Made by a program: the position numbers and the translations under genes. 64,000 bases of DNA from Sphingobacteriales bacterium JAD_PAG50586_3 (GTDB lineage: Bacteria; Bacteroidota; Bacteroidia; CAMBQF01), in assembly GCA_023213195.1 (NCBI GenBank), contig CP096135.1, positions 2,538,842 through 2,602,841 of the forward strand, in the 5' to 3' direction. Numbering within the stretch: position 1 is the first letter of the stretch; every line of letters starts with the position of its first letter. The notes beneath the pieces are model-generated. The model saw only the letters and a program-made list of their open reading frames with translations, searched no databases and had not been told where the DNA came from. Shown here one piece after another: positions 1 to 64,000 of this stretch.

Positions 1-201
1 ATTAATCCAGTCTGCGTCTTCTTCGCCCTCAAACGGAAAGGGGCCCATGCCCAGCAAACCGTTTTCTGATTGAAGTACAACACGCATTCCGTTAGGTATA
101 TAGTTGGCTACCAGCGTAGGGATACCAATGCCAAGGTTGACATACATGCCATCTTTAAGCTCTTGGGCAATACGTTTGGCAATACCATTTTTATCAAGCA
201 T
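1..201 (-). CDS. scoB: 3-oxoacid CoA-transferase subunit B, N-terminal part (runs off the left edge)
   Basis: Only the first 67 codons are present, from an ATG at 201..199. The sequence shows the G-x-G-x-P loop NLGIGIPT (residues 22-29) and the motif SENG (45-48) followed by GLLGMGP. In the family the glutamate of this motif (Glu46 here) carries the CoA thioester intermediate. The enzyme transfers CoA from succinyl-CoA to acetoacetate or another 3-oxoacid in the cytoplasm. It needs an alpha subunit, which often lies just upstream; here the upstream neighbour on the same strand is a GNAT gene ending 40 bases away, so the alpha gene is either beyond the left edge or elsewhere. Substrate cannot be told from this fragment. 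Confidence 0.88.
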
Positions 202-241
202 AACCGTAAATTTTGAGACGGCAATATTAGTGAAATATGGC

Positions 242-751
242 CTAGCCTTTGCGCAATAGTGAATAAAATAGCTCGTCTAAATATTCACCGTTTTTGTATA
301 CCGATTGGCGTTGGGTACCTTCATATACAAAGCCCGCCTTTTCTAATACCCGGCCCGATGCCTTGTTGGGAGCAAATACACTGGCGTAAATCCTGTTCAT
401 ACCCAGGGTATCAAAACCATATTCGGCTAGTAGTTTGGTTGCCTGCGTAGCAATGCCTTTGCCCCAATACTCTTGGCCCAGCCAGTAGCCTACTTCGGCA
501 TTCATGCGGTACACATCGTCTTTGGGGAATATGCCGCAGCAGCCCACATGCTCCCCATTGGCTACAATGGCAAATACGCGGGTAGGGGTAGTGTCTTTTA
601 CATTGTTGATGAATGCAATGGCATTTTCAAGCGTGTAGGGGTGCGGAAAAACATCGCGCATAAACCCTGCTATAAGCGGGTTATTGCCCATGCGGGCAAT
701 GGCTTCGGCATCGGTAATTTGTAAAGGGCGCAGGCTAACGGTGGGGCTCAT
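242..751 (-). CDS. GNAT family N-acetyltransferase (RimJ/RimL-like)
   Basis: A 169-residue protein of the usual length for the Acetyltransf_3 group. The acetyl-CoA binding motif A is seen as [17 protein letters not shown], preceded by the beta strand with EVGYWLG and followed by the typical R-x-x-A...N-x-x-S-x-x-V-L-E-K-x-GF segment ([13 protein letters not shown]) near residue 135. Members acetylate N-termini of ribosomal proteins, amino groups of antibiotics or small amines; the sequence does not reveal the substrate. It lies 40 bases upstream of the CoA-transferase gene on the same strand and may be co-transcribed. No RBS-like sequence is visible. Confidence 0.85.
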
Positions 752-868
752 GCTTGCAAGTTAAATTTTTTAACACCCCATTGTGCAATAGCTTAACAGA
801 AAAGTATTGTTGGGCATTGCTATGAAAAGGGAAAACGTTTAATTTTAGGTTATTGAAATTGACTTTGT

Positions 869-1258
869 ATGGAGGAGAGTAAATACGATGCCGAGGGAAA
901 TTTGAAAAACGGCATAATAAAGGAGTACTTTAAAAATGGGGCGGTATCATCAGAGGGTGAATATATAGATGGAGAAAAGACCGGGCTATGGAAGTACTAC
1001 CTGCTAAACGGACTAATTAAAGCCATTGGCCACTTTGAAAACGGCAAAATGATAGGCCCGTGGAAGTGGTACCGCGATAACGGTAAGCTTATGCAGGAAG
1101 GCACCTTTGAAAGCGGCGAAAAGAAAACCGGTGTTTGGAAACGCTTTCACCCCAACGGTAATTTGTACGATGAAGGCTTGTATAAAAACGATGCTAAGAA
1201 AGACGAGTGGAAAACCTATAATGCCGATGGTATATTAACAAAAAAGAAAAGGTATTAA
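869..1258 (+). CDS. YwqK/MORN-type repeat protein
   Basis: 129 residues made of about five tandem repeats of the MORN_2 type (patterns such as NGxxxxEGxYxxGxKxGxWKxYxxNG), for example DGEKTGLWKYYLLNG and NGKMIGPWKWYRDNG. Such repeats form beta-hairpin stacks. In databases these proteins are labelled 'toxin-antitoxin system YwqK family antitoxin', but no toxin gene is next to it, so I would not assume that role. There is no signal peptide, so it is probably cytoplasmic. The ATG directly follows GACTTTGT, a weak match to the Bacteroidota -7 element. Confidence 0.75.
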   Translation: MEESKYDAEGNLKNGIIKEYFKNGAVSSEGEYIDGEKTGLWKYYLLNGLIKAIGHFENGKMIGPWKWYRDNGKLMQEGTFESGEKKTGVWKRFHPNGNLYDEGLYKNDAKKDEWKTYNADGILTKKKRY

Positions 1259-1342
1259 TAGCCTTTCCCTTAATGTAAGAGTAAAGCAATCAGCTAAAGG
1301 GCCATAACTTTCAATACCTTGGCGCGGGCAATTTTTTTTGGC

Positions 1343-1350
1343 TACTTTTG
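1343..1350 (+). promoter_or_regulatory. Promoter -7 element of the GT2 gene
   Basis: TACTTTTG fits TAnnTTTG, the -7 consensus of the Bacteroidota housekeeping sigma factor. It lies 22 bases before the ATG at 1373. A TTG that could be the -33 element is at 1318-1320. Confidence 0.6.
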
Positions 1351-1372
1351 CAGTATATTATTAAATAGTAAG

Positions 1373-2441
1373 ATGGTTGATGTGCCTTTGGTCTCAGTAT
1401 TAATGCCTGTTTACAACACTGCCCCGTTTTTGGCAGAGGCTATCCAAAGCATCTTAAATCAAACTTACCAGAATTTAGAGCTTATTATTGTTAATGATGG
1501 CTCTACCGATAATTCAGAAGAGGTAATCCTTTCTTTTAACGATAAAAGAATTAGGTATTACCCCAATGCCGAAAACAAAAAAATAGTTTACAGCCGCAAT
1601 AAAGCGCTGGAACTGGCTAACGGAAAGTATATCGCTTTTTTAGATAGCGATGACTATTCTGTACCCAACAGGCTAGAAATACAGGTTGATTTTCTAGAGA
1701 AAAATATGCTTTTTGGTTTCATAGGGTCTAATGCGCGGTTTGTAAACACACGTAATGAATATTCTGATAATATTATTAGCTACCAGATTGGTGATGATGA
1801 TATAGAGATTATACTATTGTTTAAAAATTTCTTTTGCGCTTCTACTATTACATTTAGGCGAGATGCTATTGGCAATTTGCGTTTTAATCCTGATTTTCCC
1901 GTTGCCGAAGATTATGATTTTTATTTACGAATACTTGAAAAAGGTTGGAAAGCAACAAACTTAAACCAAGGTACTTACCTACTACCGGGTTCATAATTTT
2001 AATATTACCCATACAGAAAATAATTTGTTGATAGCAAAGGATATAGAAATTTTAAAGAGGCAAATAGAAGCCCTTAAATTTAACTATACTGATGAAGCTT
2101 TGCGGTTTTATTTTTTACTTGGAAAGTTGGATAATGAAGAGTATTATAATGAATATTCTATTGTTGACTTTGTTAAGGCTAATAAGTTTTTTGTAGACCT
2201 TGTGAAAGCTAATGCTAAAGTTAATAAGTATAATCAACAAGCTTTGATAAATTATTTATATGTAAAATGGTGGTTATTTTTTATTACTATTAAAAAGTAT
2301 GATTTTAAAATATACAAGCATGTTTTATATTCTCCATTTTACAATAAATTAAATTTGGTTACAAAGGTTAAGTTTTTTTTAAATGTTTTATTAATAGAAA
2401 AGCATTGTAATGAGACTTGCATATATTATAACATGCCATAA
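1373..2441 (+). CDS. Glycosyltransferase family 2 (reading frame broken near 1980)
   Basis: The N-terminal GT-A domain is clear: VSVLMPVYNT, then LIIVNDGSTDNS and the metal-binding DSDD of FLDSDDYSVPNR. Such enzymes transfer a sugar from a nucleotide donor, here probably to a surface polysaccharide or protein. I use the ATG at 1373, after a good promoter, rather than the longer frame from 1319. The frame stops at 1996, but shifting by one base near 1980 (TACCTACTACC) continues it as YRVHNFNITHTENN and on to 2441, giving about 355 residues, normal for the family. The C-terminal part is AT-rich and lysine/asparagine-rich compared with most of the window, which together with the next gene suggests a transferred glycan cassette. 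Its 3' end overlaps the next gene by 32 bases. Confidence 0.82.
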
Positions 2442-3425
2442 GAATATTGAGCAGGTTTGCAGGTTAATAGACCGCTTAAATAATAATGATAGCACTATTG
2501 TTATACATGCTAGTAAAACTAGTGAACCCGGCTTTTTTGAAGGCCTAAAGCAAATAATAGCTGGCAATGCAAAATATGCAAATGTGTTTTTTTGCAAGCG
2601 CGAAGATGGCACACATAATAGTTTTGGTATTGTAAAAGGGGTAATAAACGGACTTACTTTTTTATTTAAAAATAATATTCAGTTTGATTATGTAAGTCTA
2701 ATTAGCGGACAAGATTATCCAATAAAATCTAATACTGAAATTACTGAATTTTTTATTAAAAATAATGGTAAACAGTTTTTAGATTTTTTTCCATTATCGC
2801 CAAGGCTTTATAATGATTATGATTATGATAATTCTTGGGGCCTTAATAGGCAACATTATAGAATAGACAGGTACCATTTTGTTATTGATGGTGAAGTATT
2901 ATCTATACCTGAATTACTATCATCTAGGTTAATACAATATCCACTATTCAACACCGTTAAAATTTTTTTATACGAAAGTAAAAAGTACATTAAGCAAAAA
3001 CGCTTTAAGAAAGAATTAGGGTTGTTGTTTTGGAGTAGGGTGCTGCCCCGTAAGCGCAAAATACCAACCGATTTTGATGTTTTTGGGGAAAAACATGGTG
3101 GTCAATATCGCGCCAGGTAGCAGAATACTGTGTAAACCAACATTTTAATAATAAGCGTTACCGTAAGTTTTTCAGGTATACCTTAATACCTGACGAAATG
3201 TATATACACACCATTTTGCTTAATTCACAGTTTGCAAATAGTTGCATAAATAACGATTTGCGTGATATTGAGTGGGATGGTGGCGATGGTACGCACCCTA
3301 TTATATTTAAGGCCGAGGATATTGATAGATTTAAAGCATCGCCCGATTTGTTTGCCCGTAAATTCGATACGACCGTAGATAGTAAAATCCTGGATTTAAT
3401 TGACAAAGAGATACTTAATAAGTAA
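2410..3425 (+). CDS. Beta-1,6-N-acetylglucosaminyltransferase-like, GT14 (frame broken near 3093)
   Basis: Begins MRLAYIITCHKN and contains VSLISGQDYPIKS, the hallmark of the core-2/I-branching (GT14) family, which adds GlcNAc or xylose branches. The open frame ends at 3120. The neighbouring frame continues as WWSISRQVAEYC, the conserved W-W-S-x-S-R stretch of GT14 enzymes, and then to a stop at 3423-3425. Restoring one base in the ACATGG at 3092-3098 joins them into about 338 residues. It overlaps the preceding GT2 gene by 32 bases, so both probably act on the same glycan. AT content is high, as in the GT2 C-terminus. No membrane segment is evident. Confidence 0.82.
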
Positions 3426-4318
3426 GTTCTTCTTTCCAAACTAATATTGCTCTGTCGTCTCCGGTGGTTACTAGGTAATCATCAACCCAAAGCACTTTGT
3501 TTACAGAGTTTTTGTGGGCATTATGGGTGTCTTTGCTTAGGCGTTGTAGTACCTCAAAGGTTTCGGCATTCCATAGTTTGGCCGTTTTATCGCGGCTGCC
3601 GGTGGCAAATAAAGTAGCGTTGGCATTAAAAGCAATGCTGTACAGGGCAAAGTTGTGCCCGGGAATAGATTGGATAAGGTTATAGCCTTTTACATCGTAT
3701 ATATTCAAATGTGCGTCGCGGCTGCCGGTAAGTAAAAACTGCCCGTTGGGGTGGTACTTAACACAGTTGGCACTCATGGTGTGGTCTTCCAGCCTATGGG
3801 TTTCTACCATGGTAGCTATGTTGAATATACGCACCGTATTATCGCCGCAGGCTATGGCAAACTCACTTTCTGTGGTGTTAACATCGGCATTGCGCAGTTT
3901 GGCATCGCATAGCTTAATAGTACCTTAGCACACATAGGTTTGGCTATCCCAAACCGAGAAAGAACCATCGCCGCCCAGGGCTATAAACTTTTGGTGTTTA
4001 GGTAGGTAGAGTATATCAAACACCCCATTGGCATGGTTTAGCAGGTATTTAATTTCCTGCTTTAGCTCAAGGTTTATGATGTGTATGCCGCCTTTATCGG
4101 TGCCAATGGCAATAAAACGTTCGCCTATAGGGGTAATGCAGTAAATAACACCCTCTACCTTAGCAACTACCTTGCCCGCAGCCATAGTGGTTAAATCCCA
4201 CTCAACGGCAAGGCCATCGCTACCGCCGCTGTACATATGCATAGGGCGTATGCTTTGTGCTAACGTATATAGGGGGCCTTTGTGGCCTAATAAGCTCTCC
4301 GGCTTTAATAATATTCAC
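3415..4318 (-). CDS. WD40 repeat protein (interrupted by an in-frame stop)
   Basis: The product has WD40 repeats, for example HTMSANCVKYHPNGQFLLTG, with SRDAHLNIYD and SRDKTAKLWN at repeat ends, consistent with a single seven-bladed propeller of about 300 residues. These act as cytoplasmic scaffolds; no partner is evident. Two defects are visible. A TAA at 3927-3925 lies in frame between QTYVC and GTIKLCDAK; changing one base to CAA restores a continuous repeat. Near 4290 the frame also changes, since GTG at 4318 (right after promoter TAAATTTG) reads NIIKAGELI, while GHKGPLYTLA, a typical first blade, is in the adjacent frame. The 3' end overlaps the convergent GT14 gene by 11 bases. Confidence 0.72.
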
Positions 4319-4322
4319 AGGG

Positions 4323-4330
4323 CAAATTTA
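4323..4330 (-). promoter_or_regulatory. Promoter -7 element of the WD40 gene
   Basis: On the minus strand TAAATTTG matches TAnnTTTG and is followed after 4 bases by the GTG at 4318, supporting a very short or absent leader. Confidence 0.5.
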
Positions 4331-4438
4331 CGGCATAGCATTTGGGGTATAGCATATATTGATAAAAATATATCTCGGTTGAAAAACAACATTTATTAGC
4401 CTGTATACGTATTATATATAATTGATAATATCAGTAAG

Positions 4439-5338
4439 ATGAAAAGCCATTTTAAAAGCCTTGTGTTTTCTATAATAACACTGTTGGGTATAGCAGCCCC
4501 ACAGTTGCAGGCGCAAGAACCCACTAAAGGGTTGCTATACAAAATATCGGGCAACGGGCTTAAAAAGCCTAGTTACTTGTTCGGCACGTTCCATGTTTTG
4601 CGCAGCGGGTACTTTGATGATAGGCCCCTAATAGGCAATTGTTTTGAAAAGGCAGATAAACTGGTGGTAGAGGTAGAACTATTACCAGGTTCTATGTTTG
4701 CCCTGCAAGATGCTATGTCTATGCCCGATGTATCCGTATCTGACTTTTTAAGCACCGAAGAAATTGATAAGCTAGACCGTAAATTAATACGCAGCACCGG
4801 CAGTGGTATAGACTCTTACAACCATACTAAACCGGCAGCTATTATGCTATCACTAACATCGGCAATGCCAGTACAGTCTAAAGAAAAGTTTAGCATGTAT
4901 ACCGGCGAGGTTATGGATACCCACCTGATGGAAAAGGCGCACGATAATGATAAGCCCGTAATATCGTTAGAAACGGTAGATGAGCAGGTTGATGTTTTGT
5001 TAGGCGAACCTATTGAACTGCAACTATCACAGCTAAAAGATTACCTAAACCTGGAGAATAAAGACGACACCAGTAGCGGCAAGGTGGTAGACTTATATTT
5101 TGCCGAAGACCTTGCAGGCCTATACCAAATGGCCCTTGATAACCCCGACCAAATTGGCAGCATGGACCGCATGCTTACCAACCGTAATAATAAATGGATG
5201 CAAAAGCTGCCCGATATTATGAGTGATGCATCGTGCTTTATTGCCGTAGGCGCTTTGCACCTTGCAGGGCCCGATGGGTTGGTTTACCAGTTGCGCAAAG
5301 CAGGCTATACGGTAACAGCCCTTCCCGTAGCTAAATAA
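4439..5338 (+). CDS. TraB/GumN family secreted protein, copy 1
   Basis: 299 residues with a Sec signal peptide (hydrophobic stretch about 9-20, likely cut after QLQA). The family signature is present at both ends: GTFH at residues 49-52 and GALHLAG at 271-277, the paired G-x-x-H motifs that in the related TIKI proteins form a metal-dependent protease site. The bacterial members are mostly uncharacterised, so proteolysis is inference. It would act in the periplasm or outside. A paralog follows 64 bases downstream in the same orientation, and an ECF sigma factor after that. The upstream 100 bases are AT-rich; I see no clear TAnnTTTG. Confidence 0.85.
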   Translation: MKSHFKSLVFSIITLLGIAAPQLQAQEPTKGLLYKISGNGLKKPSYLFGTFHVLRSGYFDDRPLIGNCFEKADKLVVEVELLPGSMFALQDAMSMPDVSVSDFLSTEEIDKLDRKLIRSTGSGIDSYNHTKPAAIMLSLTSAMPVQSKEKFSMYTGEVMDTHLMEKAHDNDKPVISLETVDEQVDVLLGEPIELQLSQLKDYLNLENKDDTSSGKVVDLYFAEDLAGLYQMALDNPDQIGSMDRMLTNRNNKWMQKLPDIMSDASCFIAVGALHLAGPDGLVYQLRKAGYTVTALPVAK

Positions 5339-5402
5339 AATATTTTTAAGCGCGCGTAATTTTATAGCTTAGTGCAGCACTAATGGTGTTGTAACATTCG
5401 CT

Positions 5403-6296
5403 ATGAATAACTTTATCAAATCCATATCTTTGTTTATAGCCCTGCTTATTGGCGGGCTTTGTTCTCAAACCTTTGCTCAGGAAGAACCTACAAATGGCTT
5501 ACTGTACCAGGTATCGGGCAACGGGCTTAAAAAGCCCAGCTACCTGTTTGGCACCTTCCATTTGCTTAATAGCGATTATTTAAAAGAGACTCCAAAAGTA
5601 GCTGAGTGCTTTGATAAAGCCAAGGGCGTGGTGGTAGAGTTAGAGTTAACCCCCAACGATTTGATGGTTATGCAAACGTCTATGTTGATGCCGGATAAAA
5701 AACTATCAGACCTATTAACAAAAGAAGAGTTGGATAAGCTAGACTCTAAACTTACCGATGCTATGGGCTTTGGTATATCCTTATTCAATAACCTAAAGCC
5801 TGCTGCTGTGGCTACATTGTTGGCTGCTGCTATGCCGCCCGATGTTAAAGCCCGTATAGAAAAATACCGCGGCAGCCCTATGGATATGTATTTTATTGAA
5901 GAAGGGCGCAACAAAAAGAAAACCATTACAGGCCTTGAAACTGTGCAGGAGCAGATAGATATTTTAATGGGCAAACCTATTGATGAGCAGGTGGTAGACC
6001 TTAAAAAATACATTACCAAAATTGATGAGGCTGATACCATTACCGCCAAAATTGTAGACCTGTATTTTGCTCAGGATTTGGCCGGGCTATGGGCTATATC
6101 TACTGATAATAAAGAGTTTGTAGGTGATATGAAACGCCTGTTAGACGACCGTAATAACAACTGGATGAAAAAGCTACCCGGGTTAATGAAAAAACAGCCA
6201 CAATTTATTGCTGTTGGCGCTTTACACCTGGCAGGGCCTGTGGGGCTTGTTTACCAGTTGCGCAAAGCAGGCTATACCGTAACACCAATAAAGTAA
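5403..6296 (+). CDS. TraB/GumN family secreted protein, copy 2
   Basis: 297 residues, tandem paralog of the preceding gene. The signal peptide covers about residues 1-25 (cut near TFAQ). The two family motifs are GTFH (50-53) and GALHLAG near the C-terminus, and the segments SGNGLKKPSYLFG and VYQLRKAGYTVT are almost identical in both copies, while the middle has diverged. This points to an old duplication under constraint at the putative active site. It is followed after 19 bases by the sigma factor gene, so all four genes 4439-7404 may form one operon. Substrate unknown. Confidence 0.85.
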   Translation: MNNFIKSISLFIALLIGGLCSQTFAQEEPTNGLLYQVSGNGLKKPSYLFGTFHLLNSDYLKETPKVAECFDKAKGVVVELELTPNDLMVMQTSMLMPDKKLSDLLTKEELDKLDSKLTDAMGFGISLFNNLKPAAVATLLAAAMPPDVKARIEKYRGSPMDMYFIEEGRNKKKTITGLETVQEQIDILMGKPIDEQVVDLKKYITKIDEADTITAKIVDLYFAQDLAGLWAISTDNKEFVGDMKRLLDDRNNNWMKKLPGLMKKQPQFIAVGALHLAGPVGLVYQLRKAGYTVTPIK

Positions 6297-6315
6297 ATAG
6301 GGTAGGGGTAAAAAA

Positions 6316-6794
6316 ATGCGTTTTTTAGAGCAAATAGAAGAACACACAGGCATTATCAATAAGATAGTAAACCTGTATGCCGATACTGCTGACGACAGGC
6401 AAGACCTGCGCCAGGAGATATTGTTGCAAGCATACCGTTCTTACAAAAGCTTTGAAAACCGCTCTAAATTTTCAACATGGCTATACCGTGTATGCCTTAA
6501 TACGGCCCTTGTTTTTCAGCGCAAAAGCAAGCGCATGGTTACGGTTGATATTGATAACATAAAACCATTAAGCAATAATAACGATGTGCACCACGGGGCA
6601 GAGTTATTGTACCTGTAGCCATAAAGCAACTGCCACCTGCCGAACGTTCAATTATTATTTTGCATTTGGATGGATATGCCAATGATGAGATTGCAGAGAT
6701 GATAGGCATATCTAAAAACAATGCGGCTGTTAAACTACACCGCATAAAACAAACATTAACAGATAAGGTAAGAAATGAAGCTAACAGGGTTTGA
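6316..6794 (+). CDS. ECF-type RNA polymerase sigma factor (frame broken near 6613)
   Basis: The first frame holds sigma region 2: DDRQDLRQEILLQAYRSYKS, then FSTWLYRVCLNTAL. It stops at 6618. Shifting one base near TACCTGTAGCC gives VAIKQLPPAERS and then LDGYANDEIAEMIGISKNN, region 4 with its helix-turn-helix, ending at 6792-6794. The whole is about 159 residues, right for a minimal ECF sigma. It overlaps the next gene by 20 bases, typical of translationally coupled sigma/anti-sigma pairs, and follows the two TraB/GumN genes closely. Its targets cannot be told from the sequence. Because the break sits between the two domains, a true pseudogene is possible, but the pattern of similar breaks here favours sequence error. 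Confidence 0.8.
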
Positions 6795-7404
6795 TAACGA
6801 GTGGGATGCCTTGCAAAATGCGTTGCAGGGCCCTACAGGTAAAGCATATACCGAGGCCGACCTTAAGGCCGACTCGGCTATGCCGTTGCAAAAGCTAAAA
6901 AAGCAGTGGGATTTACGTATTGTGTTTACCCTGGCTATTGCGCCTATATGGCTGGTTGCTGTGTTCTATTTTAACGAGTTTATTATTCAGCTGCTTATGG
7001 GGCTGGTATTTATTTCTAATTTATGGTCGCTATACATTAGCTTCAACCTTAAAAGCAAACTAAAAAAGGGGGTTAACTCTAACCTGCCTGTTCTTGAAAA
7101 TATTAAAATCACCCATAACCTTATAAGCACCGCCATAAGGCTTGAAGAGCGGGTGTTTATCTTTATTTACCCCATATCTGTAGCAGCCGGTTTTTTTGCC
7201 GGTTTGTCTATGAGTGGCGCTGTAAATAATATAGCCAACAACCCACAAAAGGCCCTAACCATACTAACTATATTGGGTGTTTGCATAGTGGTTTTAACTC
7301 CTCTAAGCCACTTCATGGCTAAGTGGTTAAACAAGCTGGCATTTGGTAATTATCTTAAAGAGTTAAAACGAGTTATCGAGTCGTACGAAAACGATAAACA
7401 GTAG
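6775..7404 (+). CDS. Four-helix membrane protein, candidate anti-sigma factor
   Basis: 209 residues. A soluble N-terminus of about 45 residues is followed by predicted membrane helices near 48-66, 69-90, 126-147 and 161-180, and a short charged tail. The family is not recognised with certainty. The position (start overlapping the ECF sigma 3' end by 20 bases) and topology (cytosolic N-terminus then helices) match membrane anti-sigma factors found with ECF genes in Bacteroidota. That role is inferred from context. It is followed by a 285-base gap with a terminator. Confidence 0.6.
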   Translation: MKLTGFDNEWDALQNALQGPTGKAYTEADLKADSAMPLQKLKKQWDLRIVFTLAIAPIWLVAVFYFNEFIIQLLMGLVFISNLWSLYISFNLKSKLKKGVNSNLPVLENIKITHNLISTAIRLEERVFIFIYPISVAAGFFAGLSMSGAVNNIANNPQKALTILTILGVCIVVLTPLSHFMAKWLNKLAFGNYLKELKRVIESYENDKQ

Positions 7405-7539
7405 GTAATTCAATTTTTAGCCTCAGAAAATGAAGGGCTAAAAGCATGTAAATAGCATATAAATATGCCAAATATGTTGCCCTACTTACATTGTTTTTTA
7501 TATAAGTTCATATAATTGTTTTTTGTGTTAGTCAACGGT

Positions 7540-7575
7540 AGCGGGTAAAACAGCAGTTTTGCCCGCTTCTTTTTA
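7540..7575 (+). terminator. Rho-independent terminator
   Basis: A 12-base-pair hairpin, AGCGGGTAAAAC / GTTTTGCCCGCT with loop AGCA, followed by TCTTTTT. It ends the sigma/anti-sigma operon and insulates the surface-protein region that follows. Confidence 0.75.
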
Positions 7576-7593
7576 GGTGTATTCCTTACACAG

Positions 7594-7610
7594 GTATTGC
7601 ATTGCAATAC
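7594..7610. promoter_or_regulatory. Operator-like inverted repeat upstream of the large T9SS gene
   Basis: GTATTGCA-T-TGCAATAC is a perfect 8-base inverted repeat with a one-base spacer, 84 bases before the start codon and about 30 bases before TACTTTTA, a likely -7 element. The form suits a dimeric helix-turn-helix regulator, but which one is unknown. Confidence 0.4.
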
Positions 7611-7689
7611 TATTGAGTTGTAGCCCCATGTAGCCCAAATACTTTTACCACAGTTAATAAACCAACCACCATTAACAAATTTTTGAGCT

Positions 7690-10600
7690 ATGAAATTTAA
7701 GCTTCTCCAACGTCAGAAGGTAAAGCAACAAATGAAGATGAAAGCCAGGCTGGTAATTGCCGCCTCGGTGTTTGCTTTCTTCACTGTTGTAGTGTCGCTC
7801 ACATTTATATTTAATATAGGCGATGTTAGGAGTATGTTTGCCCAAACAGATAGCGTAGACCGCTACTGGGTTGGCAACTCTGTTTATACCAGCAGCTTTG
7901 ACAACCAATGGGAAACCGATGCTTGGCAACTTGTTAACGATAATGGTACAGGTAGCTGGGCGCTTGGTGGCGATGGTACGGCAACTATTACTGTAGATAA
8001 CTCGGCGGGTGGTTACGCAAGCTCACTTAAACACTCTTACGATGGTGCCCCACTATTATTAACACTTGATAAAATTAACGGACGTTTAGATTTAAACGTA
8101 ACAGGTATTACAGGAGGCCGCACAACGTTTTCTGTAGATGCCGAACAATACGATGCTAACAACAACTACCTTTCTACCATTACGGTTATGCACCCTGCAG
8201 CTTACTGCGGGTATTTTGTTATGTTATTTGGCGATGTTTCTAATTGGCACGCCAATGCAACTAAAGTACGCTTTGTTGTTAACGTGGCTAACACATCTAG
8301 CACGCAGGGGTCGGTAAGTTTTAATTATTTCTCTTATTCTAACGGTAGCCTAGATTGGAAAAACCCTGCTAACTGGGCAGCTTCTGCCGGTGGTGCAGGC
8401 GGGCAAAGCGTACCTACTGGGTCTGATGTTGCTGTTTTTAACGGTAACAACACAGGTACCTGCAACCTAAATGGCCCGCTAAATGTGGGTGGTATAGTTA
8501 TGGAGTCGGGCTATAATGGCATGATTCTTCAAAACGCTAACGAAGTTACTATAGGTGCTAATGGTTTAACAATAAACAACGGCACATTCCAGAGCGGTTC
8601 TGCTAATATTACAATTAATGGTCCGCTAAACATTACCAGTGCAACATCTACCTTTAGAAGCAGCACATTATTGCTAAATCTAAACGGCGATTTTAATATG
8701 ACTGCCGGTACGTTTACACATAACAATGGCCGTGTGGTTTTAGGCAACAACTTAACATGGACAGGCTCTGCAACATTAAACGAGTTATACATTAGCGCAA
8801 CAGGTACTAAAACATTCAACTTTGCTACAGGCTCTACGGTTACTGTAAACGGCACATTTGCAATGGAAGGCGCTGGCAGCATTATAGCCAATGGCGATGG
8901 TGTTATTGCCGTAAAAGCAGGCCTTATAAATACCAATACAGGTTTAAACGGTGGCGGTACTGCTACCATACTGGTAAACGGTACAGGTGCACAGGCACTA
9001 ACCGGTAACTCTACCATTGGTCAAGGCCGTTACCCTAAACTAACGTTTGATAAAGCATCGGGTACGCTTACAGTAACCAATACCGTTTCGGTAGGCAATA
9101 ACTTTACCTATGTAAAAGGTGCTACCGTAACTACAGGCTCAACATTTGCCTTTGGCGGAAGCAACCTTACTATAGATGCGCAAGGCACTACCGCTAATAT
9201 GAACTTTAACAATGTGCAGGTTGGCAGCAACACTGCTACTACAGCAGGCATATTTACTGTTGGTGGTACGTTAGATATTGCCAGCGGTGCAACACTAGAG
9301 CTTTCAGGTTTTGATGCAACTGTAACAGGCAACACCACATCGGCAGGTATACTTAAAACTATCAGTGCTACAGGCAACAAAACCTTTGGCAACCTTACCA
9401 TCTCTGCCGGTGGCTCTTGGGATGCATCAGCAGTTGACGAAGAATTTAATATCAACGGTAACCTGGAGAGCTACGGAACATTCTCTGCCAGCGCTACAAC
9501 AGGCACCAGCAGCATGTACTACCTAAAAGGCAATGCAAAAGCTATTCGCGGTACATTAAGCATACCCCGCATAGAGATTGATAATGGTTCAAACAACGCA
9601 TCGTACACAAATTATGGCAGCCTAACGGTATCTACATCGCTACGCGGTGTGGGGGCACACTTGCCCAGGGCGACAGTGCCATGCTACGTTTGGGTATTTT
9701 ACCTAACGTTAATGATATGAGCTTAACTACGCTTAACGCTTCGGCTACAGGCAATACGGTTGAGTATAACTTAAATACAAACCAAGGGCAGGAAGTATAT
9801 GGTACTACGTATTTCCATACTATTTTCTCAGGCTCAGGCGCTAAAACATTACGCGCTGCAACTACTGTAAATGGCAACTTAGCTATAAGCGGTGCTGCTA
9901 TACTAGACGTATCAGCATCTAACTACCTGTTAAACATTAAAGGCAACTGGACAAACAGCAGCTTACCGGGCAGCAGCCTTGCGCCGTTTAACGCACGCAC
10001 AGGTACGGTAACCTTTACTGGTAATGCCCCGCAAACTATTACATCGTCGGCCTACGCAGGTGGAAACAGTTTCTACAACCTCACTTTTAACAATACAGCT
10101 ACCAGCATACCGCAAATACTTATTGCTAATGATGATAATGCTACCGGCACACTTACTTTAACTGCCGGTAATATAGACTTAGGCTCTACTACATTTACCC
10201 TTGGCTTTTCAAGCACTGTAAAAGGTACATTAGTACACACCGCGGGCTATTTCTTAAATGGTACGTTTAAACGTTGGTTTAACACCACAGCGGTTACTTT
10301 GGGTAACGTAGCAGGGCGTTTCCCAATAGGACATAAAGAAAATGCTACCACCGTTCGCGACCGTAGCGTTTACCTTGGCGGTACTGCTATTATTGGCGGT
10401 ACTATGCAGGCGCGCCACGCCAATGCAACAGGTAATTTCGATTTTGTAGCTCCTTTCCAAGATAATGGTACCATTGTAGATGTGCGCCACAACATGAGCT
10501 GGATTACTGCCGTTGGCGATGGTTTAGATGGTAGCGCGTTTCAACTGCGTATTTCTGCCGAAGGTATGCCGGGTGTAAACAACGCCGCCATGTTGCGCAT

Positions 10601-11318
10601 TGTTAAACAGAATGGTGCAGCGCCGGGTACTTCTATATCGGGTGGTGGCACAACATCAAATCCTTATGCTAACAAGCAAGGCATGGGCCCATCGGGTATG
10701 AATAATACCTTCTACATGGGTAGCTCGTGGAATACAAACCCACTGCCTATTACCTTACTATCGTTTACCGCCGTGCCGGATGGCAACCGCGTTAAGTTAG
10801 ACTGGGTAACAGCATCAGAAGAAAATAACGATTTCTTTACTATTGAGAAAAGTAAAAATGGTGTTGATTTTGTTGAGGTGCTACAAAAAGCAGGCGCGGG
10901 CAACAGCAATACAAATATTGCTTACAACGATTTTGATAACGACCCATACGCTGGAACATCATACTACCGCTTAAAACAAACCGACTATAACGGTCAGTTT
11001 AAATACTCTAACATGGTGGCGGTAGAGTTTGCTACCGTAGATCAGGATATTGAGTTTAACATATTCCCTAACCCGGCCAGCTCTTCCTTTGGCGATGTGG
11101 TACAGTTTACCATGAACACCGAAGATATGGATGAGCAACCGGTAGTTATTAATGTACTGGATATGTCTGGCCGCATAGTGGCTACGGTAAACCAGCGCAC
11201 CAACCGTTCTATACTACAGGCAGAGGTTGTACAATCGTCAAACCTTAAACCGGGTATGTATACTGTTGTTGCCGTAATAGGTAAAAAACAAATTACCAAA
11301 AAGCTAATTATTAACTAA
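7690..11318 (+). CDS. Giant secreted beta-repeat protein with T9SS type A sorting domain (frame broken at 9651-9655)
   Basis: About 1,210 residues when the frame is restored. A long N-terminal signal/anchor (hydrophobic about 25-45) precedes DRYWVGN. The body is rich in Gly, Asn, Thr and Ser with many short beta-strand repeats (TITVDN, NLTINN, GNFTY types), as in parallel beta-helix adhesins. The last ~85 residues are a T9SS type A tail (IFPNPASS ... GRIVATVN ... LKPGMYTV ... KKLIIN), which sends proteins across the outer membrane and is then cleaved. The frame from 7690 ends at 9720; adding one G to the G5 run at 9651-9655 gives GTLAQGDSAMLRLG and joins the second frame. A cysteine-poor extracellular protein, function unknown; it heads the surface-protein region. 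TACTTTTA at 7640-7647 is the likely -7 element. Confidence 0.88.
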
Positions 11319-11793
11319 GAGTAAAACCAACCAATAATAAAGTAACCACACAAACCAACCTGTTTAAACACTCTGCTACGGTTAACCACAGCCGTAGCAG
11401 GGGAGACCAGGAAAAAGTAAATTTTTAAAGTAGAAATAAGCAATCCTTAACCCAAAAAAACTATCGGCAAAAAATCACGCTCCAAGCGTGATTTTTTGTT
11501 TTTACTAATCAATGCTGGCTTACTACAGCAACTGGTTGTTCATACAAATATTAATTGGTGGGTTTAAATTATAAAATTGAATTTTTTGCTTATCAATACT
11601 ATCATTAATCAATTCCCTTACATATAATTTAAAATTGATAAAATTTATAACGTTCTATTAATCAGTTTTATAAAGATGTGTTTGTGTGTATGGTTTTATA
11701 AAACTTACATGGGTAGATAGTACATACCCAATTAATGTTTCGCCTTTAACAGCACACATAATTTTACGGTCAGTAAATTTAAAACCACCAAAA
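11319..11793. other. Intergenic region between T9SS gene and first collagen-like gene
   Basis: 475 bases, AT-rich. It holds a hairpin without T-run (CTGCTACGG / CCGTAGCAG at 11373-11400), a terminator at 11469-11502, CCTTACA at 11616-11622 and the promoter-like TAATTTTA at 11759-11766. No gene is supported. Confidence 0.6.
11469..11502 (+). terminator. Rho-independent terminator after the giant T9SS gene
   Basis: AAAAATCACGC / GCGTGATTTTT with loop TCCAA, followed by TGTTTTT. The A-rich 5' arm makes it able to act on both strands. Confidence 0.75.
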
Positions 11794-13923
11794 GTGAAAG
11801 TAGCAACCACCACATCAGTAAAAGCCATAATTATATCTGGCTTAATGTTCTTTTTGCTAATACGGCAAACGCCCAGTTGGTAAGTTTAAACTTAGATGGT
11901 TCGGCCCCCAACACCAATGCCCAGCTCGATATTAAATCGACAGGCTTGCAAGGTAAGGGCCTCTTAATTCCGCGTATGACAGAGGCACAACGTACCTCTA
12001 ACTTATCAGTTATAGGCGGTTTGGTAAACCTATTAGGCCAGCTACATGGCGGCCCTGCTCAAGGTTTACTTGTTTATCAAACAGATGGGGCACAAGGCTT
12101 CTATTACAACACCAGTACAACATCAACCCCCAGTTGGCAATATTTAGCGCCAAACGGTTCAGGTTCTGCCGGTCCAACAGGACCAACAGGAGCTGCCGGT
12201 GCTACAGGAGCTGCCGGTGTTGCTGAGGCTTGGCTAACAGGCTCGGGCGCACCTACAGGTGGTCAGGGCATTGTTGGCGATTGGTACTTCCGTACATCAA
12301 ACAGCCAGATACTTGAAAAAACAGGTAGCACTACCTGGACCAGCCGTGCTACCATTACAGGTGCAACTGGCGCAACAGGTCCAACTGGTGCAGCCGGTGC
12401 CGCAGGAGCAGCGGGTTCTGCCGGGGCTACAGGCCCTACAGGTGCTGCGGGTGCTTCTTCTGCCTGGTATAGTGGCAATGGCAACGTTGGTAATGGACAA
12501 TATAATGTTGGCGATTGGTACCTACGCACAAACACTGGCGATGTGTTTGAAAAAACAGGCAGCTTGCAGTGGACCTTGCGCATGAATATTATGGGACCAA
12601 CCGGACCTACAGGTTCTGGTGGCTCTGGCAGCGGTTGGGCTTTAACAGGCAACGCAGCGTCTAGCGGTAACTTTTTAGGCACTACAAATTCACAACCCCT
12701 ATTGTTTAAAGTAAACAATACTACTGCGGGCTATCTTGGCTCGTCAGACTATAACGCATTTTTTGGCCCTGCTGTAGAATATAGCGGTGGCGGCACCTAC
12801 AATACAGGTATTGGTTACGATGCTACTATATATGGTTCTATAACACACTCTATTGCTATTGGTAGCGGTGCGCAGGTACAACCAGGCAGCGGCAGTACAG
12901 AAGATATTGCCATTGGCAAAGGCGCAAATGTAACCGGTGGTAGCGCGTTCTCATATTCATTAGCCATTGGTTCTGCTGCACAAGTGCAGGCAAGCAATGG
13001 TATTGCTATAGGAAAAAGTGCCAACGTAAACACCCAATACGGTATGGCTATTGGCGATGGTGCCACAGGCACAAAGCAACAACGCTGGCATGGCTATTGG
13101 TCGTAGCAGTTATGTAAACGTTGCCGATGGTATTGCCATTGGAACATCAGCACAATCGCAGGGTACCGGTGCTATTGTAATTGGTAAAAGTGCATATTCT
13201 AATAGTGTTGATGCAATTAGTATAGGTGTGTCGGCACAGGCACAGGGTACCAACTCTATTGCACTTGGCGAAGGGGCCAGTGTAAACCAAACCAGTGCAA
13301 TTGCTATTGGTAGTGGCACAGGTAGTAACACAACACAGGCACAAGGGCAATATTCTATTGCTTTAGGTTACAGAGCTTATACCAGCGCAACAGATGCTAT
13401 TGCCATAGGCGACTATGCCCGTGCACAAGGGGCCAATGCCTTAGCTATTGGTGCTAATACATACAATGGCAACGCAAATACCATATTAATTGGTAACTCT
13501 ACCCATACTACTGTAAACTTAAACGGTTCAACATCTACCAGCTATGCTTTGCAGGTAGGTACAAGCAGCAGCAATGGTAATGGCGCATACCTTACCAAAG
13601 GTGGTGTGTGGACCAACGCATCAGATATTAACTTAAAAGAAGATTTTGTTTCTCTTGATGGTAATGAGATATTAAATAAAGTAGCCGACCTTGATATTAC
13701 AAAATGGAGGTATAAAGGAACGGACGAATACCACATTGGCCCAATGGCACAAGATTTTTACTCTGCATTTAATGTAGGTAACGATGATAAGCGTATAAGC
13801 AGCATAGACCCTAGCGGCGTAGCATTGGTAGCTATACAAGCGCTTAATGATAAAGTTGAACAACAACAAAAAACTATTGATGTACTGCTTAAGCAATTAA
13901 CAGATTTACAACAAAAACAATAG
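11794..13923 (+). CDS. Collagen-like fibre protein with YadA-head-like repeats and S74 chaperone tail (frames broken near 11865 and 13073)
   Basis: Start is taken as GTG at 11794, giving a signal peptide (SVKAIIISGLMFFLL) that, with one base added near CTAATACGG, runs into NTANAQLVSLNLDG. Domains in order: a conserved ~115-residue N-terminal module; G-x-y collagen repeats (GPTGPTGAAGATGAAG) interrupted by two ~45-residue W-L/Y-x-G...VGDWYxRT...W modules; a long run of ~14-residue YadA-head-type repeats (SIAIGSGAQV, IAIGKGANV, MAIGDGAT and others) forming a left-handed beta-roll in known trimeric adhesins; and at the C-terminus an S74 intramolecular chaperone domain (DINLKEDFVSL ... YHIGPMAQDF) with a terminal coiled coil. 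One extra G at ACAGGCAC near 13067-13069 causes the break at 13106. All pieces are trimer-forming, so a trimeric surface fibre that self-trims its chaperone is inferred. Confidence 0.82.
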
Positions 13924-14243
13924 TGTTCATGATTAATCTGCCGGATGGATTGTTAAGTTCAATCCGTCCGGTATTTTTAATGGCTTGTTTAAAAAACTAA
14001 TACTGTCTATATAAAGCCATTATCACAAATATTAATTAGCTGCTTACATTGCCCTTACATTATTCTAAAACAATATTTACTTTCTGAATGCCCTATTAAT
14101 AAAGGTTTTCTTCCTTTGCAGAGTTGTTTTTAATCAAGCAAACACCTACAATTCTTACCCGCGTAACGCACGCCCGTTTGTTGGCTATACAAGTTAATCA
14201 GCACAAATAATTTTACCCCTGATAAACAGCCAACCAACACAAA
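13924..14243. other. Intergenic region between first and second collagen-like genes
   Basis: 320 bases. It holds the terminator at 13940-13978, CCTTACA at 14053-14059 and TAATTTTA at 14208-14215, the same two elements in the same order and spacing as before the other collagen-like genes. No gene is supported. Confidence 0.55.
13940..13978 (+). terminator. Rho-independent terminator
   Basis: CCGGATGGATTG / CAATCCGTCCGG with one T-G wobble and loop TTAAGTT, then TATTTTT. It lies 19 bases after the stop of the YadA/S74 gene. Confidence 0.75.
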
Positions 14244-16652
14244 ATGAAAACCACATTAACTTTAAAACTTGTTTTTACAACAGCGTTGCTACTAACGCTT
14301 GTACAAACAAAGGCCCAATTGGTAAGTTTGAACCTGGATGGGTCGGCCCCTAACACCAATGCCCAGCTCGATATTAAATCAACTGGCTTACAAGGCAAGG
14401 GCCTTTTAATTCCGCGTATGACAGAGGCACAACGTACCTCTAACTTATCAGTTATAGGCGGTTTGGTAAATCTATTGGGCCAGCTACACGGTGGCCCTGC
14501 GCAAGGTTTACTTGTTTACCAGACAGATGGTGCCCAAGGCTTCTATTACAACACAAGCACTACATCAACCCCCAGTTGGCAATATTTAGCGCCAAACGGT
14601 TCAGGCTCAGCAGGCCCTACAGGTCCTACAGGTGCTGCAGGTATTGCCGAGGTTTGGTTAACAGGCTCGGGCGCGCCCACAGGCGGCCAGGGCAATGTTG
14701 GCGATTGGTACTTCCGCACATCAAACAGCCAGATACTTGAAAAAACAGCAGGTTCAACATGGACCAGCCGTGCTACTATAACAGGTGCAACGGGAGCTAC
14801 AGGTGCCGCTGGTTCAAATGGTTCAGCAGGAGCAACAGGTCCAACTGGCGCTGCTGGTTCAAATGGTTCAGCGGGAGCAACAGGTCCAACTGGCGCTGCC
14901 GGTGCAGTTGGTGCAACAGGTATTGCCGAAGTTTGGTTAACAGGTTCTACGGCACCTACAGGTGGCCAGGGTTCTGTTGGCGATTGGTACTTCCGCACAT
15001 CAAACAACGAGATTTTAGAAAAAACAGCAGGTTCTACATGGACTAGCCGTGCTACTATAACAGGTGCAACGGGAGCTACAGGTGCCGCTGGTTCAAATGG
15101 ATCAGCGGGAGCAACAGGCCCAACAGGCGCTGCAGGTGCAGTTGGTGCAACTGGTATTGCCGAGGTTTGGTTAACAGGCTCGGGCGCACCTACAGGTGGC
15201 CAGGGTAATGTTGGCGATTGGTACTTCCGCACATCAAACAACGAGATATTAGAAAAAACAGCAGGCACAACTTGGACCAGTCGTGCTACCCTTGCAGGTG
15301 CAACGGGTGCTACAGGCCCTGCCGGTGCTGCAGGTGCAGATGGGGCCACAGGAGCATCTTCGGCTTGGTATAGTGGTAATGGCAACGTAGGCAATGGGCA
15401 ATACAATGTTGGTGATTGGTATTTACGCACCAGTAATGGCGATGTGTTTGAAAAAACAGGCAACCTGCAATGGACATTGCGCATGAACATTATGGGCCCA
15501 ACAGGTCCAACAGGCCCGGGTGGCTCTGGCAGTGGCTGGGGCTTAACAGGTAATTCATCTACCAACCCCGGTACTAACTTTATTGGTACTACAGATAATA
15601 AAGATTTTGTAGTTAAAACAAACGGAACAGAACGGATGCGTATACTATCTGATGGTAAAATTGGTATAGGAACAACTTCGCCCACCAAGGCACTTGATGT
15701 TGTGTTAAACTCATCGGGTACCAATGTGGTAAATATTAGAAATACCAATGCAGCAGGGTATTCTTCTATTGATTATTTTGACCATACCGGTAACCAAATG
15801 TGTAATGTGGGTTATTCAAACTCATCGGCAGGTGCTTATGCAGGTACTATGTATTTTGCTACTAATGCTGATGTTGATATGACCTGGGCTCATAATAATA
15901 CAGAAGTAATGCGTTTGGCAACAGGTGGAATGCTGGGTATAGGTACATCTAGCCCAAGCGAGAAACTAGATGTTATAGGCCACATTAAAGCAGGTGCAAC
16001 TACTGACCAGGAAGGCGGCCAATTTATGTTGGCTGAACCAAGTTTAGCAGGCACAGGTAGCTGGGTTATGGATAATTTCTTTTCGTATGACGGTGGCAAC
16101 AAATTACGTTTTTGGAACGACAGAACAGGAGTTAACCCAATTACTATCCTTGATAATGGCCATGTGGGTATTGGTTCATTTGATTGGAATGAGCAACCAT
16201 CAACAGACTTACATGTACAAGGTAGTGTTCGTATAGAAGATGGAACACAAGGAGCAGGTAAAGTACTTACTTCTGATGCTAATGGTAATGCTACTTGGGC
16301 AACGCCAAGCTCAAATGCGCCCAATATTTACTCATCTACCTCGCAAACTTTATCAGGAACATCAAACAATAACATAAGCTTTAGCTCTGCTGGTTATATT
16401 AAATTTAACAGTGGTAGCTCTAGCAACTTCTCTATTACAGGTTTTTCAGCTGGGGTTGACGGACAAATTTTGATTCTGCAAAACGTTGGCACAGGTAACA
16501 TGACTGTAAGAAACCAAAATAACGGTTCTAGTGCGTCAAACCGTATTGTAACCAACACCGGCTCAGATGTTGCAACCACTGGCACAGGTACCATAACATT
16601 AATTTACGATGGTACACAAAGCCGTTGGGTTGTAATAAGCGTAGTTCAATAA
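14244..16652 (+). CDS. Collagen-like repeat surface protein, second paralog
   Basis: 802 residues in one uninterrupted frame. Signal peptide about 1-25 (LVFTTALLLTLVQTKAQ). The next ~115 residues are essentially identical to the preceding paralog. Then come three nearly identical modules (IAEVWLTGS ... GDWYFRTSN ... EKTAG ... TSRATITG) separated by G-x-y collagen stretches such as GATGATGAAGSNGSAG, and a fourth variant module (SSAWYSGNGNVGNG). The C-terminal third has phage-tail-like segments GIGTTSPTKALDV and GIGTSSPSEKLDV and a beta-rich end. No T9SS tail is present, so the export route past the outer membrane is unclear. The S74 and YadA parts of its neighbour are missing. Role as a trimeric surface fibre is inferred. 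Confidence 0.85.
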   Translation: MKTTLTLKLVFTTALLLTLVQTKAQLVSLNLDGSAPNTNAQLDIKSTGLQGKGLLIPRMTEAQRTSNLSVIGGLVNLLGQLHGGPAQGLLVYQTDGAQGFYYNTSTTSTPSWQYLAPNGSGSAGPTGPTGAAGIAEVWLTGSGAPTGGQGNVGDWYFRTSNSQILEKTAGSTWTSRATITGATGATGAAGSNGSAGATGPTGAAGSNGSAGATGPTGAAGAVGATGIAEVWLTGSTAPTGGQGSVGDWYFRTSNNEILEKTAGSTWTSRATITGATGATGAAGSNGSAGATGPTGAAGAVGATGIAEVWLTGSGAPTGGQGNVGDWYFRTSNNEILEKTAGTTWTSRATLAGATGATGPAGAAGADGATGASSAWYSGNGNVGNGQYNVGDWYLRTSNGDVFEKTGNLQWTLRMNIMGPTGPTGPGGSGSGWGLTGNSSTNPGTNFIGTTDNKDFVVKTNGTERMRILSDGKIGIGTTSPTKALDVVLNSSGTNVVNIRNTNAAGYSSIDYFDHTGNQMCNVGYSNSSAGAYAGTMYFATNADVDMTWAHNNTEVMRLATGGMLGIGTSSPSEKLDVIGHIKAGATTDQEGGQFMLAEPSLAGTGSWVMDNFFSYDGGNKLRFWNDRTGVNPITILDNGHVGIGSFDWNEQPSTDLHVQGSVRIEDGTQGAGKVLTSDANGNATWATPSSNAPNIYSSTSQTLSGTSNNNISFSSAGYIKFNSGSSSNFSITGFSAGVDGQILILQNVGTGNMTVRNQNNGSSASNRIVTNTGSDVATTGTGTITLIYDGTQSRWVVISVVQ

Positions 16653-17002
16653 TCACCATATCTCTCAATTGTTTTCAAGTCCCGCCACCGGCGGGACTTT
16701 TGTTTAATACAAATTGATGTTCACATTGATAATAACTAGAAGAATACCGCTGCCATGCATAAAAACAAAGGGTATAATCCTTTAAATAAATGGGTTGTAG
16801 AATAAAATAGCTACACTGCCTTACATGCAATAGCAGTTAACTGAAAATTAAATTGTTGCGGAAACAGTTGTAAATACTATAGGTTTGAAAAAAGTGGCTT
16901 TCAAAAAAACTAAATTTCTTACAAGCGTAAAGCATACCTTACTCTTGGTTATTAAAAGCATTTACTACGTATAATTTTACCACTGCATAGCTAAAATATG
17001 TT
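16653..17002. other. Intergenic region between second and third collagen-like genes
   Basis: 350 bases, AT-rich, with the terminator at 16677-16705, CCTTACA at 16819-16825 and TAATTTTA at 16972-16979. No gene is supported. Confidence 0.55.
16677..16705 (+). terminator. Rho-independent terminator
   Basis: AAGTCCCGCC / GGCGGGACTT with loop ACC, followed by TTGTTT, 24 bases after the stop of the second collagen-like gene. Confidence 0.8.
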
Positions 17003-18364
17003 ATGAAACCAATGCACAAAAATATTATCCGCGTAACACTAATAACAGCCATACTATATGTGCTGTTTACACAAAGGCTATCGGCCCAGGCCGTGGGTAT
17101 AAATAATGATGGTTCTGCGCCAAATGCAAATGCTATGCTCGATATTAAATCGCCTACTAAAAACGGTAAGGGTTTATTAATACCACGCATTACACAAAAG
17201 CAACGTTTAGAGCCTGCTGCCCTTGGTGGGCTGTTAGATGAGAACGGCGCTTTACGCGGAGGCCCGGCGCAAGGCCTTATAGTATATCAAACAGATGGCC
17301 GTGAAGGGTTTTATTATAATACAAGTACAGATGCAATGCCTAATTGGTTATTAGTAGCATCGGTAGGCAGCACAAATAATAACAATAACGGTACCAACGG
17401 CCCATCCGGTTCTCAGGGCCAACAAGGGGTAACAGGCACCACGGGAGTAGGCTCTGCTTGGATAACAGGCCCCGCTGCCCCAACAGGTTCTCAAGGCAAC
17501 CAGGGCGATTTTTATCTACAACAAAACAACGGCTTATATTACAAGAAAACCAGCGGAACAGCTTGGACACAGCAGGGTAGCCTTATGGGCCCCGCAGGTG
17601 CAACAGGTCCAACAGGTGCCATGGGCATTACAGGTGCTACAGGCCCGGTAGGTGGCATAGGCGCTACAGGAGCAACAGGCCCGGCCGGTACAATGGGCGT
17701 AGGTGCTGTAGCCGGTAACACTCCGTTTTGGAATGGTACAACGTGGGTGCTAAACAGCAGTAACCTATTTAATAATGGTGCTAACATAGGTATAGGCACC
17801 GCAACCCCTGCCGAAAAATTAGACGTAGCAGGTTCAATAAAATTTACAGGCCCATTAAAACCCGACGGCAACGCAGGCGCGGCAGGTCAGGTTTTAGCAT
17901 CAGCAGGCCCTTCGGCCCCTCCGGTTTGGGCATCGGCATTTACAAAAAACAACTTGTATATAGACTATAGTACAGGTGGCGCTATAACCAATACCACATT
18001 TGCCAATGTACCGGGCTTAACACGCTCGCTTACCTTAAAAGCAGGCGATAGGGTGTTGCTGTACGCAACGGGCGGCATGGCTGCCAATGGCACAGTATAC
18101 ACATCGGCCGATATTGGTTTTTGTGTAAACCAACAAGACCTTATGAATGGTGGCTACACCAAAGCATCGGTAGATTATGCTGGCTCGCGCTTTGTGCCTA
18201 ACGCAAACTGGACATTGATGGGTCATTACGATGTGCCTGCCGATGGTATGTATGTGTTTAGTGTTCGCACCAAGCAAAGCTCTCCATCTAACGGTACAGC
18301 TACTGTTGGCGGAGATAATACTACAGTGCTTCAGTCTACCATGATGATACAAGTATTGAAATAG
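17003..18364 (+). CDS. Collagen-like repeat surface protein, third paralog
   Basis: 453 residues; a second in-frame ATG at 17012 is equally good. Signal peptide to about residue 30 (LFTQRLSAQ). The N-terminal module is homologous to, but clearly diverged from, that of the two upstream genes (for example GKGLLIPRITQKQR versus GKGLLIPRMTEAQR). It has one inserted W-module (SAWITGPAAPTGSQGNQGDF), short collagen stretches (GPAGATGPTGAMGITG), a GIGTATPAEKLDVAG segment and a unique C-terminal ~150-residue beta-rich domain (LKAGDRVLLYATGG ... VPADGMYVFSV) that resembles C1q/TNF-type jelly rolls in layout; that match is by eye only. Probably the oldest paralog. Confidence 0.82.
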   Translation: MKPMHKNIIRVTLITAILYVLFTQRLSAQAVGINNDGSAPNANAMLDIKSPTKNGKGLLIPRITQKQRLEPAALGGLLDENGALRGGPAQGLIVYQTDGREGFYYNTSTDAMPNWLLVASVGSTNNNNNGTNGPSGSQGQQGVTGTTGVGSAWITGPAAPTGSQGNQGDFYLQQNNGLYYKKTSGTAWTQQGSLMGPAGATGPTGAMGITGATGPVGGIGATGATGPAGTMGVGAVAGNTPFWNGTTWVLNSSNLFNNGANIGIGTATPAEKLDVAGSIKFTGPLKPDGNAGAAGQVLASAGPSAPPVWASAFTKNNLYIDYSTGGAITNTTFANVPGLTRSLTLKAGDRVLLYATGGMAANGTVYTSADIGFCVNQQDLMNGGYTKASVDYAGSRFVPNANWTLMGHYDVPADGMYVFSVRTKQSSPSNGTATVGGDNTTVLQSTMMIQVLK

Positions 18365-18443
18365 GGTATAATTAATTAAAGAATGAATAGATAAATAGAT
18401 AAAGGATTAACTAATAATTACCAATTACTAATTAATAATTAAA

Positions 18444-18764
18444 ATGAAGAGTATAATAGCCATAGTTTTTATGTTGATGATTGCAGGGGCTGCAAACGCC
18501 CAAACCGCAACCACAGCAAAACGTATGCAAACCCCGGCCGACGCATCGGCTAAGGATATGGATACCAAAGCTAAAGGTGATGTACTGTACGATAAAACAA
18601 AAGATGCGCAGGATAAATCGTTGATTTTTCGCCAGTCGATATTAGACGAAACAAATGTAAAAATAGACGATAAGGCTGATGCTATAGAGCCTGCCCAAAA
18701 AGTTAAATTATTGGATAATAAACTAAAACGCAACAATACAACTGTTAAACCAAACAATTTTTAA
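18444..18764 (+). CDS. Small secreted protein, family not recognised
   Basis: 106 residues. The first 19 form a signal peptide (IIAIVFMLMIAGAANAQ). The rest is hydrophilic, rich in Lys, Asp, Ala and Thr with no cysteine, and probably largely helical or disordered. It lies 80 bases after the third collagen-like gene and 13 bases before an Hpt gene, same strand, so it may be expressed with either. No function can be given. Confidence 0.65.
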   Translation: MKSIIAIVFMLMIAGAANAQTATTAKRMQTPADASAKDMDTKAKGDVLYDKTKDAQDKSLIFRQSILDETNVKIDDKADAIEPAQKVKLLDNKLKRNNTTVKPNNF

Positions 18765-18776
18765 AACCCAATTACT

Positions 18777-19157
18777 ATGATTAACAAGTATGTGATACAG
18801 GAACAGCAAGGTAGCTTATACAGCCTTGCTACTATCGAGGAGATATCGGGCGGAAGCCGCGAGTTTATGCGCGATATGATGCAACTGTTTATAGAGACCA
18901 TGCCAAGGCTGGCCGATGAAATGGTAGAGGCATTGAACAACCAAAACTGGGCCGGTGTAAAATCTGTTGCCCACCAGGTAAAACCTACAATGGAGCTTAT
19001 GGGCGTTACATCTTTAAAAGATGATGTTGTGGTGATTGAGAAAAACGCAATGCAACAAACCGATTTGGATATAATTCCTGCCCTGGTAGAAAAATTTTAT
19101 GCCATTGTGCAGAAAATTGTAGACGCTTTAAGAACTGAAATTAAGTTCTACCAATAG
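18777..19157 (+). CDS. Stand-alone Hpt (histidine phosphotransfer) protein
   Basis: 126 residues. The Hpt signature is AHQVKPTMELMG with the phospho-accepting His66; the spacing and the surrounding helices (FMRDMMQLFIETMPRLADEM before, VVVIEKNAMQQ after) fit the four-helix bundle. Such proteins shuttle phosphate between the receiver of a hybrid kinase and a final response regulator in the cytoplasm. The nearest kinase gene, at 24173-26126, is on the other strand. It is placed at the end of the surface-fibre region, 13 bases after a small secreted protein. Its last codons form the arm of a terminator hairpin. Confidence 0.85.
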   Translation: MINKYVIQEQQGSLYSLATIEEISGGSREFMRDMMQLFIETMPRLADEMVEALNNQNWAGVKSVAHQVKPTMELMGVTSLKDDVVVIEKNAMQQTDLDIIPALVEKFYAIVQKIVDALRTEIKFYQ

Positions 19158-19168
19158 GTAGAACTTAA
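19141..19168. terminator. Bidirectional terminator overlapping the Hpt stop codon
   Basis: TTAAGTTCTACC / GGTAGAACTTAA with loop AATA (which includes part of the TAG stop), followed by TTTTATT and preceded by AAAT on the other side. It sits between the convergent Hpt and DUF4956 genes and can serve both. Confidence 0.7.
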
Positions 19169-19170
19169 TT

Positions 19171-19770
19171 TTATTGGTCTTTGCCGTTGTAATAGTATGC
19201 CCTTATTATAGCCTTGTTTTTAGTAAGGTCTATTTTGCTTACTGTTATACGGTGCACATCGTAGCCTGTTTTTTCCTTTAGGGTAGATAGGAGCAAAAGC
19301 CTGTTTTCGGGCTTAATAAGCTCTAAATCTACACTCTCAATAACCTTTTCCTGCTCGTTAAGGAAAAAGAAATTACGGTCTAGCGCAAAGGTTAGCCCCA
19401 CAATAAAGCCATTTAGCAGGCATAATTCCAACATGCTTTCTTTTGCAATAGCGGTAATCATACCTATGGCTATTACAATAAAAAGGTAGGTCATATCCTT
19501 GGCCGATATATCTTCTGTCCGGTACCGTATCATAGAAAATACCGCGAATAAGCCAAAGGCTGCTCCCAACGATATATCTACAATATTTAGCAGGTAGGTA
19601 ATAATAAAAATTACTACGTTAAACAGGAAAAAGGTAAAAACGGTATCGCCCTTGCGGTAGTTTTTGTAGTAAACAAAACGTATAAGTATGGCTACAAATA
19701 CTATATCAATTAGTAAACGCAGAAAAAATAATCCGTTTAGTTTTGATAAATAAAATTCCTGAATATCCAT
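19171..19770 (-). CDS. DUF4956 integral membrane protein
   Basis: 199 residues with four likely membrane helices (about 14-33, 46-66, 70-82 and 93-130). The most conserved DUF4956 stretch, AAFGLFAVFSMIRYRTEDIS followed by AKDMTYLF, is present, followed by a soluble C-terminal domain of about 70 residues. The molecular role is not established; in many genomes the gene sits with polyphosphate polymerase-type (VTC) genes, but none is adjacent here. Unusually for this window an A/G-rich AGGAGAAGGA lies about 8-17 bases before the ATG and could act as a ribosome-binding site. Confidence 0.8.
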   Translation of the reverse strand: MDIQEFYLSKLNGLFFLRLLIDIVFVAILIRFVYYKNYRKGDTVFTFFLFNVVIFIITYLLNIVDISLGAAFGLFAVFSMIRYRTEDISAKDMTYLFIVIAIGMITAIAKESMLELCLLNGFIVGLTFALDRNFFFLNEQEKVIESVDLELIKPENRLLLLSTLKEKTGYDVHRITVSKIDLTKNKAIIRAYYYNGKDQ

Positions 19771-20013
19771 TTTAGAGTCCTTCTCCTGTTGTTAAATTTT
19801 GTGCAATATAACTAATGTTAACTAAACGTTAAGTCGCTAGCTAGACTATAATTTAAAACAAAGGTTTAAATCAGCTATAAACTATTTGTTATGCTGATAA
19901 TAAATCAAACAGATGTATTTTAAGGTTCCACAGCTTAGCGTTTAGTGTGCAGGGTATAAGAGTAAAAAGAGAATTTCTAGTCCCTAACCCCTAGACCCTA
20001 TCCCCTAAAACCG

Positions 20014-20021
20014 TATCTTTG
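20014..20021 (+). promoter_or_regulatory. Promoter -7 element of mtaB
   Basis: TATCTTTG, a perfect TAnnTTTG match, ends 7 bases before the mtaB ATG, so the transcript would be leaderless or nearly so. Confidence 0.65.
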
Positions 20022-20028
20022 CCACCTT

Positions 20029-21351
20029 ATGCAAACGGCAGAAAAAACAGTTGCTTTTTACACCCTGGGTTGTAAGCTCAACTTCTCCGAAACGTCCACC
20101 ATTGCGCGGCAGTTTAAAGAGGAGGGCTTTAGCCGTGTAGAGTTTGATGAGCGTGCTGCCGATGTATATGTTATAAATACCTGCAGCGTTACCGACCAGG
20201 CCGATAAAAAATGCCGCAGCATTGTAAACCGTGCCCTGCGTTTTAACCCCAAAGCCTTTGTTGCTGTTATAGGCTGCTATGCCCAGCTTAAACCAACAGA
20301 AATTGCCGCTATACCCGGGGTTGATGTGGTATTGGGGGCATCAGAAAAATTTAACTTAGTAAGTTATTTAGAGAGCTTTGAAAAGCGCGAGGCTGCCAGT
20401 GTGCATGCCTGCGAAATTAAAGACGTAAAAAGCTATAATTCAGCCTACTCAGCTGCCGACCGTACCCGTACATTTTTAAAGGTACAGGATGGTTGCGACT
20501 ATTTCTGTTCGTTTTGTACAATACCCCTTGCCCGTGGCCGCAGCCGTAGCGATAGTACCGCAAATGTGGTGCGCATGGCTAACGAAATTGCCGCCAAAGG
20601 AGTTAAAGAGGTTGTATTAACAGGAGTAAACATTGGCGATTTTGGTAAAGGTACTGATGAGACATTCTATCAGCTTGTGCAAGAACTGGATAAGGTAGAG
20701 GGCATAGAGCGTTTCCGCATATCATCAATAGAACCTAACCTGCTAACAGATGAGATTATCCGCTTTGTAGCCCAAAGCAACAAGTTTGTTCCGCATTTCC
20801 ATATACCGCTACAGTCGGGCTCTAATACCATACTGAAGGCCATGCGCCGCAGGTACGAGCGTGAGCTGTATGCAGGCCGTATACAGCTTATAAAAGAGCT
20901 AATGCCTGAGTGTTGCATTGGGGTTGATGTTATTGTAGGTTTCCCCGGCGAAACGGAAGAGGAGTTTCTTCAAACCTATAATTTTCTAAACGAACTGAAT
21001 ATATCGTACCTACACGTTTTTACCTATTCAGAGCGAGATAATACTACCGCAGTGCGTGTAACAGAAGGTGTTGTGCCTATGACTATACGCCAGCAGCGCA
21101 ATAAAATGCTTACTATCCTATCAGAGAAAAAGCGCCGCAAGTTCTACGAAGAAAATATTGGCGCAACAGCTACCGTTCTCTGGGAAGCAGAGCGCGATGG
21201 TGAGTTTATGCATGGCTTTACCCATAACTATGTAAAGGTAAAAACCGCCTTTGCCGAAAGCCTTGTAAACCAAACCGCACAGGTTAGTTTATCTAACATA
21301 GATGCCGATGGTGTTGTTTCGGTAGAATTGATTGAGGTTGTTTCGGCTTAG
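20029..21351 (+). CDS. mtaB: tRNA t6A37 methylthiotransferase MtaB
   Basis: 440 residues, the usual length. The N-terminal MTTase domain has its three cluster cysteines (C15 in TLGCKLN, then NTCSVTD and IGCYAQ). The radical-SAM domain has C-x3-C-x2-C as GCDYFCSFC followed by TIPLARGRSRS, and a C-terminal TRAM domain is present. The TLGCKLN start and the form of the motifs place it with MtaB (t6A to ms2t6A in ANN-decoding tRNAs) rather than MiaB or RimO. Cytoplasmic, needs two 4Fe-4S clusters and SAM. Its stop overlaps the stop of the convergent lipoprotein gene by 4 bases. Confidence 0.92.
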   Translation: MQTAEKTVAFYTLGCKLNFSETSTIARQFKEEGFSRVEFDERAADVYVINTCSVTDQADKKCRSIVNRALRFNPKAFVAVIGCYAQLKPTEIAAIPGVDVVLGASEKFNLVSYLESFEKREAASVHACEIKDVKSYNSAYSAADRTRTFLKVQDGCDYFCSFCTIPLARGRSRSDSTANVVRMANEIAAKGVKEVVLTGVNIGDFGKGTDETFYQLVQELDKVEGIERFRISSIEPNLLTDEIIRFVAQSNKFVPHFHIPLQSGSNTILKAMRRRYERELYAGRIQLIKELMPECCIGVDVIVGFPGETEEEFLQTYNFLNELNISYLHVFTYSERDNTTAVRVTEGVVPMTIRQQRNKMLTILSEKKRRKFYEENIGATATVLWEAERDGEFMHGFTHNYVKVKTAFAESLVNQTAQVSLSNIDADGVVSVELIEVVSA

Positions 21352-22007
21352 TTTTCTCTTATCAACTTTTTAAGTCCTTCTATAGTTTCCTTTTTCAATA
21401 TTACAAAAGATTTTAGCGCTTCATTATCAATGGGCGATATCCTTTTTCTTATCTTATTAAAATATAAAGAAACATCGGGTTCATTTTCCGTCGAAGGGTA
21501 ATCTACCATTAATTCAAATGCTAAAAAAAATGTAAAAAGCTGTTGTTCTTTTGGCGTAAGTAAGGCATAGTTCTTAGCAGCTTCGCCGGGGGCTGTTTCT
21601 ATGTAACATTTAATAAATACCCCCATCATTTCAGATAATGCCCCATCAGACAGAACTAATGTTTTTTTCAATGCCTTAAAATAATATGCACGTGTTTTAG
21701 CATTTTGGGAGCATACACTATCTAGCACGGCAAAGGTTATATCATCATCACTTGGCTGTACTGTGCCATTAATAATGCCTTGTGCATGTTTAACAATTTG
21801 TAAACTATCAAGTTTGGGCCTAATTGTATCAATAAATAAAGTGGTGGTTTCTGTTTTTAAAGAGTCTGCACGTATGCTGGGCATTACTTTATTAACAGGA
21901 ACAGTGTCTTGGTGGTTACTTTGGCCTACCTTAGTATCGGGTAAACCGCAGGCAACAAGCCCTAATGCACTTGCCATAAAAAGTATTGCAGTTGTTTTCA
22001 TATGCAC
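21348..22007 (-). CDS. Putative lipoprotein, family not recognised
   Basis: 219 residues with a lipoprotein signal: ILFMASALGLVAC, lipobox LVAC with Cys at about residue 20. The mature part is polar at first (TKVGQSNHQDTVP) and then helical with many Lys and Glu. No domain recognised. The start could be the second Met (MKTTAIL), 6 bases downstream. It converges on mtaB with a 4-base overlap and no terminator between. Confidence 0.7.
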   Translation of the reverse strand: MHMKTTAILFMASALGLVACGLPDTKVGQSNHQDTVPVNKVMPSIRADSLKTETTTLFIDTIRPKLDSLQIVKHAQGIINGTVQPSDDDITFAVLDSVCSQNAKTRAYYFKALKKTLVLSDGALSEMMGVFIKCYIETAPGEAAKNYALLTPKEQQLFTFFLAFELMVDYPSTENEPDVSLYFNKIRKRISPIDNEALKSFVILKKETIEGLKKLIREN

Positions 22008-22070
22008 AATAATAAACTAAAATACGGTATTCAATAAAAACCGATATTTGCCACTACTTAACTGTACACC

Positions 22071-23369
22071 GTGTATCCAAACTTCAGAGAATTATTTTAC
22101 TATACCCTAGGGGTAGATATTCCGGCACTGGCCGTGGTAAACACATTTGGCTTTTTTGTGGCTATGGCTTTTGTTGTGGCCGCATGGCTGCTTAGCAAAG
22201 AGCTTAAGCGCAAAGAGGCCGAAGGTCTTATATCATCAAGCAAACGCAAAGTAGTTGTTGGTCAACCCGCATCGGTAATAGATATGGGCACATCGGGCCT
22301 GTTGGGCTTTTTAATAGGCTTTAAAGTGTTGGGTATGATTTTTAATATGGATTGGGAACACCAAACACCACAACAATTCATCATATCAACCCAAGGCAAT
22401 ATTATTGGCGGCCTGCTGTTTGGCGGCTTGTTTGCCTACCTAACCTGGAAAGATAAAGAGAAAACCAAGCTTGCCCAGCCTAAAGAAGAAACCATTACCG
22501 TACACCCTTACCAACTTGTAGGCAACATTACGGTTATAGCCGCGGTATCAGGTATTTTAGGGGCTAAAATATTTCATCATCTGGAAAACTGGGACGATTT
22601 TATAAAAGACCCAGTAGGTCAGTTGTCTGACTTTTTTGGTGGCCTTACTTTTTACGGTGGCCTTATTTGTGCTACAATATGTGTGCTGTGGTATTTACGC
22701 CGCAATAACATTAAGGCTGTGCACATGTTTGATGCTGCCGCGCCGGTATTAATTGTGGCTTACGGTGTAGGCCGTATAGGCTGCATGGTGGCGGGCGATG
22801 GTGACTGGGGCGTAATAAACAGCGCATACAGGGTTGATGGTGACCGTAACTACACAACTGTATCGTTACCCGATACTACTATTAAAAAAGAACTAGCTAC
22901 TTACTATCCATACTTCGAGGCAAACAGCCCAGAAGAGGTGCCGCACATCCACTTTGAAAAACCGGGTGCTTTAGGCTTTTTGCCCGACCAGTTTTTTGCT
23001 TACGACTTTCCGCACAACGTATTAGAGCGTGGCGTGCCGTTAAACAATACTCCCCGCGAGCAATTTCGTAACCACCTGCCGCTGCCGGTTTTTCCTACCG
23101 CGTTTTACGAGGTGCTTATGGCCCTTGCCATTTTTGGCTTTTTATGGTCTATACGCAAGCGCATTAAAACACCGGGTATGCTTTTTGGCATATACCTTAT
23201 GTTTAATGGGCTAGAGCGTTTCTTAATAGAATCTATTAGGGTAAATACTAAAATGCACTTTTTAGGCATGGTTGTAACCCAGGCACAGCTTATATCAACC
23301 ATATTATTTTTAGTGGGTGTGGCGCTTACCGCATATACCTATAGTATTTATAAGAGGAAGAAAGCATAA
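22071..23369 (+). CDS. lgt: Prolipoprotein diacylglyceryl transferase family protein (Lgt-like)
   Basis: 432 residues from a GTG start. Seven or so membrane helices, an N-terminal NTFGFFVAMAFVVAAWLLS and the Lgt-type core AYGVGRIGCMVAGDGDWG are present. Lgt attaches diacylglycerol from phosphatidylglycerol to the lipobox cysteine of prolipoproteins. Compared with E. coli Lgt (291 residues, GRIGNFINGE) this protein is long, with a soluble stretch after the signature (about 255-320), and has Cys-Met-Val-Ala in place of the Asn-containing loop; such divergent forms occur in Bacteroidota. Enzymatic identity is therefore likely but not certain. Its stop overlaps the next start (TAATG), so the two are translationally coupled. 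Confidence 0.75.
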   Translation: MYPNFRELFYYTLGVDIPALAVVNTFGFFVAMAFVVAAWLLSKELKRKEAEGLISSSKRKVVVGQPASVIDMGTSGLLGFLIGFKVLGMIFNMDWEHQTPQQFIISTQGNIIGGLLFGGLFAYLTWKDKEKTKLAQPKEETITVHPYQLVGNITVIAAVSGILGAKIFHHLENWDDFIKDPVGQLSDFFGGLTFYGGLICATICVLWYLRRNNIKAVHMFDAAAPVLIVAYGVGRIGCMVAGDGDWGVINSAYRVDGDRNYTTVSLPDTTIKKELATYYPYFEANSPEEVPHIHFEKPGALGFLPDQFFAYDFPHNVLERGVPLNNTPREQFRNHLPLPVFPTAFYEVLMALAIFGFLWSIRKRIKTPGMLFGIYLMFNGLERFLIESIRVNTKMHFLGMVVTQAQLISTILFLVGVALTAYTYSIYKRKKA

Positions 23370-24156
23370 TGGAACTAATACGCATTTGCGAACAGGTAAT
23401 AGCAGCAGCTACAGAAACAGGTAGGTTTATTTTAGGTGAGCAGGCTAAGTTTAACGAGGGGTTTGTAGAATCTAAAGGTATACACAACCTTGTTAGCTAT
23501 GTAGATAAAACCGCCGAAGAAAAGCTGGTGGCGGCCCTTAGCAAAGTAATGCCCGAAGCGGGCTTTATTACCGAGGAAGAAACCGTTGCTCAAACCCGTG
23601 CAGAATATAACTGGATTATAGACCCGCTGGATGGTACAACCAACTTTATACATGGTTTGCCATGCTATGCGGTTAGCATTGCACTTGCCAAAGGCGATGT
23701 GCCTATTGTGGGTGTTATATACGAGATTAACAGGGCTGAATGCTTTTACGCATGGCAGGGTGGGGGAGCCTTTTAAACGGCAAACCCATTAAAGTTTCTG
23801 CCCGCGAAAAGCTTGATGATAGCCTGTTGGTAACGGGTTTTCCTTATTACGATTATGGTAAGCTAGACCAATACCTGGCCCTGTTTAAACACCTTATGCA
23901 ACACAGCCGTGGTATACGCCGTTTGGGCTCTGCGGCTACCGATATGGCCTACGTTGCCTGCGGACGTTTTGAAGCGTTTTATGAATATGGCTTAAGCCCC
24001 TGGGATGTTGCTGCGGGTATTATTATAGTGAACGAAGCAGGCGGGCAAGTGTCTGACTTTAGCGGAGGTAACGATTATCTTTTTGGTAAAGAACTAATAT
24101 GCTCTAATACCAAAACGCACGACCAATTATTAGAGGCCGTGCGCTTGTTTTTCTAA
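23369..24156 (+). CDS. suhB: Inositol monophosphatase family protein (frame broken at 23771-23774)
   Basis: Restored length about 262 residues. Metal-binding motifs of the family are all seen: EEETV (Glu), WIIDPLDGTTNFIHG and, in the second frame, GLSPWDVAAGIIIVNEAGG. The break is at GCCTTTTAAACGGC, where a fifth T gives GGGAFLNGKPIKVSA. Members dephosphorylate inositol-1-phosphate or act on NADP(H), PAP or fructose-1,6-bisphosphate; the sequence does not separate these. It is coupled by a one-base overlap to the lgt-like gene. Confidence 0.87.
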
Positions 24157-24172
24157 TCCTTATCAAACCTTA

Positions 24173-26126
24173 CTAATTCCTTTTCTTTTGAATTTGTTTG
24201 GCTATTTTATTGTATAGCTCTTGCGAGTCGAACGGTTTAGAAATATAGTCGTTCATACCTGCTTCTATACAAGACTTAGCTTCTGATGCCGCCGCATGTG
24301 CTGTCATAGCCAAAATGGGTATCTCGCGGAATGGGGGCTTCATTTTGTTACGTATATAGGCTGTAGTTTCGTAACCATCCATCTCCGGCATTTGAATATC
24401 CATCAACACTATATCAAAGTATTTAGAGCTTAGTTTTTCAATAGCTTCTTTACCGTTTTCGGCAATTTCGCTTTCAAAGTTCCAGTTGTCTAATACCTTT
24501 TTAGCCAATAGCTGGTTAATCTTGTTATCTTCGGCAATAAGCACTTTTACCTTGCCCAGTTTATAGTCTGTACGTTCTGCTTTTTGCTTAGGCAGTTCAG
24601 AGCGTTCGCCAAATTTCATTGGCATAGTTACACGGAAGGTAGAACCAGCGCCTACACGGCTTATAACCGATATTTCGCCACCTTGAAGCTCTACCAGTTT
24701 TTTAACAATGGTTAAACCTAAACCGGTGCCGCCAAACTTACGGGTAGTATCATCGCCGGCCTAGGTAAAGCTCTCAAAAATAGTATCAAGCTTATCTTCA
24801 GGTATACCTATACCGGTATCGCTTATCATAAACTCTATTTTAGCGCTTTCCTCATCGCGTACCAATACTTCAGCACTTATGCTAACCTCGCCTTTCTCAG
24901 TAAATTTAAGTGAGTTCGACATCAGGTTATTGAATATCTGGAACAGTCGGGTAGGGTCGCCCTTAACAAACTCAGGCAGACTTTCACTTGGGTAGAAACC
25001 AAGTTTAAGGGCTTTGCTGGTTGCTTTAGGCATAAACATATCGCGCAGCTTTTGCAGCATTTGCGGCAGGTTAAAGTCTATGCTCTCAAAAGTCATTTTG
25101 CCTGCTTCAATTTTCGACAGGTCAAGAATATCATTGATAATAACCAACAGGTTTTGGCCTGATGTGTTTACCAACTCTACATATTCCTTTTGTTGAGGAT
25201 CTAAATTAGTTTCAATTAAAAGGTCGGTAAAGCCAAGAATAGTGTTAAGCGGTGTGCGTATTTCGTGGCTCATGCTGGCCAAAAACTGCTCTTTAAACTT
25301 AACAGATTCTAATGCTTTTTCTTTAGCCCCTTTAAGCTCGTTTTCCATGTGGATACGCTCGGTAATATCTTGCGCATAGCATATAACGTGCTTGCCGGTT
25401 TCGTTATCTTCCTTTTTGATGTTTTTATATAACCAGTAAATTTCTTTACCCTTTTTGGTGCGTAGTTTTAATACACCGCTAACCACGTTGGTGTTGCTAA
25501 TGCGCAGCAGGTAATCGTCAAAAGCCTGTTTCTCTCCGGGCGGAATAAACTCGCGCAGGTTTTTACCTGTAAGGTTGCTGTTTTTATCGCCCAGCGACTC
25601 GCTGGTGGCGGGGTTGGCCGACAGTACAAACCCACTCATGTCGTGGGTCATAATAATGGCCTTAGCAATACTGTACAATTTCGCGGTTATCTTTTTCGCT
25701 TTCTATTAAAGCTTTTTGGGTGCGTATACGTTCAGTCTCAAGTACCTTAAATTTAAGGGCACTGCGTACAACAGCGGTTAAGGTTTGTGGGTTTATTTCT
25801 GATTTGGCAAAATAATCAAAGGCGCCATTTTTCATGGCCTCAACAGCTATCTTTTCATCGCCTTGGCCGGTAATAATGGCTATTGGCGCATCAAAACCAC
25901 GGCTACGGAACTCTTTTAAAAGCTTTAATCCATCTTGGCCAGGTAGCTGGTAATCAAGAAATATAACATCAAAAGCCTGTTTTTCAGCAAGCTCCAAGGC
26001 ATCTTGTGCCGTTTGGCAAAAAGTTAATAAGTGGTTTAACTCGGTTTTTTTCAATGCCCTTACAAAAGCAAGTACATCAACCTCGTCGTCTTCCACTAAT
26101 AAAATTTGTATTGAATTATACATCAT
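24173..26126 (-). CDS. Hybrid sensor histidine kinase REC-PAS-HisKA-HATPase-REC (frame break near 25670, in-frame TAG at 24763)
   Basis: About 650 residues when joined. Order: N-terminal receiver ([11 protein letters not shown], phospho-Asp in [11 protein letters not shown] in YFAKS), a coiled linker, a PAS domain ([20 protein letters not shown]), HisKA H-box [14 protein letters not shown], HATPase_c (N-box [16 protein letters not shown]1 [12 protein letters not shown]2 FGGTGLGLT), and a C-terminal receiver ([25 protein letters not shown]). The first join needs a one-base shift near 25670. At 24763-24761 a TAG stands where the family has CAG in FTQAGDD; the frame continues unchanged. No membrane segment: a cytoplasmic kinase whose input is a phosphorylated receiver. 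A CheY-like regulator lies upstream. Confidence 0.85.
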
Positions 26127-26458
26127 AAGCCTTAAATATAAATTGGGTGGTTGGCTTTACTATTAAAACGTTTTATATTCAAAACAGTTTCAATTTGCTT
26201 GGGCCTTTAGTTAACAGTTGTTACCAAATGTCAACACCGTAAAAGTAGTGGCTCTTATTTGTTAGCTATGCCTAAACACAGCCCTGTAAGACAAACGTAA
26301 GTTTTAGCCTTTTTTTGATGCCTGCTATAGGGGTTTTACTGCTAAACCCCTTGCTACAAGCAACATTACCCACTACTTTTTACCTCAATATAATTATGGC
26401 ATTATGTAAGAAAAATCCCTACTATATTAAAACATGACCAAAATAATCATCTGTGCGT
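26127..26458. other. Intergenic region between two signalling genes
   Basis: 332 bases, AT-rich. It holds a hairpin AGGGGTTT / AAACCCCT (26329-26351) without a clear T-run. No gene or promoter of consensus form is seen. Confidence 0.45.
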
Positions 26459-26878
26459 TTAGTCAGGATATTCACAAAGCATCCAGTAGTTATTTAACAT
26501 AGCTACTGAGCTTATAAAGCTCTCAATAGAAAGGGGTTTCAATATATAACCGGCTACATTTAATTTGTAGGCGTTTACTTTATCCTGCTCCTCGTTAGAG
26601 GTAGTCATAACAAACACGCTAATGTGCTTAATGGTATCGGTAGCACGCAGTTCGCGTAAAAACTCAATACCACCCATACGCGGCATATTAATGTCTAGCA
26701 ATATAATACGCGGAAGGTTTAAAGGGTTGTCTATAGACTTTAAGTACTCTAACGCCTCTACCCCGTTACCACAAACATGCAATGGGTTAGAAATGTTGTT
26801 CTTTTTAAACGCGCGTTTAACGTTCATCACGTCAATTTCGTCGTCTTCTACTAGTAAAATATTAATCTGCTTTTCCAT
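26459..26878 (-). CDS. Single-domain response regulator (Rcp1-like receiver)
   Basis: 139 residues, one receiver domain: acidic pair [11 protein letters not shown], phospho-acceptor in IILLDINMPRMGG, Thr in VMTTSNEEQD and Lys in YILKPLS. The form with ...NGVEALEYL and NLPRIILLDINMP is that of Rcp1-type regulators, which commonly receive phosphate from phytochrome or PAS kinases and relay by protein contact, not by DNA binding. The hybrid kinase that begins at 26126 is the obvious partner. Confidence 0.87.
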   Translation of the reverse strand: MEKQINILLVEDDEIDVMNVKRAFKKNNISNPLHVCGNGVEALEYLKSIDNPLNLPRIILLDINMPRMGGIEFLRELRATDTIKHISVFVMTTSNEEQDKVNAYKLNVAGYILKPLSIESFISSVAMLNNYWMLCEYPD

Positions 26879-26882
26879 ATAG

Positions 26883-26890
26883 CAAAAGTA
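26883..26890 (-). promoter_or_regulatory. Promoter -7 element of the response regulator gene
   Basis: TACTTTTG on the minus strand matches TAnnTTTG and ends 4 bases before the ATG. Confidence 0.55.
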
Positions 26891-26947
26891 TAATTTTATA
26901 AATACTTCAACCCTATTTGTAAAATAGCTATAAACAGGCTTGTACTT

Positions 26948-27745
26948 CTAATTGTTAATATTTTCTATTGCGTTACTAAGTAAAGAATATATTTTTTGAA
27001 ATTCCTTATTTTCTTCCAACTTTTTTAGGTGCATTTTAACCACTTTTTTATCTCCGCGCACAGCCGGGCCGGTTTGCACAGCGGCGGGTATGTTGCCCTC
27101 TACCTTGGCTGCCGTTTGTTTTATTAGGGGGTAAACAATATCAAAAGGTATATTTTGCTGGCCTGCAATAGTGTGGGTAATATGGTACATAAGGTTGCTA
27201 AAGTTTGATGAAAATACCCCCATAATATGCAGCCAGTGGCGTTGGTCGCTATTCAGTTTATAATAGTTGTTTACCAATAGTTTGGCAAGGCCCTCTAATT
27301 GCTTTTCGGCCTTTGGGTTGTTGGCCTCTATGCAAATGGGTATGGCAGCAAAATCAGCCTTTACGTTTTTGTTAAAGGTTTGAAAGGGGTAAAACACCCC
27401 ATAGTTGGTACTGCATTTTTTTAGTACATCGGCAGGTGTAGCGCCCGATGTATGCACCACCAGTGTGTTGCCAACCCTTAACTGTTTACCAATAGTAGGC
27501 AACGCATCGTCTTTAATGGCAACTATAATAATATCGGCTGCGGTGTCAATAGCTTTTAAATCGGCAATAGGTTTGGCCTGTAGCTTTTTAGCCAATGTTT
27601 TAGCCGTAGTGCCGCTTGGGCTGTAAACCTGTAATACCTTAATGCCTTTATTAACCAACGCATTACCCAGGTGTGTAGCCACATTGCCTGCTCCTATCAA
27701 TACTGCTGTATGTATACCTTTTTTAGTTGTCATTTTACTACTCAT
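26948..27745 (-). CDS. Rossmann-like and DUF2520 domain protein
   Basis: About 265 residues. The NAD(P)-binding start AVLIGAGNVATHLGNAL is followed by a helical C-terminal DUF2520 domain (HWLHIMGVFSSNFSNLMY). The layout resembles ketopantoate or pyrroline-carboxylate reductases, but no substrate is known. The frame is open further upstream (to 27793), but those codons come from a GC-rich repeat element, so I use MSSKMTTKKG at 27745; MTTKKG at 27733 is also possible. Confidence 0.83.
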   Translation of the reverse strand: MSSKMTTKKGIHTAVLIGAGNVATHLGNALVNKGIKVLQVYSPSGTTAKTLAKKLQAKPIADLKAIDTAADIIIVAIKDDALPTIGKQLRVGNTLVVHTSGATPADVLKKCSTNYGVFYPFQTFNKNVKADFAAIPICIEANNPKAEKQLEGLAKLLVNNYYKLNSDQRHWLHIMGVFSSNFSNLMYHITHTIAGQQNIPFDIVYPLIKQTAAKVEGNIPAAVQTGPAVRGDKKVVKMHLKKLEENKEFQKIYSLLSNAIENINN

Positions 27746-27756
27746 TTGCGCTTTGC

Positions 27757-27830
27757 TACCACCCCCGCCACTCCGCCTTTGGCAGACTGCCACCCCTCTT
27801 AAATTTAGGAGGGGGAAGGGGGAGGTAAAT
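27757..27830. repeat. GC-rich palindromic intergenic repeat (subfamily 2)
   Basis: Two arms, CACCCCTCTTAAATTTAGG followed by AGGGGGAAGGGGG, and CACCCCCGCCACTCCGCC before them. It shares the layout CCCCTCTT-n-AGAGGGG then a GGC/GCC-rich second half with the elements at 34399 and 39291. It fills the gap between two divergent genes. Confidence 0.6.
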
Positions 27831-27846
27831 ATTCTACCTTTACACC

Positions 27847-28854
27847 ATGGAATTACGAATTGGTGACAAGGTAAGTTTTTTAAATGAACGTGGTACTGGC
27901 AAAATTACCCGTTTTATGCCTAATAATATGGCATTGGTAGAAACCCAGGATGGCTTTGAAATGCCTTACCCTGTTAAAGAGTTGGTGCCTGAAAACTACG
28001 CCGCCGTTAAAACCATTTCTGTTGCCCCCGTTGCTATGCCTGCAAATAGTGCAGAGCAGGCCGTACAACTGGCCGATGGTATTTACCTGTGTTTTTTACC
28101 AACAACCCTTAAAGACCTTAGTGCCAGTCGCTTTTCTGTGGCTATATATAACAATACCAGGCTTGATATACTTTTTAACCTGTTTGGCAAAAATGTAAAC
28201 GGGCACAGCATTATTGGTAGCGACCGCCTATTGGCAGGCCGCAGTGTGGTTATAGATACCGTACCCATGGGCGACCTTGATAAATACTCGGGCGGGGTTT
28301 TCCAATGCCTGTTTTATAGCGGTAAGGCCGATGAGATTAAAGACCCCGAAAGCCTTGCCTTTAAAGTAAAAACCGTTAAGCTGGTTGATAAAGCCAACTA
28401 CAACCTGTTGGCCCACTTTAATGCCCCTGCGGTGGCTATTACAGTATATCCCCGCTCGGCAAACGCACCTAAAACTGATACCGATTACAGCCTGCAAGAC
28501 CTTGCTGCTAACTTTGGCAAAGAACAACCGGCACGCGCTAAAAAGCCCCAACCCCAGGTGTACGAAATGGAGGTTGACTTGCACATAGAAGAACTGCTTG
28601 ACAATATGCAGGGCCTTACCAATGGCGAGATGTTGGAGATACAACTAACCCATGCCCGCAAAAAGCTGGAAGAAGCCGTTATTCGCCGCTGCCGCAAGGT
28701 GGTGTTTATACACGGCGTTGGCAATGGCCGCCTTAAAACCGAAATACGCAACCTGCTTACCAACTACACCGGCTTGGAGTTTTTCGATGCATCGTTAGCT
28801 AAATACGGCCACGGCGCTACCGAGGTTAGGTTAGGCAATGTTCGACTGGCTTAG
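27847..28854 (+). CDS. DUF2027 and Smr/MutS2 domain protein
   Basis: 335 residues. An N-terminal beta-barrel-like domain (MELRIGDKVSFLNERGTGKI) and a DUF2027 middle are followed by an Smr domain from about residue 255: VDLHIEELL, then VVFIHGVGNGRLKTEIRNLL and a closing GHGATEVRLG. Smr domains in bacterial MutS2/SmrB-type proteins cut RNA on collided ribosomes or DNA; here the DLH motif is kept (VDLHIE), so nuclease activity is possible. TACCTTTA at 27835-27842, one base off consensus, is the likely -7 element. Confidence 0.87.
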   Translation: MELRIGDKVSFLNERGTGKITRFMPNNMALVETQDGFEMPYPVKELVPENYAAVKTISVAPVAMPANSAEQAVQLADGIYLCFLPTTLKDLSASRFSVAIYNNTRLDILFNLFGKNVNGHSIIGSDRLLAGRSVVIDTVPMGDLDKYSGGVFQCLFYSGKADEIKDPESLAFKVKTVKLVDKANYNLLAHFNAPAVAITVYPRSANAPKTDTDYSLQDLAANFGKEQPARAKKPQPQVYEMEVDLHIEELLDNMQGLTNGEMLEIQLTHARKKLEEAVIRRCRKVVFIHGVGNGRLKTEIRNLLTNYTGLEFFDASLAKYGHGATEVRLGNVRLA

Positions 28855-28863
28855 TTAACGGTT

Positions 28864-29898
28864 TTACCAATATGTATACTCATACACCTCTTTATCAATC
28901 AGCCTGTTTTCAGAGTTGTATATATCAACATGGTCTAATAGCCCATCGGTATTGTAGTTGTATTTAGTTGTTTTAGAATCAACCTTGTTGGGCTTTTCTG
29001 TTTGAATTACCCCTTTGCCTTTAGCATCGTATGTTTTGGTTAAGTATACTCCTTTGTCATCTTTAAACCATACCGTATACCCACCATCAGTGCTGTACTG
29101 GTATTCTATGCTATGCAAATCGTTAATGCCTGATATGTTGATGTATTCTATCGTATGCACATGCCTGTTCTTATCATCATACTCATACAGTATTATGTTA
29201 GTTGTATCTTTTTTATCCGGATTATCAGCATGTGAAACCACCCAGTATTGCGATGATATGCTATCAATATTATTATAGGTATAATAAATAAAATCCTCTT
29301 GGCTACTATCCCAACGGTAGTCTAGTGTTTTTTGGTTTTTGCTGTTGTATACTGAAGAGTCTTTGTTGATTAATAACGTATCATTTTCATAAAGCCGCAT
29401 ACTAACCATATTACCCGCTGCATCATATTTTTTATGGGTAGTATTGGTAAACCAGTTGGCTTTATATACAATTTTTATTTCCTGCCCTTTATCATTAAAC
29501 TCATATTGGCTTGTGGTATTATTGCCATCTTGGTCAGTACATAATATATTAGTTAGCAGGCCTTTAGCATCAAAAGTGTATTTGTACTTAATAGAATTAA
29601 TTAGTTGCTTGTTTCTAAAATCGTATAGCGATTCTGTTGGTTTAATTGTATCTGTAGGCTTTACATCAGGGTACATATCTTGGTAATAGTAATCCAGAGC
29701 AATGCAATTGCCGGTTGCATCGTAGCCAAACTTTTCTATAATTGATTTTGAGCTTTCCTTACTGTATCTATCATACCCCACTGCATATTTTGTAACCGAT
29801 TTCACCTTTTTACCGGCAACCACAGGAGCCTTAGGTAACGCTTGTGCAAAGCCAAGTGTAGTGGTAAAAAGCAGAAAGATAGATAGTGTTTTTTTCAT
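28864..29898 (-). CDS. Secreted YD-repeat-like protein
   Basis: 344 residues with signal peptide (SIFLLFTTTLGFAQ). The mature protein is a series of ~20-25-residue motifs of the type YDAxGNxxxxxxYxxD (FGYDATGNCIALDYYY, KYDAAGNMVSMRLYEND, TYDAKGKGVI), like the YD repeats of RHS proteins that make long beta sheets. No RHS core or toxin end is present, so it is probably a stand-alone extracellular or periplasmic beta-repeat protein. Function unknown. It converges on the Smr gene. Confidence 0.72.
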   Translation of the reverse strand: MKKTLSIFLLFTTTLGFAQALPKAPVVAGKKVKSVTKYAVGYDRYSKESSKSIIEKFGYDATGNCIALDYYYQDMYPDVKPTDTIKPTESLYDFRNKQLINSIKYKYTFDAKGLLTNILCTDQDGNNTTSQYEFNDKGQEIKIVYKANWFTNTTHKKYDAAGNMVSMRLYENDTLLINKDSSVYNSKNQKTLDYRWDSSQEDFIYYTYNNIDSISSQYWVVSHADNPDKKDTTNIILYEYDDKNRHVHTIEYINISGINDLHSIEYQYSTDGGYTVWFKDDKGVYLTKTYDAKGKGVIQTEKPNKVDSKTTKYNYNTDGLLDHVDIYNSENRLIDKEVYEYTYW

Positions 29899-29911
29899 TG
29901 TTATAATATTC

Positions 29912-29945
29912 TCCCCCTCCCTTGGGGGAAGGTTTAGGGAGGGGT
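29912..29945. repeat. GC-rich palindromic repeat (subfamily 1), copy A
   Basis: Core CCCCCTCCCTTGGGGGAAGG followed by TTTAGGGAGGGG. It lies directly after the restored stop codon (29948) of the T9SS gene to its right and 13 bases before the start of the YD-repeat gene. Related copies are at 30041 and 37927. Confidence 0.7.
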
Positions 29946-29947
29946 GA

Positions 29948-30908
29948 TCATTCTTTTATAATCCTGATGCTATAACCATCAATATTACATAAATAAATAC
30001 CTGTAGGCAGGTGCGTTAAATCTACCGTTGCTTTAAAAGTCCCTCCCTTAAAGGGGAGGGATTTAGGGAGGGTATCACCTGCCCAAACGCATTATAAATT
30101 TTCAGTTGCTCTATAGGCTTACTGCTTTCAATAGTAAATATGCCATTGCTTGGGTTAGGGTAAGCTTTAATCGGTGTTATTGGTTTTTCGTTTATCCCAA
30201 CCTGGTTACATTCTATTAGTATAATATTATCTACCATGTAAGTAGCTCTATGGTCCCAACTTACACCGGATGGAAGAATAATTGTATTAATACTATCAGG
30301 CTCACTAAAGCTACCAATAAGCATATATTGTTCGCCACCCACGGCAGTAAAAAAGCCTGTATAATGTACCCAGTTTTCTTTGTCTGTTATAAATGTCCCC
30401 TTATATAATATTTGTGGAGAAGGAAAATTCTCTATAGGGTTAGGAGTATTTAAAACAATAAAATCTTTTACAAATAGTACTCCTATATCATCAATAGCTG
30501 TTTGGCAGCTATCGCATAAAGTAATATACATTGAGAAATAGTAGCATTGGGCACTATCCAAGGGTTTGAGCAGTTTATTTTGTGCTTGGTTTCGAAAAAA
30601 GAGTTTTCATTTTTATACGTTTCTAATGCTATAAATCCATCCCCATCATGTGGATATTGAAAGCATCCACCACCTGCAGGGTTATAGGGTACAGAACAAC
30701 AACCCGGATAGGTGTCGGCAAAATGACAAGCATTGCCATAAAAGTCCTTGTCTGTAGATAATTCCCAAAATGGAATAATAGCTGGTGTGCAAAAATTATC
30801 AAAGCATGGGCATTCAGTATATTCTTCAAAACTTGGATTTTGAACCAAATTCTGCCCCTTTACAACAAATGCAAAGCATAAGAATATATGTAGTAATGCT
30901 AACCTCAT
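29948..30908 (-). CDS. Secreted protein with T9SS sorting tail carrying an in-frame palindromic element (frame breaks at 30595-30600 and near 30055)
   Basis: Start taken as MRLALLHIFLCFAFVVKGQ at 30908, 10 bases after the stop of the upstream T9SS gene. The mature N-terminus NLVQNPSFEEYTECP is typical of Bacteroidota extracellular proteins and is followed by a jelly-roll-like region. Adding one A to the A6 run at 30595-30600 links SFF to RNQAQNKLLKPLDS. Near the end the sorting domain starts IKAYPNPSNGIFTIES and IYNAFGQV, is then interrupted by IPSLNPSPLREG encoded by the repeat at 30041-30073, and resumes one base out of frame as TFKATVDLTHLPTGIYLCN, ending at 29948. Read literally it stops at 30022. 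It lies downstream of another T9SS gene, same strand. Confidence 0.75.
30041..30073. repeat. GC-rich palindromic repeat (subfamily 1), copy B, inside a coding region
   Basis: CCCTCCCTTAAAGGGGAGGG followed by ATTTAGGGAGGG. It is embedded in the T9SS tail of the gene at 29948-30908 and translated there as PSLNPSPLREG. Copies A (29912) and C (37927) lie between genes. Confidence 0.75.
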
Positions 30909-30918
30909 TTCGCCACAC

Positions 30919-32490
30919 TTATTTTTTGGTATCAAGCAATCGGCCCTTAGTATCTAATATACGCATTGTGTACAATCCATTTGCATAATCACCTAAGTTT
31001 AATTCAGTTAGAGCATAGGTAGTTTTAACGTTTTGCAACAACTCGCCTATGGCATTATATACCTGTATGGTTGCTTTGGTAATGCCCTTGGGTAGTTCTA
31101 TAAATACCTTGTCGGTTGTGGGGTTAGGGTACACCAACATCTTCGGTTTTTCAAACTCATCAATAACCGTCCATCCCGGGCAAACATCTTTGGTATGCAT
31201 GGTGTAATTCTCCACCAAAAAGGTGGTCGGAGATAGACCCACCCGCCCGGAGGGGGCTAAGGTAATAGTGGTAGGGGTAACGGTATTATTGTTAGCTACT
31301 GGGTAGCAGGCATGGTCCTGGCAATTGCCCGTAGAGCCGTTGCTATCGGTTTGCAGCAGCCATGCATGGTAGCGCGTGCCGTTGCTAAAGTTATAACTCC
31401 CCGTATAGCCACATGCTAAATACCCATCTGCAGTGGGTAAAACAGAAATGCCCTCGTCGTACTCGTAGCTTCCATAAGCACGGGCCCAGTCCAGGTTGCC
31501 TAGGCTATCGCACTTAATAAGGTACAGGTCGGTAACATCGTACGCAAAGCTGGCTGTTGTGCCGCTAATGATAAAGCCCCCGTCAGGAGTAGGTTTAATA
31601 TCACTCAGGTAATCGTAGTCGGCACCGTAAAAGGTTTTATAAAACTGCGGTATGCCGTTGGTGTCAAGCTTCAAAATAAACGGGTCTGTTATCTGAAATA
31701 CATTACTACCGCTTTTATGGCCTGCTAAAATATACCCGTTGGCGGTGGGAATAACCTTGCGTGCCGCGCCACCACCATAGGTTTTAGTCCACAGCAACGA
31801 ACCATCGGGCCGTAGCTTTAACAACATGATGGTACCATTTTGATTAGCGGTAACCAACACATGCTTGCTGGGCGTTTCTACTGCATCGTAAGTAAATTCA
31901 TGCTCGGCACTGCCATAAGAGCGTACCCAAAGGGTATCGCCATTGGTGTTAATCTTGGCTACAAGTATATCAAATCCCTTATCATCGTTAATATTATCGT
32001 ACCACCCGCTTACCACAAAATTGCCATTGGCGGCATTGCGTATAGAGTAGCCATAGTCATCATTTCCGCCCGATACTTCTTTAGTCCATAAAGGTTGCCC
32101 CTGGGGGTTAATTTTAGCCATAACCATATTGGTAGGGCATTGGTCGTTGTTGCAGTCAGATGCTGTTCCGCAAACAATATAATTACCATCGCCCGAATCA
32201 ACAATGCCTTTAAAACGGGTAAGGTGCCCCGCACGGTAGCTCCATTGGTTTTGCAAAACACCGTTCGCATCAACCTGCATTAACAGCCCCGCAGAACTTA
32301 TGTTTGAGTATCCTTGTGTAGAACCCGCCAACAGGTAACCACCATTAATAGGCAGCATAGCCGATATCTCGTCTTTAGCATACTCTACAAAGTCGCTGTC
32401 TGAGTTATAAGTTTTTTGAAATACCTGCTGCGCCCTTACATTTAGTTGTAAAAGTTGCATAACAATAAGCAGGGCGAGTAATCTAAACAC
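30919..32490 (-). CDS. Secreted beta-propeller-like protein with T9SS sorting tail
   Basis: 523 residues, GTG start at 32490. Signal peptide about 1-20 (ALLIVMQLLQLNVRAQ). The body holds about seven repeats of the type GGYLLAGST...A/LxxxxxxGxxxW, each with a W near the strand end (NGDTLWVRSYGS, DGSLLWTKTYGG, LGNLDWARAYGS), as in secreted propeller proteins of this phylum. The tail KMLVYPNPTTDKVFIELP ... GLYTMRILD is a T9SS type A domain. A GC-rich inverted repeat at 31212-31262 encodes APSGRVGLSPTTF between body and tail. Confidence 0.83.
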   Translation of the reverse strand: MFRLLALLIVMQLLQLNVRAQQVFQKTYNSDSDFVEYAKDEISAMLPINGGYLLAGSTQGYSNISSAGLLMQVDANGVLQNQWSYRAGHLTRFKGIVDSGDGNYIVCGTASDCNNDQCPTNMVMAKINPQGQPLWTKEVSGGNDDYGYSIRNAANGNFVVSGWYDNINDDKGFDILVAKINTNGDTLWVRSYGSAEHEFTYDAVETPSKHVLVTANQNGTIMLLKLRPDGSLLWTKTYGGGAARKVIPTANGYILAGHKSGSNVFQITDPFILKLDTNGIPQFYKTFYGADYDYLSDIKPTPDGGFIISGTTASFAYDVTDLYLIKCDSLGNLDWARAYGSYEYDEGISVLPTADGYLACGYTGSYNFSNGTRYHAWLLQTDSNGSTGNCQDHACYPVANNNTVTPTTITLAPSGRVGLSPTTFLVENYTMHTKDVCPGWTVIDEFEKPKMLVYPNPTTDKVFIELPKGITKATIQVYNAIGELLQNVKTTYALTELNLGDYANGLYTMRILDTKGRLLDTKK

Positions 32491-32499
32491 CTTTATTAG

Positions 32500-32507
32500 T
32501 AATTTTG
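32500..32507 (+). promoter_or_regulatory. Promoter -7 element of uvrC
   Basis: TAATTTTG matches TAnnTTTG, 80 bases before the uvrC ATG and divergent from the T9SS gene. Confidence 0.5.
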
Positions 32508-32587
32508 AAGCCTTGAACTTAGTAAATATTTACTTGTTATTGAGTTCTAAGTATTATTTTTCATTTTTCAATTTTCATTTTTCGTTT

Positions 32588-34395
32588 ATGGTAACGCCGG
32601 AACATTTACAGCTACAGTTGAGGGCGTTGCCCGGCAACCCCGGTGTATATCAGTTTTTTGATGTGGACGGCAGGCTGCTATACGTGGGTAAGGCCAAAAA
32701 CCTGAAAAAGAGAGTATCGTCGTATTTTAATAAGGAGCATTATAGCGGGCGCACGGCGCTAATGGTATCGCGCATAAACGATATTAAGTACATTGTTACC
32801 AATACCGATTTAGATGCGCTGTTGCTGGAAAACAACCTGATAAAAACCAATAAGCCCAAGTATAATGTAGAGCTTAAGGATGATAAAAGCTACCCATCTA
32901 TCTGCATTAAAAATGAGCGTTTCCCAGGGTGTTCCCCACCCGCAGGTTGATAAAAGACGGGTCGCAATATTTTGGCCCCTATGCATCGGTAAGCATGATG
33001 CACTCTGTGTTAGACCTTATCCGCAGCCTGTATAAAATACGCACCTGCAACCTTAACCTATCTCCAGACAATATAAACGCGGGCAAGTTTAAAGTGTGCC
33101 TTGAATACCATATACACAACTGCAAAGGCCCTTGCGTGGCAAAAGAAACAGAAGAAGAATACAACGATACCATTGCCCAAGTGCGCGAGATTATAAAAGG
33201 GAACATTAGCAGCGTTACCCGCCGCCTTAGCGACCAAATGATTGAGCATGCTGCCAACCTAGAGTTTGAGCAGGCACAGCAACTAAAGGTAAAACTGGAG
33301 CAACTGGAACGTTTCAAAATCAAGTCTACTGTTGTTAGCCAGTTGATTAACGATGTAGAGGTGTATACTATTGAAACTGATGATAACCACGGCTTTGTAA
33401 ACTTTATGAAGGTGGTAAACGGCTCTGTTATACAAGGCCATACCTTCGAAATGAAGAAAGGCATGGAAGAAACCCCAAAGGAACTTTTAGAGCTGGGTAT
33501 TGCGGAGATTAAAAACCTGTTCAACACCAAATCAAAAGAAATATTAGTGCCTTTTGAAGTAGATTTGGAGATAGAAGGCAGCGAATTTATTATCCCCCAA
33601 CGGGGCGATAAAAAGAAGCTGATGGAGCTGTCGTTGCGCAATGTGCAGGCCTATATAAAAGACCGTAACAAGCAACTGGAACTGGTAGACCCCGACCGCC
33701 ATACCAAGCGGATATTGGAAACCATGAAAAAGGATTTGCGCCTTAGCGAGGTGCCTGTGCATATAGAGTGCTTTGATAACTCTAACATACAAGGTGCTTT
33801 TCCTGTAGCGGCTATGACGGTGTTTAAAAACGCTAAGCCCAGTAAAAAAGACTACCGCCACTTTAACATAAAAACGGTAGAAGGCCCCAACGATTTTGCA
33901 TCTATGGAAGAGATTATCTACCGCCGCTATAAACGTGTGTTAGATGAAGGATTGGATATGCCGCAACTTATTGTTATTGATGGTGGCAAGGGGCAGTTAA
34001 GTTCAGCTTTAACTAGTTTAGAACTGCTGGGTTTGCGTGGCAAGGTGGGTATAATAGGTATTGCCAAAAAACTGGAAGAGATTTACTTTCCCGGCGACCC
34101 GTACCCTATGTATATTGATAAACGGTCGGAGAGTTTGCGCATTATTCAACAGATACGTGATGAAGCCCACAGGTTTGGCATTACCCACCACCGTAAAAAA
34201 CGCAGTAAAGAAACTATTACCACAGAGCTGCTAAATATACCGGGGATAGGCGATAAGATAGCCAACGATTTGCTTAATAAATTTAAATCAGTTAAGCGGA
34301 TAAAAGAAACCCCGTTGGCAGAAATTGAAAAAGAAATTGGCCCCGCAAAAGCCAAACTCATCTTTGATTACTTCGAGAAGCAGAAAGGTGTTTAA
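32588..34395 (+). CDS. uvrC: Excinuclease ABC subunit C (frame broken near 32925)
   Basis: About 602 residues after joining, normal for UvrC. The ATG at 32588 begins the GIY-YIG nuclease: NPGVYQFFDVDGRLLYVGKA, with KNLKKRVSSYF. The first frame ends at 32950; restoring one base in TTCCCAGGGTG gives RFPRVFPTRRLIKDG and continues to 34395. Then follow the UVR motif (AANLEFEQAQQLKVKLEQLE), the UvrC RNase H-like domain (HIECFDNSNIQGAFPVAAM, VIDGGKGQL) and the C-terminal helix-hairpin-helix pair (IPGIGDKIANDLLNKFKS). It makes the two incisions in nucleotide excision repair with UvrAB. Confidence 0.93.
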
Positions 34396-34443
34396 AAATC
34401 CCCTCTTGAGAGGGGTGGCAAAGCATAGCTTTGACGGGGTGTG
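34395..34443. repeat. GC-rich palindromic intergenic repeat (subfamily 2)
   Basis: CCCCTCTTGAGAGGGGTGGC followed by AAAGCATAGCTTTGACGGGG. Two successive hairpins. It directly follows the uvrC stop codon and may act as its 3' end. Confidence 0.65.
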
Positions 34444-34501
34444 TAAATTTATGCCAAATATTAGTAAAACTTACTATTTTAGCACCTTCTCTAAAACGCA
34501 A

Positions 34502-35661
34502 ATGCCCAATTATCCTAACGCCATCCAAAGTAAGCTACCCAAGGTAGAAACTACCATTTTTACAGTTATGAGCCGCCTTGCCACAGAGCATGGCGCTGTA
34601 AACCTATCGCAGGGCTTCCCCGATTTTGCCGTGTCGCCGAGGCTCATTTCGCTGGTAACAGAGAATATGAATAAGGGCCATAACCAATACGCCCCTATGC
34701 CCGGCCTTATGGCTTTGCGGGAATCTATCGCACAAAAAGTAGAGGGCCTTTATTCAGCCCAATACGACCCTGAAACGGAGATTACCATTACCGCCGGTGG
34801 CACACAGGCTTTGTTTACTGCTATATCAGCATGGGTAAAAGAGGGCGATGAGGTTATTATTATTGAACCTGCTTATGATAGCTATGCCCCCGCAGTTGAG
34901 CTTTGTGGCGGTCGCCCTGTGTATGCCCAGCTTAGCTACCCCGATTTTACAATCAATTGGGATGGTGTTAAAAAGCTTATCAACCGACACACGCGGATGA
35001 TCATTATTAATACCCCGCACAACCCTACAGGCAGTATACTTACCGCTGCCGATATGGATAAGCTGGAAAAGCTAACCCGCAATTCTGATATTGTTATTTT
35101 GAGTGATGAGGTGTATGAACATATTATTTTTGATGGGTTAGAACACCAAAGTATTGCCCGCTACCCTAAGCTTGCTGAGCGTAGTTTCATAGTATCATCG
35201 TTTGGTAAAACCATACATGCTACCGGTTGGAAAATAGGCTATTGCATGGCACCTAAAAACCTGATGGCAGAGTTCCGCAAGGCGCACCAATATAACGTGT
35301 TTGCTGTTAACACACCTATGCAATATGCCCTTGCTGAATACATACAGGATAAGAGTACCTACCTTGAACTGGCTGATTTTTACAAAAAAAACGCGACCTT
35401 TTTAACAACCTTTTTGGCGGAACGCGGTTTAAATTAAAGGCATCGCAGGGTACGTACTTCCAGTTGCTCGATTATTCAGCAATAACGGACGAAAAAGATA
35501 CTGATTTGGCTGTAAGGCTTACCAAAGAGTTTGGCGTGGCATCTATACCTATATCAGTATTCTACCATAAGCCGCAAGACAATAAAGTGCTGCGTTTTTG
35601 CTTTGCCAAAGGCGAGGACACCTTAGAAAAAGCCGCCGAAAAACTTAGAAAATTTGCATAA
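34502..35661 (+). CDS. ybdL: Methionine/glutamine aminotransferase, YbdL type (frame broken at 35428-35430)
   Basis: About 386 residues. ATG at 34502 (MPNYPNAIQSKLPKV) is preferred over the longer frame, whose first codons cover the repeat. Class I aminotransferase features: NLSQGFPDF, TPHNPTGS, the PLP-binding lysine in SSFGKTIHATGWKIGY, and the final R-x-C/F stretch LRFCFAKGEDTL in the second frame. The break is GGTTTAAATTA, where a fourth T gives RGFKLKASQGTYF. YbdL-type enzymes use methionine, glutamine or aromatic amino acids with 2-oxo acids. The stop overlaps the start of an omega-amidase gene (TAATG), which supports a glutamine-transaminase role. Confidence 0.87.
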
Positions 35662-36461
35662 TGGAACCCGCTGAAATATTAAAAGTAACCACTATACAAA
35701 CCAACCTTGTATGGGAAGATGCAGCTGCTAATATTGCCAATTTCGAAAAGCTTATTGGCACTGTTACTGATACCGATATTATTATTTTGCCTGAGACATT
35801 CACTACCGGCTTTAGCATGGGTGTTACCCATCTGGCTGAGCCTAGCAACGGACCTTCAGCCCAATGGATACTACAGCAGGCTAAAGCTAAAAACGCGGTG
35901 GTAATGGGCAGCATTATTACTGAAGATGGTGGCCGTTATTACAACCGCCTTTACATAGCATTGCCCGATGGTAAGTTGATACATTACAACAAGCGCCATC
36001 TATTTACATTGTCTGAAGAAGATAAGTATTTCACTCCCGGCCGTGGCAAGCAAATTTTTGAGTTTAAAGGCTGGAAGATAAACCCCATGGTGTGTTACGA
36101 TTTACGCTTCCCTGTGTGGAGCCGTAACATTAAAAACCATGCAGGGTATGAGTACGATGTGCTTATATATGTAGCCAACTGGCCTGAGCGCCGCAACCAT
36201 GCGTGGAAAAGCTTGCTGCCTGCCCGTGCTATAGAAAACCAAGCCTACACCATTGGGGTAAACCGTATTGGTAATGATAATAAAGATATTTATTGCTCCG
36301 GCGATTCTGCTGTGTACGACTTTAAAGGCGAAGCTTTATTTATTGCCGATGCCGGTGCCGAAAGTGTAGAAACAGTTGAGCTAAACTATCGAGAATTAAA
36401 AGCCTTTCGCCGCACATACGCGTTTTTAAGCGATGCGGATAGGTTTGCAATAGAAGATTAA
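35661..36461 (+). CDS. yafV: Omega-amidase YafV type, nitrilase superfamily
   Basis: 266 residues. The nitrilase catalytic triad is visible: Glu in ILPETFTTGF, Lys in YNKRHLFTLSEED, Cys in MVCYDLRFPVW. Together with NWPERRNHAWKSLLPARAIE this is the pattern of the omega-amidase (2-oxoglutaramate/2-oxosuccinamate amidase) branch. It would hydrolyse the alpha-keto acid made by transamination of glutamine, pulling the reaction of the overlapping YbdL-type gene forward. Cytoplasmic. The pairing is seen in the sequence; the pathway is established for homologs. Confidence 0.88.
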   Translation: MEPAEILKVTTIQTNLVWEDAAANIANFEKLIGTVTDTDIIILPETFTTGFSMGVTHLAEPSNGPSAQWILQQAKAKNAVVMGSIITEDGGRYYNRLYIALPDGKLIHYNKRHLFTLSEEDKYFTPGRGKQIFEFKGWKINPMVCYDLRFPVWSRNIKNHAGYEYDVLIYVANWPERRNHAWKSLLPARAIENQAYTIGVNRIGNDNKDIYCSGDSAVYDFKGEALFIADAGAESVETVELNYRELKAFRRTYAFLSDADRFAIED

Positions 36462-36486
36462 TTTTACGATAAGGGAAAGGTTGATT

Positions 36487-36523
36487 GTCATTCCTGCGAA
36501 AGCAGGAATCTCACCATGCGGTA
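36487..36523. repeat. REP-like element, GTCATTCC type, copy 1
   Basis: Hairpin ATTCCTGC / GCAGGAAT with loop GAAA, then CTCACCATGCGGTA. A second copy with compensating changes in the stem is at 39858. Confidence 0.7.
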
Positions 36524-36592
36524 AATCTTAAATTATCATCTAGAACTTAATTCGGAATCTTGTGAAAGTGACAACAGGGAACTGGCAACTAA

Positions 36593-37852
36593 CTAATAAC
36601 CGTATTTCTTATTCCAACGCCTCCGTAGGAACTCTCGCAACTCATTTTCCCTAGCATTAGGGCCGGGGTTATACAACACCGTACCACTTACTTTTTCAGG
36701 CAAAAACTCCTGCTCTACAAAGTTATTATCGTAGCTATGGGCGTATTTATAATTATCGCCATAGCCCATGTTTTTCATCAGCTTGGTAGGGGCATTGCGC
36801 AGGTGCAACGGCACAGGTAAATCGCCCGTGCGGCGTACAAGGTCCATAGCCATGCCAATAGCCTCGTAGCTGGCATTACTCTTAGGCGACGATGCTAAAT
36901 AGGTAGCGCATTGCGACAGGATTATCCGCCCTTCGGGGAAACCAATTTTATTCACCGCATCAAAGCAGGTGGTAGCCATAACAAGAGCTGTTGGGTTGGC
37001 GTTGCCAATATCTTCCGAAGCAAGAATAACCATGCGGCGGGCTATGAATAAAGGGTCTTCGCCACCTTCAATCATACGTGCTAACCAGTATACAGCCCCA
37101 TTAGGGTCGCTGCCACGCATAGATTTTATAAAAGCCGATATAATATCATAATGCTGTTCGCCGCTCTTATCATACATCGCCATATTTTGCTGTATGGCTT
37201 CCAGTACTAAGTCGTTGGTAATAACAACAGGGCCGGTGGTTACAGAGTTTACAACAAGATCTACAGCGTTGAGCAGTTTACGCGCATCGCCACCCGAAAT
37301 ACGGAGCAGTGCCTCGGTTTCTTTTACTTCAACATTGCGTTGTTTAAGCAGTTCGTCTTCGGTAACCGCTGTATGTATCAGGCCAACTAATTCTTCTTCC
37401 GATAAAGGCTTTAATGTATACACGGTACACCTTGATAAAAGGGCCGATATAACCTCAAACGATGGGTTCTCTGTTGTAGCACCAATAAGCGTTATAGTAC
37501 CTTTTTCTACTGCACCAAGTAAAGAGTCTTGCTGCGATTTGCTAAAACGGTGAATCTCGTCAATAAACAGTATAGCGCCTTCTTCAGCGCCCGCTTTTTC
37601 TATTACATCGCGAATATCCCTAACGCCTGAATTAATAGCGCTTAGTTGAAAATACGGCTTGTTTAAAGTCTTAGCAATAATATAAGCAAGGGTGGTTTTA
37701 CCAACGCCTGGTGGTCCCCATAAAATAATAGATGGGCATTGGCCCGCCTCAATCATACGGCGCAACGCCGCATTAGGACCAATTAAATGTTTTTGGCCTA
37801 AGTATTCATCAAATGTATGGGGGCGGAGCCTTTCGGCTAATGGCGCGGGCAT
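36593..37852 (-). CDS. rarA: Replication-associated recombination protein A (RarA/MgsA), AAA+ ATPase
   Basis: 419 residues, usual length. Starts MPAPLAERLRPHTFDEYLGQ; Walker A GPPGVGKTT at 46-54, Walker B ILFIDEIHRF at 94-103, sensor region IGATTENPSF, and the C-terminal tetramerisation domain with RGSDPNGAVYWLARM. RarA is a clamp-loader-related ATPase working at stalled replication forks with SSB and RecA. It stands alone, convergent with the omega-amidase gene. Confidence 0.93.
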   Translation of the reverse strand: MPAPLAERLRPHTFDEYLGQKHLIGPNAALRRMIEAGQCPSIILWGPPGVGKTTLAYIIAKTLNKPYFQLSAINSGVRDIRDVIEKAGAEEGAILFIDEIHRFSKSQQDSLLGAVEKGTITLIGATTENPSFEVISALLSRCTVYTLKPLSEEELVGLIHTAVTEDELLKQRNVEVKETEALLRISGGDARKLLNAVDLVVNSVTTGPVVITNDLVLEAIQQNMAMYDKSGEQHYDIISAFIKSMRGSDPNGAVYWLARMIEGGEDPLFIARRMVILASEDIGNANPTALVMATTCFDAVNKIGFPEGRIILSQCATYLASSPKSNASYEAIGMAMDLVRRTGDLPVPLHLRNAPTKLMKNMGYGDNYKYAHSYDNNFVEQEFLPEKVSGTVLYNPGPNARENELREFLRRRWNKKYGY

Positions 37853-37870
37853 ATCAAAATCCTTTCAATA

Positions 37871-37878
37871 CAAAGATA
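37871..37878 (-). promoter_or_regulatory. Promoter -7 element of rarA
   Basis: On the minus strand TATCTTTG, a perfect TAnnTTTG, ends 18 bases before the rarA ATG. Confidence 0.65.
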
Positions 37879-37926
37879 CAATTTTATCCCCTCGGTTTTA
37901 AGAGTTGAGGTAGGCTATTTTTTGTT

Positions 37927-37960
37927 CCCTCCCCTTTAAGGGGGAGGGTTAGGGAGGGGG
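37927..37960. repeat. GC-rich palindromic repeat (subfamily 1), copy C
   Basis: CCCTCCCCTTTAAGGGGGAG followed by GGTTAGGGAGGGGG. It lies between the divergent rarA and rRNA methyltransferase genes. Confidence 0.7.
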
Positions 37961-38005
37961 TAATAGGGGTAATAGTATTGTAATTTGGAATCTATATCAT
38001 GAAAT

Positions 38006-38031
38006 CTTTAAATCCTTAAATCCTTAAATCA
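38006..38031. repeat. Short direct repeat TCTTTAAA/TCCTTAAA
   Basis: Three imperfect tandem units of TCNTTAAA in the divergent promoter region, just before the -7 element of the methyltransferase gene. Could be a binding site or simple low-complexity DNA. Confidence 0.35.
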
Positions 38032-38035
38032 TGGC

Positions 38036-38043
38036 TATATTTG
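38036..38043 (+). promoter_or_regulatory. Promoter -7 element of the rRNA methyltransferase gene
   Basis: TATATTTG matches TAnnTTTG, 18 bases before the GTG start at 38062. Confidence 0.55.
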
Positions 38044-38061
38044 CTCCCTAATATTTTTTAA

Positions 38062-39269
38062 GTGCACGATAAGTTACACCGCAATTTAGTAATAGCTGTT
38101 GTTGAGGCATTGGCTGAGATTTTTATAGAAAACCGCTATGCCGATAAGGTTATAGAACGCACCCTGGCTGCCGACCCGCGCCGTGGTTCGCGCGACCGTG
38201 CCTTTATTGCCGATACCGTTTACAGCCTTGTACGCTGGTGGCGCTTAACGGGTTTTTATGCCAATGTTGATGATAAGAACGATGTAGACTCTATCTGGCG
38301 CAGGGTTACTGTGTGGTTTCAGGAATCGAACTACAAGCTGCCAGATTGGTTGCAGGAGTATGAGGTGAAAGAGTCTATATTGGAAAAACGCAGGCAAATG
38401 GCATCAGAAAAAAGGCCATTTCGCATAGCATACCCGATTGGTTAGAGCAACTGGGTAAACAGTATTTTAATGAGGAAAAGTGGAACACCGAAATGGAAAG
38501 CCTAAACGAGCGTGCCGAACTGGTTATCCGTGTTAACACCCTTAAAATTACTCGCCCTAAATTAAAGGCCCTTTTAGAAACACACGATATTGAATGCCTA
38601 ACCAGCGGTGAGTTTCCTGATGCTATGCTGGTGGAACGCAAAGGCAACCTCTTTGCCATGCAGGAGTTTAAAGACGGTTTGTTTGAGGTGCAAGATGCAG
38701 GTTCGCAGTCTATAGCCCCATTTCTACGTGTAGAGCCGGGCATGCGGGTTATTGATGCCTGTGCCGGCGCCGGAGGCAAAACGCTTCACTTGGCAGCTTT
38801 AATGCAGGGCAAGGGCCGTATAGTGTCTATGGATATTGAAGACTTTAAGTTGAATGAACTAAAACGCCGCGCCCGCCGCAACGGGGTGCCCAATATTGAA
38901 ACCCGTTTAATTGAAGGTGCTAAAACCATTAAACGTTTAGCTGAGAGTGCAGACAGGCTGTTGCTTGATGTACCATGCTCGGGTTTGGGTGTTATACGTC
39001 GCAACCCCGATGCAAAGTGGAAGCTAAACCCCGAATTTATAGAGCGTGTGCAACAAACACAGGCAGAGATTTTAAGCACCTACCCAACCATGCTTAAACC
39101 TGGCGGATTGATGGTATACGCTACATGCAGCATATTACCCGTTGAGAATGAAAACCAGGTAGAGAAATTTCTACAGGCCAACCCTAATTTCGAATTGTTA
39201 GAAGATAAGCACGTATGGCCATCAGAAGGGTTTGATGGTTTTTACATGGCGTTAATTAAAAAGAATTAA
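38062..39269 (+). CDS. rsmB: 16S rRNA m5C methyltransferase, RsmB/NOL1-NOP2-Sun family (frame broken at 38408-38413)
   Basis: About 402 residues. An N-terminal NusB-like helical domain (RNLVIAVVEALAEIFIENRY ... RGSRDRAFIADTVYSLVRWW) is followed by the SAM domain DACAGAGGKTLHLAALM, the first active cysteine in LLDVPCSGLGVIRRNPDAKW and the second in ATCSILPVENE. A seventh A in the A6 run at 38408-38413 gives SEKKAISHSIPDWLEQLG and joins the frames. RsmB methylates C967 of 16S rRNA (E. coli numbering); the exact target here is inferred. GTG start after a consensus promoter. Confidence 0.87.
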
Positions 39270-39290
39270 TAAAAATATTTTTTGTTTTTG

Positions 39291-39330
39291 TCCCCCTTTG
39301 GAGGGGGTGCCCGAAGGGCGGGGGAGGTTC
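39291..39330. repeat. GC-rich palindromic intergenic repeat (subfamily 2)
   Basis: CCCCCTTTGGAGGGGG then TGCCCGAAGGGCGGGGGAGG: two hairpins in a row, like the element at 34395. It lies between the methyltransferase and GNAT genes. Confidence 0.65.
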
Positions 39331-39352
39331 CGCTATGTAAATTATAAATAAC

Positions 39353-39847
39353 ATGTTAAAGTTAGTCCCCGCCACTACAGCCGATACCCAGACCATCCAC
39401 GATATTGCAGAGCGTGTATGGAGCAAGCATTATATCCCCAACATAATAACCCAAGACCAAATGGATTATATGATGGAGTGGATGTATTCGGCCAATAGCT
39501 TAGCAAAGCAAATGGCAGAGGACGCCCACTTTTTTATGATGGATTATAAAGGGCAAACGGTGGGATATATTTCTATTAACGATAACGATGGCGACCTGTT
39601 CCTTAACAAGTTTTATATAGATACCGAGTACCAACGATTGAACCTTGGCAGCAATGCTTTAGCCCTCGCATTATCCGAATTCCCTGGTGCTAAAACCATC
39701 CGCCTGCAAGTAAACCGCAAAAACTTTAAAGCCATAAACTTCTACTTTAAAAACGGTTTTACTATTGAAAAAGTTGAAGACTTCGACATAGGCAACAACT
39801 ACCTGATGGAAGATTATGTGATGTTAAAGAAGTTATACGAAAAATAA
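39353..39847 (+). CDS. GNAT family N-acetyltransferase
   Basis: 164 residues. N-terminal LVPATTADTQTIHDIAERVW, then motif A as NKFYIDTEYQRLNLGSNALAL and motif B as RLQVNRKNFKAINFYFKNGF, which define the fold. Substrate unknown; the form resembles the spermidine/small-amine group. It ends 10 bases before a REP-like element. Confidence 0.85.
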   Translation: MLKLVPATTADTQTIHDIAERVWSKHYIPNIITQDQMDYMMEWMYSANSLAKQMAEDAHFFMMDYKGQTVGYISINDNDGDLFLNKFYIDTEYQRLNLGSNALALALSEFPGAKTIRLQVNRKNFKAINFYFKNGFTIEKVEDFDIGNNYLMEDYVMLKKLYEK

Positions 39848-39857
39848 AAAGGTTAAC

Positions 39858-39894
39858 GTCATTCCCGCGCAGGCGGGAATCTCACCAAGCGGTA
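39858..39894. repeat. REP-like element, GTCATTCC type, copy 2
   Basis: Hairpin ATTCCCGC / GCGGGAAT, then CTCACCAAGCGGTA. Compared with copy 1 at 36487 both stem arms changed together (T to C, A to G), which is what a selected hairpin would show. Confidence 0.7.
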
Positions 39895-39916
39895 GTAGAA
39901 AATATAGGTAACTAAT

Positions 39917-40798
39917 CTACCTACCCAACACCTTATTTGCTACATCAGGAAAATTGGTGATAATACCATCCACACCCAGGTTAATGGCTTTGCGCATTTT
40001 ATCTTCGGTGTTTAGCGTAAAGGGATAAACTGTTTTATTTTCTGCATGCATTTTCTTAACCCATGCTTTAGTAACAAATAGATGGTGCGGGTTTACCGAT
40101 GTAACATAAGGTAGCGGCGTAAACTTACCACCCTTTAATTCTCGCGTTACGTGCAACGGCATAATGCCTTTAGGGGCTATAATTAACTGTTGACATTCTA
40201 AGTCGGGTGCCAGTTTGTGCATCTCTTCTAAATAAGCAACCTCAAACGATTGTATTACCACCCAACCCTCGGCTTTATTCTTTCTAATACATTCAATAAC
40301 CTTTGTAACCAATTCGGTATAAAGCCCTTTCTCAGGCCATTTAAGTTCTATAAGCACCTTGGTTTTTTCTCCCGATAGTTTCAATACTTCATCCAGTGTG
40401 GGCACTGCTTCACCTTTAAACTCAGGCTTAAATTTGCTGCCTGCATCAAGGGTTTTAATATAGCTGTAGGTTAGGTTTTCAATATCTCCTTCGCCATTAG
40501 TAGTGCGGTTAACACTATGGTCGTGCATTACAATAAGGCTATCGTCTTTCGATACATGTACATCCAGCTCCATCAAATCAACCTTAAATTCCATGGCTTT
40601 TTTAAACGATGCTATTGTGTTTTCAGGCGCTAAACCCGAAGCGCCACGGTGGGCAATAACTATAACGTTTTTCTTGTTGGGGTTATCATCAGTAGAGGTA
40701 GCCGTAAAGTTTATATAGGGCACGCCAATAGCCAGTAGCAGGAATAACAGCACGATAGAGAGTAGGGTTAATAATGTGATTTTTATTTTACGACGCAT
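39917..40798 (-). CDS. Glycerophosphodiester phosphodiesterase
   Basis: 293 residues with an N-terminal membrane segment (about 8-28, TLLTLLSIVLLFLLLAIGV) after a basic KIKITLL-type start, so membrane-anchored or secreted. GDPD motifs: VIAHRGASGLAPENTIASF, MELDVHVSKDDSLIVMHDH and VLIELKWPEKG. It cleaves glycerophosphodiesters from phospholipid turnover to glycerol-3-phosphate and an alcohol. It begins 8 bases after the DUF4180 gene, making it the last gene of the minus-strand envelope operon. Confidence 0.9.
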   Translation of the reverse strand: MRRKIKITLLTLLSIVLLFLLLAIGVPYINFTATSTDDNPNKKNVIVIAHRGASGLAPENTIASFKKAMEFKVDLMELDVHVSKDDSLIVMHDHSVNRTTNGEGDIENLTYSYIKTLDAGSKFKPEFKGEAVPTLDEVLKLSGEKTKVLIELKWPEKGLYTELVTKVIECIRKNKAEGWVVIQSFEVAYLEEMHKLAPDLECQQLIIAPKGIMPLHVTRELKGGKFTPLPYVTSVNPHHLFVTKAWVKKMHAENKTVYPFTLNTEDKMRKAINLGVDGIITNFPDVANKVLGR

Positions 40799-40806
40799 GC
40801 GTAAAT

Positions 40807-41158
40807 TTAAGCTAAAGCTGTTACCGCCTCTGTTAAATTTTCAGCAAAGTATATGCTTTTACCTTTGTTGCTTTCGCGGATAAAGTCTTGTAGGCTGATG
40901 CTGGTTACATTAGTAAAATTACCCACAATAGCTAAGGCGGCAACGGTAGTTTACAAATTTTTGCAATACATCGCCTGCAATGCCAGTGTGCAGTTCAAAA
41001 AATGCAGGAATGATGTTTTCCTGATGCAGAATAATACCGGTAACATCAGTAAGGGAAGGATTATAAATTAAATCTAAAACATCCTGGCCTGAGGATATGA
41101 TAACAGCATCAGTAACCACTTCGGCAACTTTATCATGATTATGAAACTGAAATTGCAT
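40807..41158 (-). CDS. DUF4180 protein (frame broken near 40943)
   Basis: About 116 residues after joining. The first frame reads QDVLDLIYNPSLTDVTGIIL and FFELHTGIAGDVLQKFVNYR, a good DUF4180 pattern, and ends at 40919. Removing one base at CGTTGCC gives AALAIVGNFTNVTSISLQDF and ESNKGKSIYFAENL to the stop at 40807, which completes the domain. Function unknown; homologs are small cytoplasmic proteins. It begins 2 bases after the uppP stop, so it is coupled to uppP. Confidence 0.75.
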
Positions 41159-41160
41159 GG

Positions 41161-41966
41161 TTATGATATTTTCAAATCAACACCTGCTACAATAAGCGCA
41201 ATAATGATTAAGCCCACTACAATACGGTACCAGCCAAACAGCTTAAACCCATATTTAGACAGGTAGCCAATAAAGAATTTTATAGCAGCTAAGGCCACAA
41301 TAAATGCCACTATATTACCTACAACAAGCATCATTATGTTGTTGCTGTCGGTAAGCATTTCGGGGTTTCTTTATAGGCTTTAAGCAGCTTATAACCTGTG
41401 GCTGCAAACATGGTAGGTACGGCTAAAAAGAAAGAAAACTCTGCTGCTAAACTGCGCGTAAGGCCCTGTTGCATACCACCAATAATAGATGCAGCACTGC
41501 GGCTAACACCCGGTATCATAGCTATACACTGCCATATACCAATTATAAACCCTTTTTGGTAGCTTATTTCTTCTTCTTTATCTATTACAGGCTTATTAAA
41601 TACCTTATCAATAAAAAGTAAAATAATACCGCCAACTAATAACGATATAGCTACCGTCAATGGGCTTTCTAATAATGCATCAATTTTATCAGACAATAAG
41701 AAACCAATAGCTAACGCAGGGATAACAGCTATAATTAACTTAATGTAAAACTGTAAGCGGGTAACATCAAAAAAACGTTTCCAGTATAGTACTACCACCG
41801 CCAGTATAGCCCCCAATTGTATACAAATTTCAAACAGTTTGGTAAAGGGGTGTTCAGCAATGCCCATAAGGCTGCCGGTAATAATCATGTGCCCTGTTGA
41901 TGATACGGGTAAGTACTCTGTTAACCCCTCAACAATAGCAAGGATAATAGCTTCTATAAGCGACAT
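41161..41966 (-). CDS. uppP: Undecaprenyl-diphosphatase UppP/BacA (frame broken at 41362-41365)
   Basis: About 268 residues after joining. Starts [20 protein letters not shown] with the catalytic Glu region [14 protein letters not shown] and the second motif [14 protein letters not shown]; eight membrane helices are plausible. The first frame ends at 41334. One more C in the C4 run (ACCCCGAAATG on the minus strand) gives [11 protein letters not shown] and the final helices. UppP recycles the lipid carrier undecaprenyl phosphate for cell-wall and glycan synthesis. Position after ftsX and DUF3098 is conserved in Bacteroidota; the usual next gene truB is replaced by DUF4180. Confidence 0.92.
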
Positions 41967-41990
41967 CTCGTAAGTTAAATTGAAACGCCC

Positions 41991-42013
41991 GTCACACTGA
42001 GCGTAGTCGAAGT
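41991..42013. repeat. Repeat-like GTCACACTGAGCGTAGTCG element
   Basis: The sequence GTCACACTGAGCG + TAGTCGAAGT between DUF3098 and uppP is a form widely seen as a short dispersed repeat in bacterial genomes. Only one copy is in the window, so the call rests on recall of the motif. Confidence 0.4.
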
Positions 42014-42014
42014 A

Positions 42015-42290
42015 TTAAGCCTTAGGCTTTTTCAAAATAGCAAAAACGCCCAACGCAAATCCTGCAATAATAACTAGCGGGGCTACGGTAATGCGGGTAG
42101 TGCTAAATAATTCTTCGCTAAACACATTAGGGTCTTCAGAACCGCCACCGGCCATCATAATATAGCCAAGTACAATTATGGCAAATGATACGATTAGCAA
42201 AATGTAGTTCTCGCGGCCAAATACAAACTGGCCTTGGTTGTTATTAGTGACTTTAGTAGCCGTTACGGGTTGTTTTTTAGCGTCTGCCAT
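42015..42290 (-). CDS. DUF3098 membrane protein
   Basis: 91 residues with two membrane helices (about 31-48 and 69-86) around ENYILLIVSFAIIVLGYIMM and the conserved SEELFSTTRITVAPLVIIAG. DUF3098 genes are almost always placed between ftsX and uppP in this phylum, as here. No activity is known; a role with FtsX or in lipid-carrier recycling is a guess. Starts 3 bases after the ftsX stop. Confidence 0.87.
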   Translation of the reverse strand: MADAKKQPVTATKVTNNNQGQFVFGRENYILLIVSFAIIVLGYIMMAGGGSEDPNVFSEELFSTTRITVAPLVIIAGFALGVFAILKKPKA

Positions 42291-42293
42291 TGT

Positions 42294-43160
42294 TTAATAA
42301 AGTTGGTCTGTACGTGTTTTTAAATACAGTTGCAATGCTATAAGGGTGCTAAGATACGAAATTAGTAAACCAAGCAACAATAATGTCCCTGCAAGTGGTG
42401 TAAGTAGTTTATAATCAAGCAATAGGTTAAATTCAAGGTTGGATTGCTGGTAAAGCAATCCGGCAATGGTAAGGGCAAGCAAGCCACCGGCTATTGCCCA
42501 GGCTATAAGCCCGTTTATAAATGCCCTGCTGATAAAAGGGCGGCGAATAAAGCTTTGCGTAGCGCCTACCAGTAGCATACTCTTTATCAGTAAGCGTTGC
42601 GAGTATATATCTAAGCGGATAGACGAGTTGATTAGCGACACACAAACTACCAAGAGCAACAAGGCAAAGCCCAGTATGGCAAAGCCAATGTTTTTAGCGG
42701 TTTCGTTAAGTTCTCCGGTTACGGTTTCGCTGTAGGTAACATCGCTAACCACAGGGTCTTTAACAAGGTCGGCCTTAATTTTAGCTACCTGGCCTATGGT
42801 AGTATATTCAGGTTTTAGATTAACCTCTAGCGATGGCTCTAAAAAATTCTCGCCGGTAAGGTCCATAAAGTCTTCGCCAATATCTTTTTTGTAACGCTCT
42901 AGGGCAGTGGCTTTGTCAACATACACCACCTTGGCTGAATACGGTGCGGCCTCCAGCTTTTTTTGCAGACCTTTTACTAGCAAAGAGTCGGCCTCATTTT
43001 TAACAAATACCGTAAATGGCAGGCTTTGGCGCAGGTGCTTATCTAGCTGCACGGCATAAACCACAATAAGCCCTGTAAGGCCCAGCATAAATATTACCAG
43101 CGATATGCTTAGCACCGCCGATACCCTGTTGGTTGTTTTTTTAGTTGCTTTTTCTTCCAC
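42294..43160 (-). CDS. ftsX: Cell division protein FtsX (ABC transporter permease)
   Basis: 288 residues: an N-terminal helix (VSAVLSISLVIFMLGLTGLI), an extracellular domain (about 60-165), then three helices (IGFAILGFALLLLVVCVSLI, WAIAGGLLALTIAGLL and LAGTLLLLGLLISYLSTLIA). FtsX works with the ATPase FtsE to control peptidoglycan hydrolases at the division site. The ftsE gene is not adjacent, as is usual in Bacteroidota. Part of the 45087-39917 operon. Confidence 0.88.
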   Translation of the reverse strand: MEEKATKKTTNRVSAVLSISLVIFMLGLTGLIVVYAVQLDKHLRQSLPFTVFVKNEADSLLVKGLQKKLEAAPYSAKVVYVDKATALERYKKDIGEDFMDLTGENFLEPSLEVNLKPEYTTIGQVAKIKADLVKDPVVSDVTYSETVTGELNETAKNIGFAILGFALLLLVVCVSLINSSIRLDIYSQRLLIKSMLLVGATQSFIRRPFISRAFINGLIAWAIAGGLLALTIAGLLYQQSNLEFNLLLDYKLLTPLAGTLLLLGLLISYLSTLIALQLYLKTRTDQLY

Positions 43161-43161
43161 C

Positions 43162-43650
43162 TTAATTTACTGCCTGCGCGTGGGGTTTAATACTTTCTAT
43201 AACGTACCAGTTGCCATTAATATTTACACATTTAACCGATGCTGTATGCTGTTTGCCATTACCATCGGTAAACATAACCTGCACTGCTGTATGCTCGCGG
43301 TTGTCTTTGTTAAAAGGCTCGTGGCTTACGGCTGGTGTGCTGGCTTTATCCCATATAACGCCATCGGCCTGTAATTTATTTTTAGTGGCAACCCAATCGT
43401 CGTTTAATTTTTTGGCAGTACCCTGGGCTAAGAATTTTAACAGCGTAGAATCGTCTTTGGTGCTTTTAGCATCTTTAATAATCTTTAACTCGGCCAGGGT
43501 AGGGTAGTAGATAGATAGCTCTTTCTCGTTATTGTTTTTTAACGAGTTGTAAAGCGCTTTGCCAATATCTTGTGTTGTTCCTCCTTTTTGTGCTGAAATT
43601 GCAAATGCAACAATCAATAAAAGGGCAATAGTTAATAAGCCTTTCTTCAT
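43162..43650 (-). CDS. Small secreted protein, paralog of the upstream gene
   Basis: About 162 residues from the ATG at 43650, one base after the stop of its upstream paralog. Signal peptide GLLTIALLLIVAFAISAQ. The C-terminus CVNINGNWYVIESIKPHAQAVN lines up with CTKIDNRWFIVSNILPTGQSVN of the neighbour, so the two come from a duplication. Fold unknown; the W-x-V/I end strand is reminiscent of NTF2-like proteins. It precedes ftsX by 1 base, so it is probably translated from the same message. Confidence 0.72.
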   Translation of the reverse strand: MKKGLLTIALLLIVAFAISAQKGGTTQDIGKALYNSLKNNNEKELSIYYPTLAELKIIKDAKSTKDDSTLLKFLAQGTAKKLNDDWVATKNKLQADGVIWDKASTPAVSHEPFNKDNREHTAVQVMFTDGNGKQHTASVKCVNINGNWYVIESIKPHAQAVN

Positions 43651-43651
43651 A

Positions 43652-44071
43652 CTAATTAACAGATTGGCCTGTAGGCAGAATGTTAGAAACAATAAACCAA
43701 CGGTTATCTATTTTGGTGCAACGTGCCGAAATAGTATAAGCTACGCCATTAGACACAGCCGAATATTTTATAATACCATGTTCCAAACCCTCTGAATTAA
43801 ACAAAACGGTTTCGGTTTGCGATGCGGTAGGTACATTAAAATTAACACCTTGCTTAACTAAAACACCGTGGACTGTGGCAACCTGCCCAAGTAGCATATC
43901 GTGGTTGTCGCCCTCTGTGTCTTTTAGCAGCGGGTCTATTAGCAACGGGTTGTTTGTGCTTACAGCCTCAAATAATACCGGGGCAATATCTTCTAAATTG
44001 GCTTTACCTGTTTGGGCATTAATGCTTAACGTGCTTAGCACCAACATTAAAATGATAACTACTTTTTTCAT
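43652..44071 (-). CDS. Small secreted protein, paralog of the downstream gene
   Basis: 139 residues with signal peptide VVIILMLVLSTLSINAQ. Mature part rich in beta strands, ending with RCTKIDNRWFIVSNILPTG. Its start codon overlaps the stop of the GT2 gene by 4 bases (ATGA), showing translational coupling. Function unknown; context suggests a periplasmic partner in envelope assembly. Confidence 0.72.
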   Translation of the reverse strand: MKKVVIILMLVLSTLSINAQTGKANLEDIAPVLFEAVSTNNPLLIDPLLKDTEGDNHDMLLGQVATVHGVLVKQGVNFNVPTASQTETVLFNSEGLEHGIIKYSAVSNGVAYTISARCTKIDNRWFIVSNILPTGQSVN

Positions 44072-45087
44072 TTCATTATTTGTTTAAAGGTTTTACTTCC
44101 TTTTACAAAGAAAGCATATACAATACTATGGTCCACCATCTCGGTATGCGAATAATTAACAACGTTTTTACCCAGTTGGTTGCGTTTTTTTAACAGTTTG
44201 GGTATTTGGCTGTAGAAGACAAAATGCCCCTTAATTACCGCCCAAAAATGGGTAAAATCGCCCCGCAGTAAAAACCGCAAACCTGCTACACCATCTAACA
44301 CCATGCGACCGTAAATACGCAGCATAACATCGTACGGCTTACCGTTTTTCAATAATAAATATAGGTTATTTCTAAAGTTTAAATACGTTTTTCTTGGACT
44401 TTCAGCATTTAAAGTACCTCCACCAACATGGTAAACCTTGCTTTGTGGGCAAACCATAATACGATAGCCCATGTTTTTTAACCTCCAGCAAAGGTCAATC
44501 TCTTCCATGTGGGCAAAAAAATCATCATCGAGCCCGCCGCTTTGGTGGTATAAATTGGCCCTTACAAACATAGCCGCCCCCGATGCCCAAAAAACATCAA
44601 CCGTATCGTTGTATTGGCCCTCATCGGTTTCGGTTTCAAAGAACACGCGGCCCCTGCAAAACGGGTAGCCCCATTTATCAATAAACCCACCGGCAGCACC
44701 GGCGTATTCAAATTTTTCTTTTTGGTGATAAGCCAAAATCTTAGGTTGGCAAGCTGCTATTTTTGGGTCGCTATCCATTAGGTTGATAATGGGTTCAATC
44801 CAGTTAGCGGTTACTTCTACATCAGAATTAAGTAGCACATAATAATCGGCCCTTATTTTTTTTAGCGCATCATTATATCCCTTTGCAAATCCGCCGTTTA
44901 CATCATTCACCACAATCTTAACCTGCGGAAATTCTTTCTGCACATACGCTACAGATTCGTCGGTAGATGCGTTGTCGGCCAGCCATACTTCGGCATAGGG
45001 AATAGAGTGTTGGCAGACCCCGGCAAGAAACTGCTTAAGGTATTTAACCCCATTAAAATTAAGTATAACAACCGCTGTATGTGGCAC
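44068..45087 (-). CDS. Glycosyltransferase family 2 (WbbL/rhamnosyltransferase-like)
   Basis: 339 residues, GTG start. VVILNFNGVKYLKQFLAG, ADNASTDESVAYV, VVNDVNGGFAKGYN, the metal site LLNSDVEV, and FFAHMEEIDLCWRLKNMGYR with the YHVGGGT loop are the pattern of the WbbL-like subgroup that adds rhamnose or similar sugars to lipid-linked glycans. First gene of the envelope operon, with uppP downstream. The upstream TAATATTG is a weak -7 element. Confidence 0.88.
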   Translation of the reverse strand: MPHTAVVILNFNGVKYLKQFLAGVCQHSIPYAEVWLADNASTDESVAYVQKEFPQVKIVVNDVNGGFAKGYNDALKKIRADYYVLLNSDVEVTANWIEPIINLMDSDPKIAACQPKILAYHQKEKFEYAGAAGGFIDKWGYPFCRGRVFFETETDEGQYNDTVDVFWASGAAMFVRANLYHQSGGLDDDFFAHMEEIDLCWRLKNMGYRIMVCPQSKVYHVGGGTLNAESPRKTYLNFRNNLYLLLKNGKPYDVMLRIYGRMVLDGVAGLRFLLRGDFTHFWAVIKGHFVFYSQIPKLLKKRNQLGKNVVNYSHTEMVDHSIVYAFFVKGSKTFKQIMK

Positions 45088-45204
45088 TATGGTAATAATT
45101 TAAACGGCAATATTACAAAAGCCCTGCATACTAAACAGCTATGTGTTTGTAAATGCCTGTGCCTTGTGTAAACATTACTTATTGTGTGGCTATTTTTACA
45201 ACGT

Positions 45205-46548
45205 ATGAAAATTCACTTTATTGCCATTGGCGGTAGCGCCATGCATAATTTAGCCATAGCCCTAAAAGAGGCAGGAAACGATATTACAGGCTCTGACGAT
45301 GAAATATTTGAGCCATCGCGCAGCCGTTTGGCTCGCTTAGGTTTGTTACCTGAGCAGGAAGGCTGGTACCCCGAAAAGATACACACCGGCTTAGACTGTG
45401 TGGTACTTGGTATGCATGCCCGTAAGGATAATCCTGAGTTGTTGCGCGCTACAGAGCTGGGCATAAAGATATTCTCGTACCCCGAATACCTGTACGAGCA
45501 TTCTAAACATAAAACCCGTGTAGTTATTGGTGGCAGCCACGGTAAAACCACAATTACCGCTATGGTAATGCACATACTACATGCCGCAGGTAAAGATTTT
45601 GACTATATGGTAGGTGCCCAGCTAAAGGGTTTTGATACCATGGTGCGCATGACAAACGATGCCCCTATTATGATTTTGGAGGGCGATGAGTACTTGACTT
45701 CACCAATAGACCCAAGGCCTAAGTTCCATTTATACAAGCCCCATGTATCAATAATATCGGGCATTGCGTGGGACCATATTAATGTGTTTCCTACGTTTTC
45801 TATTTACCTCGACCAGTTCCGCCAGTTTATAAATTTGATTGAGCCTGATGGCACCCTTATTTATTTTGATGGTGATGAAAACCTGAAACAACTATCAGCA
45901 GAAGCCCGCTACGATATTAAAACAGTATCGTACAACACCATGCCTAACAAGGTTGAAAAAGGCATTACCTATGTTGCCGAAACCGATGGCTCTTTCGCGC
46001 CGCTGCGTATTATTGGCAAGCATAACCTGCAAAACCTGGCCGGTGCTTTAGAAGTTTGTCGTGCTTTGCATATTAGTGATGATGAATTCTTTACCCATAT
46101 ACAAACCTTTGAAGGTGCTGCCAAGCGTTTAGAACCGTTAAAGATTGAAGAAGGATATTCTGTATTCCGCGATTTTGCTCATGCCCCATCTAAGTTGAAG
46201 GCTACGGTTAGCGCGGTTAAAGAACACTTTCACGACCGTACCGTAATAGCCTGTTTTGAGTTGCATACCTTTAGTAGCCTTAACAAAGAGTTTCTACAGG
46301 AATATGCCGGTGCTATGGATGCTGCCGATATTGCCATTGTATACTTTAGCAACCATGCGTTGGAGTTAAAACGCCTGGAGCAACTATCGTTAGATGATGT
46401 AAAAGAAGCCTTTACCCGACCCGACTTGGAAGTATATAACAACGCTACCGAACTTTACACCCGCCTGCAATCAATACCTAAAACAGATGTATGCCTATTG
46501 CTAATGAGCTCAGGCAACTTTGATGGGTTGGATTTGATGGCACTATAG
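45205..46548 (+). CDS. mpl: Mur ligase family, Mpl-type murein peptide ligase
   Basis: 447 residues from ATG 45205 (MKIHFIAIGGSAMHNLAIAL). P-loop VVIGGSHGKTTITAMV, LEGDEYLTSPIDPRPKF and HNLQNLAGALEVCRAL are Mur-ligase motifs; the GGSAMHNLA start and EGDEYLTSPID form are typical of Mpl and not of MurC. Mpl joins the tripeptide L-Ala-gamma-D-Glu-meso-DAP from wall turnover back to UDP-MurNAc. Cytoplasmic. It is divergent from the envelope operon. TATTTTTA about 8 bases before the start is a near-consensus -7 element. Confidence 0.87.
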   Translation: MKIHFIAIGGSAMHNLAIALKEAGNDITGSDDEIFEPSRSRLARLGLLPEQEGWYPEKIHTGLDCVVLGMHARKDNPELLRATELGIKIFSYPEYLYEHSKHKTRVVIGGSHGKTTITAMVMHILHAAGKDFDYMVGAQLKGFDTMVRMTNDAPIMILEGDEYLTSPIDPRPKFHLYKPHVSIISGIAWDHINVFPTFSIYLDQFRQFINLIEPDGTLIYFDGDENLKQLSAEARYDIKTVSYNTMPNKVEKGITYVAETDGSFAPLRIIGKHNLQNLAGALEVCRALHISDDEFFTHIQTFEGAAKRLEPLKIEEGYSVFRDFAHAPSKLKATVSAVKEHFHDRTVIACFELHTFSSLNKEFLQEYAGAMDAADIAIVYFSNHALELKRLEQLSLDDVKEAFTRPDLEVYNNATELYTRLQSIPKTDVCLLLMSSGNFDGLDLMAL

Positions 46549-46551
46549 AAA

Positions 46552-46577
46552 ATCTCCGTTAAGAGGGAGTCTTTTTT
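46552..46577 (+). terminator. Weak terminator after mpl
   Basis: A short stem CTCC / GGAG (loop GTTAAGAG) directly after the mpl stop, followed by TCTTTTTT. Confidence 0.4.
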
Positions 46578-46591
46578 CTTAGCTTTACCCT

Positions 46592-47305
46592 ATGCATACG
46601 TTTAAGTTTGATTCTACCCGCTATAAAGAAGTCAGAAATAAAGCTATACTTAATAGCGCGGTCTTTATGGTATTATTGTATACGGTTATTTTTAGGGATG
46701 ATATATTAAGCCTTTTTACAGACTTTGATTATAGTAATGGTTTTTTAATTGTAATAGCTGTAGTATTAGGTATTGCGTTTATATTTATTAATAATTCAGA
46801 CACAAAAGAACACTACGAGTCTATAAGCATTATAATAGACGAACAAAGTATTACTCATTATGAAAAGGGTTCAGTAAAAGGCACTCTGCTCTTTACAGAT
46901 ATAAAGGAAATAATAAAGTACCCATCAGGCTTAGAAATAAAGACCAAGTATTTAGCAAGTAGCTTAACGGTGTTACCTCAAATGCAAAATTACAGCCAAA
47001 TAATAGAGCTGTTGGCTAAAGTAAAACCCATACAAGTAAGGCTTATAAGTAGCAGCTATTTAATTACTTTATTATCAATAATTGCATTAGGTATTATGTA
47101 TGCTTTTATAAGCAGAGACTTAGTAAGGATGATATTGTATTCAACTGCCACAGCCTGTTTATGCTATGTTACATTTACTTTTTTCGCCTCTCCACTTGTA
47201 AGTAGTGATGATAAGTGGGCAAGGGGGCCTATATTTATTCTGATGATACTAGCCTTCAGTTATCTTACCTTTAATAGTGTAATTAATTTATTCCACCTGT
47301 ATTAA
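46592..47305 (+). CDS. Integral membrane protein, family not recognised
   Basis: 237 residues. Two N-terminal helices (about 17-35 and 48-66), a ~85-residue soluble part with a PH-like strand pattern (ISIIIDEQSITHYEKGSVKG and TLLFTDIKEIIKYPSGLEIK), then three or four helices at the end. The arrangement resembles small bacterial PH-domain membrane proteins, but I cannot assign it. TAGCTTTA ends 4 bases before the ATG. The 3' end overlaps the convergent gene by 4 bases. Confidence 0.68.
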   Translation: MHTFKFDSTRYKEVRNKAILNSAVFMVLLYTVIFRDDILSLFTDFDYSNGFLIVIAVVLGIAFIFINNSDTKEHYESISIIIDEQSITHYEKGSVKGTLLFTDIKEIIKYPSGLEIKTKYLASSLTVLPQMQNYSQIIELLAKVKPIQVRLISSSYLITLLSIIALGIMYAFISRDLVRMILYSTATACLCYVTFTFFASPLVSSDDKWARGPIFILMILAFSYLTFNSVINLFHLY

Positions 47306-47841
47306 TTCTCTGTAGGGTGCGAGAAAAACGGCCTGCGTTTACCCTCAGGGTATTTACGTAAAAAATAAGCCAGCACCAAGGTAAAGAATATGCCCGATGC
47401 CATGGTAATAAACATAGGGAAGTTTACCTGCATAAAAGGCGAGAAAAAGTTAGCAGCACCGCCAATAGCGTGCTCCTTTGTCAGCTTATCTAAGGAGGTG
47501 TCGGCATTAATTTTAGCAACCTCATTTGCCAAGCGGGCAGGCAGTATGGTAGTATTTATTGCTGAATAATAAAAGTAATCGAACACCGCATTAATGCCCC
47601 CTGCTATTACAGTAATGCGTATACCGGCGGCACTAAGTAACCGCCCGGTAATAAAACCACCAAACTCTACATTACGGGTAAGTACCATACCGGGATAAAG
47701 CATGGCAACGGTAAACGATGGGGCTACAAGTAAAAAGTATTTGCCTAAGCCCTCATGCGTAGGGTCAATATAAAATATGATAAGCTTGGCAGCAATAGCC
47801 AGTACAATAGCCAGTAAGGTGTATTTTAAATATTCCCTCAT
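47302..47841 (-). CDS. DUF4199-like membrane protein
   Basis: 179 residues with helices near 5-24, 36-54, 70-95 and 143-165, and a polar loop (NEVAKINADTSLDKLTKEHA). The pattern, with a conserved G-G-x-x-x-x-F-D-Y-x-Y-Y segment (GGINAVFDYFYYSAINT), fits DUF4199 proteins of Bacteroidota. Function unknown. Confidence 0.68.
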   Translation of the reverse strand: MREYLKYTLLAIVLAIAAKLIIFYIDPTHEGLGKYFLLVAPSFTVAMLYPGMVLTRNVEFGGFITGRLLSAAGIRITVIAGGINAVFDYFYYSAINTTILPARLANEVAKINADTSLDKLTKEHAIGGAANFFSPFMQVNFPMFITMASGIFFTLVLAYFLRKYPEGKRRPFFSHPTEN

Positions 47842-47849
47842 ACAGGGCG

Positions 47850-47857
47850 CAAAGATA
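47850..47857 (-). promoter_or_regulatory. Promoter -7 element of the DUF4199-like gene
   Basis: TATCTTTG on the minus strand, a perfect TAnnTTTG, ends 8 bases before the ATG: a leaderless-type start. Confidence 0.65.
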
Positions 47858-47936
47858 GTTTAAACAATTTGCCTTTTTACTTGCTTTTTTCAATCATTTT
47901 GCAGAAATTTACAAGTCTAAACACACTAGCAGAGAT

Positions 47937-48236
47937 ATGAAAACCATTAGTTCAGGCATATTTTTGATTGATACCGATACCCTTGTAGAAGTTGATGAGC
48001 TTCTTGATACCGGCGTTAAGCGTAACCTTGTTTTGCATAACGACGATTATAACACCTTTGAATACGTAATAGAAACATTGATAGAGGTATGCGACCACAC
48101 CGTGGAGCAAGCCGAGCAGTGTACCTATATAGTGCATTACAATGGCAAATGCGTTGTTAAATTAGGCACGGTAGAAGAGTTAAAACCTATTTATCAAGCC
48201 ATACAAGACCGTGGCCTAACGGTTGAGATAGATTAA
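47937..48236 (+). CDS. clpS: ATP-dependent Clp protease adaptor ClpS
   Basis: 99 residues. The ClpS core is LVLHNDDYNTFEYVIETLI with the N-degron pocket residues N-D-D and the helix following, then EQAEQCTYIVHYNGKCVVKLG. ClpS delivers N-end-rule substrates to ClpAP/ClpCP. The N-terminus replaces the usual flexible tail with SSGIFLIDTDTLVEVDELLD. It stands alone in the region. CATTTTGC about 35 bases upstream may be part of its promoter. Confidence 0.92.
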   Translation: MKTISSGIFLIDTDTLVEVDELLDTGVKRNLVLHNDDYNTFEYVIETLIEVCDHTVEQAEQCTYIVHYNGKCVVKLGTVEELKPIYQAIQDRGLTVEID

Positions 48237-48238
48237 TT

Positions 48239-48474
48239 TTATTTCTGTATTTTTTTCTGGGCTTTCTTTTTCTCTTGACAGGCGGTCTTTTTTCCTTTAT
48301 TGATATGGATTTTTCATTGCGTTCTTTTCTAAGAGCAAAATGAACGCGTAAACCAACATACAAGAAGAAACATACTACTAAAAGAAAAAACCAAATGGGT
48401 ATTCCTGTCCCGGGATAGTAATATGAATATCTGTCGGTAGGTATCTTTATATCTCTTAATGCTTCGAAAGACAT
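48239..48474 (-). CDS. Small single-helix membrane protein (probable frame error at 48250-48256)
   Basis: Taken literally the frame runs to 48187 and overlaps clpS by 50 bases. If the T7 run at 48250-48256 lacks one base, it ends instead at 48239 as RKPRKKIQK, 3 bases beyond clpS, which is more natural. The product of about 78 residues has one helix (about 25-45, GIPIWFFLLVVCFFLYVGL) and a very basic tail (KEKRPPVKRKRKPRKK). No family recognised. Function unknown. Confidence 0.55.
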
Positions 48475-48509
48475 CTACTAACAAAAGTAAACAATAAACC
48501 AATAAATAG

Positions 48510-48517
48510 TATTTTTG
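48510..48517 (+). promoter_or_regulatory. Promoter -7 element of the M48 protease gene
   Basis: TATTTTTG matches TAnnTTTG and ends 4 bases before the ATG. Confidence 0.55.
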
Positions 48518-48521
48518 GTAT

Positions 48522-49379
48522 ATGAAAACCAAGGCATTAACAATACTTTTAGTAGTGGGCTTATTTGCCGCCTGCGTAAAAGTACCCATTACGGGCCGCA
48601 GGCAAATAAACCTGTTGCCACAGTCTACGCTTAACTCTATGAGCGTTACAGAATACCGTACATTTTTAAGTGCTAATGCGGTAGTATCGGCAAGCGATAA
48701 TCAAACCATAATGGTGCAAACAGTAGGCAAAAAAATTGCTGATGCGGCATCGCAATACCTACGTGCCCATGGCAATGCGAAGCGCCTGCAAGGTTATAAA
48801 TGGGAGTTTAACTTGGTACAAAGCCCCCAAGCCAACGCATGGTGTATGCCTGGTGGCAAAGTGGTTGTTTACTCTGGTTTATTACCTATTACTAAAACCC
48901 CCGAGGGGTTGGCAGTAGTGCTTGGGCATGAGATTTCTCACTCGCTGGCAAACCACGGTAACGAGCGTATGAGCCAGCAATTGGGTGTACAAGCCGGTGG
49001 CTTGGCGCTGGATGTTGCCTTGTCTCAAAAACCACAACAAACCCGCGATTTATTTATGCAATCGTATGGTATAGGCTCAACATTAGGTATGTTAAAATAC
49101 TCTCGCCTGCACGAGAGCGAGGCCGACCGTATGGGCCTTATTTTTATGGCCATGGCGGGCTATAACCCTAACGAAGCTATTAGCTTTTGGCAACGCATGG
49201 CGGCACAGGGCGGCGCACAACCACCTGAGTTTTTAAGCACCCACCCATCAAATAGCACCCGTATAGAAGATATTAAAAAGGCTATGCCCGAGGCTATGAA
49301 ACATTATAAGCCAACAGGGGGAGCAAATCAAAATAATAAGGTAAAGCAAACCAAAACACCGCCGGTTAAAAAGCCTTAA
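48522..49379 (+). CDS. M48 family metallopeptidase lipoprotein (BepA/LoiP-like)
   Basis: 285 residues. Lipoprotein signal ILLVVGLFAAC (lipobox FAAC, Cys about 18), then VPITGRRQINLLP, the common start of the M48C group. Zinc site H-E-x-x-H as LGHEISHSLANHG with the third ligand in LHESEADRMGLIFMAMAGYN. Homologs such as BepA and LoiP degrade or help assemble outer-membrane proteins in the periplasm. The C-terminus is a Lys-rich tail. Its 3' end overlaps the restored recQ end by 14 bases. Confidence 0.9.
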   Translation: MKTKALTILLVVGLFAACVKVPITGRRQINLLPQSTLNSMSVTEYRTFLSANAVVSASDNQTIMVQTVGKKIADAASQYLRAHGNAKRLQGYKWEFNLVQSPQANAWCMPGGKVVVYSGLLPITKTPEGLAVVLGHEISHSLANHGNERMSQQLGVQAGGLALDVALSQKPQQTRDLFMQSYGIGSTLGMLKYSRLHESEADRMGLIFMAMAGYNPNEAISFWQRMAAQGGAQPPEFLSTHPSNSTRIEDIKKAMPEAMKHYKPTGGANQNNKVKQTKTPPVKKP

Positions 49380-51268
49380 CGCTCAAATGCCCGTTGGGTG
49401 CCAGTATAATGTGCCCATCATCAAGTAAGGCACGCAGTACTTTTTTAGCATATCGCTATCCACTTCGTCCAAGTGTTGTAGTATCTGGTCGGGTAGGGGG
49501 TATGTTCTTCAATAATAGCCAGCACACGCTCTGTTAGCTGAATTAAATCGCTCTTAGGCTTTTGCTTTTTAGCACTGCAATAATCGCATACTCCGCATTC
49601 TTTAGCATCGGTCTCACCAAAATATTCCAGCAGCATTACGTTGCGGCACCTTGTTTTTATAGATGCGTAATACAATAATGCCTTCATGCGTTTTCCGTAT
49701 CCGGCTTTCAGTTTCCAGTACATATCGTCAGACATGCGCAACTGCTTTTCGTTAGCATAGGGCATGGTAAATATTACCTGGGGCTTATCTGTAGACTTTA
49801 CATAATCTAAAACCTCTTGCTTTTTAAGCAGTTCAAGGTTGTAAATGGCCTGCTCATCTTTTATGCCTGCGCCGCGTGCAATGGCCCGTTCATTAATACT
49901 AACATACTGCTCAAACATACCGCCATACAGCCGTAATAGTGTTTTAATAAACCCGTCCATTTTTGGGTTTTGCACCTGGTAGTTATACAAGTCGGCGTGG
50001 TTAATGGTAAAAAACACGCGCGATGGTTTGTACAACGCCTCTGTAAGTTCTATATAGCCTTCTTTTTCAAGCAGTTTAAGGCTGTTGAATACCAATAATG
50101 CTTCAAACTTATAGTAGCTGCAAAAGTGTTGCAGGTCAAACTCATACGCCTGCCCCAAACCAGAACCTTCTGCAATAAAATAGTAACTGCTAAGGGCTTT
50201 GTATACCCGCTTTATTTCTTCTATCGGCGGAAAAGCTTTTTCGTAGCGTTTCTCCGCATCTTCATCATCGTTACTACCAAACAGCATTACCGCGTAGGCT
50301 TTTTGCCCATCGCGCCCGGCACGGCCTGCCTCTTGAAAGTAGGCTTCTGGGCTATCGGGCACATCCAGGTGAACAACAAAGCGTACATCGGGCTTGTCTA
50401 TGCCCATGCCAAAGGCGTTGGTACACACTATAACCCGCACCTTGTTGTTTATCCAATCGTTTTGTTGCAGGTTGCGTGCGGCTATTTCTAAGCCCGCATG
50501 GTAAAAAGCCGCATTTACATTTTGGCGGCGCAGGTAGTCGGCAATATCTTTGGTAGCCCTGCGGTTACGTACATATACAATACCGCTGCCCTTTACATTG
50601 TGGCAAATTTCCATCAGCTTGGCCAGCTTACTATCTTCATACCTAACAATATAAGCCAGGTTTTCTCGGGCAAAACTTTTGCTTATTACATTCTTCTGTT
50701 TAAAAAGCAGCTGTTTCTGAATGTCTTCAACTGTTTCAGCCGTAGCCGATGCTGTTAGGGCCAGCACAGGGGTTTTGGGTACAAGGTCCCGCACTTCGGC
50801 AATTTTTAGGTACGATGGCCTAAAATCGTGCCCCCATTGCGATATGCAGTGGGCCTCATCAATAGCAATAAGGTTCACCTTCATTTTCTTAATCCGTTCG
50901 CGCACCAGCTCCGTCCCCAACCGCTCGGGTGACAGGTACAGGAACTTTATATTGCCATAAATGCAGTTATCCAGCACAATATCAATCTCGCGGAAGCTCA
51001 TGGTAGCGTTTACCGTTACCGCGTTTATGCCCCGCTTTACAAGGTTATTCACCTGGTCTTGCATAAGGGCTATAAGGGGCGATACTACTATACAAATACC
51101 TTCTTTTAGTAACCCCGGCACCTGGAAACAGATAGACTTGCCGCCACCTGTAGGCAACAGCGCAAGGGTGTCTTTACCCTCCAGTACAGCGTTTACAATA
51201 TCCTCCTGCATGGGCCGGAAGGCATCGTATCCCCAGTATTGCTTTAATATGTCGGCGGGTGTTGGCAC
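49366..51268 (-). CDS. recQ: RecQ family ATP-dependent DNA helicase (frame broken at 49496-49500 and 49441-49446)
   Basis: About 636 residues. I choose the GTG at 51268 because PADILKQYWGYDAFRPMQED is where RecQ proteins begin; the frame is open upstream to 51331. Motifs: LLPTGGGKSICFQVP (Walker A), AIDEAHCISQWGHDFRPSY (DEAH), ALTASAT, YHAGLE, QEAGRAGRDG, and a zinc site (CRN ... CGVCDYC). The literal frame ends at 49445. One more base in the G5 run at 49496-49500 and one in the T6 run at 49441-49446 gives LPDQILQHLDEVDSDMLKKV and a compact winged C-terminus ending at 49366. 3'-5' helicase in recombination repair. Confidence 0.88.
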
Positions 51269-51433
51269 GGCATAAAAATAGGGTATATTTTTGATTAAGG
51301 CCTTCTCACAGTCATGGTGAGCGTAGACCAATCATGCATAAACTAAACCTTATACCATCGTTCAACGTTAAGCGGTTGATAACTCCACAGCCACTGGTAA
51401 TATTCTACCCAACCGTTTCTGAAATTTGTAGGT

Positions 51434-54041
51434 ATGTTAACATGGCCGCGGCTGCGCAAGTGGCTTACACGCTTTTTCTTTTTTCATCGTTGCCCTTTGT
51501 AATTATTTACTTAGCGGCCAGCATTATTTTTATCTTTTTTAAAGATGATGTAAAAAGCTATTTGGTTGAAAAACTGAACGATGAACTGGTTACCGAGGTT
51601 AAGATTGAAGACATTGAGTTTTCGGTATTAAAGAAGTTTCCCTACGCCAGTGTAGAGCTGAAAAATGTATCGGCCGATGAGATTACCCCCAATCCGGTTA
51701 AAGAAAAGCTGTTTACCGCGGGCCGCATTTACTGCCTGTTCAACTGGTACGAGATGTTCAGCAGTAACTTCCATTTACGCAAAGTAGAGTTTGAAGACCT
51801 TACCCTTAACTTTAAGCGATTTGACGATGGTAGCGATAATTTCCATTTTTGGAAAGAGCAAAAAAGCACCGGCGAGCCTGCCAAATTCTCGTTAAACCTG
51901 CACAAGGTTAAGTTTAAAAATGTAGAGTTTAAGTATGTTGATAAAAGGAACAAAACCTTTTTAGGGTTGAATTTGCTGGAGGGGATGGTGTCGGGCAGCT
52001 TTGCCGATGAGCAGTACACCCTTACCGCCAAGGCTGCTTTAACGGCCGATGTGCTAACGTTTGGTGGTATTACCATTCCGCCAACGCCCGATGTGCGCAT
52101 TAGCTTTATTGCCGATGCCAACAACAAAACCAAAACCTATAATTTTCAAAACGCGCAACTGTTTTTAGGCAAGCTTAGCCTGCTTAGCAATGGGCAAATT
52201 ATAGCGGGCAAAGACCCATCGCTAAACCTTAATATTAAGGGCGATAAATTGGATGTAGCTTCTGTACTGTCGGCCCTGCCGCGGGAGTATGCATCGTTTG
52301 CCGATGATTATGCCAGTAAGGGATTGTTCTATTTAGATGGTAACATTGCCGGTCCGTTAGGTAAGCCTATTGCCAAGGCTAACTTTGGTATTAGCAGCGG
52401 TAACATAACCCACAAACCCAGCGGCACAGTTATGAGCAATGTAAACCTTAGTGGCTCATTTAACAGTGGCGAGGTGCTGCAAAAAGGAGAACTGGTGGTA
52501 AGCCGCATAAGCCTGCAACTTAAACAAGGCTCGCTGCGGGGCAGGTTTAAACTGGTAAACCTTATCAACCCTTACATATCAGCATCTGTTCAGGGTACTG
52601 CCGACTTGGGTGATATAAAGAATTTTATTCCCGGCACAGAAATAAAGCACATGGCAGGCAGCCTTATTGTTGATGCCGAAATTAAAGGTCCGCTTGGCGA
52701 TGTAGAAGCCCTTGCCGACGGTAATACCAACGCTGTGGCCAGTGGCCATGTAGAGGTGCGCAACGGCTCTGTAGAGCTTAGCAGCTTTGCCCACCGCATA
52801 GCCAAGGTTAATGCCAGGGCCAGCTTTGGTAACGATATTGTAGACCTTGACCAATGCGCTTTTAACATTGGCAAAAGCAATTTTAATTTGAACGGCAGGG
52901 TGCTTAGCTTCCCATCGTGCATACTAAACAGCAAGCAAAAAATACATATTGATGCATCGCTAGGCTCTAGCTACTGCGATATTGGGGAGCTGATTAAGAA
53001 ACCGATTGAAAACCCGTTAAAAGATACCGCTTCGGTTTTTCAACTGTCAGAAAGGTTGGAGAGTGAACTTACCATCAGGGCCGACAAGATTACCTTTAAC
53101 AAGTTTGGCGCACTAAACATGGTGGGCAATTTAAAGCTGTATAACAGGGTTATAGACCTGTCTGGCGTATCGCTGCAAACGGCGGGGGTAGTGTAAACCT
53201 AACCGCTAATATTGATGCCCGGGGCACAACCCGCATACGTACCGCCTGCGAGGCCAAGCTGAATAATATTGACATCCACTCGCTGTTTTATGAGTTTGAC
53301 GATTTTGGCCAAACTACCATGCAAAGCAAGCACCTTAAAGGCAGGCTTACAGCATCGGTAGCGTTTGCTGCCAACTGGACTAAGAAACTGGATATACTAC
53401 TGCCCAGTATAGAAGCCGAGAGCGATGTTAAACTGGAGAATGGAGAGTTGATAGACTTTGAGCCGATAACGGCCATGTCTAAATTTATTCAGGTTGATGA
53501 GTTAAAGCACATCTTTTTCTCTAACCTTAGCAACCACATCATAATCCGCAACAGCACTATACAAATACCTACTACCGAGATACAATCGAGTGCGCTAAAC
53601 CTTTCGGCATGGGGCACACACGATTTTGACAATAATATAGACTACCATGTGCGGGTTAACCTGCGTGAGTTGCTATCGAAGAAATTCATAAAAAATAAAA
53701 AACAACAGGTAGATGCCGATGGCGAAACTGTGCAAGACGATGGACGTGGTGGTTCTAACCTGTTTTTACTGGTTACCGGCACGGCTGATAACCCCAAAGT
53801 TAAGTACGATGTAGGAGCGGTTAAGAACAAGATTAAAGAAGATTTTAAGAAAGAGAAGTTTGTGCTAAAGGGTATATTGAAGAAGGAGTTTGGCAGTAAA
53901 GACGCGCAGCCCGACGGTACAGAAGATAACAGCACCCAGCCCAAAGAGGAGAAAACACCGCTGTTTGGTAAGAATAAAAAGAAGAAGGAGAAAAAGGGAA
54001 CCCAAACCAATGAGCCACAAATTGAGTGGAACGACAATTAG
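51434..54041 (+). CDS. AsmA-like envelope protein (frame broken at 53184-53188 and probably near 51475)
   Basis: About 865 residues. One N-terminal membrane helix (SSLPFVIIYLAASIIFIFF) is followed by the AsmA N-terminal pattern (VKSYLVEKLNDELVTEVKIE, then FPYASVELKNVSA) and a long beta-rich region. The first frame ends at 53196; a sixth G in the G5 run at 53184-53188 gives TAGGSVNLTANIDARGTT and leads to 54041. At the start, ATG 51434 (6 bases after GAAATTTG) reads MLTWPRLRKWLTRFFFF, a basic pre-helix segment that fits if one base is wrong in the T-runs near 51475. AsmA/YhdP-type proteins are thought to move phospholipids to the outer membrane. The C-terminus is very Lys-rich. Confidence 0.78.
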
Positions 54042-54103
54042 CAATGCTCCTGTTTTTTCCGATAAACCAGAAATTTTGTAATTTTTTTCGCCCAACGCAA
54101 TAA

Positions 54104-54111
54104 TATCTTTG
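54104..54111 (+). promoter_or_regulatory. Orphan promoter -7 element
   Basis: TATCTTTG, a perfect TAnnTTTG, in a gap with no downstream reading frame on this strand; TTTTG at 54074-54078 could be the -33 element, though the spacing is somewhat long. It precedes the terminator at 54165-54199. Confidence 0.55.
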
Positions 54112-54117
54112 TAGCAG

Positions 54118-54199
54118 AGTTATTAGAGTAGAGTTAGGTTTATAGATGTTTATTACTGTGTGTTGAAAAAGCCCGCCGGCGCAATTGGCGGGCTTTTTC
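54118..54199 (+). ncRNA. Candidate small RNA
   Basis: About 80 bases between a consensus -7 element and a strong terminator, with no start codon leading to a credible product. The 5' part (TTATTAGAGTAGAGTTAGG) looks unstructured. No known RNA family is recognised. The next gene on the right is on the opposite strand, so this is not a leader. The call depends on promoter and terminator alone. Confidence 0.5.
54165..54199. terminator. Strong rho-independent terminator
   Basis: AAAAAGCCCGCC / GGCGGGCTTTTT with loop GGCGCAATT: 12 perfect pairs. Symmetric A/T ends allow use on both strands, so it can also end the minus-strand gene at 54203-54628. Confidence 0.85.
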
Positions 54200-54202
54200 T
54201 GT

Positions 54203-54628
54203 TTATTCGTTGTAATAATCTTTTTTGAATACAATAATGCAAACGCTGGGTTTGTCGTCATCAGAATCGTGCATTGACAAACCAATTCCTAAATCAAAAA
54301 AGATAATCCCTTCCTCTTTTTCTTCTTCAAAATTACAGCTCTCTTTTATTAAGATTTCTTTTGCTTCCTGATAAGTAAAACTGAATAAATTAATATTGTT
54401 ATAGATGAAAGTATTAGATGGAAATACTTCTATTGCATCTACAAAATATTCTGAATCATAATGGAATATTAGCCCTAAGCTTTTGTAATAAGAGTCAGAC
54501 GGGACAGGGTCAAACTGTGTTTTTTGAAATGATTCGTATTCATTGCCTAATAATGCAATTATATCACTCCTATTAGCATCTAGTCTAATGTTATTTAAAG
54601 ATTGAAAAGGTGTGTAATTATATTCCAT
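54203..54628 (-). CDS. Hypothetical acidic protein
   Basis: 141 residues, acidic, no signal peptide. Segments SLNNIRLDANRSDIIALLGN and LFSFTYQEAKEILIKESCNF suggest a small alpha/beta protein; the first resembles the start of domains that many bacterial immunity proteins share, but I do not claim that. It follows gpsA by 22 bases on the same strand and is more AT-rich than gpsA, which may reflect later acquisition. The terminator at 54165 follows its stop by 3 bases. Confidence 0.6.
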   Translation of the reverse strand: MEYNYTPFQSLNNIRLDANRSDIIALLGNEYESFQKTQFDPVPSDSYYKSLGLIFHYDSEYFVDAIEVFPSNTFIYNNINLFSFTYQEAKEILIKESCNFEEEKEEGIIFFDLGIGLSMHDSDDDKPSVCIIVFKKDYYNE

Positions 54629-54650
54629 TACAAATAATCCACATCATGGT

Positions 54651-55655
54651 TTAGGGGTATTCCATTAGGTATTGCAGGGCTTGTTTAATGTCCATATCGC
54701 CGTACATAATGCGGTAGAGGGCCTCGGTAATAGGGGCGCGCACCTTATAGTTATTTACCAGTGCCTTGGCAACCTTAATGGTATTGATACCCTCGGCAGC
54801 CTCGGTCATGGTTTTGGTAATGGCATCTAAAGATTCTCCTTTTGCTAAGCGGAAACCAACAGTATAGTTACGGCTTAGCGGACTTGATGATGTGGCTATT
54901 AAATCGCCCACTCCTGCAAGGCCAATAAAGGCACGGGTATCGGCACCCATGGTTTTGCCAATGTATATCATCTCGGCCATACCGCGACTAATAAGCAGTG
55001 CACGGGCATTATCGCCCAGGCCTAAACCGCCTAACGCGCCCGATGCTATTGCTATAACGTTTTTAAGTACGCCTGCTATTTCAATACCGGTAACATCGTG
55101 GCTGCCGTATACCTGAAAACGCCTGCTGCGCAGGGCTTTTTGGCCTTCATGTATTACTTCCTCAAAGCGGCTGGCAACAACAGTTGCGGCGGGCTGCCCC
55201 TGCATAATTTCTGATGCCAGGTTGGGTCCACCAAGGCAACCCACACGTTTTACTACACTCTCTTGCAGCACAATCTCACTCATGGTAGAAATTTGCCCGC
55301 GCGATAGGGTAGAGGTAGCTGTTAAATCCTGTACGGGGAATTTTATATCAAGCCCTTTGGTGCCGTGTATTATAATATGGTCGGGCCGCAGGGTAGGGGC
55401 CATGCTGCGTATAACCTGCCTAAACCCTAACGATGATACCACGGGGAACAGCAACGTGCAATTACTTGTTACTTCGGTAATGTCACTGGTGGCGGTTACG
55501 CGTGCGTTTAATTTTTTGCCGTAAATCTCGTGGTTGGCGTTAATAGCGTCTGCCACTTCGGATCGGCGAGAGTAGAGTATTACATCGCGGTTTTCTGCCA
55601 ATAGGTTAGCCAGGGCCAGGCCAAAGCTGCCCGAGCCTACCACGCCCACAGTCAT
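54651..55655 (-). CDS. gpsA: Glycerol-3-phosphate dehydrogenase [NAD(P)+] GpsA
   Basis: About 334 residues from ATG 55655 (MTVGVVGSGSFGLALANLLA); the frame is open 10 codons further upstream, but those overlap the previous gene and precede the normal NAD-binding start. Motifs: GSGSFG nucleotide loop, GTKGLD, GGPNLASEI with the K of GVLKNVIAIASG (catalytic Lys), and NARALLISRGMAEM. It reduces dihydroxyacetone phosphate to glycerol-3-phosphate for phospholipid synthesis. It starts 8 bases after the acyltransferase gene that would use its product. Confidence 0.92.
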   Translation of the reverse strand: MTVGVVGSGSFGLALANLLAENRDVILYSRRSEVADAINANHEIYGKKLNARVTATSDITEVTSNCTLLFPVVSSLGFRQVIRSMAPTLRPDHIIIHGTKGLDIKFPVQDLTATSTLSRGQISTMSEIVLQESVVKRVGCLGGPNLASEIMQGQPAATVVASRFEEVIHEGQKALRSRRFQVYGSHDVTGIEIAGVLKNVIAIASGALGGLGLGDNARALLISRGMAEMIYIGKTMGADTRAFIGLAGVGDLIATSSSPLSRNYTVGFRLAKGESLDAITKTMTEAAEGINTIKVAKALVNNYKVRAPITEALYRIMYGDMDIKQALQYLMEYP

Positions 55656-55662
55656 GTTCCGG

Positions 55663-57369
55663 TTAAATGTGCTTGTTAAGTCCATATCCTTCCAAACGGT
55701 TGTGGTAGTAGTATAATAAGTTAAAATCTTCTGATGCTATAGTGCCCTCTTTAGTCAGCTTAACAGGGCGTTGCGCGTGGTAAATGCCACTGTTGCGTAC
55801 GCCTTCTTCAATAATGCCTTTGGTATCAAAACGGTCAAAATCATCGTCTAACCGTATTTTGCCTTCGGCGCTCATTTGTTTAAGCACACCAACCATCCGT
55901 TCAATGGTTTCGTAAAACTCATTGTATTCTATGGTATGGTCGTCTTCGGGCAGACGCAGCAAAGAATATAGGTCAAGCTTTTTGTGGCGTTTTTTAATAA
56001 TCTGGAAAGCGGTGTAAGCTACCAAATGGCTGGGGTACACCATGTTTTCTTTATGGTATCGCTTTACAATCTCATCGCCCAGCATGCGGGTGTATTCGGC
56101 CTCGCGCTGTTGGTCGTGCGTTATAACGCCATTGGTAATAAAGTAGCGCATAATATCTACCTGCCTGCCGTTGCGGTCTATGCTCTGACCTTCGTGGTTT
56201 ACATCGTTGCCAAACAAGTCCATGGGCTTACCAAACGATATAGACATTTCGCCCTGAACCGTTAAAAACTTGTAGATAAATTTGAACATGTTTATTGATG
56301 ATGAGCCGCTGCGGTTTTCATCATAATACTGCTCTTGCCCTGCCCGTTTTAAATGCTCGTTTATAAGCGACGGTGCTTCTAACACAAAGTTGTAATTAAA
56401 CACCACAGGCACTACGTATATTTTACGGGCTTTATCGTTTGGCTTATCAATATAATTAAGCCTTTGCGCTTCAAAAGCAGTACCTAGTAAGCCCAGTTTT
56501 AGCTTACTTTCTATAGCGCCCGAGCGGGAGCGTGTACCCCCGGGAAAAAACAGGCTGTTAGAGCCATGCCTTAACGCCAAGGTAGAGTATGCTTTTAGTG
56601 TTTCTAAGTAAATAAGGTTTTTGCGGCGGCGGTCTACCTTGTATGCCCCAAGGCGGTTCATAAAAAAGGCCAGTAGCTTAATGCCAAACAGGTTTAGGCC
56701 TGCACCGTATACAAATGGTGGCAACCCAATAGATTGTATAGCCCAACCTATAAGAATACTATCAATATTACTAAAATGGGTAGGCACCATAATTACCGTG
56801 CCTTTGGTGGCCAGGTTGCGTATATCATCAATAGCACCAACCAGTTTAATTTTTTCGTGTAACTCCCGGCGCTGGCCGCGCAGGGTGCGCATGCCAAATA
56901 CGTTCCACGAGTTTAAAAGCCTTGCAAAACCAAAGGTGGTAAAGCCCTTGGCAAAGTTGTAGGCACTCATGTTAAAGTTACCAGCAATCTCGTCAGAGTA
57001 GCGCTCTACAATGCGTTGTAGTATGGCTTCTTCGTCTTGCCCCTCGGGTGCAACACCATCAGGCGGAATTTTTAATAAGGCCTTTTTTATAGAACCCCAA
57101 AATGCTTTCTCGTCGGGTTTATCGGCTTTCCATGGGGTTTGCGATATGCGCACCCGTTCAAGGTATAAAGCCTTAGCCAGCTCATCGTTAAGGTTGGCGC
57201 GGCTGTTGTTGGTAGCATCGTGTACGGCTTTTAGTGTGTACTCTTCTACTTCCTTAACCAGCTCGCTGCGATTACGGCCCATTTGGGCAATAGGCCACTC
57301 TCTCCAGTCAGGAAAAAGCTCGTCGTACATCCAGCCCTTATTATTTTTATTTTTTGTTTTCTCGCTCAT
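55663..57369 (-). CDS. Glycerol-3-phosphate/1-acylglycerol-3-phosphate acyltransferase, PlsB-like
   Basis: 568 residues. The acyltransferase block reads HFSNIDSILIGWAIQSIGLP (H-x4-D motif I), then MNRLGAYKVDRRRKN (motif II), LFFPGGTRSRSG (motif III, with Gly where most members have Glu) and VVPVVFNYNFVLEAP (motif IV). Length and the helical N- and C-terminal extensions are those of PlsB-like rather than PlsC enzymes. No clear transmembrane helix. It would acylate glycerol-3-phosphate from the adjacent gpsA. Acyl donor specificity unknown. Confidence 0.85.
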   Translation of the reverse strand: MSEKTKNKNNKGWMYDELFPDWREWPIAQMGRNRSELVKEVEEYTLKAVHDATNNSRANLNDELAKALYLERVRISQTPWKADKPDEKAFWGSIKKALLKIPPDGVAPEGQDEEAILQRIVERYSDEIAGNFNMSAYNFAKGFTTFGFARLLNSWNVFGMRTLRGQRRELHEKIKLVGAIDDIRNLATKGTVIMVPTHFSNIDSILIGWAIQSIGLPPFVYGAGLNLFGIKLLAFFMNRLGAYKVDRRRKNLIYLETLKAYSTLALRHGSNSLFFPGGTRSRSGAIESKLKLGLLGTAFEAQRLNYIDKPNDKARKIYVVPVVFNYNFVLEAPSLINEHLKRAGQEQYYDENRSGSSSINMFKFIYKFLTVQGEMSISFGKPMDLFGNDVNHEGQSIDRNGRQVDIMRYFITNGVITHDQQREAEYTRMLGDEIVKRYHKENMVYPSHLVAYTAFQIIKKRHKKLDLYSLLRLPEDDHTIEYNEFYETIERMVGVLKQMSAEGKIRLDDDFDRFDTKGIIEEGVRNSGIYHAQRPVKLTKEGTIASEDFNLLYYYHNRLEGYGLNKHI

Positions 57370-57380
57370 TAGCTAAACGC

Positions 57381-57388
57381 CAAAGCTA
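57381..57388 (-). promoter_or_regulatory. Promoter -7 element of the acyltransferase-gpsA operon
   Basis: TAGCTTTG on the minus strand matches TAnnTTTG and ends 11 bases before the ATG. Confidence 0.55.
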
Positions 57389-57470
57389 TAAATTTTACTA
57401 AACATTAAGCCGTACTATAACATTTTACTAAAGATAAACGTTTAAGTGAAAACCCAATAATGCTGTAAGT

Positions 57471-57818
57471 ATGAAGAATAAGCTGGATATTGTGCACCTT
57501 AAAACGTATATAAATGCGAATGATGCGTTGTTGAAAAAGCTGCTTACCTCTTTTGCTACCAATATACCACCGCAATTGCAAGAGCTTAAACAGTTTGCAA
57601 CAGAAAATAAACACCACGAAACAGCCGAAATGGCCCATAAACTTAAAACTCCTTTTTTATACTTTGGGTTGAATACGGTAGCTGCCAGGTTAGAGAATAT
57701 TGAACAGAATGTGGTGAGCCTGGATGGTGCTTTTGTGCTGGATGAGGTGGAGCGCATAATTCTTATTGCAAATGATTGTACAGAACAGGCACATCAGGAA
57801 ATAGAAAGACTATCTTAG
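57471..57818 (+). CDS. Hpt (histidine phosphotransfer) domain protein
   Basis: 115 residues; signature AEMAHKLKTPFLYFGLN with phospho-accepting His56, followed by a helix (AARLENIEQNVVSLD). The preceding DALLKKLLTSFATNIPPQL is the first Hpt helix. It is 6 bases upstream of a membrane hybrid kinase and most likely takes phosphate from that kinase's receiver. Unlike the Hpt protein at 18777 it has no extra C-terminal helix. Confidence 0.87.
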   Translation: MKNKLDIVHLKTYINANDALLKKLLTSFATNIPPQLQELKQFATENKHHETAEMAHKLKTPFLYFGLNTVAARLENIEQNVVSLDGAFVLDEVERIILIANDCTEQAHQEIERLS

Positions 57819-57824
57819 CCGTTA

Positions 57825-59919
57825 GTGAAAAGGTCGTATATAACACTTAAAGTAATTGCAGGTTTGTTGCTGCTAATGTCGGCAATTGCATTCTCATTAT
57901 ACCTGATAAATAAACAGTTAAAGGAACATTCGGGGTTGGTTAATAAAATTAACGACCCTAATATTTTTATTGATACCTGGGACAGGGTACTCTTTAAACT
58001 GGACAACGCCGGCGAAACTATTTACCGCTACAACACCACCGGAGACAGTACCGCCTTTGTTGAGTTTGATGCCGAACGTAAAGGGATTTACATTGTTATA
58101 GACAGCTTGGGCCAACTGGCAAATGCAAACGCCGAGCGTAAAATACTGGTAGACTCGTTATACAGTTTGGTTGATAAGCGCCTTGAATTGTATGTAATAA
58201 GGGCTTACACTATTAATGAGAATACCAATATGGCGGCCTTTGACGAGGCTACTAAAAAGGTGGTAGACAACGAGAACAGAACCATTGATAAAGATGTAAA
58301 AAGCGTTGCCGACGATCCGTCTAAGATAAATGCCATAAACACAGGCAAGCAAACTTTTTGGAAACGCATGTTTACCAAACGGAAGAAAACTAAAGATTCT
58401 GGTGGCGAAATGACCATTTTTGTGCCCGATACCATTAGCAAAAAAGAAGAAGCCAAACGGGTAAACAGGATTATAAATAACCTTAGGCAGGCTGAACTTA
58501 CGGTTAAAGAAGAAAATCAAAAGAAAATGTTGGGCCTTATTGCGCAAGAGCAATTTACCGATGGGCGGCTTTATACCCTTACCCGCCAAATGGAGCAGGC
58601 CGAAATTAATGCTACACAACAGCAAATACTTACCACCGCGGGCTCTTTAAATGATAGTACGCAGGATATTATGATTAAACTGGCAGCGGCAGGCGTTGTA
58701 TTTCTGCTGCTATTTGCTTTTTCATTCAGCGCGATGTTAACCGCAACTACAAGCTGCAAAAAGAACTAGACCTGGCCCGTATTAATGCCGAGCAACTTGC
58801 TAAGGCAAGAGAAGATTTTGCATCAAACATGAGCCACGAAATACGTACCCCGCTAAATGCCTTAGTAGGTTTTTCTGAACAGTTGGCAAATAGCAGGCTA
58901 GAGCAGCAGCAAACCACTATGGCCAATGCGCTGCTGCGCTCGTCTAAACACCTTTTAAGTGTTATAAACCCGGTGCTTGATTATAGTAAACTAATAGCTG
59001 GCAAGGCCGATTTAGAGCAGGTTGCTTTTACTATTGATGAGGTGCTGGAAGATGTAAAGCTGCTTTACGAAAAACAAGTAACAGATAAAGGCTTAAAATT
59101 TGTTTTTGAGCGCGATGCCACCGTGCCAAACAGGGTGGTAGGCGATGTGGTAAAACTACGCCAGGTGCTGTATAATTTGGTATCTAACGCTATTAAATTC
59201 ACCCAAAAGGGCAGTATAATTGTTAGCGCTAAACTTATAAGCAATGTTAGTGGTAAAGCCACTATAGAATTTGCGGTGAGCGATACCGGCATTGGCATAG
59301 CCCAGGATAAACTAGGCAGTGTTTTTGAAGAATTTACCCAAGCTGATAATAGCATCACCCGTAAATACGGCGGCACGGGGTTAGGGTTAAATATTGCCAA
59401 GCGCCTTATTGAGTTGCAGGGTGGAACCATTGAAGTGCTTAGCACCCCCGATGTTGGCAGTAGCTTTGTTGTAACCATTGGCTATGCTGTAGATACAGCG
59501 ACAGAGAAGGTTGCCGATACGATAAAAAAGACAGTACTACCTTGTTTAAGGGCAAAACCATTATTGTTTGCGATGATGAGGATATAAACCGAATGCTGGC
59601 TAACCATATATTAAGCGGCTACGGTGCTACGGTTTACGAAGCGGCATCTGCAGCAGAACTTATTAAGTATGTAGAAGACTTAGTGCCCGATTTGGTTCTA
59701 ACAGACCTTCACATGCCCGGTGTTGATGGTATTGAAGCCCTTTTGCAGGTGCGTAACAACCCGCGGCGCGAGGTATCCTCTGTGCCTTTTGTGGCCCTTA
59801 CAGGCAACGTAAAGCCCGGCGAAAAAGAGCGTTGTATTGAAATGGGTATGAATGGCTTTTTAGCCAAGCCTTTTATGGAAGCACAGCTAATAGAAGCTGT
59901 AACATTGGCACTTAAATAA
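57825..59919 (+). CDS. Membrane hybrid sensor histidine kinase (frame broken at 58738-58742 and 59524-59529)
   Basis: About 698 residues, GTG start. N-terminal helix (ITLKVIAGLLLLMSAIAFSL), a ~260-residue extracytoplasmic sensor that is mainly helical and not similar to a known sensor domain, a second helix (LAAAGVVFLLLFAFSF), then [17 protein letters not shown] (H-box), N-box YNLVSNAIKFTQKG, SDTGIGIAQDK and YGGTGLGLNIAKR, and a C-terminal receiver (TIIVCDDEDINR, LVLTDLHMPGVDG, FLAKPF). One more T at 58738-58742 gives FFIQRDVNRNYKL; one more A at 59524-59529 gives KKDSTTLFKGK. It forms a phosphorelay with the upstream Hpt gene. Confidence 0.86.
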
Positions 59920-60039
59920 ACATCCAACAATCGTTTAAATATAGCCTGCAGTAGGCTAAGTTTTACCACCTGTCGAACTGGGTGTAAGTAGCAAAATTTT
60001 TTATCGTTACACCTAGGGTAACCATAAGATAAAAGCGCT

Positions 60040-60423
60040 ATGAAAATCCTGTTGGCAGAAGACGATGTGTTTACCCTAACCATACTACAAGGGTATTTAG
60101 AAGAAAATGGCTACGATGTAGTTACTGTAACAAATGGCGGCGAAGCCTTAAATAAGCTGGAGAACGAGACAGGTTTTGATTTAATACTTTCAGATATTTT
60201 TATGCCGGTAGTTTCGGGTATAATGATGGGTAACCTGGTTAGGCAGTTCTACTTTTCTACCACACCGGTTATACTCTTTTCGGGCACAGATAATGCGGCA
60301 GTACGCAGGGCGGCAAATCTTGCCGGGGCCGATGGTTTTTTACCCAAACCTATATCAAAAGACAGGCTCCTGAAAACTATTTCCGACATTCAGAATAAAG
60401 GCCGCAGGCAAGCATCAAGTTAA
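60040..60423 (+). CDS. Single-domain response regulator
   Basis: 127 residues, receiver only: ILLAEDDVFTLTILQGYLEE, DLILSDIFMPVVSGIMMG (Asp about 53), VILFSGTD and FLPKPIS. It may be the target of the phosphorelay that precedes it and would act by protein contact. The gap of 120 bases to the kinase has no terminator. Confidence 0.87.
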   Translation: MKILLAEDDVFTLTILQGYLEENGYDVVTVTNGGEALNKLENETGFDLILSDIFMPVVSGIMMGNLVRQFYFSTTPVILFSGTDNAAVRRAANLAGADGFLPKPISKDRLLKTISDIQNKGRRQASS

Positions 60424-60516
60424 GGTAATATATTGATTATTAATTTAGAACCATTATTGCTTGCTTTTATAGCTATTGCCATATATTAGTTGTAATATGC
60501 ATCAAAATAATAAATA

Positions 60517-61214
60517 GTGCTCCATAACTGTTTAATTGTTGATGATAATGAGTTGTCTCAGTATGATTTAGAAAATAAATTATCATACTGGCCAGAGTTT
60601 AACTTACTTGGAAAAGTGGGTTCAACTACTGATGCTGCAGAATTTCTAAAAAATAAAAAAATAGATTTAATCTTCTTAGACCTCCATTTAGAGGGACTAC
60701 AGGAAAAACCGTTTATTAAAATATTAGAAGCAAATAAAACACAGGTTGTGTGGCTTTCGGGCAATAAAAACCATACTGACGATGCGTTGAATTATAACCT
60801 CACCGATATTCTGGTAAAGCCCTACACCGACAATCACTTTGTTAAAACAATGATTTTGGTGTTAAAACGCTTTAAATCGGCGTTTGAGATTGAAGCTAAA
60901 TTACCCCACTGTTTGTTTGTACGGTCTAACAAAATGTTAGTAAAGCTGCCGTATGCTGATATCCTTTATGTCGAGGCCCTTTCAGACTATGTAATAATCC
61001 ACACAAAGCCTAAAAAATATACTGTGCATTCTACTATGAAAGTGTTAGAAGATGTTTTACCTCCTTCTGATTTTTTCGTTCGCATAACTCCTACATTATT
61101 AGGCTTGATAAAATTAAAACAATAGAAGATAACAGCCTGATAATTGAATCGGCCGTGCTACCGGTAAGCAGGCAAAAAATAAAATCGCTAGTAGGCCGTT
61201 TGCAAACAGTATAA
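60517..61214 (+). CDS. LytTR-family response regulator, copy 1 (frame broken at 61071-61076)
   Basis: About 232 residues, GTG start. Receiver with CLIVDDNELSQYDLENKLSY, IDLIFLDLHLEGL and ILVKPYTDNHF, followed by a LytTR DNA-binding domain (YADILYVEALSDYVIIHTKP, KKYTVHSTMKVLEDVLP). The literal frame ends at 61125; a seventh T in the T6 run gives DFFRSHNSYIIRLDKI and a stop at 61212. LytTR regulators bind direct repeats in promoters; none was identified here. Closely similar to the copy at 62550. Confidence 0.87.
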
Positions 61215-61291
61215 AAAAGCACCACCGGGTGATTTGACATTTAATCTTAATTACCTTTTGTTTTTTTTATTATTGAATAAAATGAGTAAAA

Positions 61292-61780
61292 ATGAAGAAG
61301 GCCTGTTTTACTTTGTTAGTCTCTCTTATTGCATGCAACAGTAATTCTACTATTGATAAGGTTATTAAAGAGCATGACCAAACAGACTTTTCAATATTCA
61401 AAAACAAGTATATACACTTTAGAAGCGTTGGGCAAACAAGGGCCACATCAATATATTTTGTAGGAGTGGATAGTGTTGATTGCTCGCCTTATGGTGTAGA
61501 GGTTAACAATGCTAATGATAGTGTAATCTCTATAAATAATAAGTTGGTTATTAGTTCATGTGGTAAAGATTATATGACTAATGAAAACATAACCCAAATC
61601 ACTAAAGAATATTTGAAATATAACTTTGCTCTTATTAAGGTTGATAATTATGGTAATGTATTTATCAATCCGGACAAATTGAATGAAGAACCTAATGTAT
61701 TAAGGCATGTTCCTAGTACAATGCCTCTGCATTTTAATTCGTTTAAGCATTATAGTGGCAATTGGTATTTGCGCAACTAA
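61292..61780 (+). CDS. Small lipoprotein, family not recognised
   Basis: 162 residues. Lipobox VSLIAC with Cys at about residue 15, then NSNSTIDKVIKEHDQ. Two further cysteines (DCSPYG, SSCGKD) may form a disulphide. AT-rich. It lies between two LytTR regulator genes and is a candidate target of them. Function unknown. Confidence 0.7.
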   Translation: MKKACFTLLVSLIACNSNSTIDKVIKEHDQTDFSIFKNKYIHFRSVGQTRATSIYFVGVDSVDCSPYGVEVNNANDSVISINNKLVISSCGKDYMTNENITQITKEYLKYNFALIKVDNYGNVFINPDKLNEEPNVLRHVPSTMPLHFNSFKHYSGNWYLRN

Positions 61781-61818
61781 AAAGCACCACCGGTAAAACC
61801 AGCAGTGCTTTTCTTTTT
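61778..61818 (+). terminator. Rho-independent terminator
   Basis: AAAAGCAC / GTGCTTTT with an inner imperfect stem (ACCGGT / ACCAGC) and loop AAA, followed by CTTTTT. It begins at the stop codon of the lipoprotein gene. Confidence 0.7.
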
Positions 61819-61878
61819 GAAAGGGCTGTGCAGAGCAGCCCCGGCAGATAAGCCGTTTGTATTTTCTTAGTTTAACTA

Positions 61879-62400
61879 CTAAAACCTGTAGCGCACGCTA
61901 AATGCTGAGTTAAAAGTTCCTATTACATAATCGCGCGGGCCAAAATCAAGTCCCGGTTTTACATCAAAGCCAATATCAACAGGCGCTCCCGGTATGCGAT
62001 ATTCAATACCCATTATACCATCGGGGCCAAAGCTTGCCCTGCCGCCTTGTTCAACATATACATAATCAACCTTGCCATTATTTCGCCTGCGTGCAACCAC
62101 CCAACGGTCTAAAGTGCCTATATGCGCACCTACGCCTAAGTAGCCTTGTAGTCCGGGTACACCAAATGGCAAATGCCACTCATACAGGCCCGTAAATATC
62201 AGCCCGCGGTAGCCGGTATGCAACATAAGTTCCATGCCGCCATTGCCGCCAAAATAGTGTTTATAGGTAATGCCGGGGTCGCTACCTAAACGTATACCAA
62301 TGGCATTGCTGTTTTGAGAATAAATATTTGTAGTACATAGCATTAGCGCTATTGCTATTAAGCCATGCTTTAAATTGAAATTGCGTTCTCCCATCTTCAT
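61879..62400 (-). CDS. Outer-membrane beta-barrel-like protein
   Basis: 173 residues. Signal peptide to about 29 (LIAIALMLCTTNIYSQ). The mature part alternates polar and hydrophobic residues with Gly/Tyr/Trp-rich strands (GIRLGSDPGITYKHYFGGNG, GYRGLIFTGLYEWHLPFG) and ends in an aromatic residue (SVRYRF), the usual barrel-assembly signal. About eight strands would fit its size. Identity unknown. It faces the second LytTR gene, 149 bases away, with divergent orientation. Confidence 0.72.
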   Translation of the reverse strand: MKMGERNFNLKHGLIAIALMLCTTNIYSQNSNAIGIRLGSDPGITYKHYFGGNGGMELMLHTGYRGLIFTGLYEWHLPFGVPGLQGYLGVGAHIGTLDRWVVARRRNNGKVDYVYVEQGGRASFGPDGIMGIEYRIPGAPVDIGFDVKPGLDFGPRDYVIGTFNSAFSVRYRF

Positions 62401-62549
62401 AATTATGTGTTTTAAAGGTTTTATATTTACAATCGCAAAGGTGCTGTGTTTGTTTGCGTTAGCGGGTTGTTTTCGACAAAGGGTAACTTTCTTTCGATAT
62501 TTTGCTTCTTATCGGCGATTTTTCCCGTAATTAGCAGCTTGATAACGTT

Positions 62550-63253
62550 TTGCCCACTATGGAACTAAGGTGCTTAGTTGTTGATGATGATGAATTTGTG
62601 CGGATTGATTTGGAGAGCAAGCTTTCTCATTGGACCGAGGTAAGCATTGTTGCCCTATGTCCATCAGCAATAGATGCTATGCGCATTTTGGAAGAAGAAA
62701 AGATTGACCTAATCTTTTTAGACATCCACATGCCGGGCATGACAGGTTTTCAGTTTATCAAATCGTTAGAGCTTAATAAAACACAGGTAGTATTGGTTAC
62801 AGGTAACAAAGAGCATGCTGTTGATGCCTTTGAATATGATGTAACCGACTTTTTGGTAAAACCATTTACCGACGACCGCTTTGTAAAAACCATGCTTAAA
62901 GTGCTTAAACGTGCTAAGCAGGCAGGCCCGGCCGATAAGCAAAGCGACCATCTTTTTATTAAGGTGAACAAAATTCTAGAGAAGATTAAGTACACCGATA
63001 TATTGTATATTGAAGCTTTGGCTGATTATGTACAAATACAAACGGGTGCTAAAAAATACACTATACATTCTACTATGAAAGGCATGGAAGAATCGCTACC
63101 AAGGCCGATTTTTTCCGTACCCATAATTCATATATTGTTAGGCTTGATAAGATTACACGCATAGAAGATAACCTGCTTATTATAGACGATGTAACTATAC
63201 CTGTTAGTCGCAACAAGGTTAAACCCCTAATGCAGCGTTTAAACACCATTTAG
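62550..63253 (+). CDS. LytTR-family response regulator, copy 2 (frame broken near 63101)
   Basis: About 235 residues. Receiver: CLVVDDDEFVRIDLESKLSH, IDLIFLDIHMPGMTGFQF and DFLVKPFTDDRFVKTMLKVL; LytTR domain: YTDILYIEALADYVQIQTGA and KKYTIHSTMKGMEESLP. The literal frame ends at 63163; one more A at 63101-63102 (CTACCAAAGG) gives KADFFRTHNSYIVRLDKI and a stop at 63251. It is a paralog of the regulator at 60517, with most domain-defining stretches shared. A kinase partner is not adjacent. Confidence 0.87.
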
Positions 63254-63256
63254 CAA

Positions 63257-63264
63257 TATATTTG
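63257..63264 (+). promoter_or_regulatory. Promoter -7 element of pth
   Basis: TATATTTG matches TAnnTTTG, starting 3 bases after the LytTR stop and 17 bases before the pth ATG. Confidence 0.6.
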
Positions 63265-63281
63265 CCCCGTTAAATTTTGCT

Positions 63282-63845
63282 ATGAAATATCTGGTAGCCT
63301 GTTTGGGTAATATTGGTTCTGAATACGAAAACACACGACACAATGTAGGCTTTTTGGTAGCCGACGAGTTGGTTAAAAAGGCCGAGGGTACATTTACCTT
63401 GCAACGCCTTGCACACACTGCTACCATTAGGGTTAAAAACAAAACGCTGGTGGTTATAAAACCCACTACGTATATGAACCTGAGTGGAAAAGCTGTGCGC
63501 CATTACCTTACCGACGAAAAAATTCCTTTAGAAAACCTTATTGTAGTAACTGACGATTTAGCCCTGCCCTTTGGCACCCTCCGTATGAAAGGCTCGGGTA
63601 GCGATGGTGGCCATAATGGCCTTAAAAACATACAAGAGATACTTCAAACAGCAGCATACGCGCGTTTGCGTTTTGGCGTGGGCAACAACTTTGCCAAAGG
63701 CCGCCAGGTAGATTATGTATTGGGCCAGTGGGACGATGAAGAGAAGAAAACCCTTACCGAAAGGGTAGAAAAGGCCGCAGACTTTGTTAGAGCGTTTTGT
63801 TTGGAAGGTCTTAACAATGCTATGAATAAGTATAACAATAAGTAG
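63282..63845 (+). CDS. pth: Peptidyl-tRNA hydrolase
   Basis: 187 residues, usual length. YLVACLGNIGSEYENTRHNV contains Asn10 and the catalytic His20; KPTTYMNLSGKAV, VVTDDLALPFGTLRMKGSGS (catalytic Asp) and DGGHNGLKNI follow. It frees tRNA from peptidyl-tRNA released during translation. Expressed from its own promoter. Confidence 0.94.
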   Translation: MKYLVACLGNIGSEYENTRHNVGFLVADELVKKAEGTFTLQRLAHTATIRVKNKTLVVIKPTTYMNLSGKAVRHYLTDEKIPLENLIVVTDDLALPFGTLRMKGSGSDGGHNGLKNIQEILQTAAYARLRFGVGNNFAKGRQVDYVLGQWDDEEKKTLTERVEKAADFVRAFCLEGLNNAMNKYNNK

Positions 63846-63901
63846 TTTGTAGCTGATAGCTTACAGCGTATAGATTTCACTGTGGCTTAATAATGGTTTT
63901 G

Positions 63902-63909
63902 TAGATTTG
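63902..63909 (+). promoter_or_regulatory. Promoter -7 element of the last gene
   Basis: TAGATTTG matches TAnnTTTG and ends 3 bases before the ATG at 63913. Confidence 0.5.
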
Positions 63910-63912
63910 GGC

Positions 63913-64000
63913 ATGAAACGACTTGTGGTTTTTGCCTTTTTGTTTTTGCCCGTTTGCATTTTCGCGCAAACGTACTCTGTGCTAACGTATAATATACGGT
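63913..64000 (+). CDS. Endonuclease/exonuclease/phosphatase family protein, N-terminus only
   Basis: 29 codons before the right edge: a signal peptide (LVVFAFLFLPVCIFAQ) followed by TYSVLTYNIR, the first strand of the EEP fold with its metal-coordinating Asn in the form seen in secreted Bacteroidota members (S-V-x-T-Y-N-I-R). These are exported nucleases or phosphodiesterases. The rest of the gene is outside the window, so the call rests on about ten residues. Confidence 0.65.
   Translation, partial: MKRLVVFAFLFLPVCIFAQTYSVLTYNIR

Follow-up and report, generated by a model that had tools for sequence, protein, structure and literature searches.

Three tandem genes of a Bacteroidota genome probably encode mosaic trimeric fibres resembling the MAT adhesins of Bdellovibrio

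Three tandem genes on the plus strand of a Bacteroidota genome, here named A, B, and C, probably encode mosaic trimeric adhesin fibres similar to those of the mosaic adhesive trimer (MAT) superfamily of Bdellovibrio. They lie in a window of 64,000 nucleotides, i.e., the whole stretch of DNA analysed here, which covers positions 2538842-2602841 of a 4.16 Mb single-contig genome. A previous reading of the same letters, made without any searches (the sequence-only reading), had noticed this locus. Its observation was confirmed with corrections (Table 1), and its interpretation was, overall, partly supported.

Organization of the locus

Genes B and C are intact reading frames, and gene A is in pieces. 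Each begins with a signal peptide of the Sec type, whose last residues are AQ or similar. Gly-X-Y runs are plain in each of the proteins despite Pfam scores below the collagen cut-off (27.2 bits) in A and C, with only B scoring above it. As the sequence-only reading had stated, two paralogues share the N-terminal domain of gene A (N-module) and carry other C-termini, namely a GIGT shaft in B and, according to a low-confidence model, a jelly-roll tip in C. The absence of a T9SS tail and of a YadA membrane anchor held as well, none being found in A, B, or C, nor was a lipobox. The neighbours scanned are cellular genes (TraB-like, T9SS, Hpt, DUF4956, MtaB-like, and LGT), with no phage structural genes among these ORFs. 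Two further genes of the window are split, one inositol-monophosphatase-like at 23369-24156 and a T9SS gene upstream of the locus, the latter being intact in a congener.

Table 1. Genes A, B, and C and their predicted parts (positions in the window)
Feature	Position	Strand	Evidence and remarks
Gene A	11794-13923 (about)	+	broken by two frameshifts
A, signal peptide	11794-11876	+	GTG start; frame change inside, translated in two frames; congener orthologue with comparable continuous signal peptide
A, N-module (93 residues)	11877-12155	+	profile and paralogue match; protein 100% identical to gene B N-module
A, collagen-like Gly-X-Y (12162-12224 and 12360-12458, GDWYFRTS-type insert between)	12162-12458	+	Gly-X-Y runs; Pfam Collagen 21.7 bits, sub-threshold
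A, YadA-type head repeats	12850-13520	+	YadA_head (PF05658) E 5e-16; PDB YadA 1p9h E 2e-6; frame change 13051-13106
A, S74 intramolecular chaperone and C-terminal coiled coil	13540-13923	+	Peptidase_S74 (PF13884) E 4e-11, 43.4 bits (cut-off 22); SDxxxK motif
Gene B	14244-16652	+	intact
B, signal peptide	14244-14318	+	sequence end KAQ-LVSLN
B, N-module	14319-14597	+	profile and paralogue match
B, collagen-like stretches alternating with GDWYFRTS-type inserts	14604-15359	+	PF01391 30.1 bits (cut-off 27.2); repeats
B, beta-helix type shaft, GIGT(T/S)SP capping-loop motifs	15564-16283	+	PDB Bdellovibrio Bd2133 (8ond)
B, C-terminal tip	16323-16652	+	also inside viral fibre ORF: 37% identity to viral contigs L161/L162, E 8e-16
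Gene C	17003-18364	+	intact
C, signal peptide	17003-17089	+	sequence end SAQ-AVGIN
C, N-module	17090-17359	+	protein 62% identical
C, collagen-like stretches (17390-17452 and 17588-17704)	17390-17704	+	PF01391 27.0 bits, just below cut-off
C, tip, TNF-like jelly roll	17939-18364	+	model pLDDT 61 (low confidence); Foldseek

Gene A passes from its signal-peptide frame to the frame of the mature protein between about 11834 and 11876, and changes frame again within the head region. The signal peptide is in the first frame and the N-module, the collagen, and the first heads are in the second; with the other heads and S74, the reading returns to the first. These breaks, kept as read in the analysis, are probably assembly or sequence errors, because the orthologue in the congener (G002) is unbroken through collagen, heads, and S74, and because sprA and other genes are broken in the same assembly; sprA is in six pieces here and unbroken in nearly all of the about 190 other genomes listed. 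The congener orthologue (L045:1-1776) reveals collagen, YadA_head, and S74 in one open frame, all above the Pfam cut-offs, which means that the fusion is no artefact of reading across frames; an assembly chimera was rejected on the same observation. The N-module part of the congener gene is on a separate contig, joined by a 39-residue overlap (NNRVGIGTTNPSDKL...LMLYEP). Thus, of the claim that one gene unites collagen, YadA heads, and S74, the union of domains stands, but in this genome no single open frame spans gene A. The catalytic dyad of S74 is present (Ser at 13621-13623, Lys at 13636-13638; motif SDINLK, fitting SDxxxK), from which self-cleavage may be expected. Compared alone with the PDB, this S74 domain gave no sequence match.

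The N-terminal module and its partners

The N-module has the consensus VGINxxGxxPNxSAxLDxxSTxKGLLIPRMTxAQRxAIxxPAxGLLVYQTDxxxGFYYNxGT...W and a conserved core of about 66-95 residues, shorter than the approximately 115 residues first estimated. It corresponds to no Pfam family, shows weak matches to PHROGs, partly tail proteins, and yielded only noise as a profile against PDB sequences (best E 0.71); none of these three resources placed it in a characterised export system. An AlphaFold2 model from 40 sequences (pLDDT 80, pTM 0.67) is mainly beta with one short helix. It revealed no match under E 4 among PDB folds, and its best viral matches were long phage proteins (E 0.02-0.05). A VIA-align alignment to a phage tailspike, with a best Z of 3.5 over 40 residues, was not counted.

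Of the 197 Bacteroidia genomes searched, 134 have the module, with up to at least 29 copies per genome. A pattern scan of named genomes, made with the closer sequence set A2 since profile A1 was too varied for this kind of search, found it at more than 555 places, mostly in Bacteroidota. It also occurs in MAGs labelled Lentisphaerae, Verrucomicrobia, Neomarinimicrobiota, and others, where mis-binning is possible.

Of the 108 unique N-module ORFs whose C-terminus is complete, 21 carry heads and S74, a combination that is common in Bacteroidota; 37 have a GIGT shaft and 10 have collagen, while no T9SS tail was seen. These counts are approximate, as they were obtained with local profiles in a sample drawn by the N-module itself. 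Collagen and heads occur together in this sample only in the genus of gene A. A different N-terminal module, of the NYQGVARD type, precedes collagen, head-like repeats, and S74 in the unrelated ORF L167, whose heads were called by a local profile and not by Pfam. Judged by sequence, the full combination of gene A is therefore rare among N-module proteins and the union of three modules unusual, but it is not unique, contrary to what had been supposed.

Export and the T9SS

The genome possesses a T9SS, sprA included, and the three proteins might be T9SS cargo exported through a signal in the N-module other than the C-terminal sorting domain (CTD). Searched with a local profile, none of 148 N-module ORFs displayed a T9SS tail (type A CTD). 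The 62 complete S74 ORFs, taken from the best matches when 119 Bacteroidia genomes were surveyed and picked by S74 score, not by N-module, comprise 21 with the N-module, 19 with a T9SS tail, none with both, where about six would be expected, and 22 with neither, nine of which begin with a NYQ(A/G)VARD module. Fisher's p for this exclusion was 8e-5 over all ORFs, 0.0016 with a single ORF kept for each genome and class, and 0.06 for sequence clusters; five genomes hold both N-module and T9SS-tailed S74 proteins. Such a pattern fits, without proving it, the idea that the two are alternative delivery cassettes, and it would be expected if the N-module did the job of the CTD for the T9SS itself. 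SprA was detected in 191 of the 197 Bacteroidia; since nearly all genomes of this class have it, its presence says little on N-module export. An observation that speaks against the T9SS as a strict need is that no SprA was detectable in six of the nine module-bearing assemblies that are unplaced or lie outside Bacteroidota, these being MAGs that are incomplete or possibly mis-binned. To our knowledge, there is no T9SS cargo that does without a CTD as these proteins would, and we regard export of this kind as unlikely.

Being placed directly behind the signal peptide and, in these samples, never joined to a T9SS tail, the N-module is likely to be a base or delivery cassette; the suggestion of the sequence-only reading, that it serves in attachment or export, makes it a good candidate for such a unit. 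A wider proposal is put forward tentatively: the module may be a delivery and anchoring cassette that has gone unrecognised and stands in for the T9SS tail, and with its help about two thirds of Bacteroidia, along with some other phyla, would display phage-derived mosaic trimeric fibres through an undescribed route.

Relation to phage fibres

Every part of these proteins is known from phage fibres. The N-module occurs in viral contigs, PHROG tail-fibre matches were found among the locus proteins, the tip of B lies inside a viral fibre protein, and the GDWYFRTS-type insert of gene A is also present in the viral fibre ORF L142. The locus might, therefore, be a prophage remnant, i.e., tail-fibre genes left behind with no cellular function. 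The placement of the module differs, however: in cellular ORFs it follows the signal peptide directly, with a hydrophobic stretch before it in 146 of 148 by a permissive test, while in 16 viral ORFs it is internal to the fibre protein. It would seem from this that phages and cells have one fibre element in common, the signal peptide of the cellular proteins taking the place of the virion-attachment part of the phage ones.

The congener also displays the same locus with the same gene order and the same flanking genes. Values of dN/dS between the congeners, which are rough, synonymous sites being near saturation, were about 0.05 for the S74 part of A, 0.18 for its heads, 0.08-0.13 for the N-modules, 0.15 for B, and 0.08 for C. 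The low pN/pS-based ratios, overall 0.03-0.18, argue for purifying selection and point to working genes. Likewise, the 93 residues of the A and B modules are identical despite 27 nucleotide differences in 300 aligned bases, none altering a module residue, which indicates that the identity has been kept at the protein level; one 65-base stretch is identical between the two, and gene conversion has perhaps helped. A remnant was rejected on the signal peptides, the synteny, the selection, and the cellular nature of the neighbours scanned, and is made still less probable by the presence of the module in two thirds of the sampled Bacteroidia; we consider it very unlikely. The same observations support the earlier view of a cellular use of tail-fibre parts.

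Shafts and tips

Searched alone against the PDB, gene B matched the Bdellovibrio MAT protein Bd2133 (8ond, E 0.0013). When eight relatives from Bacteroidota were combined with B in a profile, this match rose to E 3.7e-36, followed by 8ojn (1.7e-14), 8ol4 (3.2e-12), 8oml (1.8e-11), and 8on4 (3.9e-7); up to E 0.1, nothing besides these five Bdellovibrio MAT structures was found with the shaft profile. The capping-loop motif V-G-x-x-x-x-P-x-x-x-L occurs in the shaft of B and once in C, with none obvious in A and one in the A orthologue of the congener. Sequence searches with the tips of B and C gave no convincing match, and a pattern search with the C tip revealed no viral relative. A model of the C tip from two sequences has its best Foldseek matches in the TNF-like lectins BC2L-C and PLTL (E 2.6e-6 to 1e-4), a resemblance of low confidence.

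With no lipobox, CTD, or anchor identified in A, B, and C, the fibres might be thought to stay in the periplasm, or to be released freely or in vesicles, rather than to be anchored at the surface. Long adhesive shafts with lectin-like tips would make little sense inside the cell, however, and tagged MATs of Bdellovibrio are surface exposed, as displayed by antibody (PMC10769870), so that such a location is very improbable. Type Vc trimeric autotransporters whose anchor is lost or separate, suggested by the YadA_head match of gene A, were rejected as a scarcely credible origin, since the defining YadA_anchor was found neither in these genes nor anywhere in this genome, gene A ends in S74 and a coiled coil, and B and C have no heads.

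For the three MAT-like fibres that we prefer, the signal peptides of A, B, and C would lead to Sec export, and the N-module, as the first part of the mature chain, would form an invariant cell-proximal base. Collagen triple helices, inserts, and a beta-helix with GIGT capping loops, the latter homologous to MAT shafts by profile, would make up a presumably trimeric shaft, and the C-terminus a swappable binding tip. In gene A, this tip would be a YadA-type head folded by the S74 chaperone, which then would cut itself off; in B, it would be the element in common with a viral fibre, and in C, possibly a TNF-like lectin fold. By analogy with the MATs of Bdellovibrio, the fibres would most likely stand on the outer surface and bind glycans or other cells, with the N-module as the likeliest determinant of outer-membrane crossing.

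N-module fibre genes are common across Bacteroidota. If the proposed reading is true, recognition fibres of the predator type would be a general surface feature of this phylum, with a common base and tips that can be exchanged, would either have been recruited from phages or be shared with them, and would account for many proteins named only "tail fiber domain-containing" or "collagen-like". The mutual exclusion of N-module and T9SS tail hints at another delivery path for large surface proteins, in a phylum where discussions of export mostly turn on the T9SS, and the module is a directly testable candidate signal.

Comparison with known systems

The literature on Bacteroidetes collagen or tail-fibre surface proteins yielded nothing direct, and the locus was compared with fibres of other kinds. 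Phage tail fibres and S74 tailspikes (endosialidase chaperone family, PF13884) share with it S74, collagen-like and GIGT segments, an N-module-like stretch, and the B tip; unlike them, the locus proteins have signal peptides and no virion-attachment N-terminus, and carry the module N-terminally instead of internally. YadA and other trimeric autotransporter adhesins resemble gene A in the head repeats, but it ends in S74 and the genome has no YadA_anchor. The collagen-like adhesins Scl1/Scl2 and Legionella Lcl also combine a collagen stalk with a C-terminal binding domain, and their models gave weak matches, though with scores far below the cut-offs, no LPXTG, and different ends. T9SS-tailed S74 proteins of Bacteroidia have S74, often the same shaft, and live in the same genomes, but carry a C-terminal sorting domain and, in our sample, never the N-module.

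The closest known system, overlooked by the sequence-only reading, is the MAT superfamily, the fibres of a predator used to recognise other cells (Caulton et al. 2024; PMC10769870). MATs begin with a signal peptide, after which come an invariant beta domain at the N-terminus and a trimeric beta-helix with the capping loop V-G-G/N-x-x-x-P-x-x-x-L; their tips are self-cleaving S74 domains with SDxxxK, or TNF-like or lectin domains, that of Bd2734 being nearest to the lectin BC2L-C (PMC10769870). Unlike in our locus, "collagen" and "YadA" are absent from the main text of that paper, and the host is the predator Bdellovibrio instead of a member of the Bacteroidota that is not a known predator. The MAT N-domain, which lies outside the constructs in the PDB, has about 130 residues versus 66-95 in the N-module, the two being compared by size and position only. 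A conserved domain, predicted to be mostly beta, adjoins the signal peptide in A, B, and C as in MATs, a likeness that concerns the presence of a domain and does not imply homology to the MAT N-domain. Both systems have a signal peptide followed by a conserved N-terminal domain, a beta-helix shaft that is homologous by profile, capping loops, S74 or TNF-like tips, and many paralogues per genome, and we file the locus as MAT-like, not as a proven MAT.

The N-terminal modules that genes A and B carry directly behind their signal peptides are identical at the protein level and differ at the DNA level. Since the corresponding pair in the congener shares only 84% identity, conversion or strong constraint is at work in the window genome. 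Long-form modules were also found in MAGs carrying the label Lentisphaerae, Verrucomicrobia or Neomarinimicrobiota (L061, L062, L063, L065 and L066), being, with 56-63% identity, nearer to those of the window than most Bacteroidota modules are, which reflects either transfer or mis-binning.

A fifth type of gene with this module encodes a long collagen and a C-terminus of another kind; sprA lies about 1.2 kb downstream on the same strand. Frameshifts split sprA and two genes of the window, a sign of indel errors in the assembly. Elsewhere in the window, two TraB/PrgY/GumN family genes lie side by side.

Nine of the 62 S74 proteins surveyed (sample L163-L222) start with a second N-terminal module, of the NYQ(A/G)VARD type, and none of the 62 combined it with either a T9SS tail or the module of A and B; it may be a further delivery or base module. 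A secreted protein encoded in the window's own genome (locus L009) displays GIGT motifs and two S74 domains in tandem, with a T9SS-like C-terminal tail placed after the second, so that self-cleavage would sever the fibre from its sorting tail.

Positions of the features in the window, in the organism's genome (C1) and in retrieved loci
Feature	Window	C1	Locus
TraB/PrgY/GumN family gene pair	4439-6296		
T9SS-tailed gene, split	7690-11318		
N-module of A	11877-12155		
N-module of B	14319-14597		
Inositol-monophosphatase-like gene, split	23369-24156		
Tandem-S74 secreted protein		~669.8-671.8 kb	L009 ORF 1141-3051
sprA, split		2603711-2610850	
Fifth-type N-module gene		2612049-2614769	L040:2050-4770

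Follow-up and report, generated by a model that had tools for sequence, protein, structure and literature searches.

The window, the 64,000-nt stretch of DNA analysed here, contains a gene for a secreted protein that carries a T9SS sorting tail at its C-terminus, and inside this gene lies a short palindromic element that recurs twice in the surrounding sequence.

29948..30908, minus strand: host gene, coding for this T9SS-tailed secreted protein; two frame breaks in the assembly
30041-30072: palindromic element in the host gene, 32 bp, CCCTCCCTTAAAGGGGAGGGATTTAGGGAGGG, zero mismatches
30037..30072, plus strand: the element with its flank, reading AAGT, then the hairpin CCCTCCC-TTAAAG-GGGAGGG, then the tail ATTTAGGGAGGG
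29913..29944, plus strand: diverged second copy, same orientation, extragenic, 3 bases past the host-gene stop (29948-29950)
37927..37960, plus strand: third copy, intergenic; 37927-37958 matches CCCTCCCTTAAAGGGGAGGGATTTAGGGAGGG with 3 mismatches
30595-30600: A6 run; the first, upstream frame break of the host gene lies in it or close by

The element in a T9SS-tailed gene

The original prediction of a repeat at 30041 in a T9SS-tailed gene, with further copies nearby, is borne out by an exact match to a sequence for which dinucleotide shuffles of the window give 0.00 chance matches. It had also proposed counting the palindrome genome-wide, and the pattern CCCTCCC-N3..12-GGGAGGG indeed occurs 42 times in the window's genome (G000; 4.16 Mb, single contig), mostly in intergenic positions, against 0 for a reversed-pattern control in the same genome. 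Aligned copies consist of a hairpin with a tail on one side only (AAG-hairpin-TTTGGGAGGGGTC) and end in GACC/AGCC-type sequence. An Rfam scan around the window element returned no known RNA family, relaxed thresholds included.

On the strand of the host gene, the element translates as PSLNPSPLREG. The claim that it splits a sorting tail, both halves of which match the domain, stands in part: the half that precedes it scores 25 bits against Por_Secre_tail (profile positions 2-34 of 75), slightly below the 27-bit cut-off, and the second half, TFKATVDLTHLPTGIYLCNIDGYSIRIIKE up to the stop, continues after the element in a different frame. Both halves of the gene retain good coding sequence. The nearest paralogue in the same genome (L028; 335 aa, 61% identical) is unbroken and element-free, and its loop at the element site has 11 residues compared to 16 in the host gene. 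Measured from YPNP to GxY, the joined host tail spans 57 aa, and the tails of paralogues and one neighbour span 53, 54, 54, 58, 61 and 61 aa (six tails, each read directly); taking 11 residues off the host tail would leave 46 aa. Because 57 aa falls within this range of 53-61 aa, the element probably replaced loop residues rather than adding eleven, and the notion of about 11 extra residues has to be given up.

A related genome has two unbroken T9SS genes, L102 and L084, with an in-frame copy each; in both, Por_Secre_tail matches over its full length (48.7 and 41.6 bits, respectively), with the copy inside the match. They are the clean counterpart of the window case. In relatives, the palindrome lies in frame inside unrelated ORFs; in the window gene it is one base out.

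The frame break after the element had been predicted and is seen; what the prediction lacked is a second break upstream, near the A6 run, which alignment with the paralogue places before RNQAQNKLLKPL. Genes of the same assembly that are free of the element serve as controls.

32513..34395, plus strand: uvrC, element-free, frameshift-split near 32930; assembly-indel control
38062..39269, plus strand: rsmB/NOL1-type RNA methyltransferase, element-free, frameshift-split near 38400-38500; second assembly-indel control

An element-free aminotransferase in the window is frameshift-split too, as are the IleRS (G000:C1:286254-289087) and LeuRS (G000:C1:373962-376801) of the window's genome, while the LeuRS of the congener G001 is unbroken. 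Because LeuRS, IleRS and uvrC are also broken in this assembly, the break at the window copy is probably an assembly indel, the simplest reading being a long-read assembly rich in them. The breakage of element-free and essential genes favours the earlier guess of a homopolymer error. A loss of secretion, suggested as the other outcome, finds no support, as LeuRS, IleRS, uvrC and rsmB have one-base breaks as well and LeuRS is intact in a congener. All in-gene copies examined in the window's genome (T9SS, P-type ATPase, methyltransferase, aroE, LeuRS) coincide with a frame break or lie close to one, as homopolymer errors in C/G runs would produce, although real damage would fit as well. In aroE (L050; G000:C1:3467152), a palindrome composite lies between GAVNTILI and QLIGYNTDVLGF, with stops in the assembled frames.

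DUF559 elements with hairpin ends

In relatives with short-read genomes, copies lie in frame in genes for IleRS, aspartokinase, SerA, TilS, SufS, UvrA (two copies), GpmI, IspH, transketolase, MetRS and in T9SS tails. In IleRS, the insertion context reads PFENKN, followed by LFPLPFGEGKGGAS and FPADFIAEGVDQTRGW, and alignment of palindrome-containing IleRS with solved IleRS from the PDB makes the extra residues visible. Of the 59 copies in one such genome (G059), 30 fall within uninterrupted ORFs, compared to 80% of random positions.

In the LeuRS of G001, the palindrome adjoins a DUF559 domain. DUF559 is present in all 11 element-rich genomes that were examined; of five element-poor genomes, two have it, in one case as a weak match. 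Of 49 DUF559 loci, 42 have a flanking pyrimidine-arm hairpin, 25 of them one on each side, and 7 have no recognisable hairpin; no control window (0 of 900) and no control ORF (0 of 106) has hairpins on both sides. Within an element, the two ends form inverted repeats (17.8, versus 8.1 for shuffled pairs with a maximum of 9.5) and resemble each other far more than they resemble the ends of different elements. Full DUF559 elements thus have terminal inverted repeats, with outer ends like AGCCCC...GGGGCT. Several reading frames through the hairpin ends are free of stops and code for linkers rich in Pro and Gly (PSPxGRE, VLPxGEDLGGA). The window copy corresponds to one end, of the right-end type, and not to a full element; over 34 aligned positions it shares 29 with the right end of the DUF559 element at G000:C1:1247159 in the window's genome. 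Its likely parent is an element with hairpin inverted repeats at its borders and a gene for a putative DUF559 nuclease between them.

The catalytic residues of DUF559 (E, D, ExDG, H) are invariant, also in copies fused to host proteins. An AlphaFold model of the domain (pLDDT 87) has as its closest structures 3hrl and the homing endonuclease I-Bth0305I (3r3p), with Vsr ranking lower, and a profile search agrees (3r3p, E=0.00019). Judged by residues and predicted fold, DUF559 is a putative nuclease of the Vsr/EDxHD type, with a fold homologous to that of I-Bth0305I. The AlphaFold model of a LeuRS-DUF559 fusion is too weak to build on (pLDDT 68, pTM 0.47, 18 rows): it shows no more than a folded DUF559 segment between linkers of low confidence.

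A fused-type DUF559, used as query against named genomes, returned more than 574 relatives. The best 80 of these, which were analysed, are all from Bacteroidota; 67 lie in frame within long ORFs, a rate biased by the fused copies from which the query was made, and in 55 a hairpin is present at either end. The majority of the genomes in this analysis are drafts. The host proteins include LeuRS (at two sites), IleRS, ValRS, MetH, RecG, MutS, RecJ, Acs, TsaB, RluA and a SpoIIE-type protein, and the carriers include the cultured strains Flavobacterium difficile, Maribacter luteus, Aequorivita todarodis, Winogradskyella sediminis and Pedobacter sp. Leaf194. DUF559 interrupts an individual Pfam domain in several of the hosts: the activation domain of MetH, AMP-binding, the DHH domain of RecJ, MutS_III and the Helicase_C domain of RecG. 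The whole insert is free of stops and in frame, with only short linkers beyond the ~107-aa DUF559. Intein families were absent from ten fused proteins, and Rfam scans of fused genes revealed no introns. A Flavo-1 RNA (RF01705) lies near a DUF559-carrying RecG gene (L200:748-848).

Insertion sites can be compared in occupied and empty states. One site in IleRS is empty in many genera (16 aa), contains only a palindrome in four genera with differing hairpins (23-32 aa), and carries DUF559 in eight taxa (150-188 aa). IleRS is filled in G059 and unfilled in the congener G095. The LeuRS site is occupied in the window's genome and in G001, where the DUF559-occupied LeuRS is the sole one found, and is empty in the congener G002. 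No clear target-site duplication emerges from the LeuRS and IleRS comparisons of empty and filled sites, and the inserts appear to replace loop bases. DUF559 sequences group by insertion site (13 changes versus 30.7 when shuffled), as expected under site-specific homing, although vertical descent could partly produce such clustering too. The LeuRS of G002 (L329), empty at the DUF559 site, has another long segment ahead of KMSKS (starting SCKARVILSASSLEKQFEIW).

Proposed origin and relation to known systems

Taken together, we consider the window repeat to be a short, nuclease-less copy of a Bacteroidota mobile element with hairpin ends, the full form of which encodes DUF559; the insertion would be in frame and unspliced, with the frame break most likely an assembly indel. 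We put the probability of this reading at a little over three in four. In the full element, hairpins would act as element-specific terminal inverted repeats around one reading frame, that of the DUF559 nuclease, and both full and short forms would be able to lie in frame in genes. Because the hairpin ends are stop-free and encode linkers, the host protein would be produced with the insert retained, usually in place of loop residues. The element's architecture, its in-frame and patchy occupancy and the homology of its nuclease are seen in the sequences; for its movement we propose the following: the nuclease, made alone or as part of the host protein, would cut element-free alleles or new target sites, and repair would then copy the element into the cut site. 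Short copies such as that in the window may arise via internal deletion or via mobilisation in trans. Once an element sits in an essential gene, its imprecise loss would be lethal. More broadly, we lean towards a phylum-wide class of unspliced, translated elements in Bacteroidota, in which DUF559 between coding palindromes would insert itself by homing, in frame, at conserved positions in essential enzymes and would give rise to short coding palindromes, a source of diversity in surface loops including those of T9SS tails.

A close likeness is with the Rickettsia palindromic elements (RPEs) and their Wolbachia counterparts, which are also short palindromes translated in frame in unrelated, often essential genes. 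We know of no nuclease-encoding partner for RPEs and, to our knowledge, no clear answer has been given since their discovery on how palindromes become translated in genes or what moves them. The elements described here differ in their occurrence in Bacteroidota, their C/T-arm hairpins, their AGCC/GACC-type ends and their nuclease-encoding full-length form. The original comparison with RPEs was right in kind, as a palindrome is read as protein in a T9SS domain, but incomplete in missing the DUF559 partner. The CGTC tag of RPE-4 and RPE-6 (PMC3733652) is absent from the aligned copies. Translated palindromes are not confined to Rickettsia: in-frame intragenic palindromes were already reported in Opitutus and Thauera (PMC3733652), a precedent that the original comparison missed. 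These intragenic GTAG/CGTC REPs are in-frame hairpins, present singly or as dimers in genes such as uvrA and reported as highest in Opitutus terrae and R. conorii (PMC3733652). The elements found here, in contrast, have no GTAG/CGTC tag and no RAYT at their ends, contain DUF559 instead, and are coding in about half of the copies in G059.

With I-Bth0305I (PDB 3r3p), an EDxHD homing endonuclease, DUF559 shares a homologous nuclease fold and a location in conserved genes. However, 3r3p is listed as the protein of a mobile intron, whereas DUF559 has no splicing partner, appears to be retained in the host protein and is bounded by hairpins. EDxHD nucleases are precedents for homing, but according to a review conserved genes are invaded in association with partners that self-splice (PMC3943268). 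Inteins likewise are nuclease-bearing, in-frame insertions at conserved sites of essential enzymes, but the DUF559 inserts lack a splicing domain and are too short to contain one. As in MITEs, the short copies have the ends of a longer, nuclease-encoding element; here, however, they would often be translated, and no clear target-site duplication was seen. Within the open-access literature, we found nothing tying DUF559 to palindromes or to in-frame insertion, nor the combination of palindromic coding ends with an unspliced nuclease, though absence there is no proof of novelty.

Translated palindromes would gain a visible partner, a small gene for a nuclease that shares their ends and is itself found in frame in LeuRS, IleRS, MetH, RecG and others, cultured strains included. 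If true, this would be the first nuclease partner for protein-coding palindromes. Confirmation would mean that homing nucleases can inhabit essential genes without an intron or intein, and that the proteins of a major phylum hold nuclease domains of selfish origin and hairpin-encoded loops, both of which annotation and structure prediction should recognise. It would also open the movement of the element to direct laboratory tests.

Alternative readings

The window copy could instead be an ordinary extragenic REP-like repeat that landed in a dispensable T9SS gene, now a pseudogene decaying with two real frameshifts. The two breaks in the gene as assembled, the numerous secreted T9SS paralogues of this genome (16 matches in G000) and the intergenic position of most of the 42 copies speak for this. 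We nevertheless regard it as unlikely, as good coding sequence is kept in both halves, element-free essential genes of the same assembly are similarly broken, and in-frame copies are frequent in short-read relatives, T9SS tails among them. If the DUF559-host fusions were ordinary functional domain fusions, immobile and unrelated to the short palindromes, conserved nuclease residues and DNA-acting hosts such as RecG, RecJ and MutS would be natural; yet the hosts are unrelated (aaRS, MetH, Acs, RluA, TsaB), DUF559 sits within single domains, the insert is bounded by hairpin inverted repeats, one genus has both empty and occupied sites, and the IleRS site is shared with short copies. This makes mere fusion a distinctly improbable account. 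Even harder to credit is that the insert is spliced out as an intein or intron, with nothing extra in the final protein. Introns and inteins are the usual vehicles of homing nucleases (PMC3943268) and favour conserved genes likewise, but the linkers beyond DUF559 are too short for a splicing domain, neither intein family nor intron was detected in the searches above, and the entire insert is in frame and stop-free.

Mobilisation as a REP/REPIN system by a RAYT (Y1 HUH) transposase would accord with the short hairpins, the inverted pairs, the many copies and the three Y1_Tnp matches in the window's genome. Nonetheless, element-free genomes carry Y1_Tnp too, the GTAG tag is absent at the hairpin foot of aligned copies, and none of 30 Y1_Tnp loci has the hairpin at its ends, so that RAYT was rejected as the mobiliser and this reading appears very improbable. 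At one of the 30 loci, hairpin copies lie ~0.9 kb off, inside aspartokinase.

Other repeats were noted as well. Two Y1_Tnp (RAYT-like) genes of the window's genome, L140 (G000:C1:1165340) and L155 (G000:C1:506454), are flanked by different inverted repeats (CCGGAGGGCCGATATGTCAATAG and TTAACCCCGCACTTTAGTGTGGGG, respectively), which are apparently separate REP systems. Within the window, a further REP-like family occurs at 36462-36523 and 39833-39894 (GTCATTCCYGCG..GCRGGAATCTCACC..GCGGTA, copies 76% identical), and 12157-15400 consists of tandem collagen-like GxxGxx triplet repeats, with 36 copies of a 54-nt unit.

Follow-up and report, generated by a model that had tools for sequence, protein, structure and literature searches.

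A probable phosphorelay locus with two LytTR regulators and a candidate LytTR operator in a Bacteroidota genome

Which genes are controlled by the final regulator of an orphan phosphorelay, and through which DNA site? The question is raised by a locus in the window (the whole 64 kb stretch of DNA that was analysed) which carries, in this order, genes for an Hpt protein, a hybrid kinase, a CheY-like protein, a first LytTR regulator (LytTR1), a lipoprotein, a small outer-membrane protein (OMP) on the minus strand and a second LytTR regulator (LytTR2). Judged from sequence, the parts are of known kinds, and a gene set and a paired DNA motif recur together in related bacteria; the final switch protein, LytTR2, probably controls its own gene and the neighbouring OMP gene through that motif. 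As a sequence-level marker linked to a single clade of regulators and a single gene set that recurs, this candidate operator offers a direct route to the regulon of an orphan phosphorelay.

Gene content, frame breaks and recurrence of the gene set

The Hpt phosphotransfer protein (57471-57818, plus strand; 115 aa) was recognized by Pfam (Hpt, 5.8e-06; 26.9 bits, cut-off 24.6) and by an AHKLKT motif read by eye, and is conserved in G001 which, like G002, belongs to the same genus as the window genome. The membrane hybrid histidine kinase (57825-59919, plus strand) was assigned by Pfam, with intact orthologues of 701-702 aa in G001 and G002; HisKA, HATPase_c and REC domains lie in a single intact protein in G001 and are spread in the window over three frames (about 57825-58721, 58715-59545 and 59521-59919). 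Response_reg domains were found in the CheY-like stand-alone receiver (60040-60423, plus strand; 2.9e-23), in LytTR1 (60517-61214, plus strand; assigned from Pfam, split matches and trees) and in LytTR2 (62559-63253, plus strand; assigned from Pfam, with an orthologue at the same place in G001 and G002). The LytTR domain was matched as in-frame halves of 36.9 and 31.4 bits (cut-off 22.6), and as a whole domain in G001 and G002; a REC domain followed by a LytTR domain above the curated cut-off is the make-up of a LytTR response regulator. The locus also holds what defines a hybrid-kinase phosphorelay, namely a membrane hybrid kinase accompanied by Hpt and a terminal response regulator. The sequence-only reading had described this one-strand set as a complete phosphorelay, an interpretation that the Pfam domains and the gene sets recurring in other families support; the domains were indeed found, but the kinase and both LytTR genes are frame-broken, and none is readable intact in the window.

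Two single-base frame breaks occur in the kinase gene (near 58724 and 59500), and one each occurs inside the LytTR domains of LytTR1 (near 61071-61077) and LytTR2 (near 63102). Since the kinase and LytTR orthologues of G001 and G002 are unbroken, and since rpoB (two frames, two breaks) and sprA (five frame changes; family assignment checked) are broken in the same assembly, these breaks are almost surely assembly indels. Altogether, 12 breaks were counted in ~19 kb of checked coding sequence of this single-contig genome (kinase 2, LytTR1 1, LytTR2 1, exonuclease 1, sprA 5, rpoB 2), and its split genes should not be taken as biology. True pseudogenes in a relay decaying in the window lineage would also account for four breaks across three genes and for the long branch of LytTR1, but this is improbable, as an rpoB broken in this way is incompatible with cell life, LytTR2 is 83% identical to its G001 counterpart before the break and 88% after it, and the candidate operator described below is exact in the window and degenerate in G001 and G002. 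Programmed -1 frameshifting, giving short and long regulators, is suggested by a T6 run near both LytTR breaks and by the same shift direction needed in the two genes. It is nevertheless highly implausible: the stretch is an uninterrupted reading frame in the orthologues of G001 and G002, the LytTR matches listed outside the window genome include one internal stop (G125) and one partial sequence (G325), the LytTR2 gap aligns upstream of the T-run, and other parts of the assembly contain insertions as well as deletions.

The gene set varies among relatives. G001 and G002 retain no more than the compact form Hpt-kinase-LytTR2 (Hpt itself was seen in G001, as the G002 contig ends there). Loci of other families than that of the window have the OMP gene divergent from LytTR-Hpt-kinase-CheY (G192) or divergent from LytTR, with Hpt-kinase-CheY further along (G110); G354 has LytTR-Hpt-kinase-CheY, with no OMP within the stretch seen. 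CheY-like receivers are present at the G110, G192, G354, G127 and G142 loci. Because the fuller set occurs in other families (G192 and G110), the CheY-like gene and the OMP are probably ancestral members; one recent island of CheY, LytTR1, lipoprotein and OMP, favoured at first, was dropped because G192 and G110 carry CheY and OMP in the set. A search of a plasmid collection gave no match.

The kinase layout, with membrane segments placed by eye, is TM, helical sensor, TM, HisKA, HATPase and REC. The sensor had been called unrecognized, which is true of the window protein in Pfam: neither it nor the G001 kinase matched CHASE3 (PF05227, cut-off 28 bits). The kinase of the G354 locus, however, exceeded that cut-off (29.3 bits), with lower scores for L033 (22.7), G192 (18.5) and G110 (14.8). 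The window sensor profile matched those of G354 and G192 with 97% probability, on very shallow alignments, and an AlphaFold prediction from three sequences was all-helical (mean pLDDT 57.6), with no Foldseek match in the PDB at E<=0.001. Within the G110 family, sensor orthologues were strong in one of 12 genomes (G110 itself) and weak in two. The sensor domain is thus probably CHASE3-like.

LytTR1 and LytTR2 are alike over most of their length, as first noticed, their receivers being 55% and their LytTR domains 61-64% identical. The earlier idea that the two compete for shared sites might hold, given these similar DNA-binding domains, but no operator was found in front of LytTR1. LytTR2 is 84% identical to G001 over its in-frame part, and the long branch of LytTR1 in the trees marks it as a fast-evolving paralogue. 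These regulators could instead have belonged to LytS kinases elsewhere, but the three PF06580 (LytS-type) kinases of the window genome (785011, 1727012 and 1730445) lie within about 5 kb of its two other LytTR genes; the phosphorelay locus, at 2.60 Mb, has no such neighbour.

A candidate operator restricted to one LytTR clade

A search for LytTR-type direct repeats, as proposed earlier, found one in the divergent promoter of OMP and LytTR2, and none before LytTR1, CheY, Hpt, the lipoprotein or pth in the window. This candidate operator, TTTCGACA-N13-TTTCGATA (62471-62499, plus strand), is a direct repeat of 21-bp period that lies upstream of both LytTR2 (by 60 nt) and OMP (by 71 nt); in G192, the site lies in the corresponding divergent promoter, 51 and 68 nt before LytTR and OMP, respectively. 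The half-site was derived by visual inspection of the window and G192, so these two sites are not independent. The 64 kb window has one exact copy of the operator; 20 shuffles gave none, even with 1 mismatch allowed. That copy is also the sole exact one in the 1.68 Mb scanned of the window genome. When 1 mismatch is allowed, the sampled 40% of that genome holds a single further copy, 62 nt upstream of an ECF-type sigma factor gene.

The operator recurs in five other members (G192, G127, G188, G354 and G316) of one LytTR clade (tree support 97/96). Sites were found before LytTR in G192, G127 and G188, before Hpt in G192 and G354, and beside LytTR-domain genes in G316, at 8 nt (G188) to 105 nt (G127) from the putative start. 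Only degenerate versions were found in G001 (spacing 20), G002 (spacing 19) and G142 (3 mismatches), and G110, which has the module, showed no operator even when 2 mismatches were allowed. A search tolerating 1 mismatch gave no copy at 78 LytTR loci of greater distance (1.17 Mb of surrounding sequence) or in 0.38 Mb flanking relatives of the OMP. With the tolerance raised to 2 mismatches, these 78 loci gave 15 pairs against 2-5 in shuffles, but several multiple-of-three spacings were raised too, as coding phase would give; this excess was rejected as an operator signal, and weak sites are uncountable because of the codon-phase confounding. A weight-matrix regulon was also discarded: with the window site left out of the matrix, the 1.68 Mb scanned of the window genome gave 24 hits scoring >14 and two shuffles gave 12 and 7, and the window site ranked tenth.

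The classical LytTR consensus gave no pair at up to 1 mismatch and one at up to 2 mismatches (P 0.23) in seven intergenic regions, with no clear excess. Tested LytTR sites are mostly repeats 12 bp apart upstream of the -35 element, and autoregulation through such repeats is known (PMC6193735). The 62471-62499 site fits this geometry, its two half-sites standing about 12 bp apart in front of a regulator gene; in sequence it departs from the classical consensus. The operator words were found in no paper, a weak test as such words are rarely printed alone, and listings of the open-access literature gave no LytTR operator in Bacteroidota. A bolder reading, which we hold to be less likely than not, is that a distinct Bacteroidota LytTR clade with its own operator, TTTCGAYA-N13-TTTCGAYA, runs a module that senses the envelope and varies in its components (a hybrid kinase with CHASE3-like sensor, Hpt, CheY, LytTR and small OMP), and that in the window genome it also controls the ECF-type sigma factor.

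Outer-membrane protein, lipoprotein and short repeat

As first described, a lipoprotein-like gene (61292-61780, plus strand; lipobox-like leader by eye) lies between the LytTR regulators, and a small OMP-like gene (61879-62400, minus strand; 173 aa, with leader and OMP likeness judged by eye) faces the second. Their reading as envelope cargo of the relay found support for the OMP: its gene and that of LytTR are divergent in all three of the window, G192 and G110, and in the window and G192 an operator-like repeat lies in the promoter region between them. No such support was found for the orphan lipoprotein, with no relatives in 98 other genomes, no operator in front and the lowest G+C of the cluster (0.319). 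The OMP matched no Pfam family; it has relatives in 30 of the 98 other genomes and belongs to a generic family. As a general LytTR partner it was rejected, a LytTR regulator occurring in one of 36 stretches around its relatives, some of them cut by contig ends. The relay may even be real with the OMP a bystander and the repeat serving LytTR2 autoregulation only, a possibility that we hold to be the less likely one. Consistent with it, most OMP relatives have no LytTR gene nearby, G001 and G002 keep LytTR2 without OMP, G188 and G354 have the repeat with no OMP in the stretch seen, and autoregulation by such repeats is known (PMC6193735). The recurring divergent arrangement, the OMP near LytTR in G127 and its absence from all 78 more distant LytTR loci argue against it.

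The short repeat noticed after LytTR1 and the lipoprotein gene was recovered as AAAAAGCACCACCGG at 61214 and 61779; the 4.16 Mb genome has no other exact copy, and one more carries a mismatch. Copy 2 (61779-61793) forms one arm of a terminator-like hairpin (61780-61812, minus strand) where the lipoprotein and OMP genes converge, whereas copy 1 (61214-61228), after the LytTR1 stop, is without the other arm. The minus strand of 61770-61830 gave a fold of -21.7 kcal/mol; for the plus strand, the minimum-energy fold is other than this hairpin, which was not among the results of a consensus terminator scan.

Proposed relay and comparison with known systems

We favour, with good but not full confidence, a multistep His-Asp phosphorelay whose LytTR2 output acts on the repeat between OMP and LytTR2, the frame breaks being assembly indels. 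The membrane hybrid kinase would sense an envelope or periplasmic cue through its CHASE3-like helical domain and autophosphorylate, and phosphate would pass from its own receiver to the separate Hpt and on to the LytTR2 receiver. LytTR2 would then bind the 21-bp-period repeat and regulate its own gene and probably the OMP gene, activation being a guess, while the CheY-like protein and LytTR1 may also accept phosphate, as a sink or as a second output. We infer the signal, the sign of regulation, DNA binding and every phosphotransfer step; the domains, the recurring gene set and the operator sequence with its clade-restricted recurrence support the relay.

With hybrid-kinase/Hpt phosphorelays of the ArcB, BarA and LuxQ-LuxU type, the locus shares a HisKA-HATPase-REC kinase, Hpt and a response regulator, the G001 kinase scoring best with the BarA, LuxQ and TorS models, although below cut-off (best 25 of 149 models). 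It differs from them in that Hpt is a separate protein, the sensor is probably CHASE3-like, the output is a LytTR regulator, and a CheY-like receiver and an OMP are present in addition. LytS/LytTR systems (AgrA, BtsR, YpdB) have in common with it a REC-LytTR regulator and a direct-repeat operator of about two helical turns, BtsR being the best NCBIfam relative (112 bits, cut-off 246), whereas the partner here is a HisKA hybrid kinase with Hpt rather than a PF06580 kinase, and the half-site TTTCGATA differs from the classical consensus. The LytTR Regulatory Systems HdrRM and BrsRM (PMC6193735) share with the locus a direct repeat in front of the gene for the regulator, its spacing and its divergence from consensus; in place of their membrane-inhibitor partner, none being recognized at the window locus, stands a phosphorelay kinase.

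Gene content, reading frames and sensor domain

All seven genes named in the sequence-only reading were found in order: Hpt (57471-57818), a hybrid kinase (57825-59919), a CheY-like receiver (60040-60423), LytTR1 (60517-61214), a lipoprotein (61292-61780), a small outer-membrane-protein-like gene (OMP; 61879-62400, minus strand) and LytTR2 (62559-63253), with pth as the next gene after LytTR2. They belong to a single-contig genome of 4.16 Mb with a completeness of 94.5%. The kinase was spread over three frames, and LytTR1 and LytTR2 over two frames each. Compared with the orthologues in the two same-genus genomes retrieved (G001 and G002), where intact kinases measured 701 and 702 aa and the intact LytTR protein 233 aa, the window kinase was missing a single base at each of two sites, and LytTR2 a single base at one. 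In the same assembly, sprA showed five frame changes and the adjoining exonuclease gene one, with both signs among them, and rpoB (G000:C1:3522218-3526006) was broken twice and occupied two frames. No break was present in Hpt, pth or the PlsB-like gene of the window. As an rpoB so broken is incompatible with a living cell, the frame breaks in the window genes are best read as assembly indel errors. An AsmA-family gene (51334-54041) also appeared split (51334-53196 and 53319-54041), with a Pfam match on the first piece only; together with the two-frame rpoB, it makes the indels look assembly-wide. Since the assembly is one contig, the genome was presumably built from long reads, and PMC8103633 records such indel errors in long-read single-contig genomes.

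The kinase sensor had been called unrecognised, which held for the window copy, as it matched no Pfam family, but not for its G354 counterpart, which scored 29.3 against the CHASE3 cut-off of 28 bits; the kinases of G192 (18.5), L033 (22.7) and G110 (14.8) fell below it. Sensor profiles aligned along their whole length, on very shallow underlying alignments, and the predicted fold was helical at low confidence.

Both copies of the repeat AAAAAGCACCACCGG overlap or come after stop codons, those of LytTR1 (in the continuing frame) and of the lipoprotein. In the stretch that separates the convergent lipoprotein and OMP genes, copy 2 supplies one of the two arms of a hairpin whose fold is strong on the minus strand. 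This hairpin resembles an OMP terminator, although a consensus terminator scan did not list it and its T-run sits within the stem. Copy 1 has no second hairpin arm. One reading is that the orphan, low-G+C lipoprotein gene may have inserted at this putative OMP terminator, leaving a short duplication behind.

Distribution of the gene set

The G001 locus comprised Hpt, kinase, a single LytTR gene and then pth, and G002 matched this order for kinase, LytTR and pth, its contig stopping before the Hpt position. CheY, LytTR1, lipoprotein and OMP were found at the corresponding place in neither genome; elsewhere in both, OMP and lipoprotein had no match, a second LytTR of the LytTR1/LytTR2 kind was absent, and the CheY search returned only receivers of at most 37% identity. 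LytTR1 clustered with the LytTR proteins of the genus (support 100/98), on a branch about 8-10 times longer than theirs (1.04-1.09 vs 0.10-0.14).

LytTR relatives were ranked across 395 genomes of the class, the 20 best-ranked loci were retrieved, genus and G110 loci aside, and neighbouring genes were scored with profiles built in this analysis. G192 carried a minus-strand OMP divergent from LytTR-Hpt-kinase-CheY, and G354 the latter four genes. LytTR, OMP, a receiver and a CheY-like gene occurred in G127, with no kinase seen on its short contig, while G316 had LytTR, a second LytTR-domain gene and a receiver, and G188 LytTR alone. G142 combined a kinase with Hpt, a CheY-like gene and two LytTR genes. 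Tandem LytTR pairs following a hybrid kinase with Hpt were observed in two genomes besides that of the window (L222 6926-8351 and L229 6626-8251); the products of the G142 pair lie far apart in the tree, so they did not arise by recent duplication. G110, located via its sensor, possessed a minus-strand OMP divergent from LytTR, then Hpt-kinase-CheY, and G019 OMP-kinase-CheY-LytTR, with its LytTR outside the clade.

Across the clade of 10 genomes (window, G001 and G002 included), a CheY-like receiver was present in 6 and OMP in 4. Neither OMP nor a free-standing receiver within 5 kb was detected at any of 78 more distant named LytTR loci; this survey took in 81 loci, G110 being the sole positive. 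The OMP family is in itself generic. A kinase lay within 1 kb of the LytTR gene in 37 of the 78 loci (hybrid in 17, same strand in 10), so it is not unusual for a LytTR regulator to have a hybrid kinase next to it. Separately, L150 5067-12201 (G007) carried a single run of minus-strand genes for a haem-NO-binding protein (Pfam HNOB), a hybrid kinase, a LytTR regulator and several receivers.

Candidate operator and proposed relay

A direct repeat with a 21-bp period, TTTCGAYA-N13-TTTCGAYA (62471-62499), was spotted by eye when the window and G192 were compared across their divergent regions. The sequence-only reading had proposed looking for LytTR-type direct repeats. A search of the window for TTTCGAYA pairs (spacing 20-22, at most one mismatch) returned a single pair, an exact one, at 62471, and none in 20 shuffled windows. 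This candidate operator lies 60 nt upstream of LytTR2 and 71 nt upstream of OMP, and that of G192 51 nt and 68 nt upstream of LytTR and OMP, respectively. In the 20 loci, spacing 21 yielded 11 pairs at two mismatches or fewer, vs 0-7 at any other spacing from 12 to 39, and 4 pairs at one mismatch or fewer, vs one at any other spacing, the motif-discovery site in G192 being counted in both.

Operator-like sites precede LytTR in G192, G127 and G188 and Hpt in G192 and G354, and two adjoin the LytTR-domain genes of G316; all five genomes fall within the 11-row LytTR clade (97/96) that includes the window. Among the remaining clade members, the G142 site had 3 mismatches, degenerate sites occurred in G001 (spacing 20) and G002 (spacing 19), and G110 had no pair at two mismatches or fewer. 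The remaining spacing-21 pairs (two in L226, one each in L227 and L228) were all outside the clade: the L228 pair and one L226 pair lay inside LytTR and kinase reading frames, respectively, and the others more than 2 kb from LytTR genes. In the control sets, pairs with at most one mismatch were absent from both the distant LytTR loci (1.17 Mb) and the OMP loci (0.38 Mb); with at most two, there were 15 (shuffles 2-5) and 3 (shuffles 0-2), respectively. Within the 1.68 Mb of the own genome scanned (~40%), the only exact site was that of the window, and one copy with a single mismatch (L244 2024-2052; G000:C1:82024) lay 62 nt upstream of a gene for an ECF-type sigma factor (L244 2114-2617).

The domains and the recurring gene set support a putative relay in which phosphate would pass from the kinase to REC, then Hpt, then LytTR2, and LytTR2 would act on the direct repeat in the OMP-LytTR2 divergent promoter, with phosphate transfer, DNA binding and the sign of regulation all presumed. 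The LytTR sites described in PMC6193735 consist of direct repeats, for the most part with 12 bp between them; a 9-bp repeat plus these 12 bp gives a 21-bp period, equal to that of the candidate operator.
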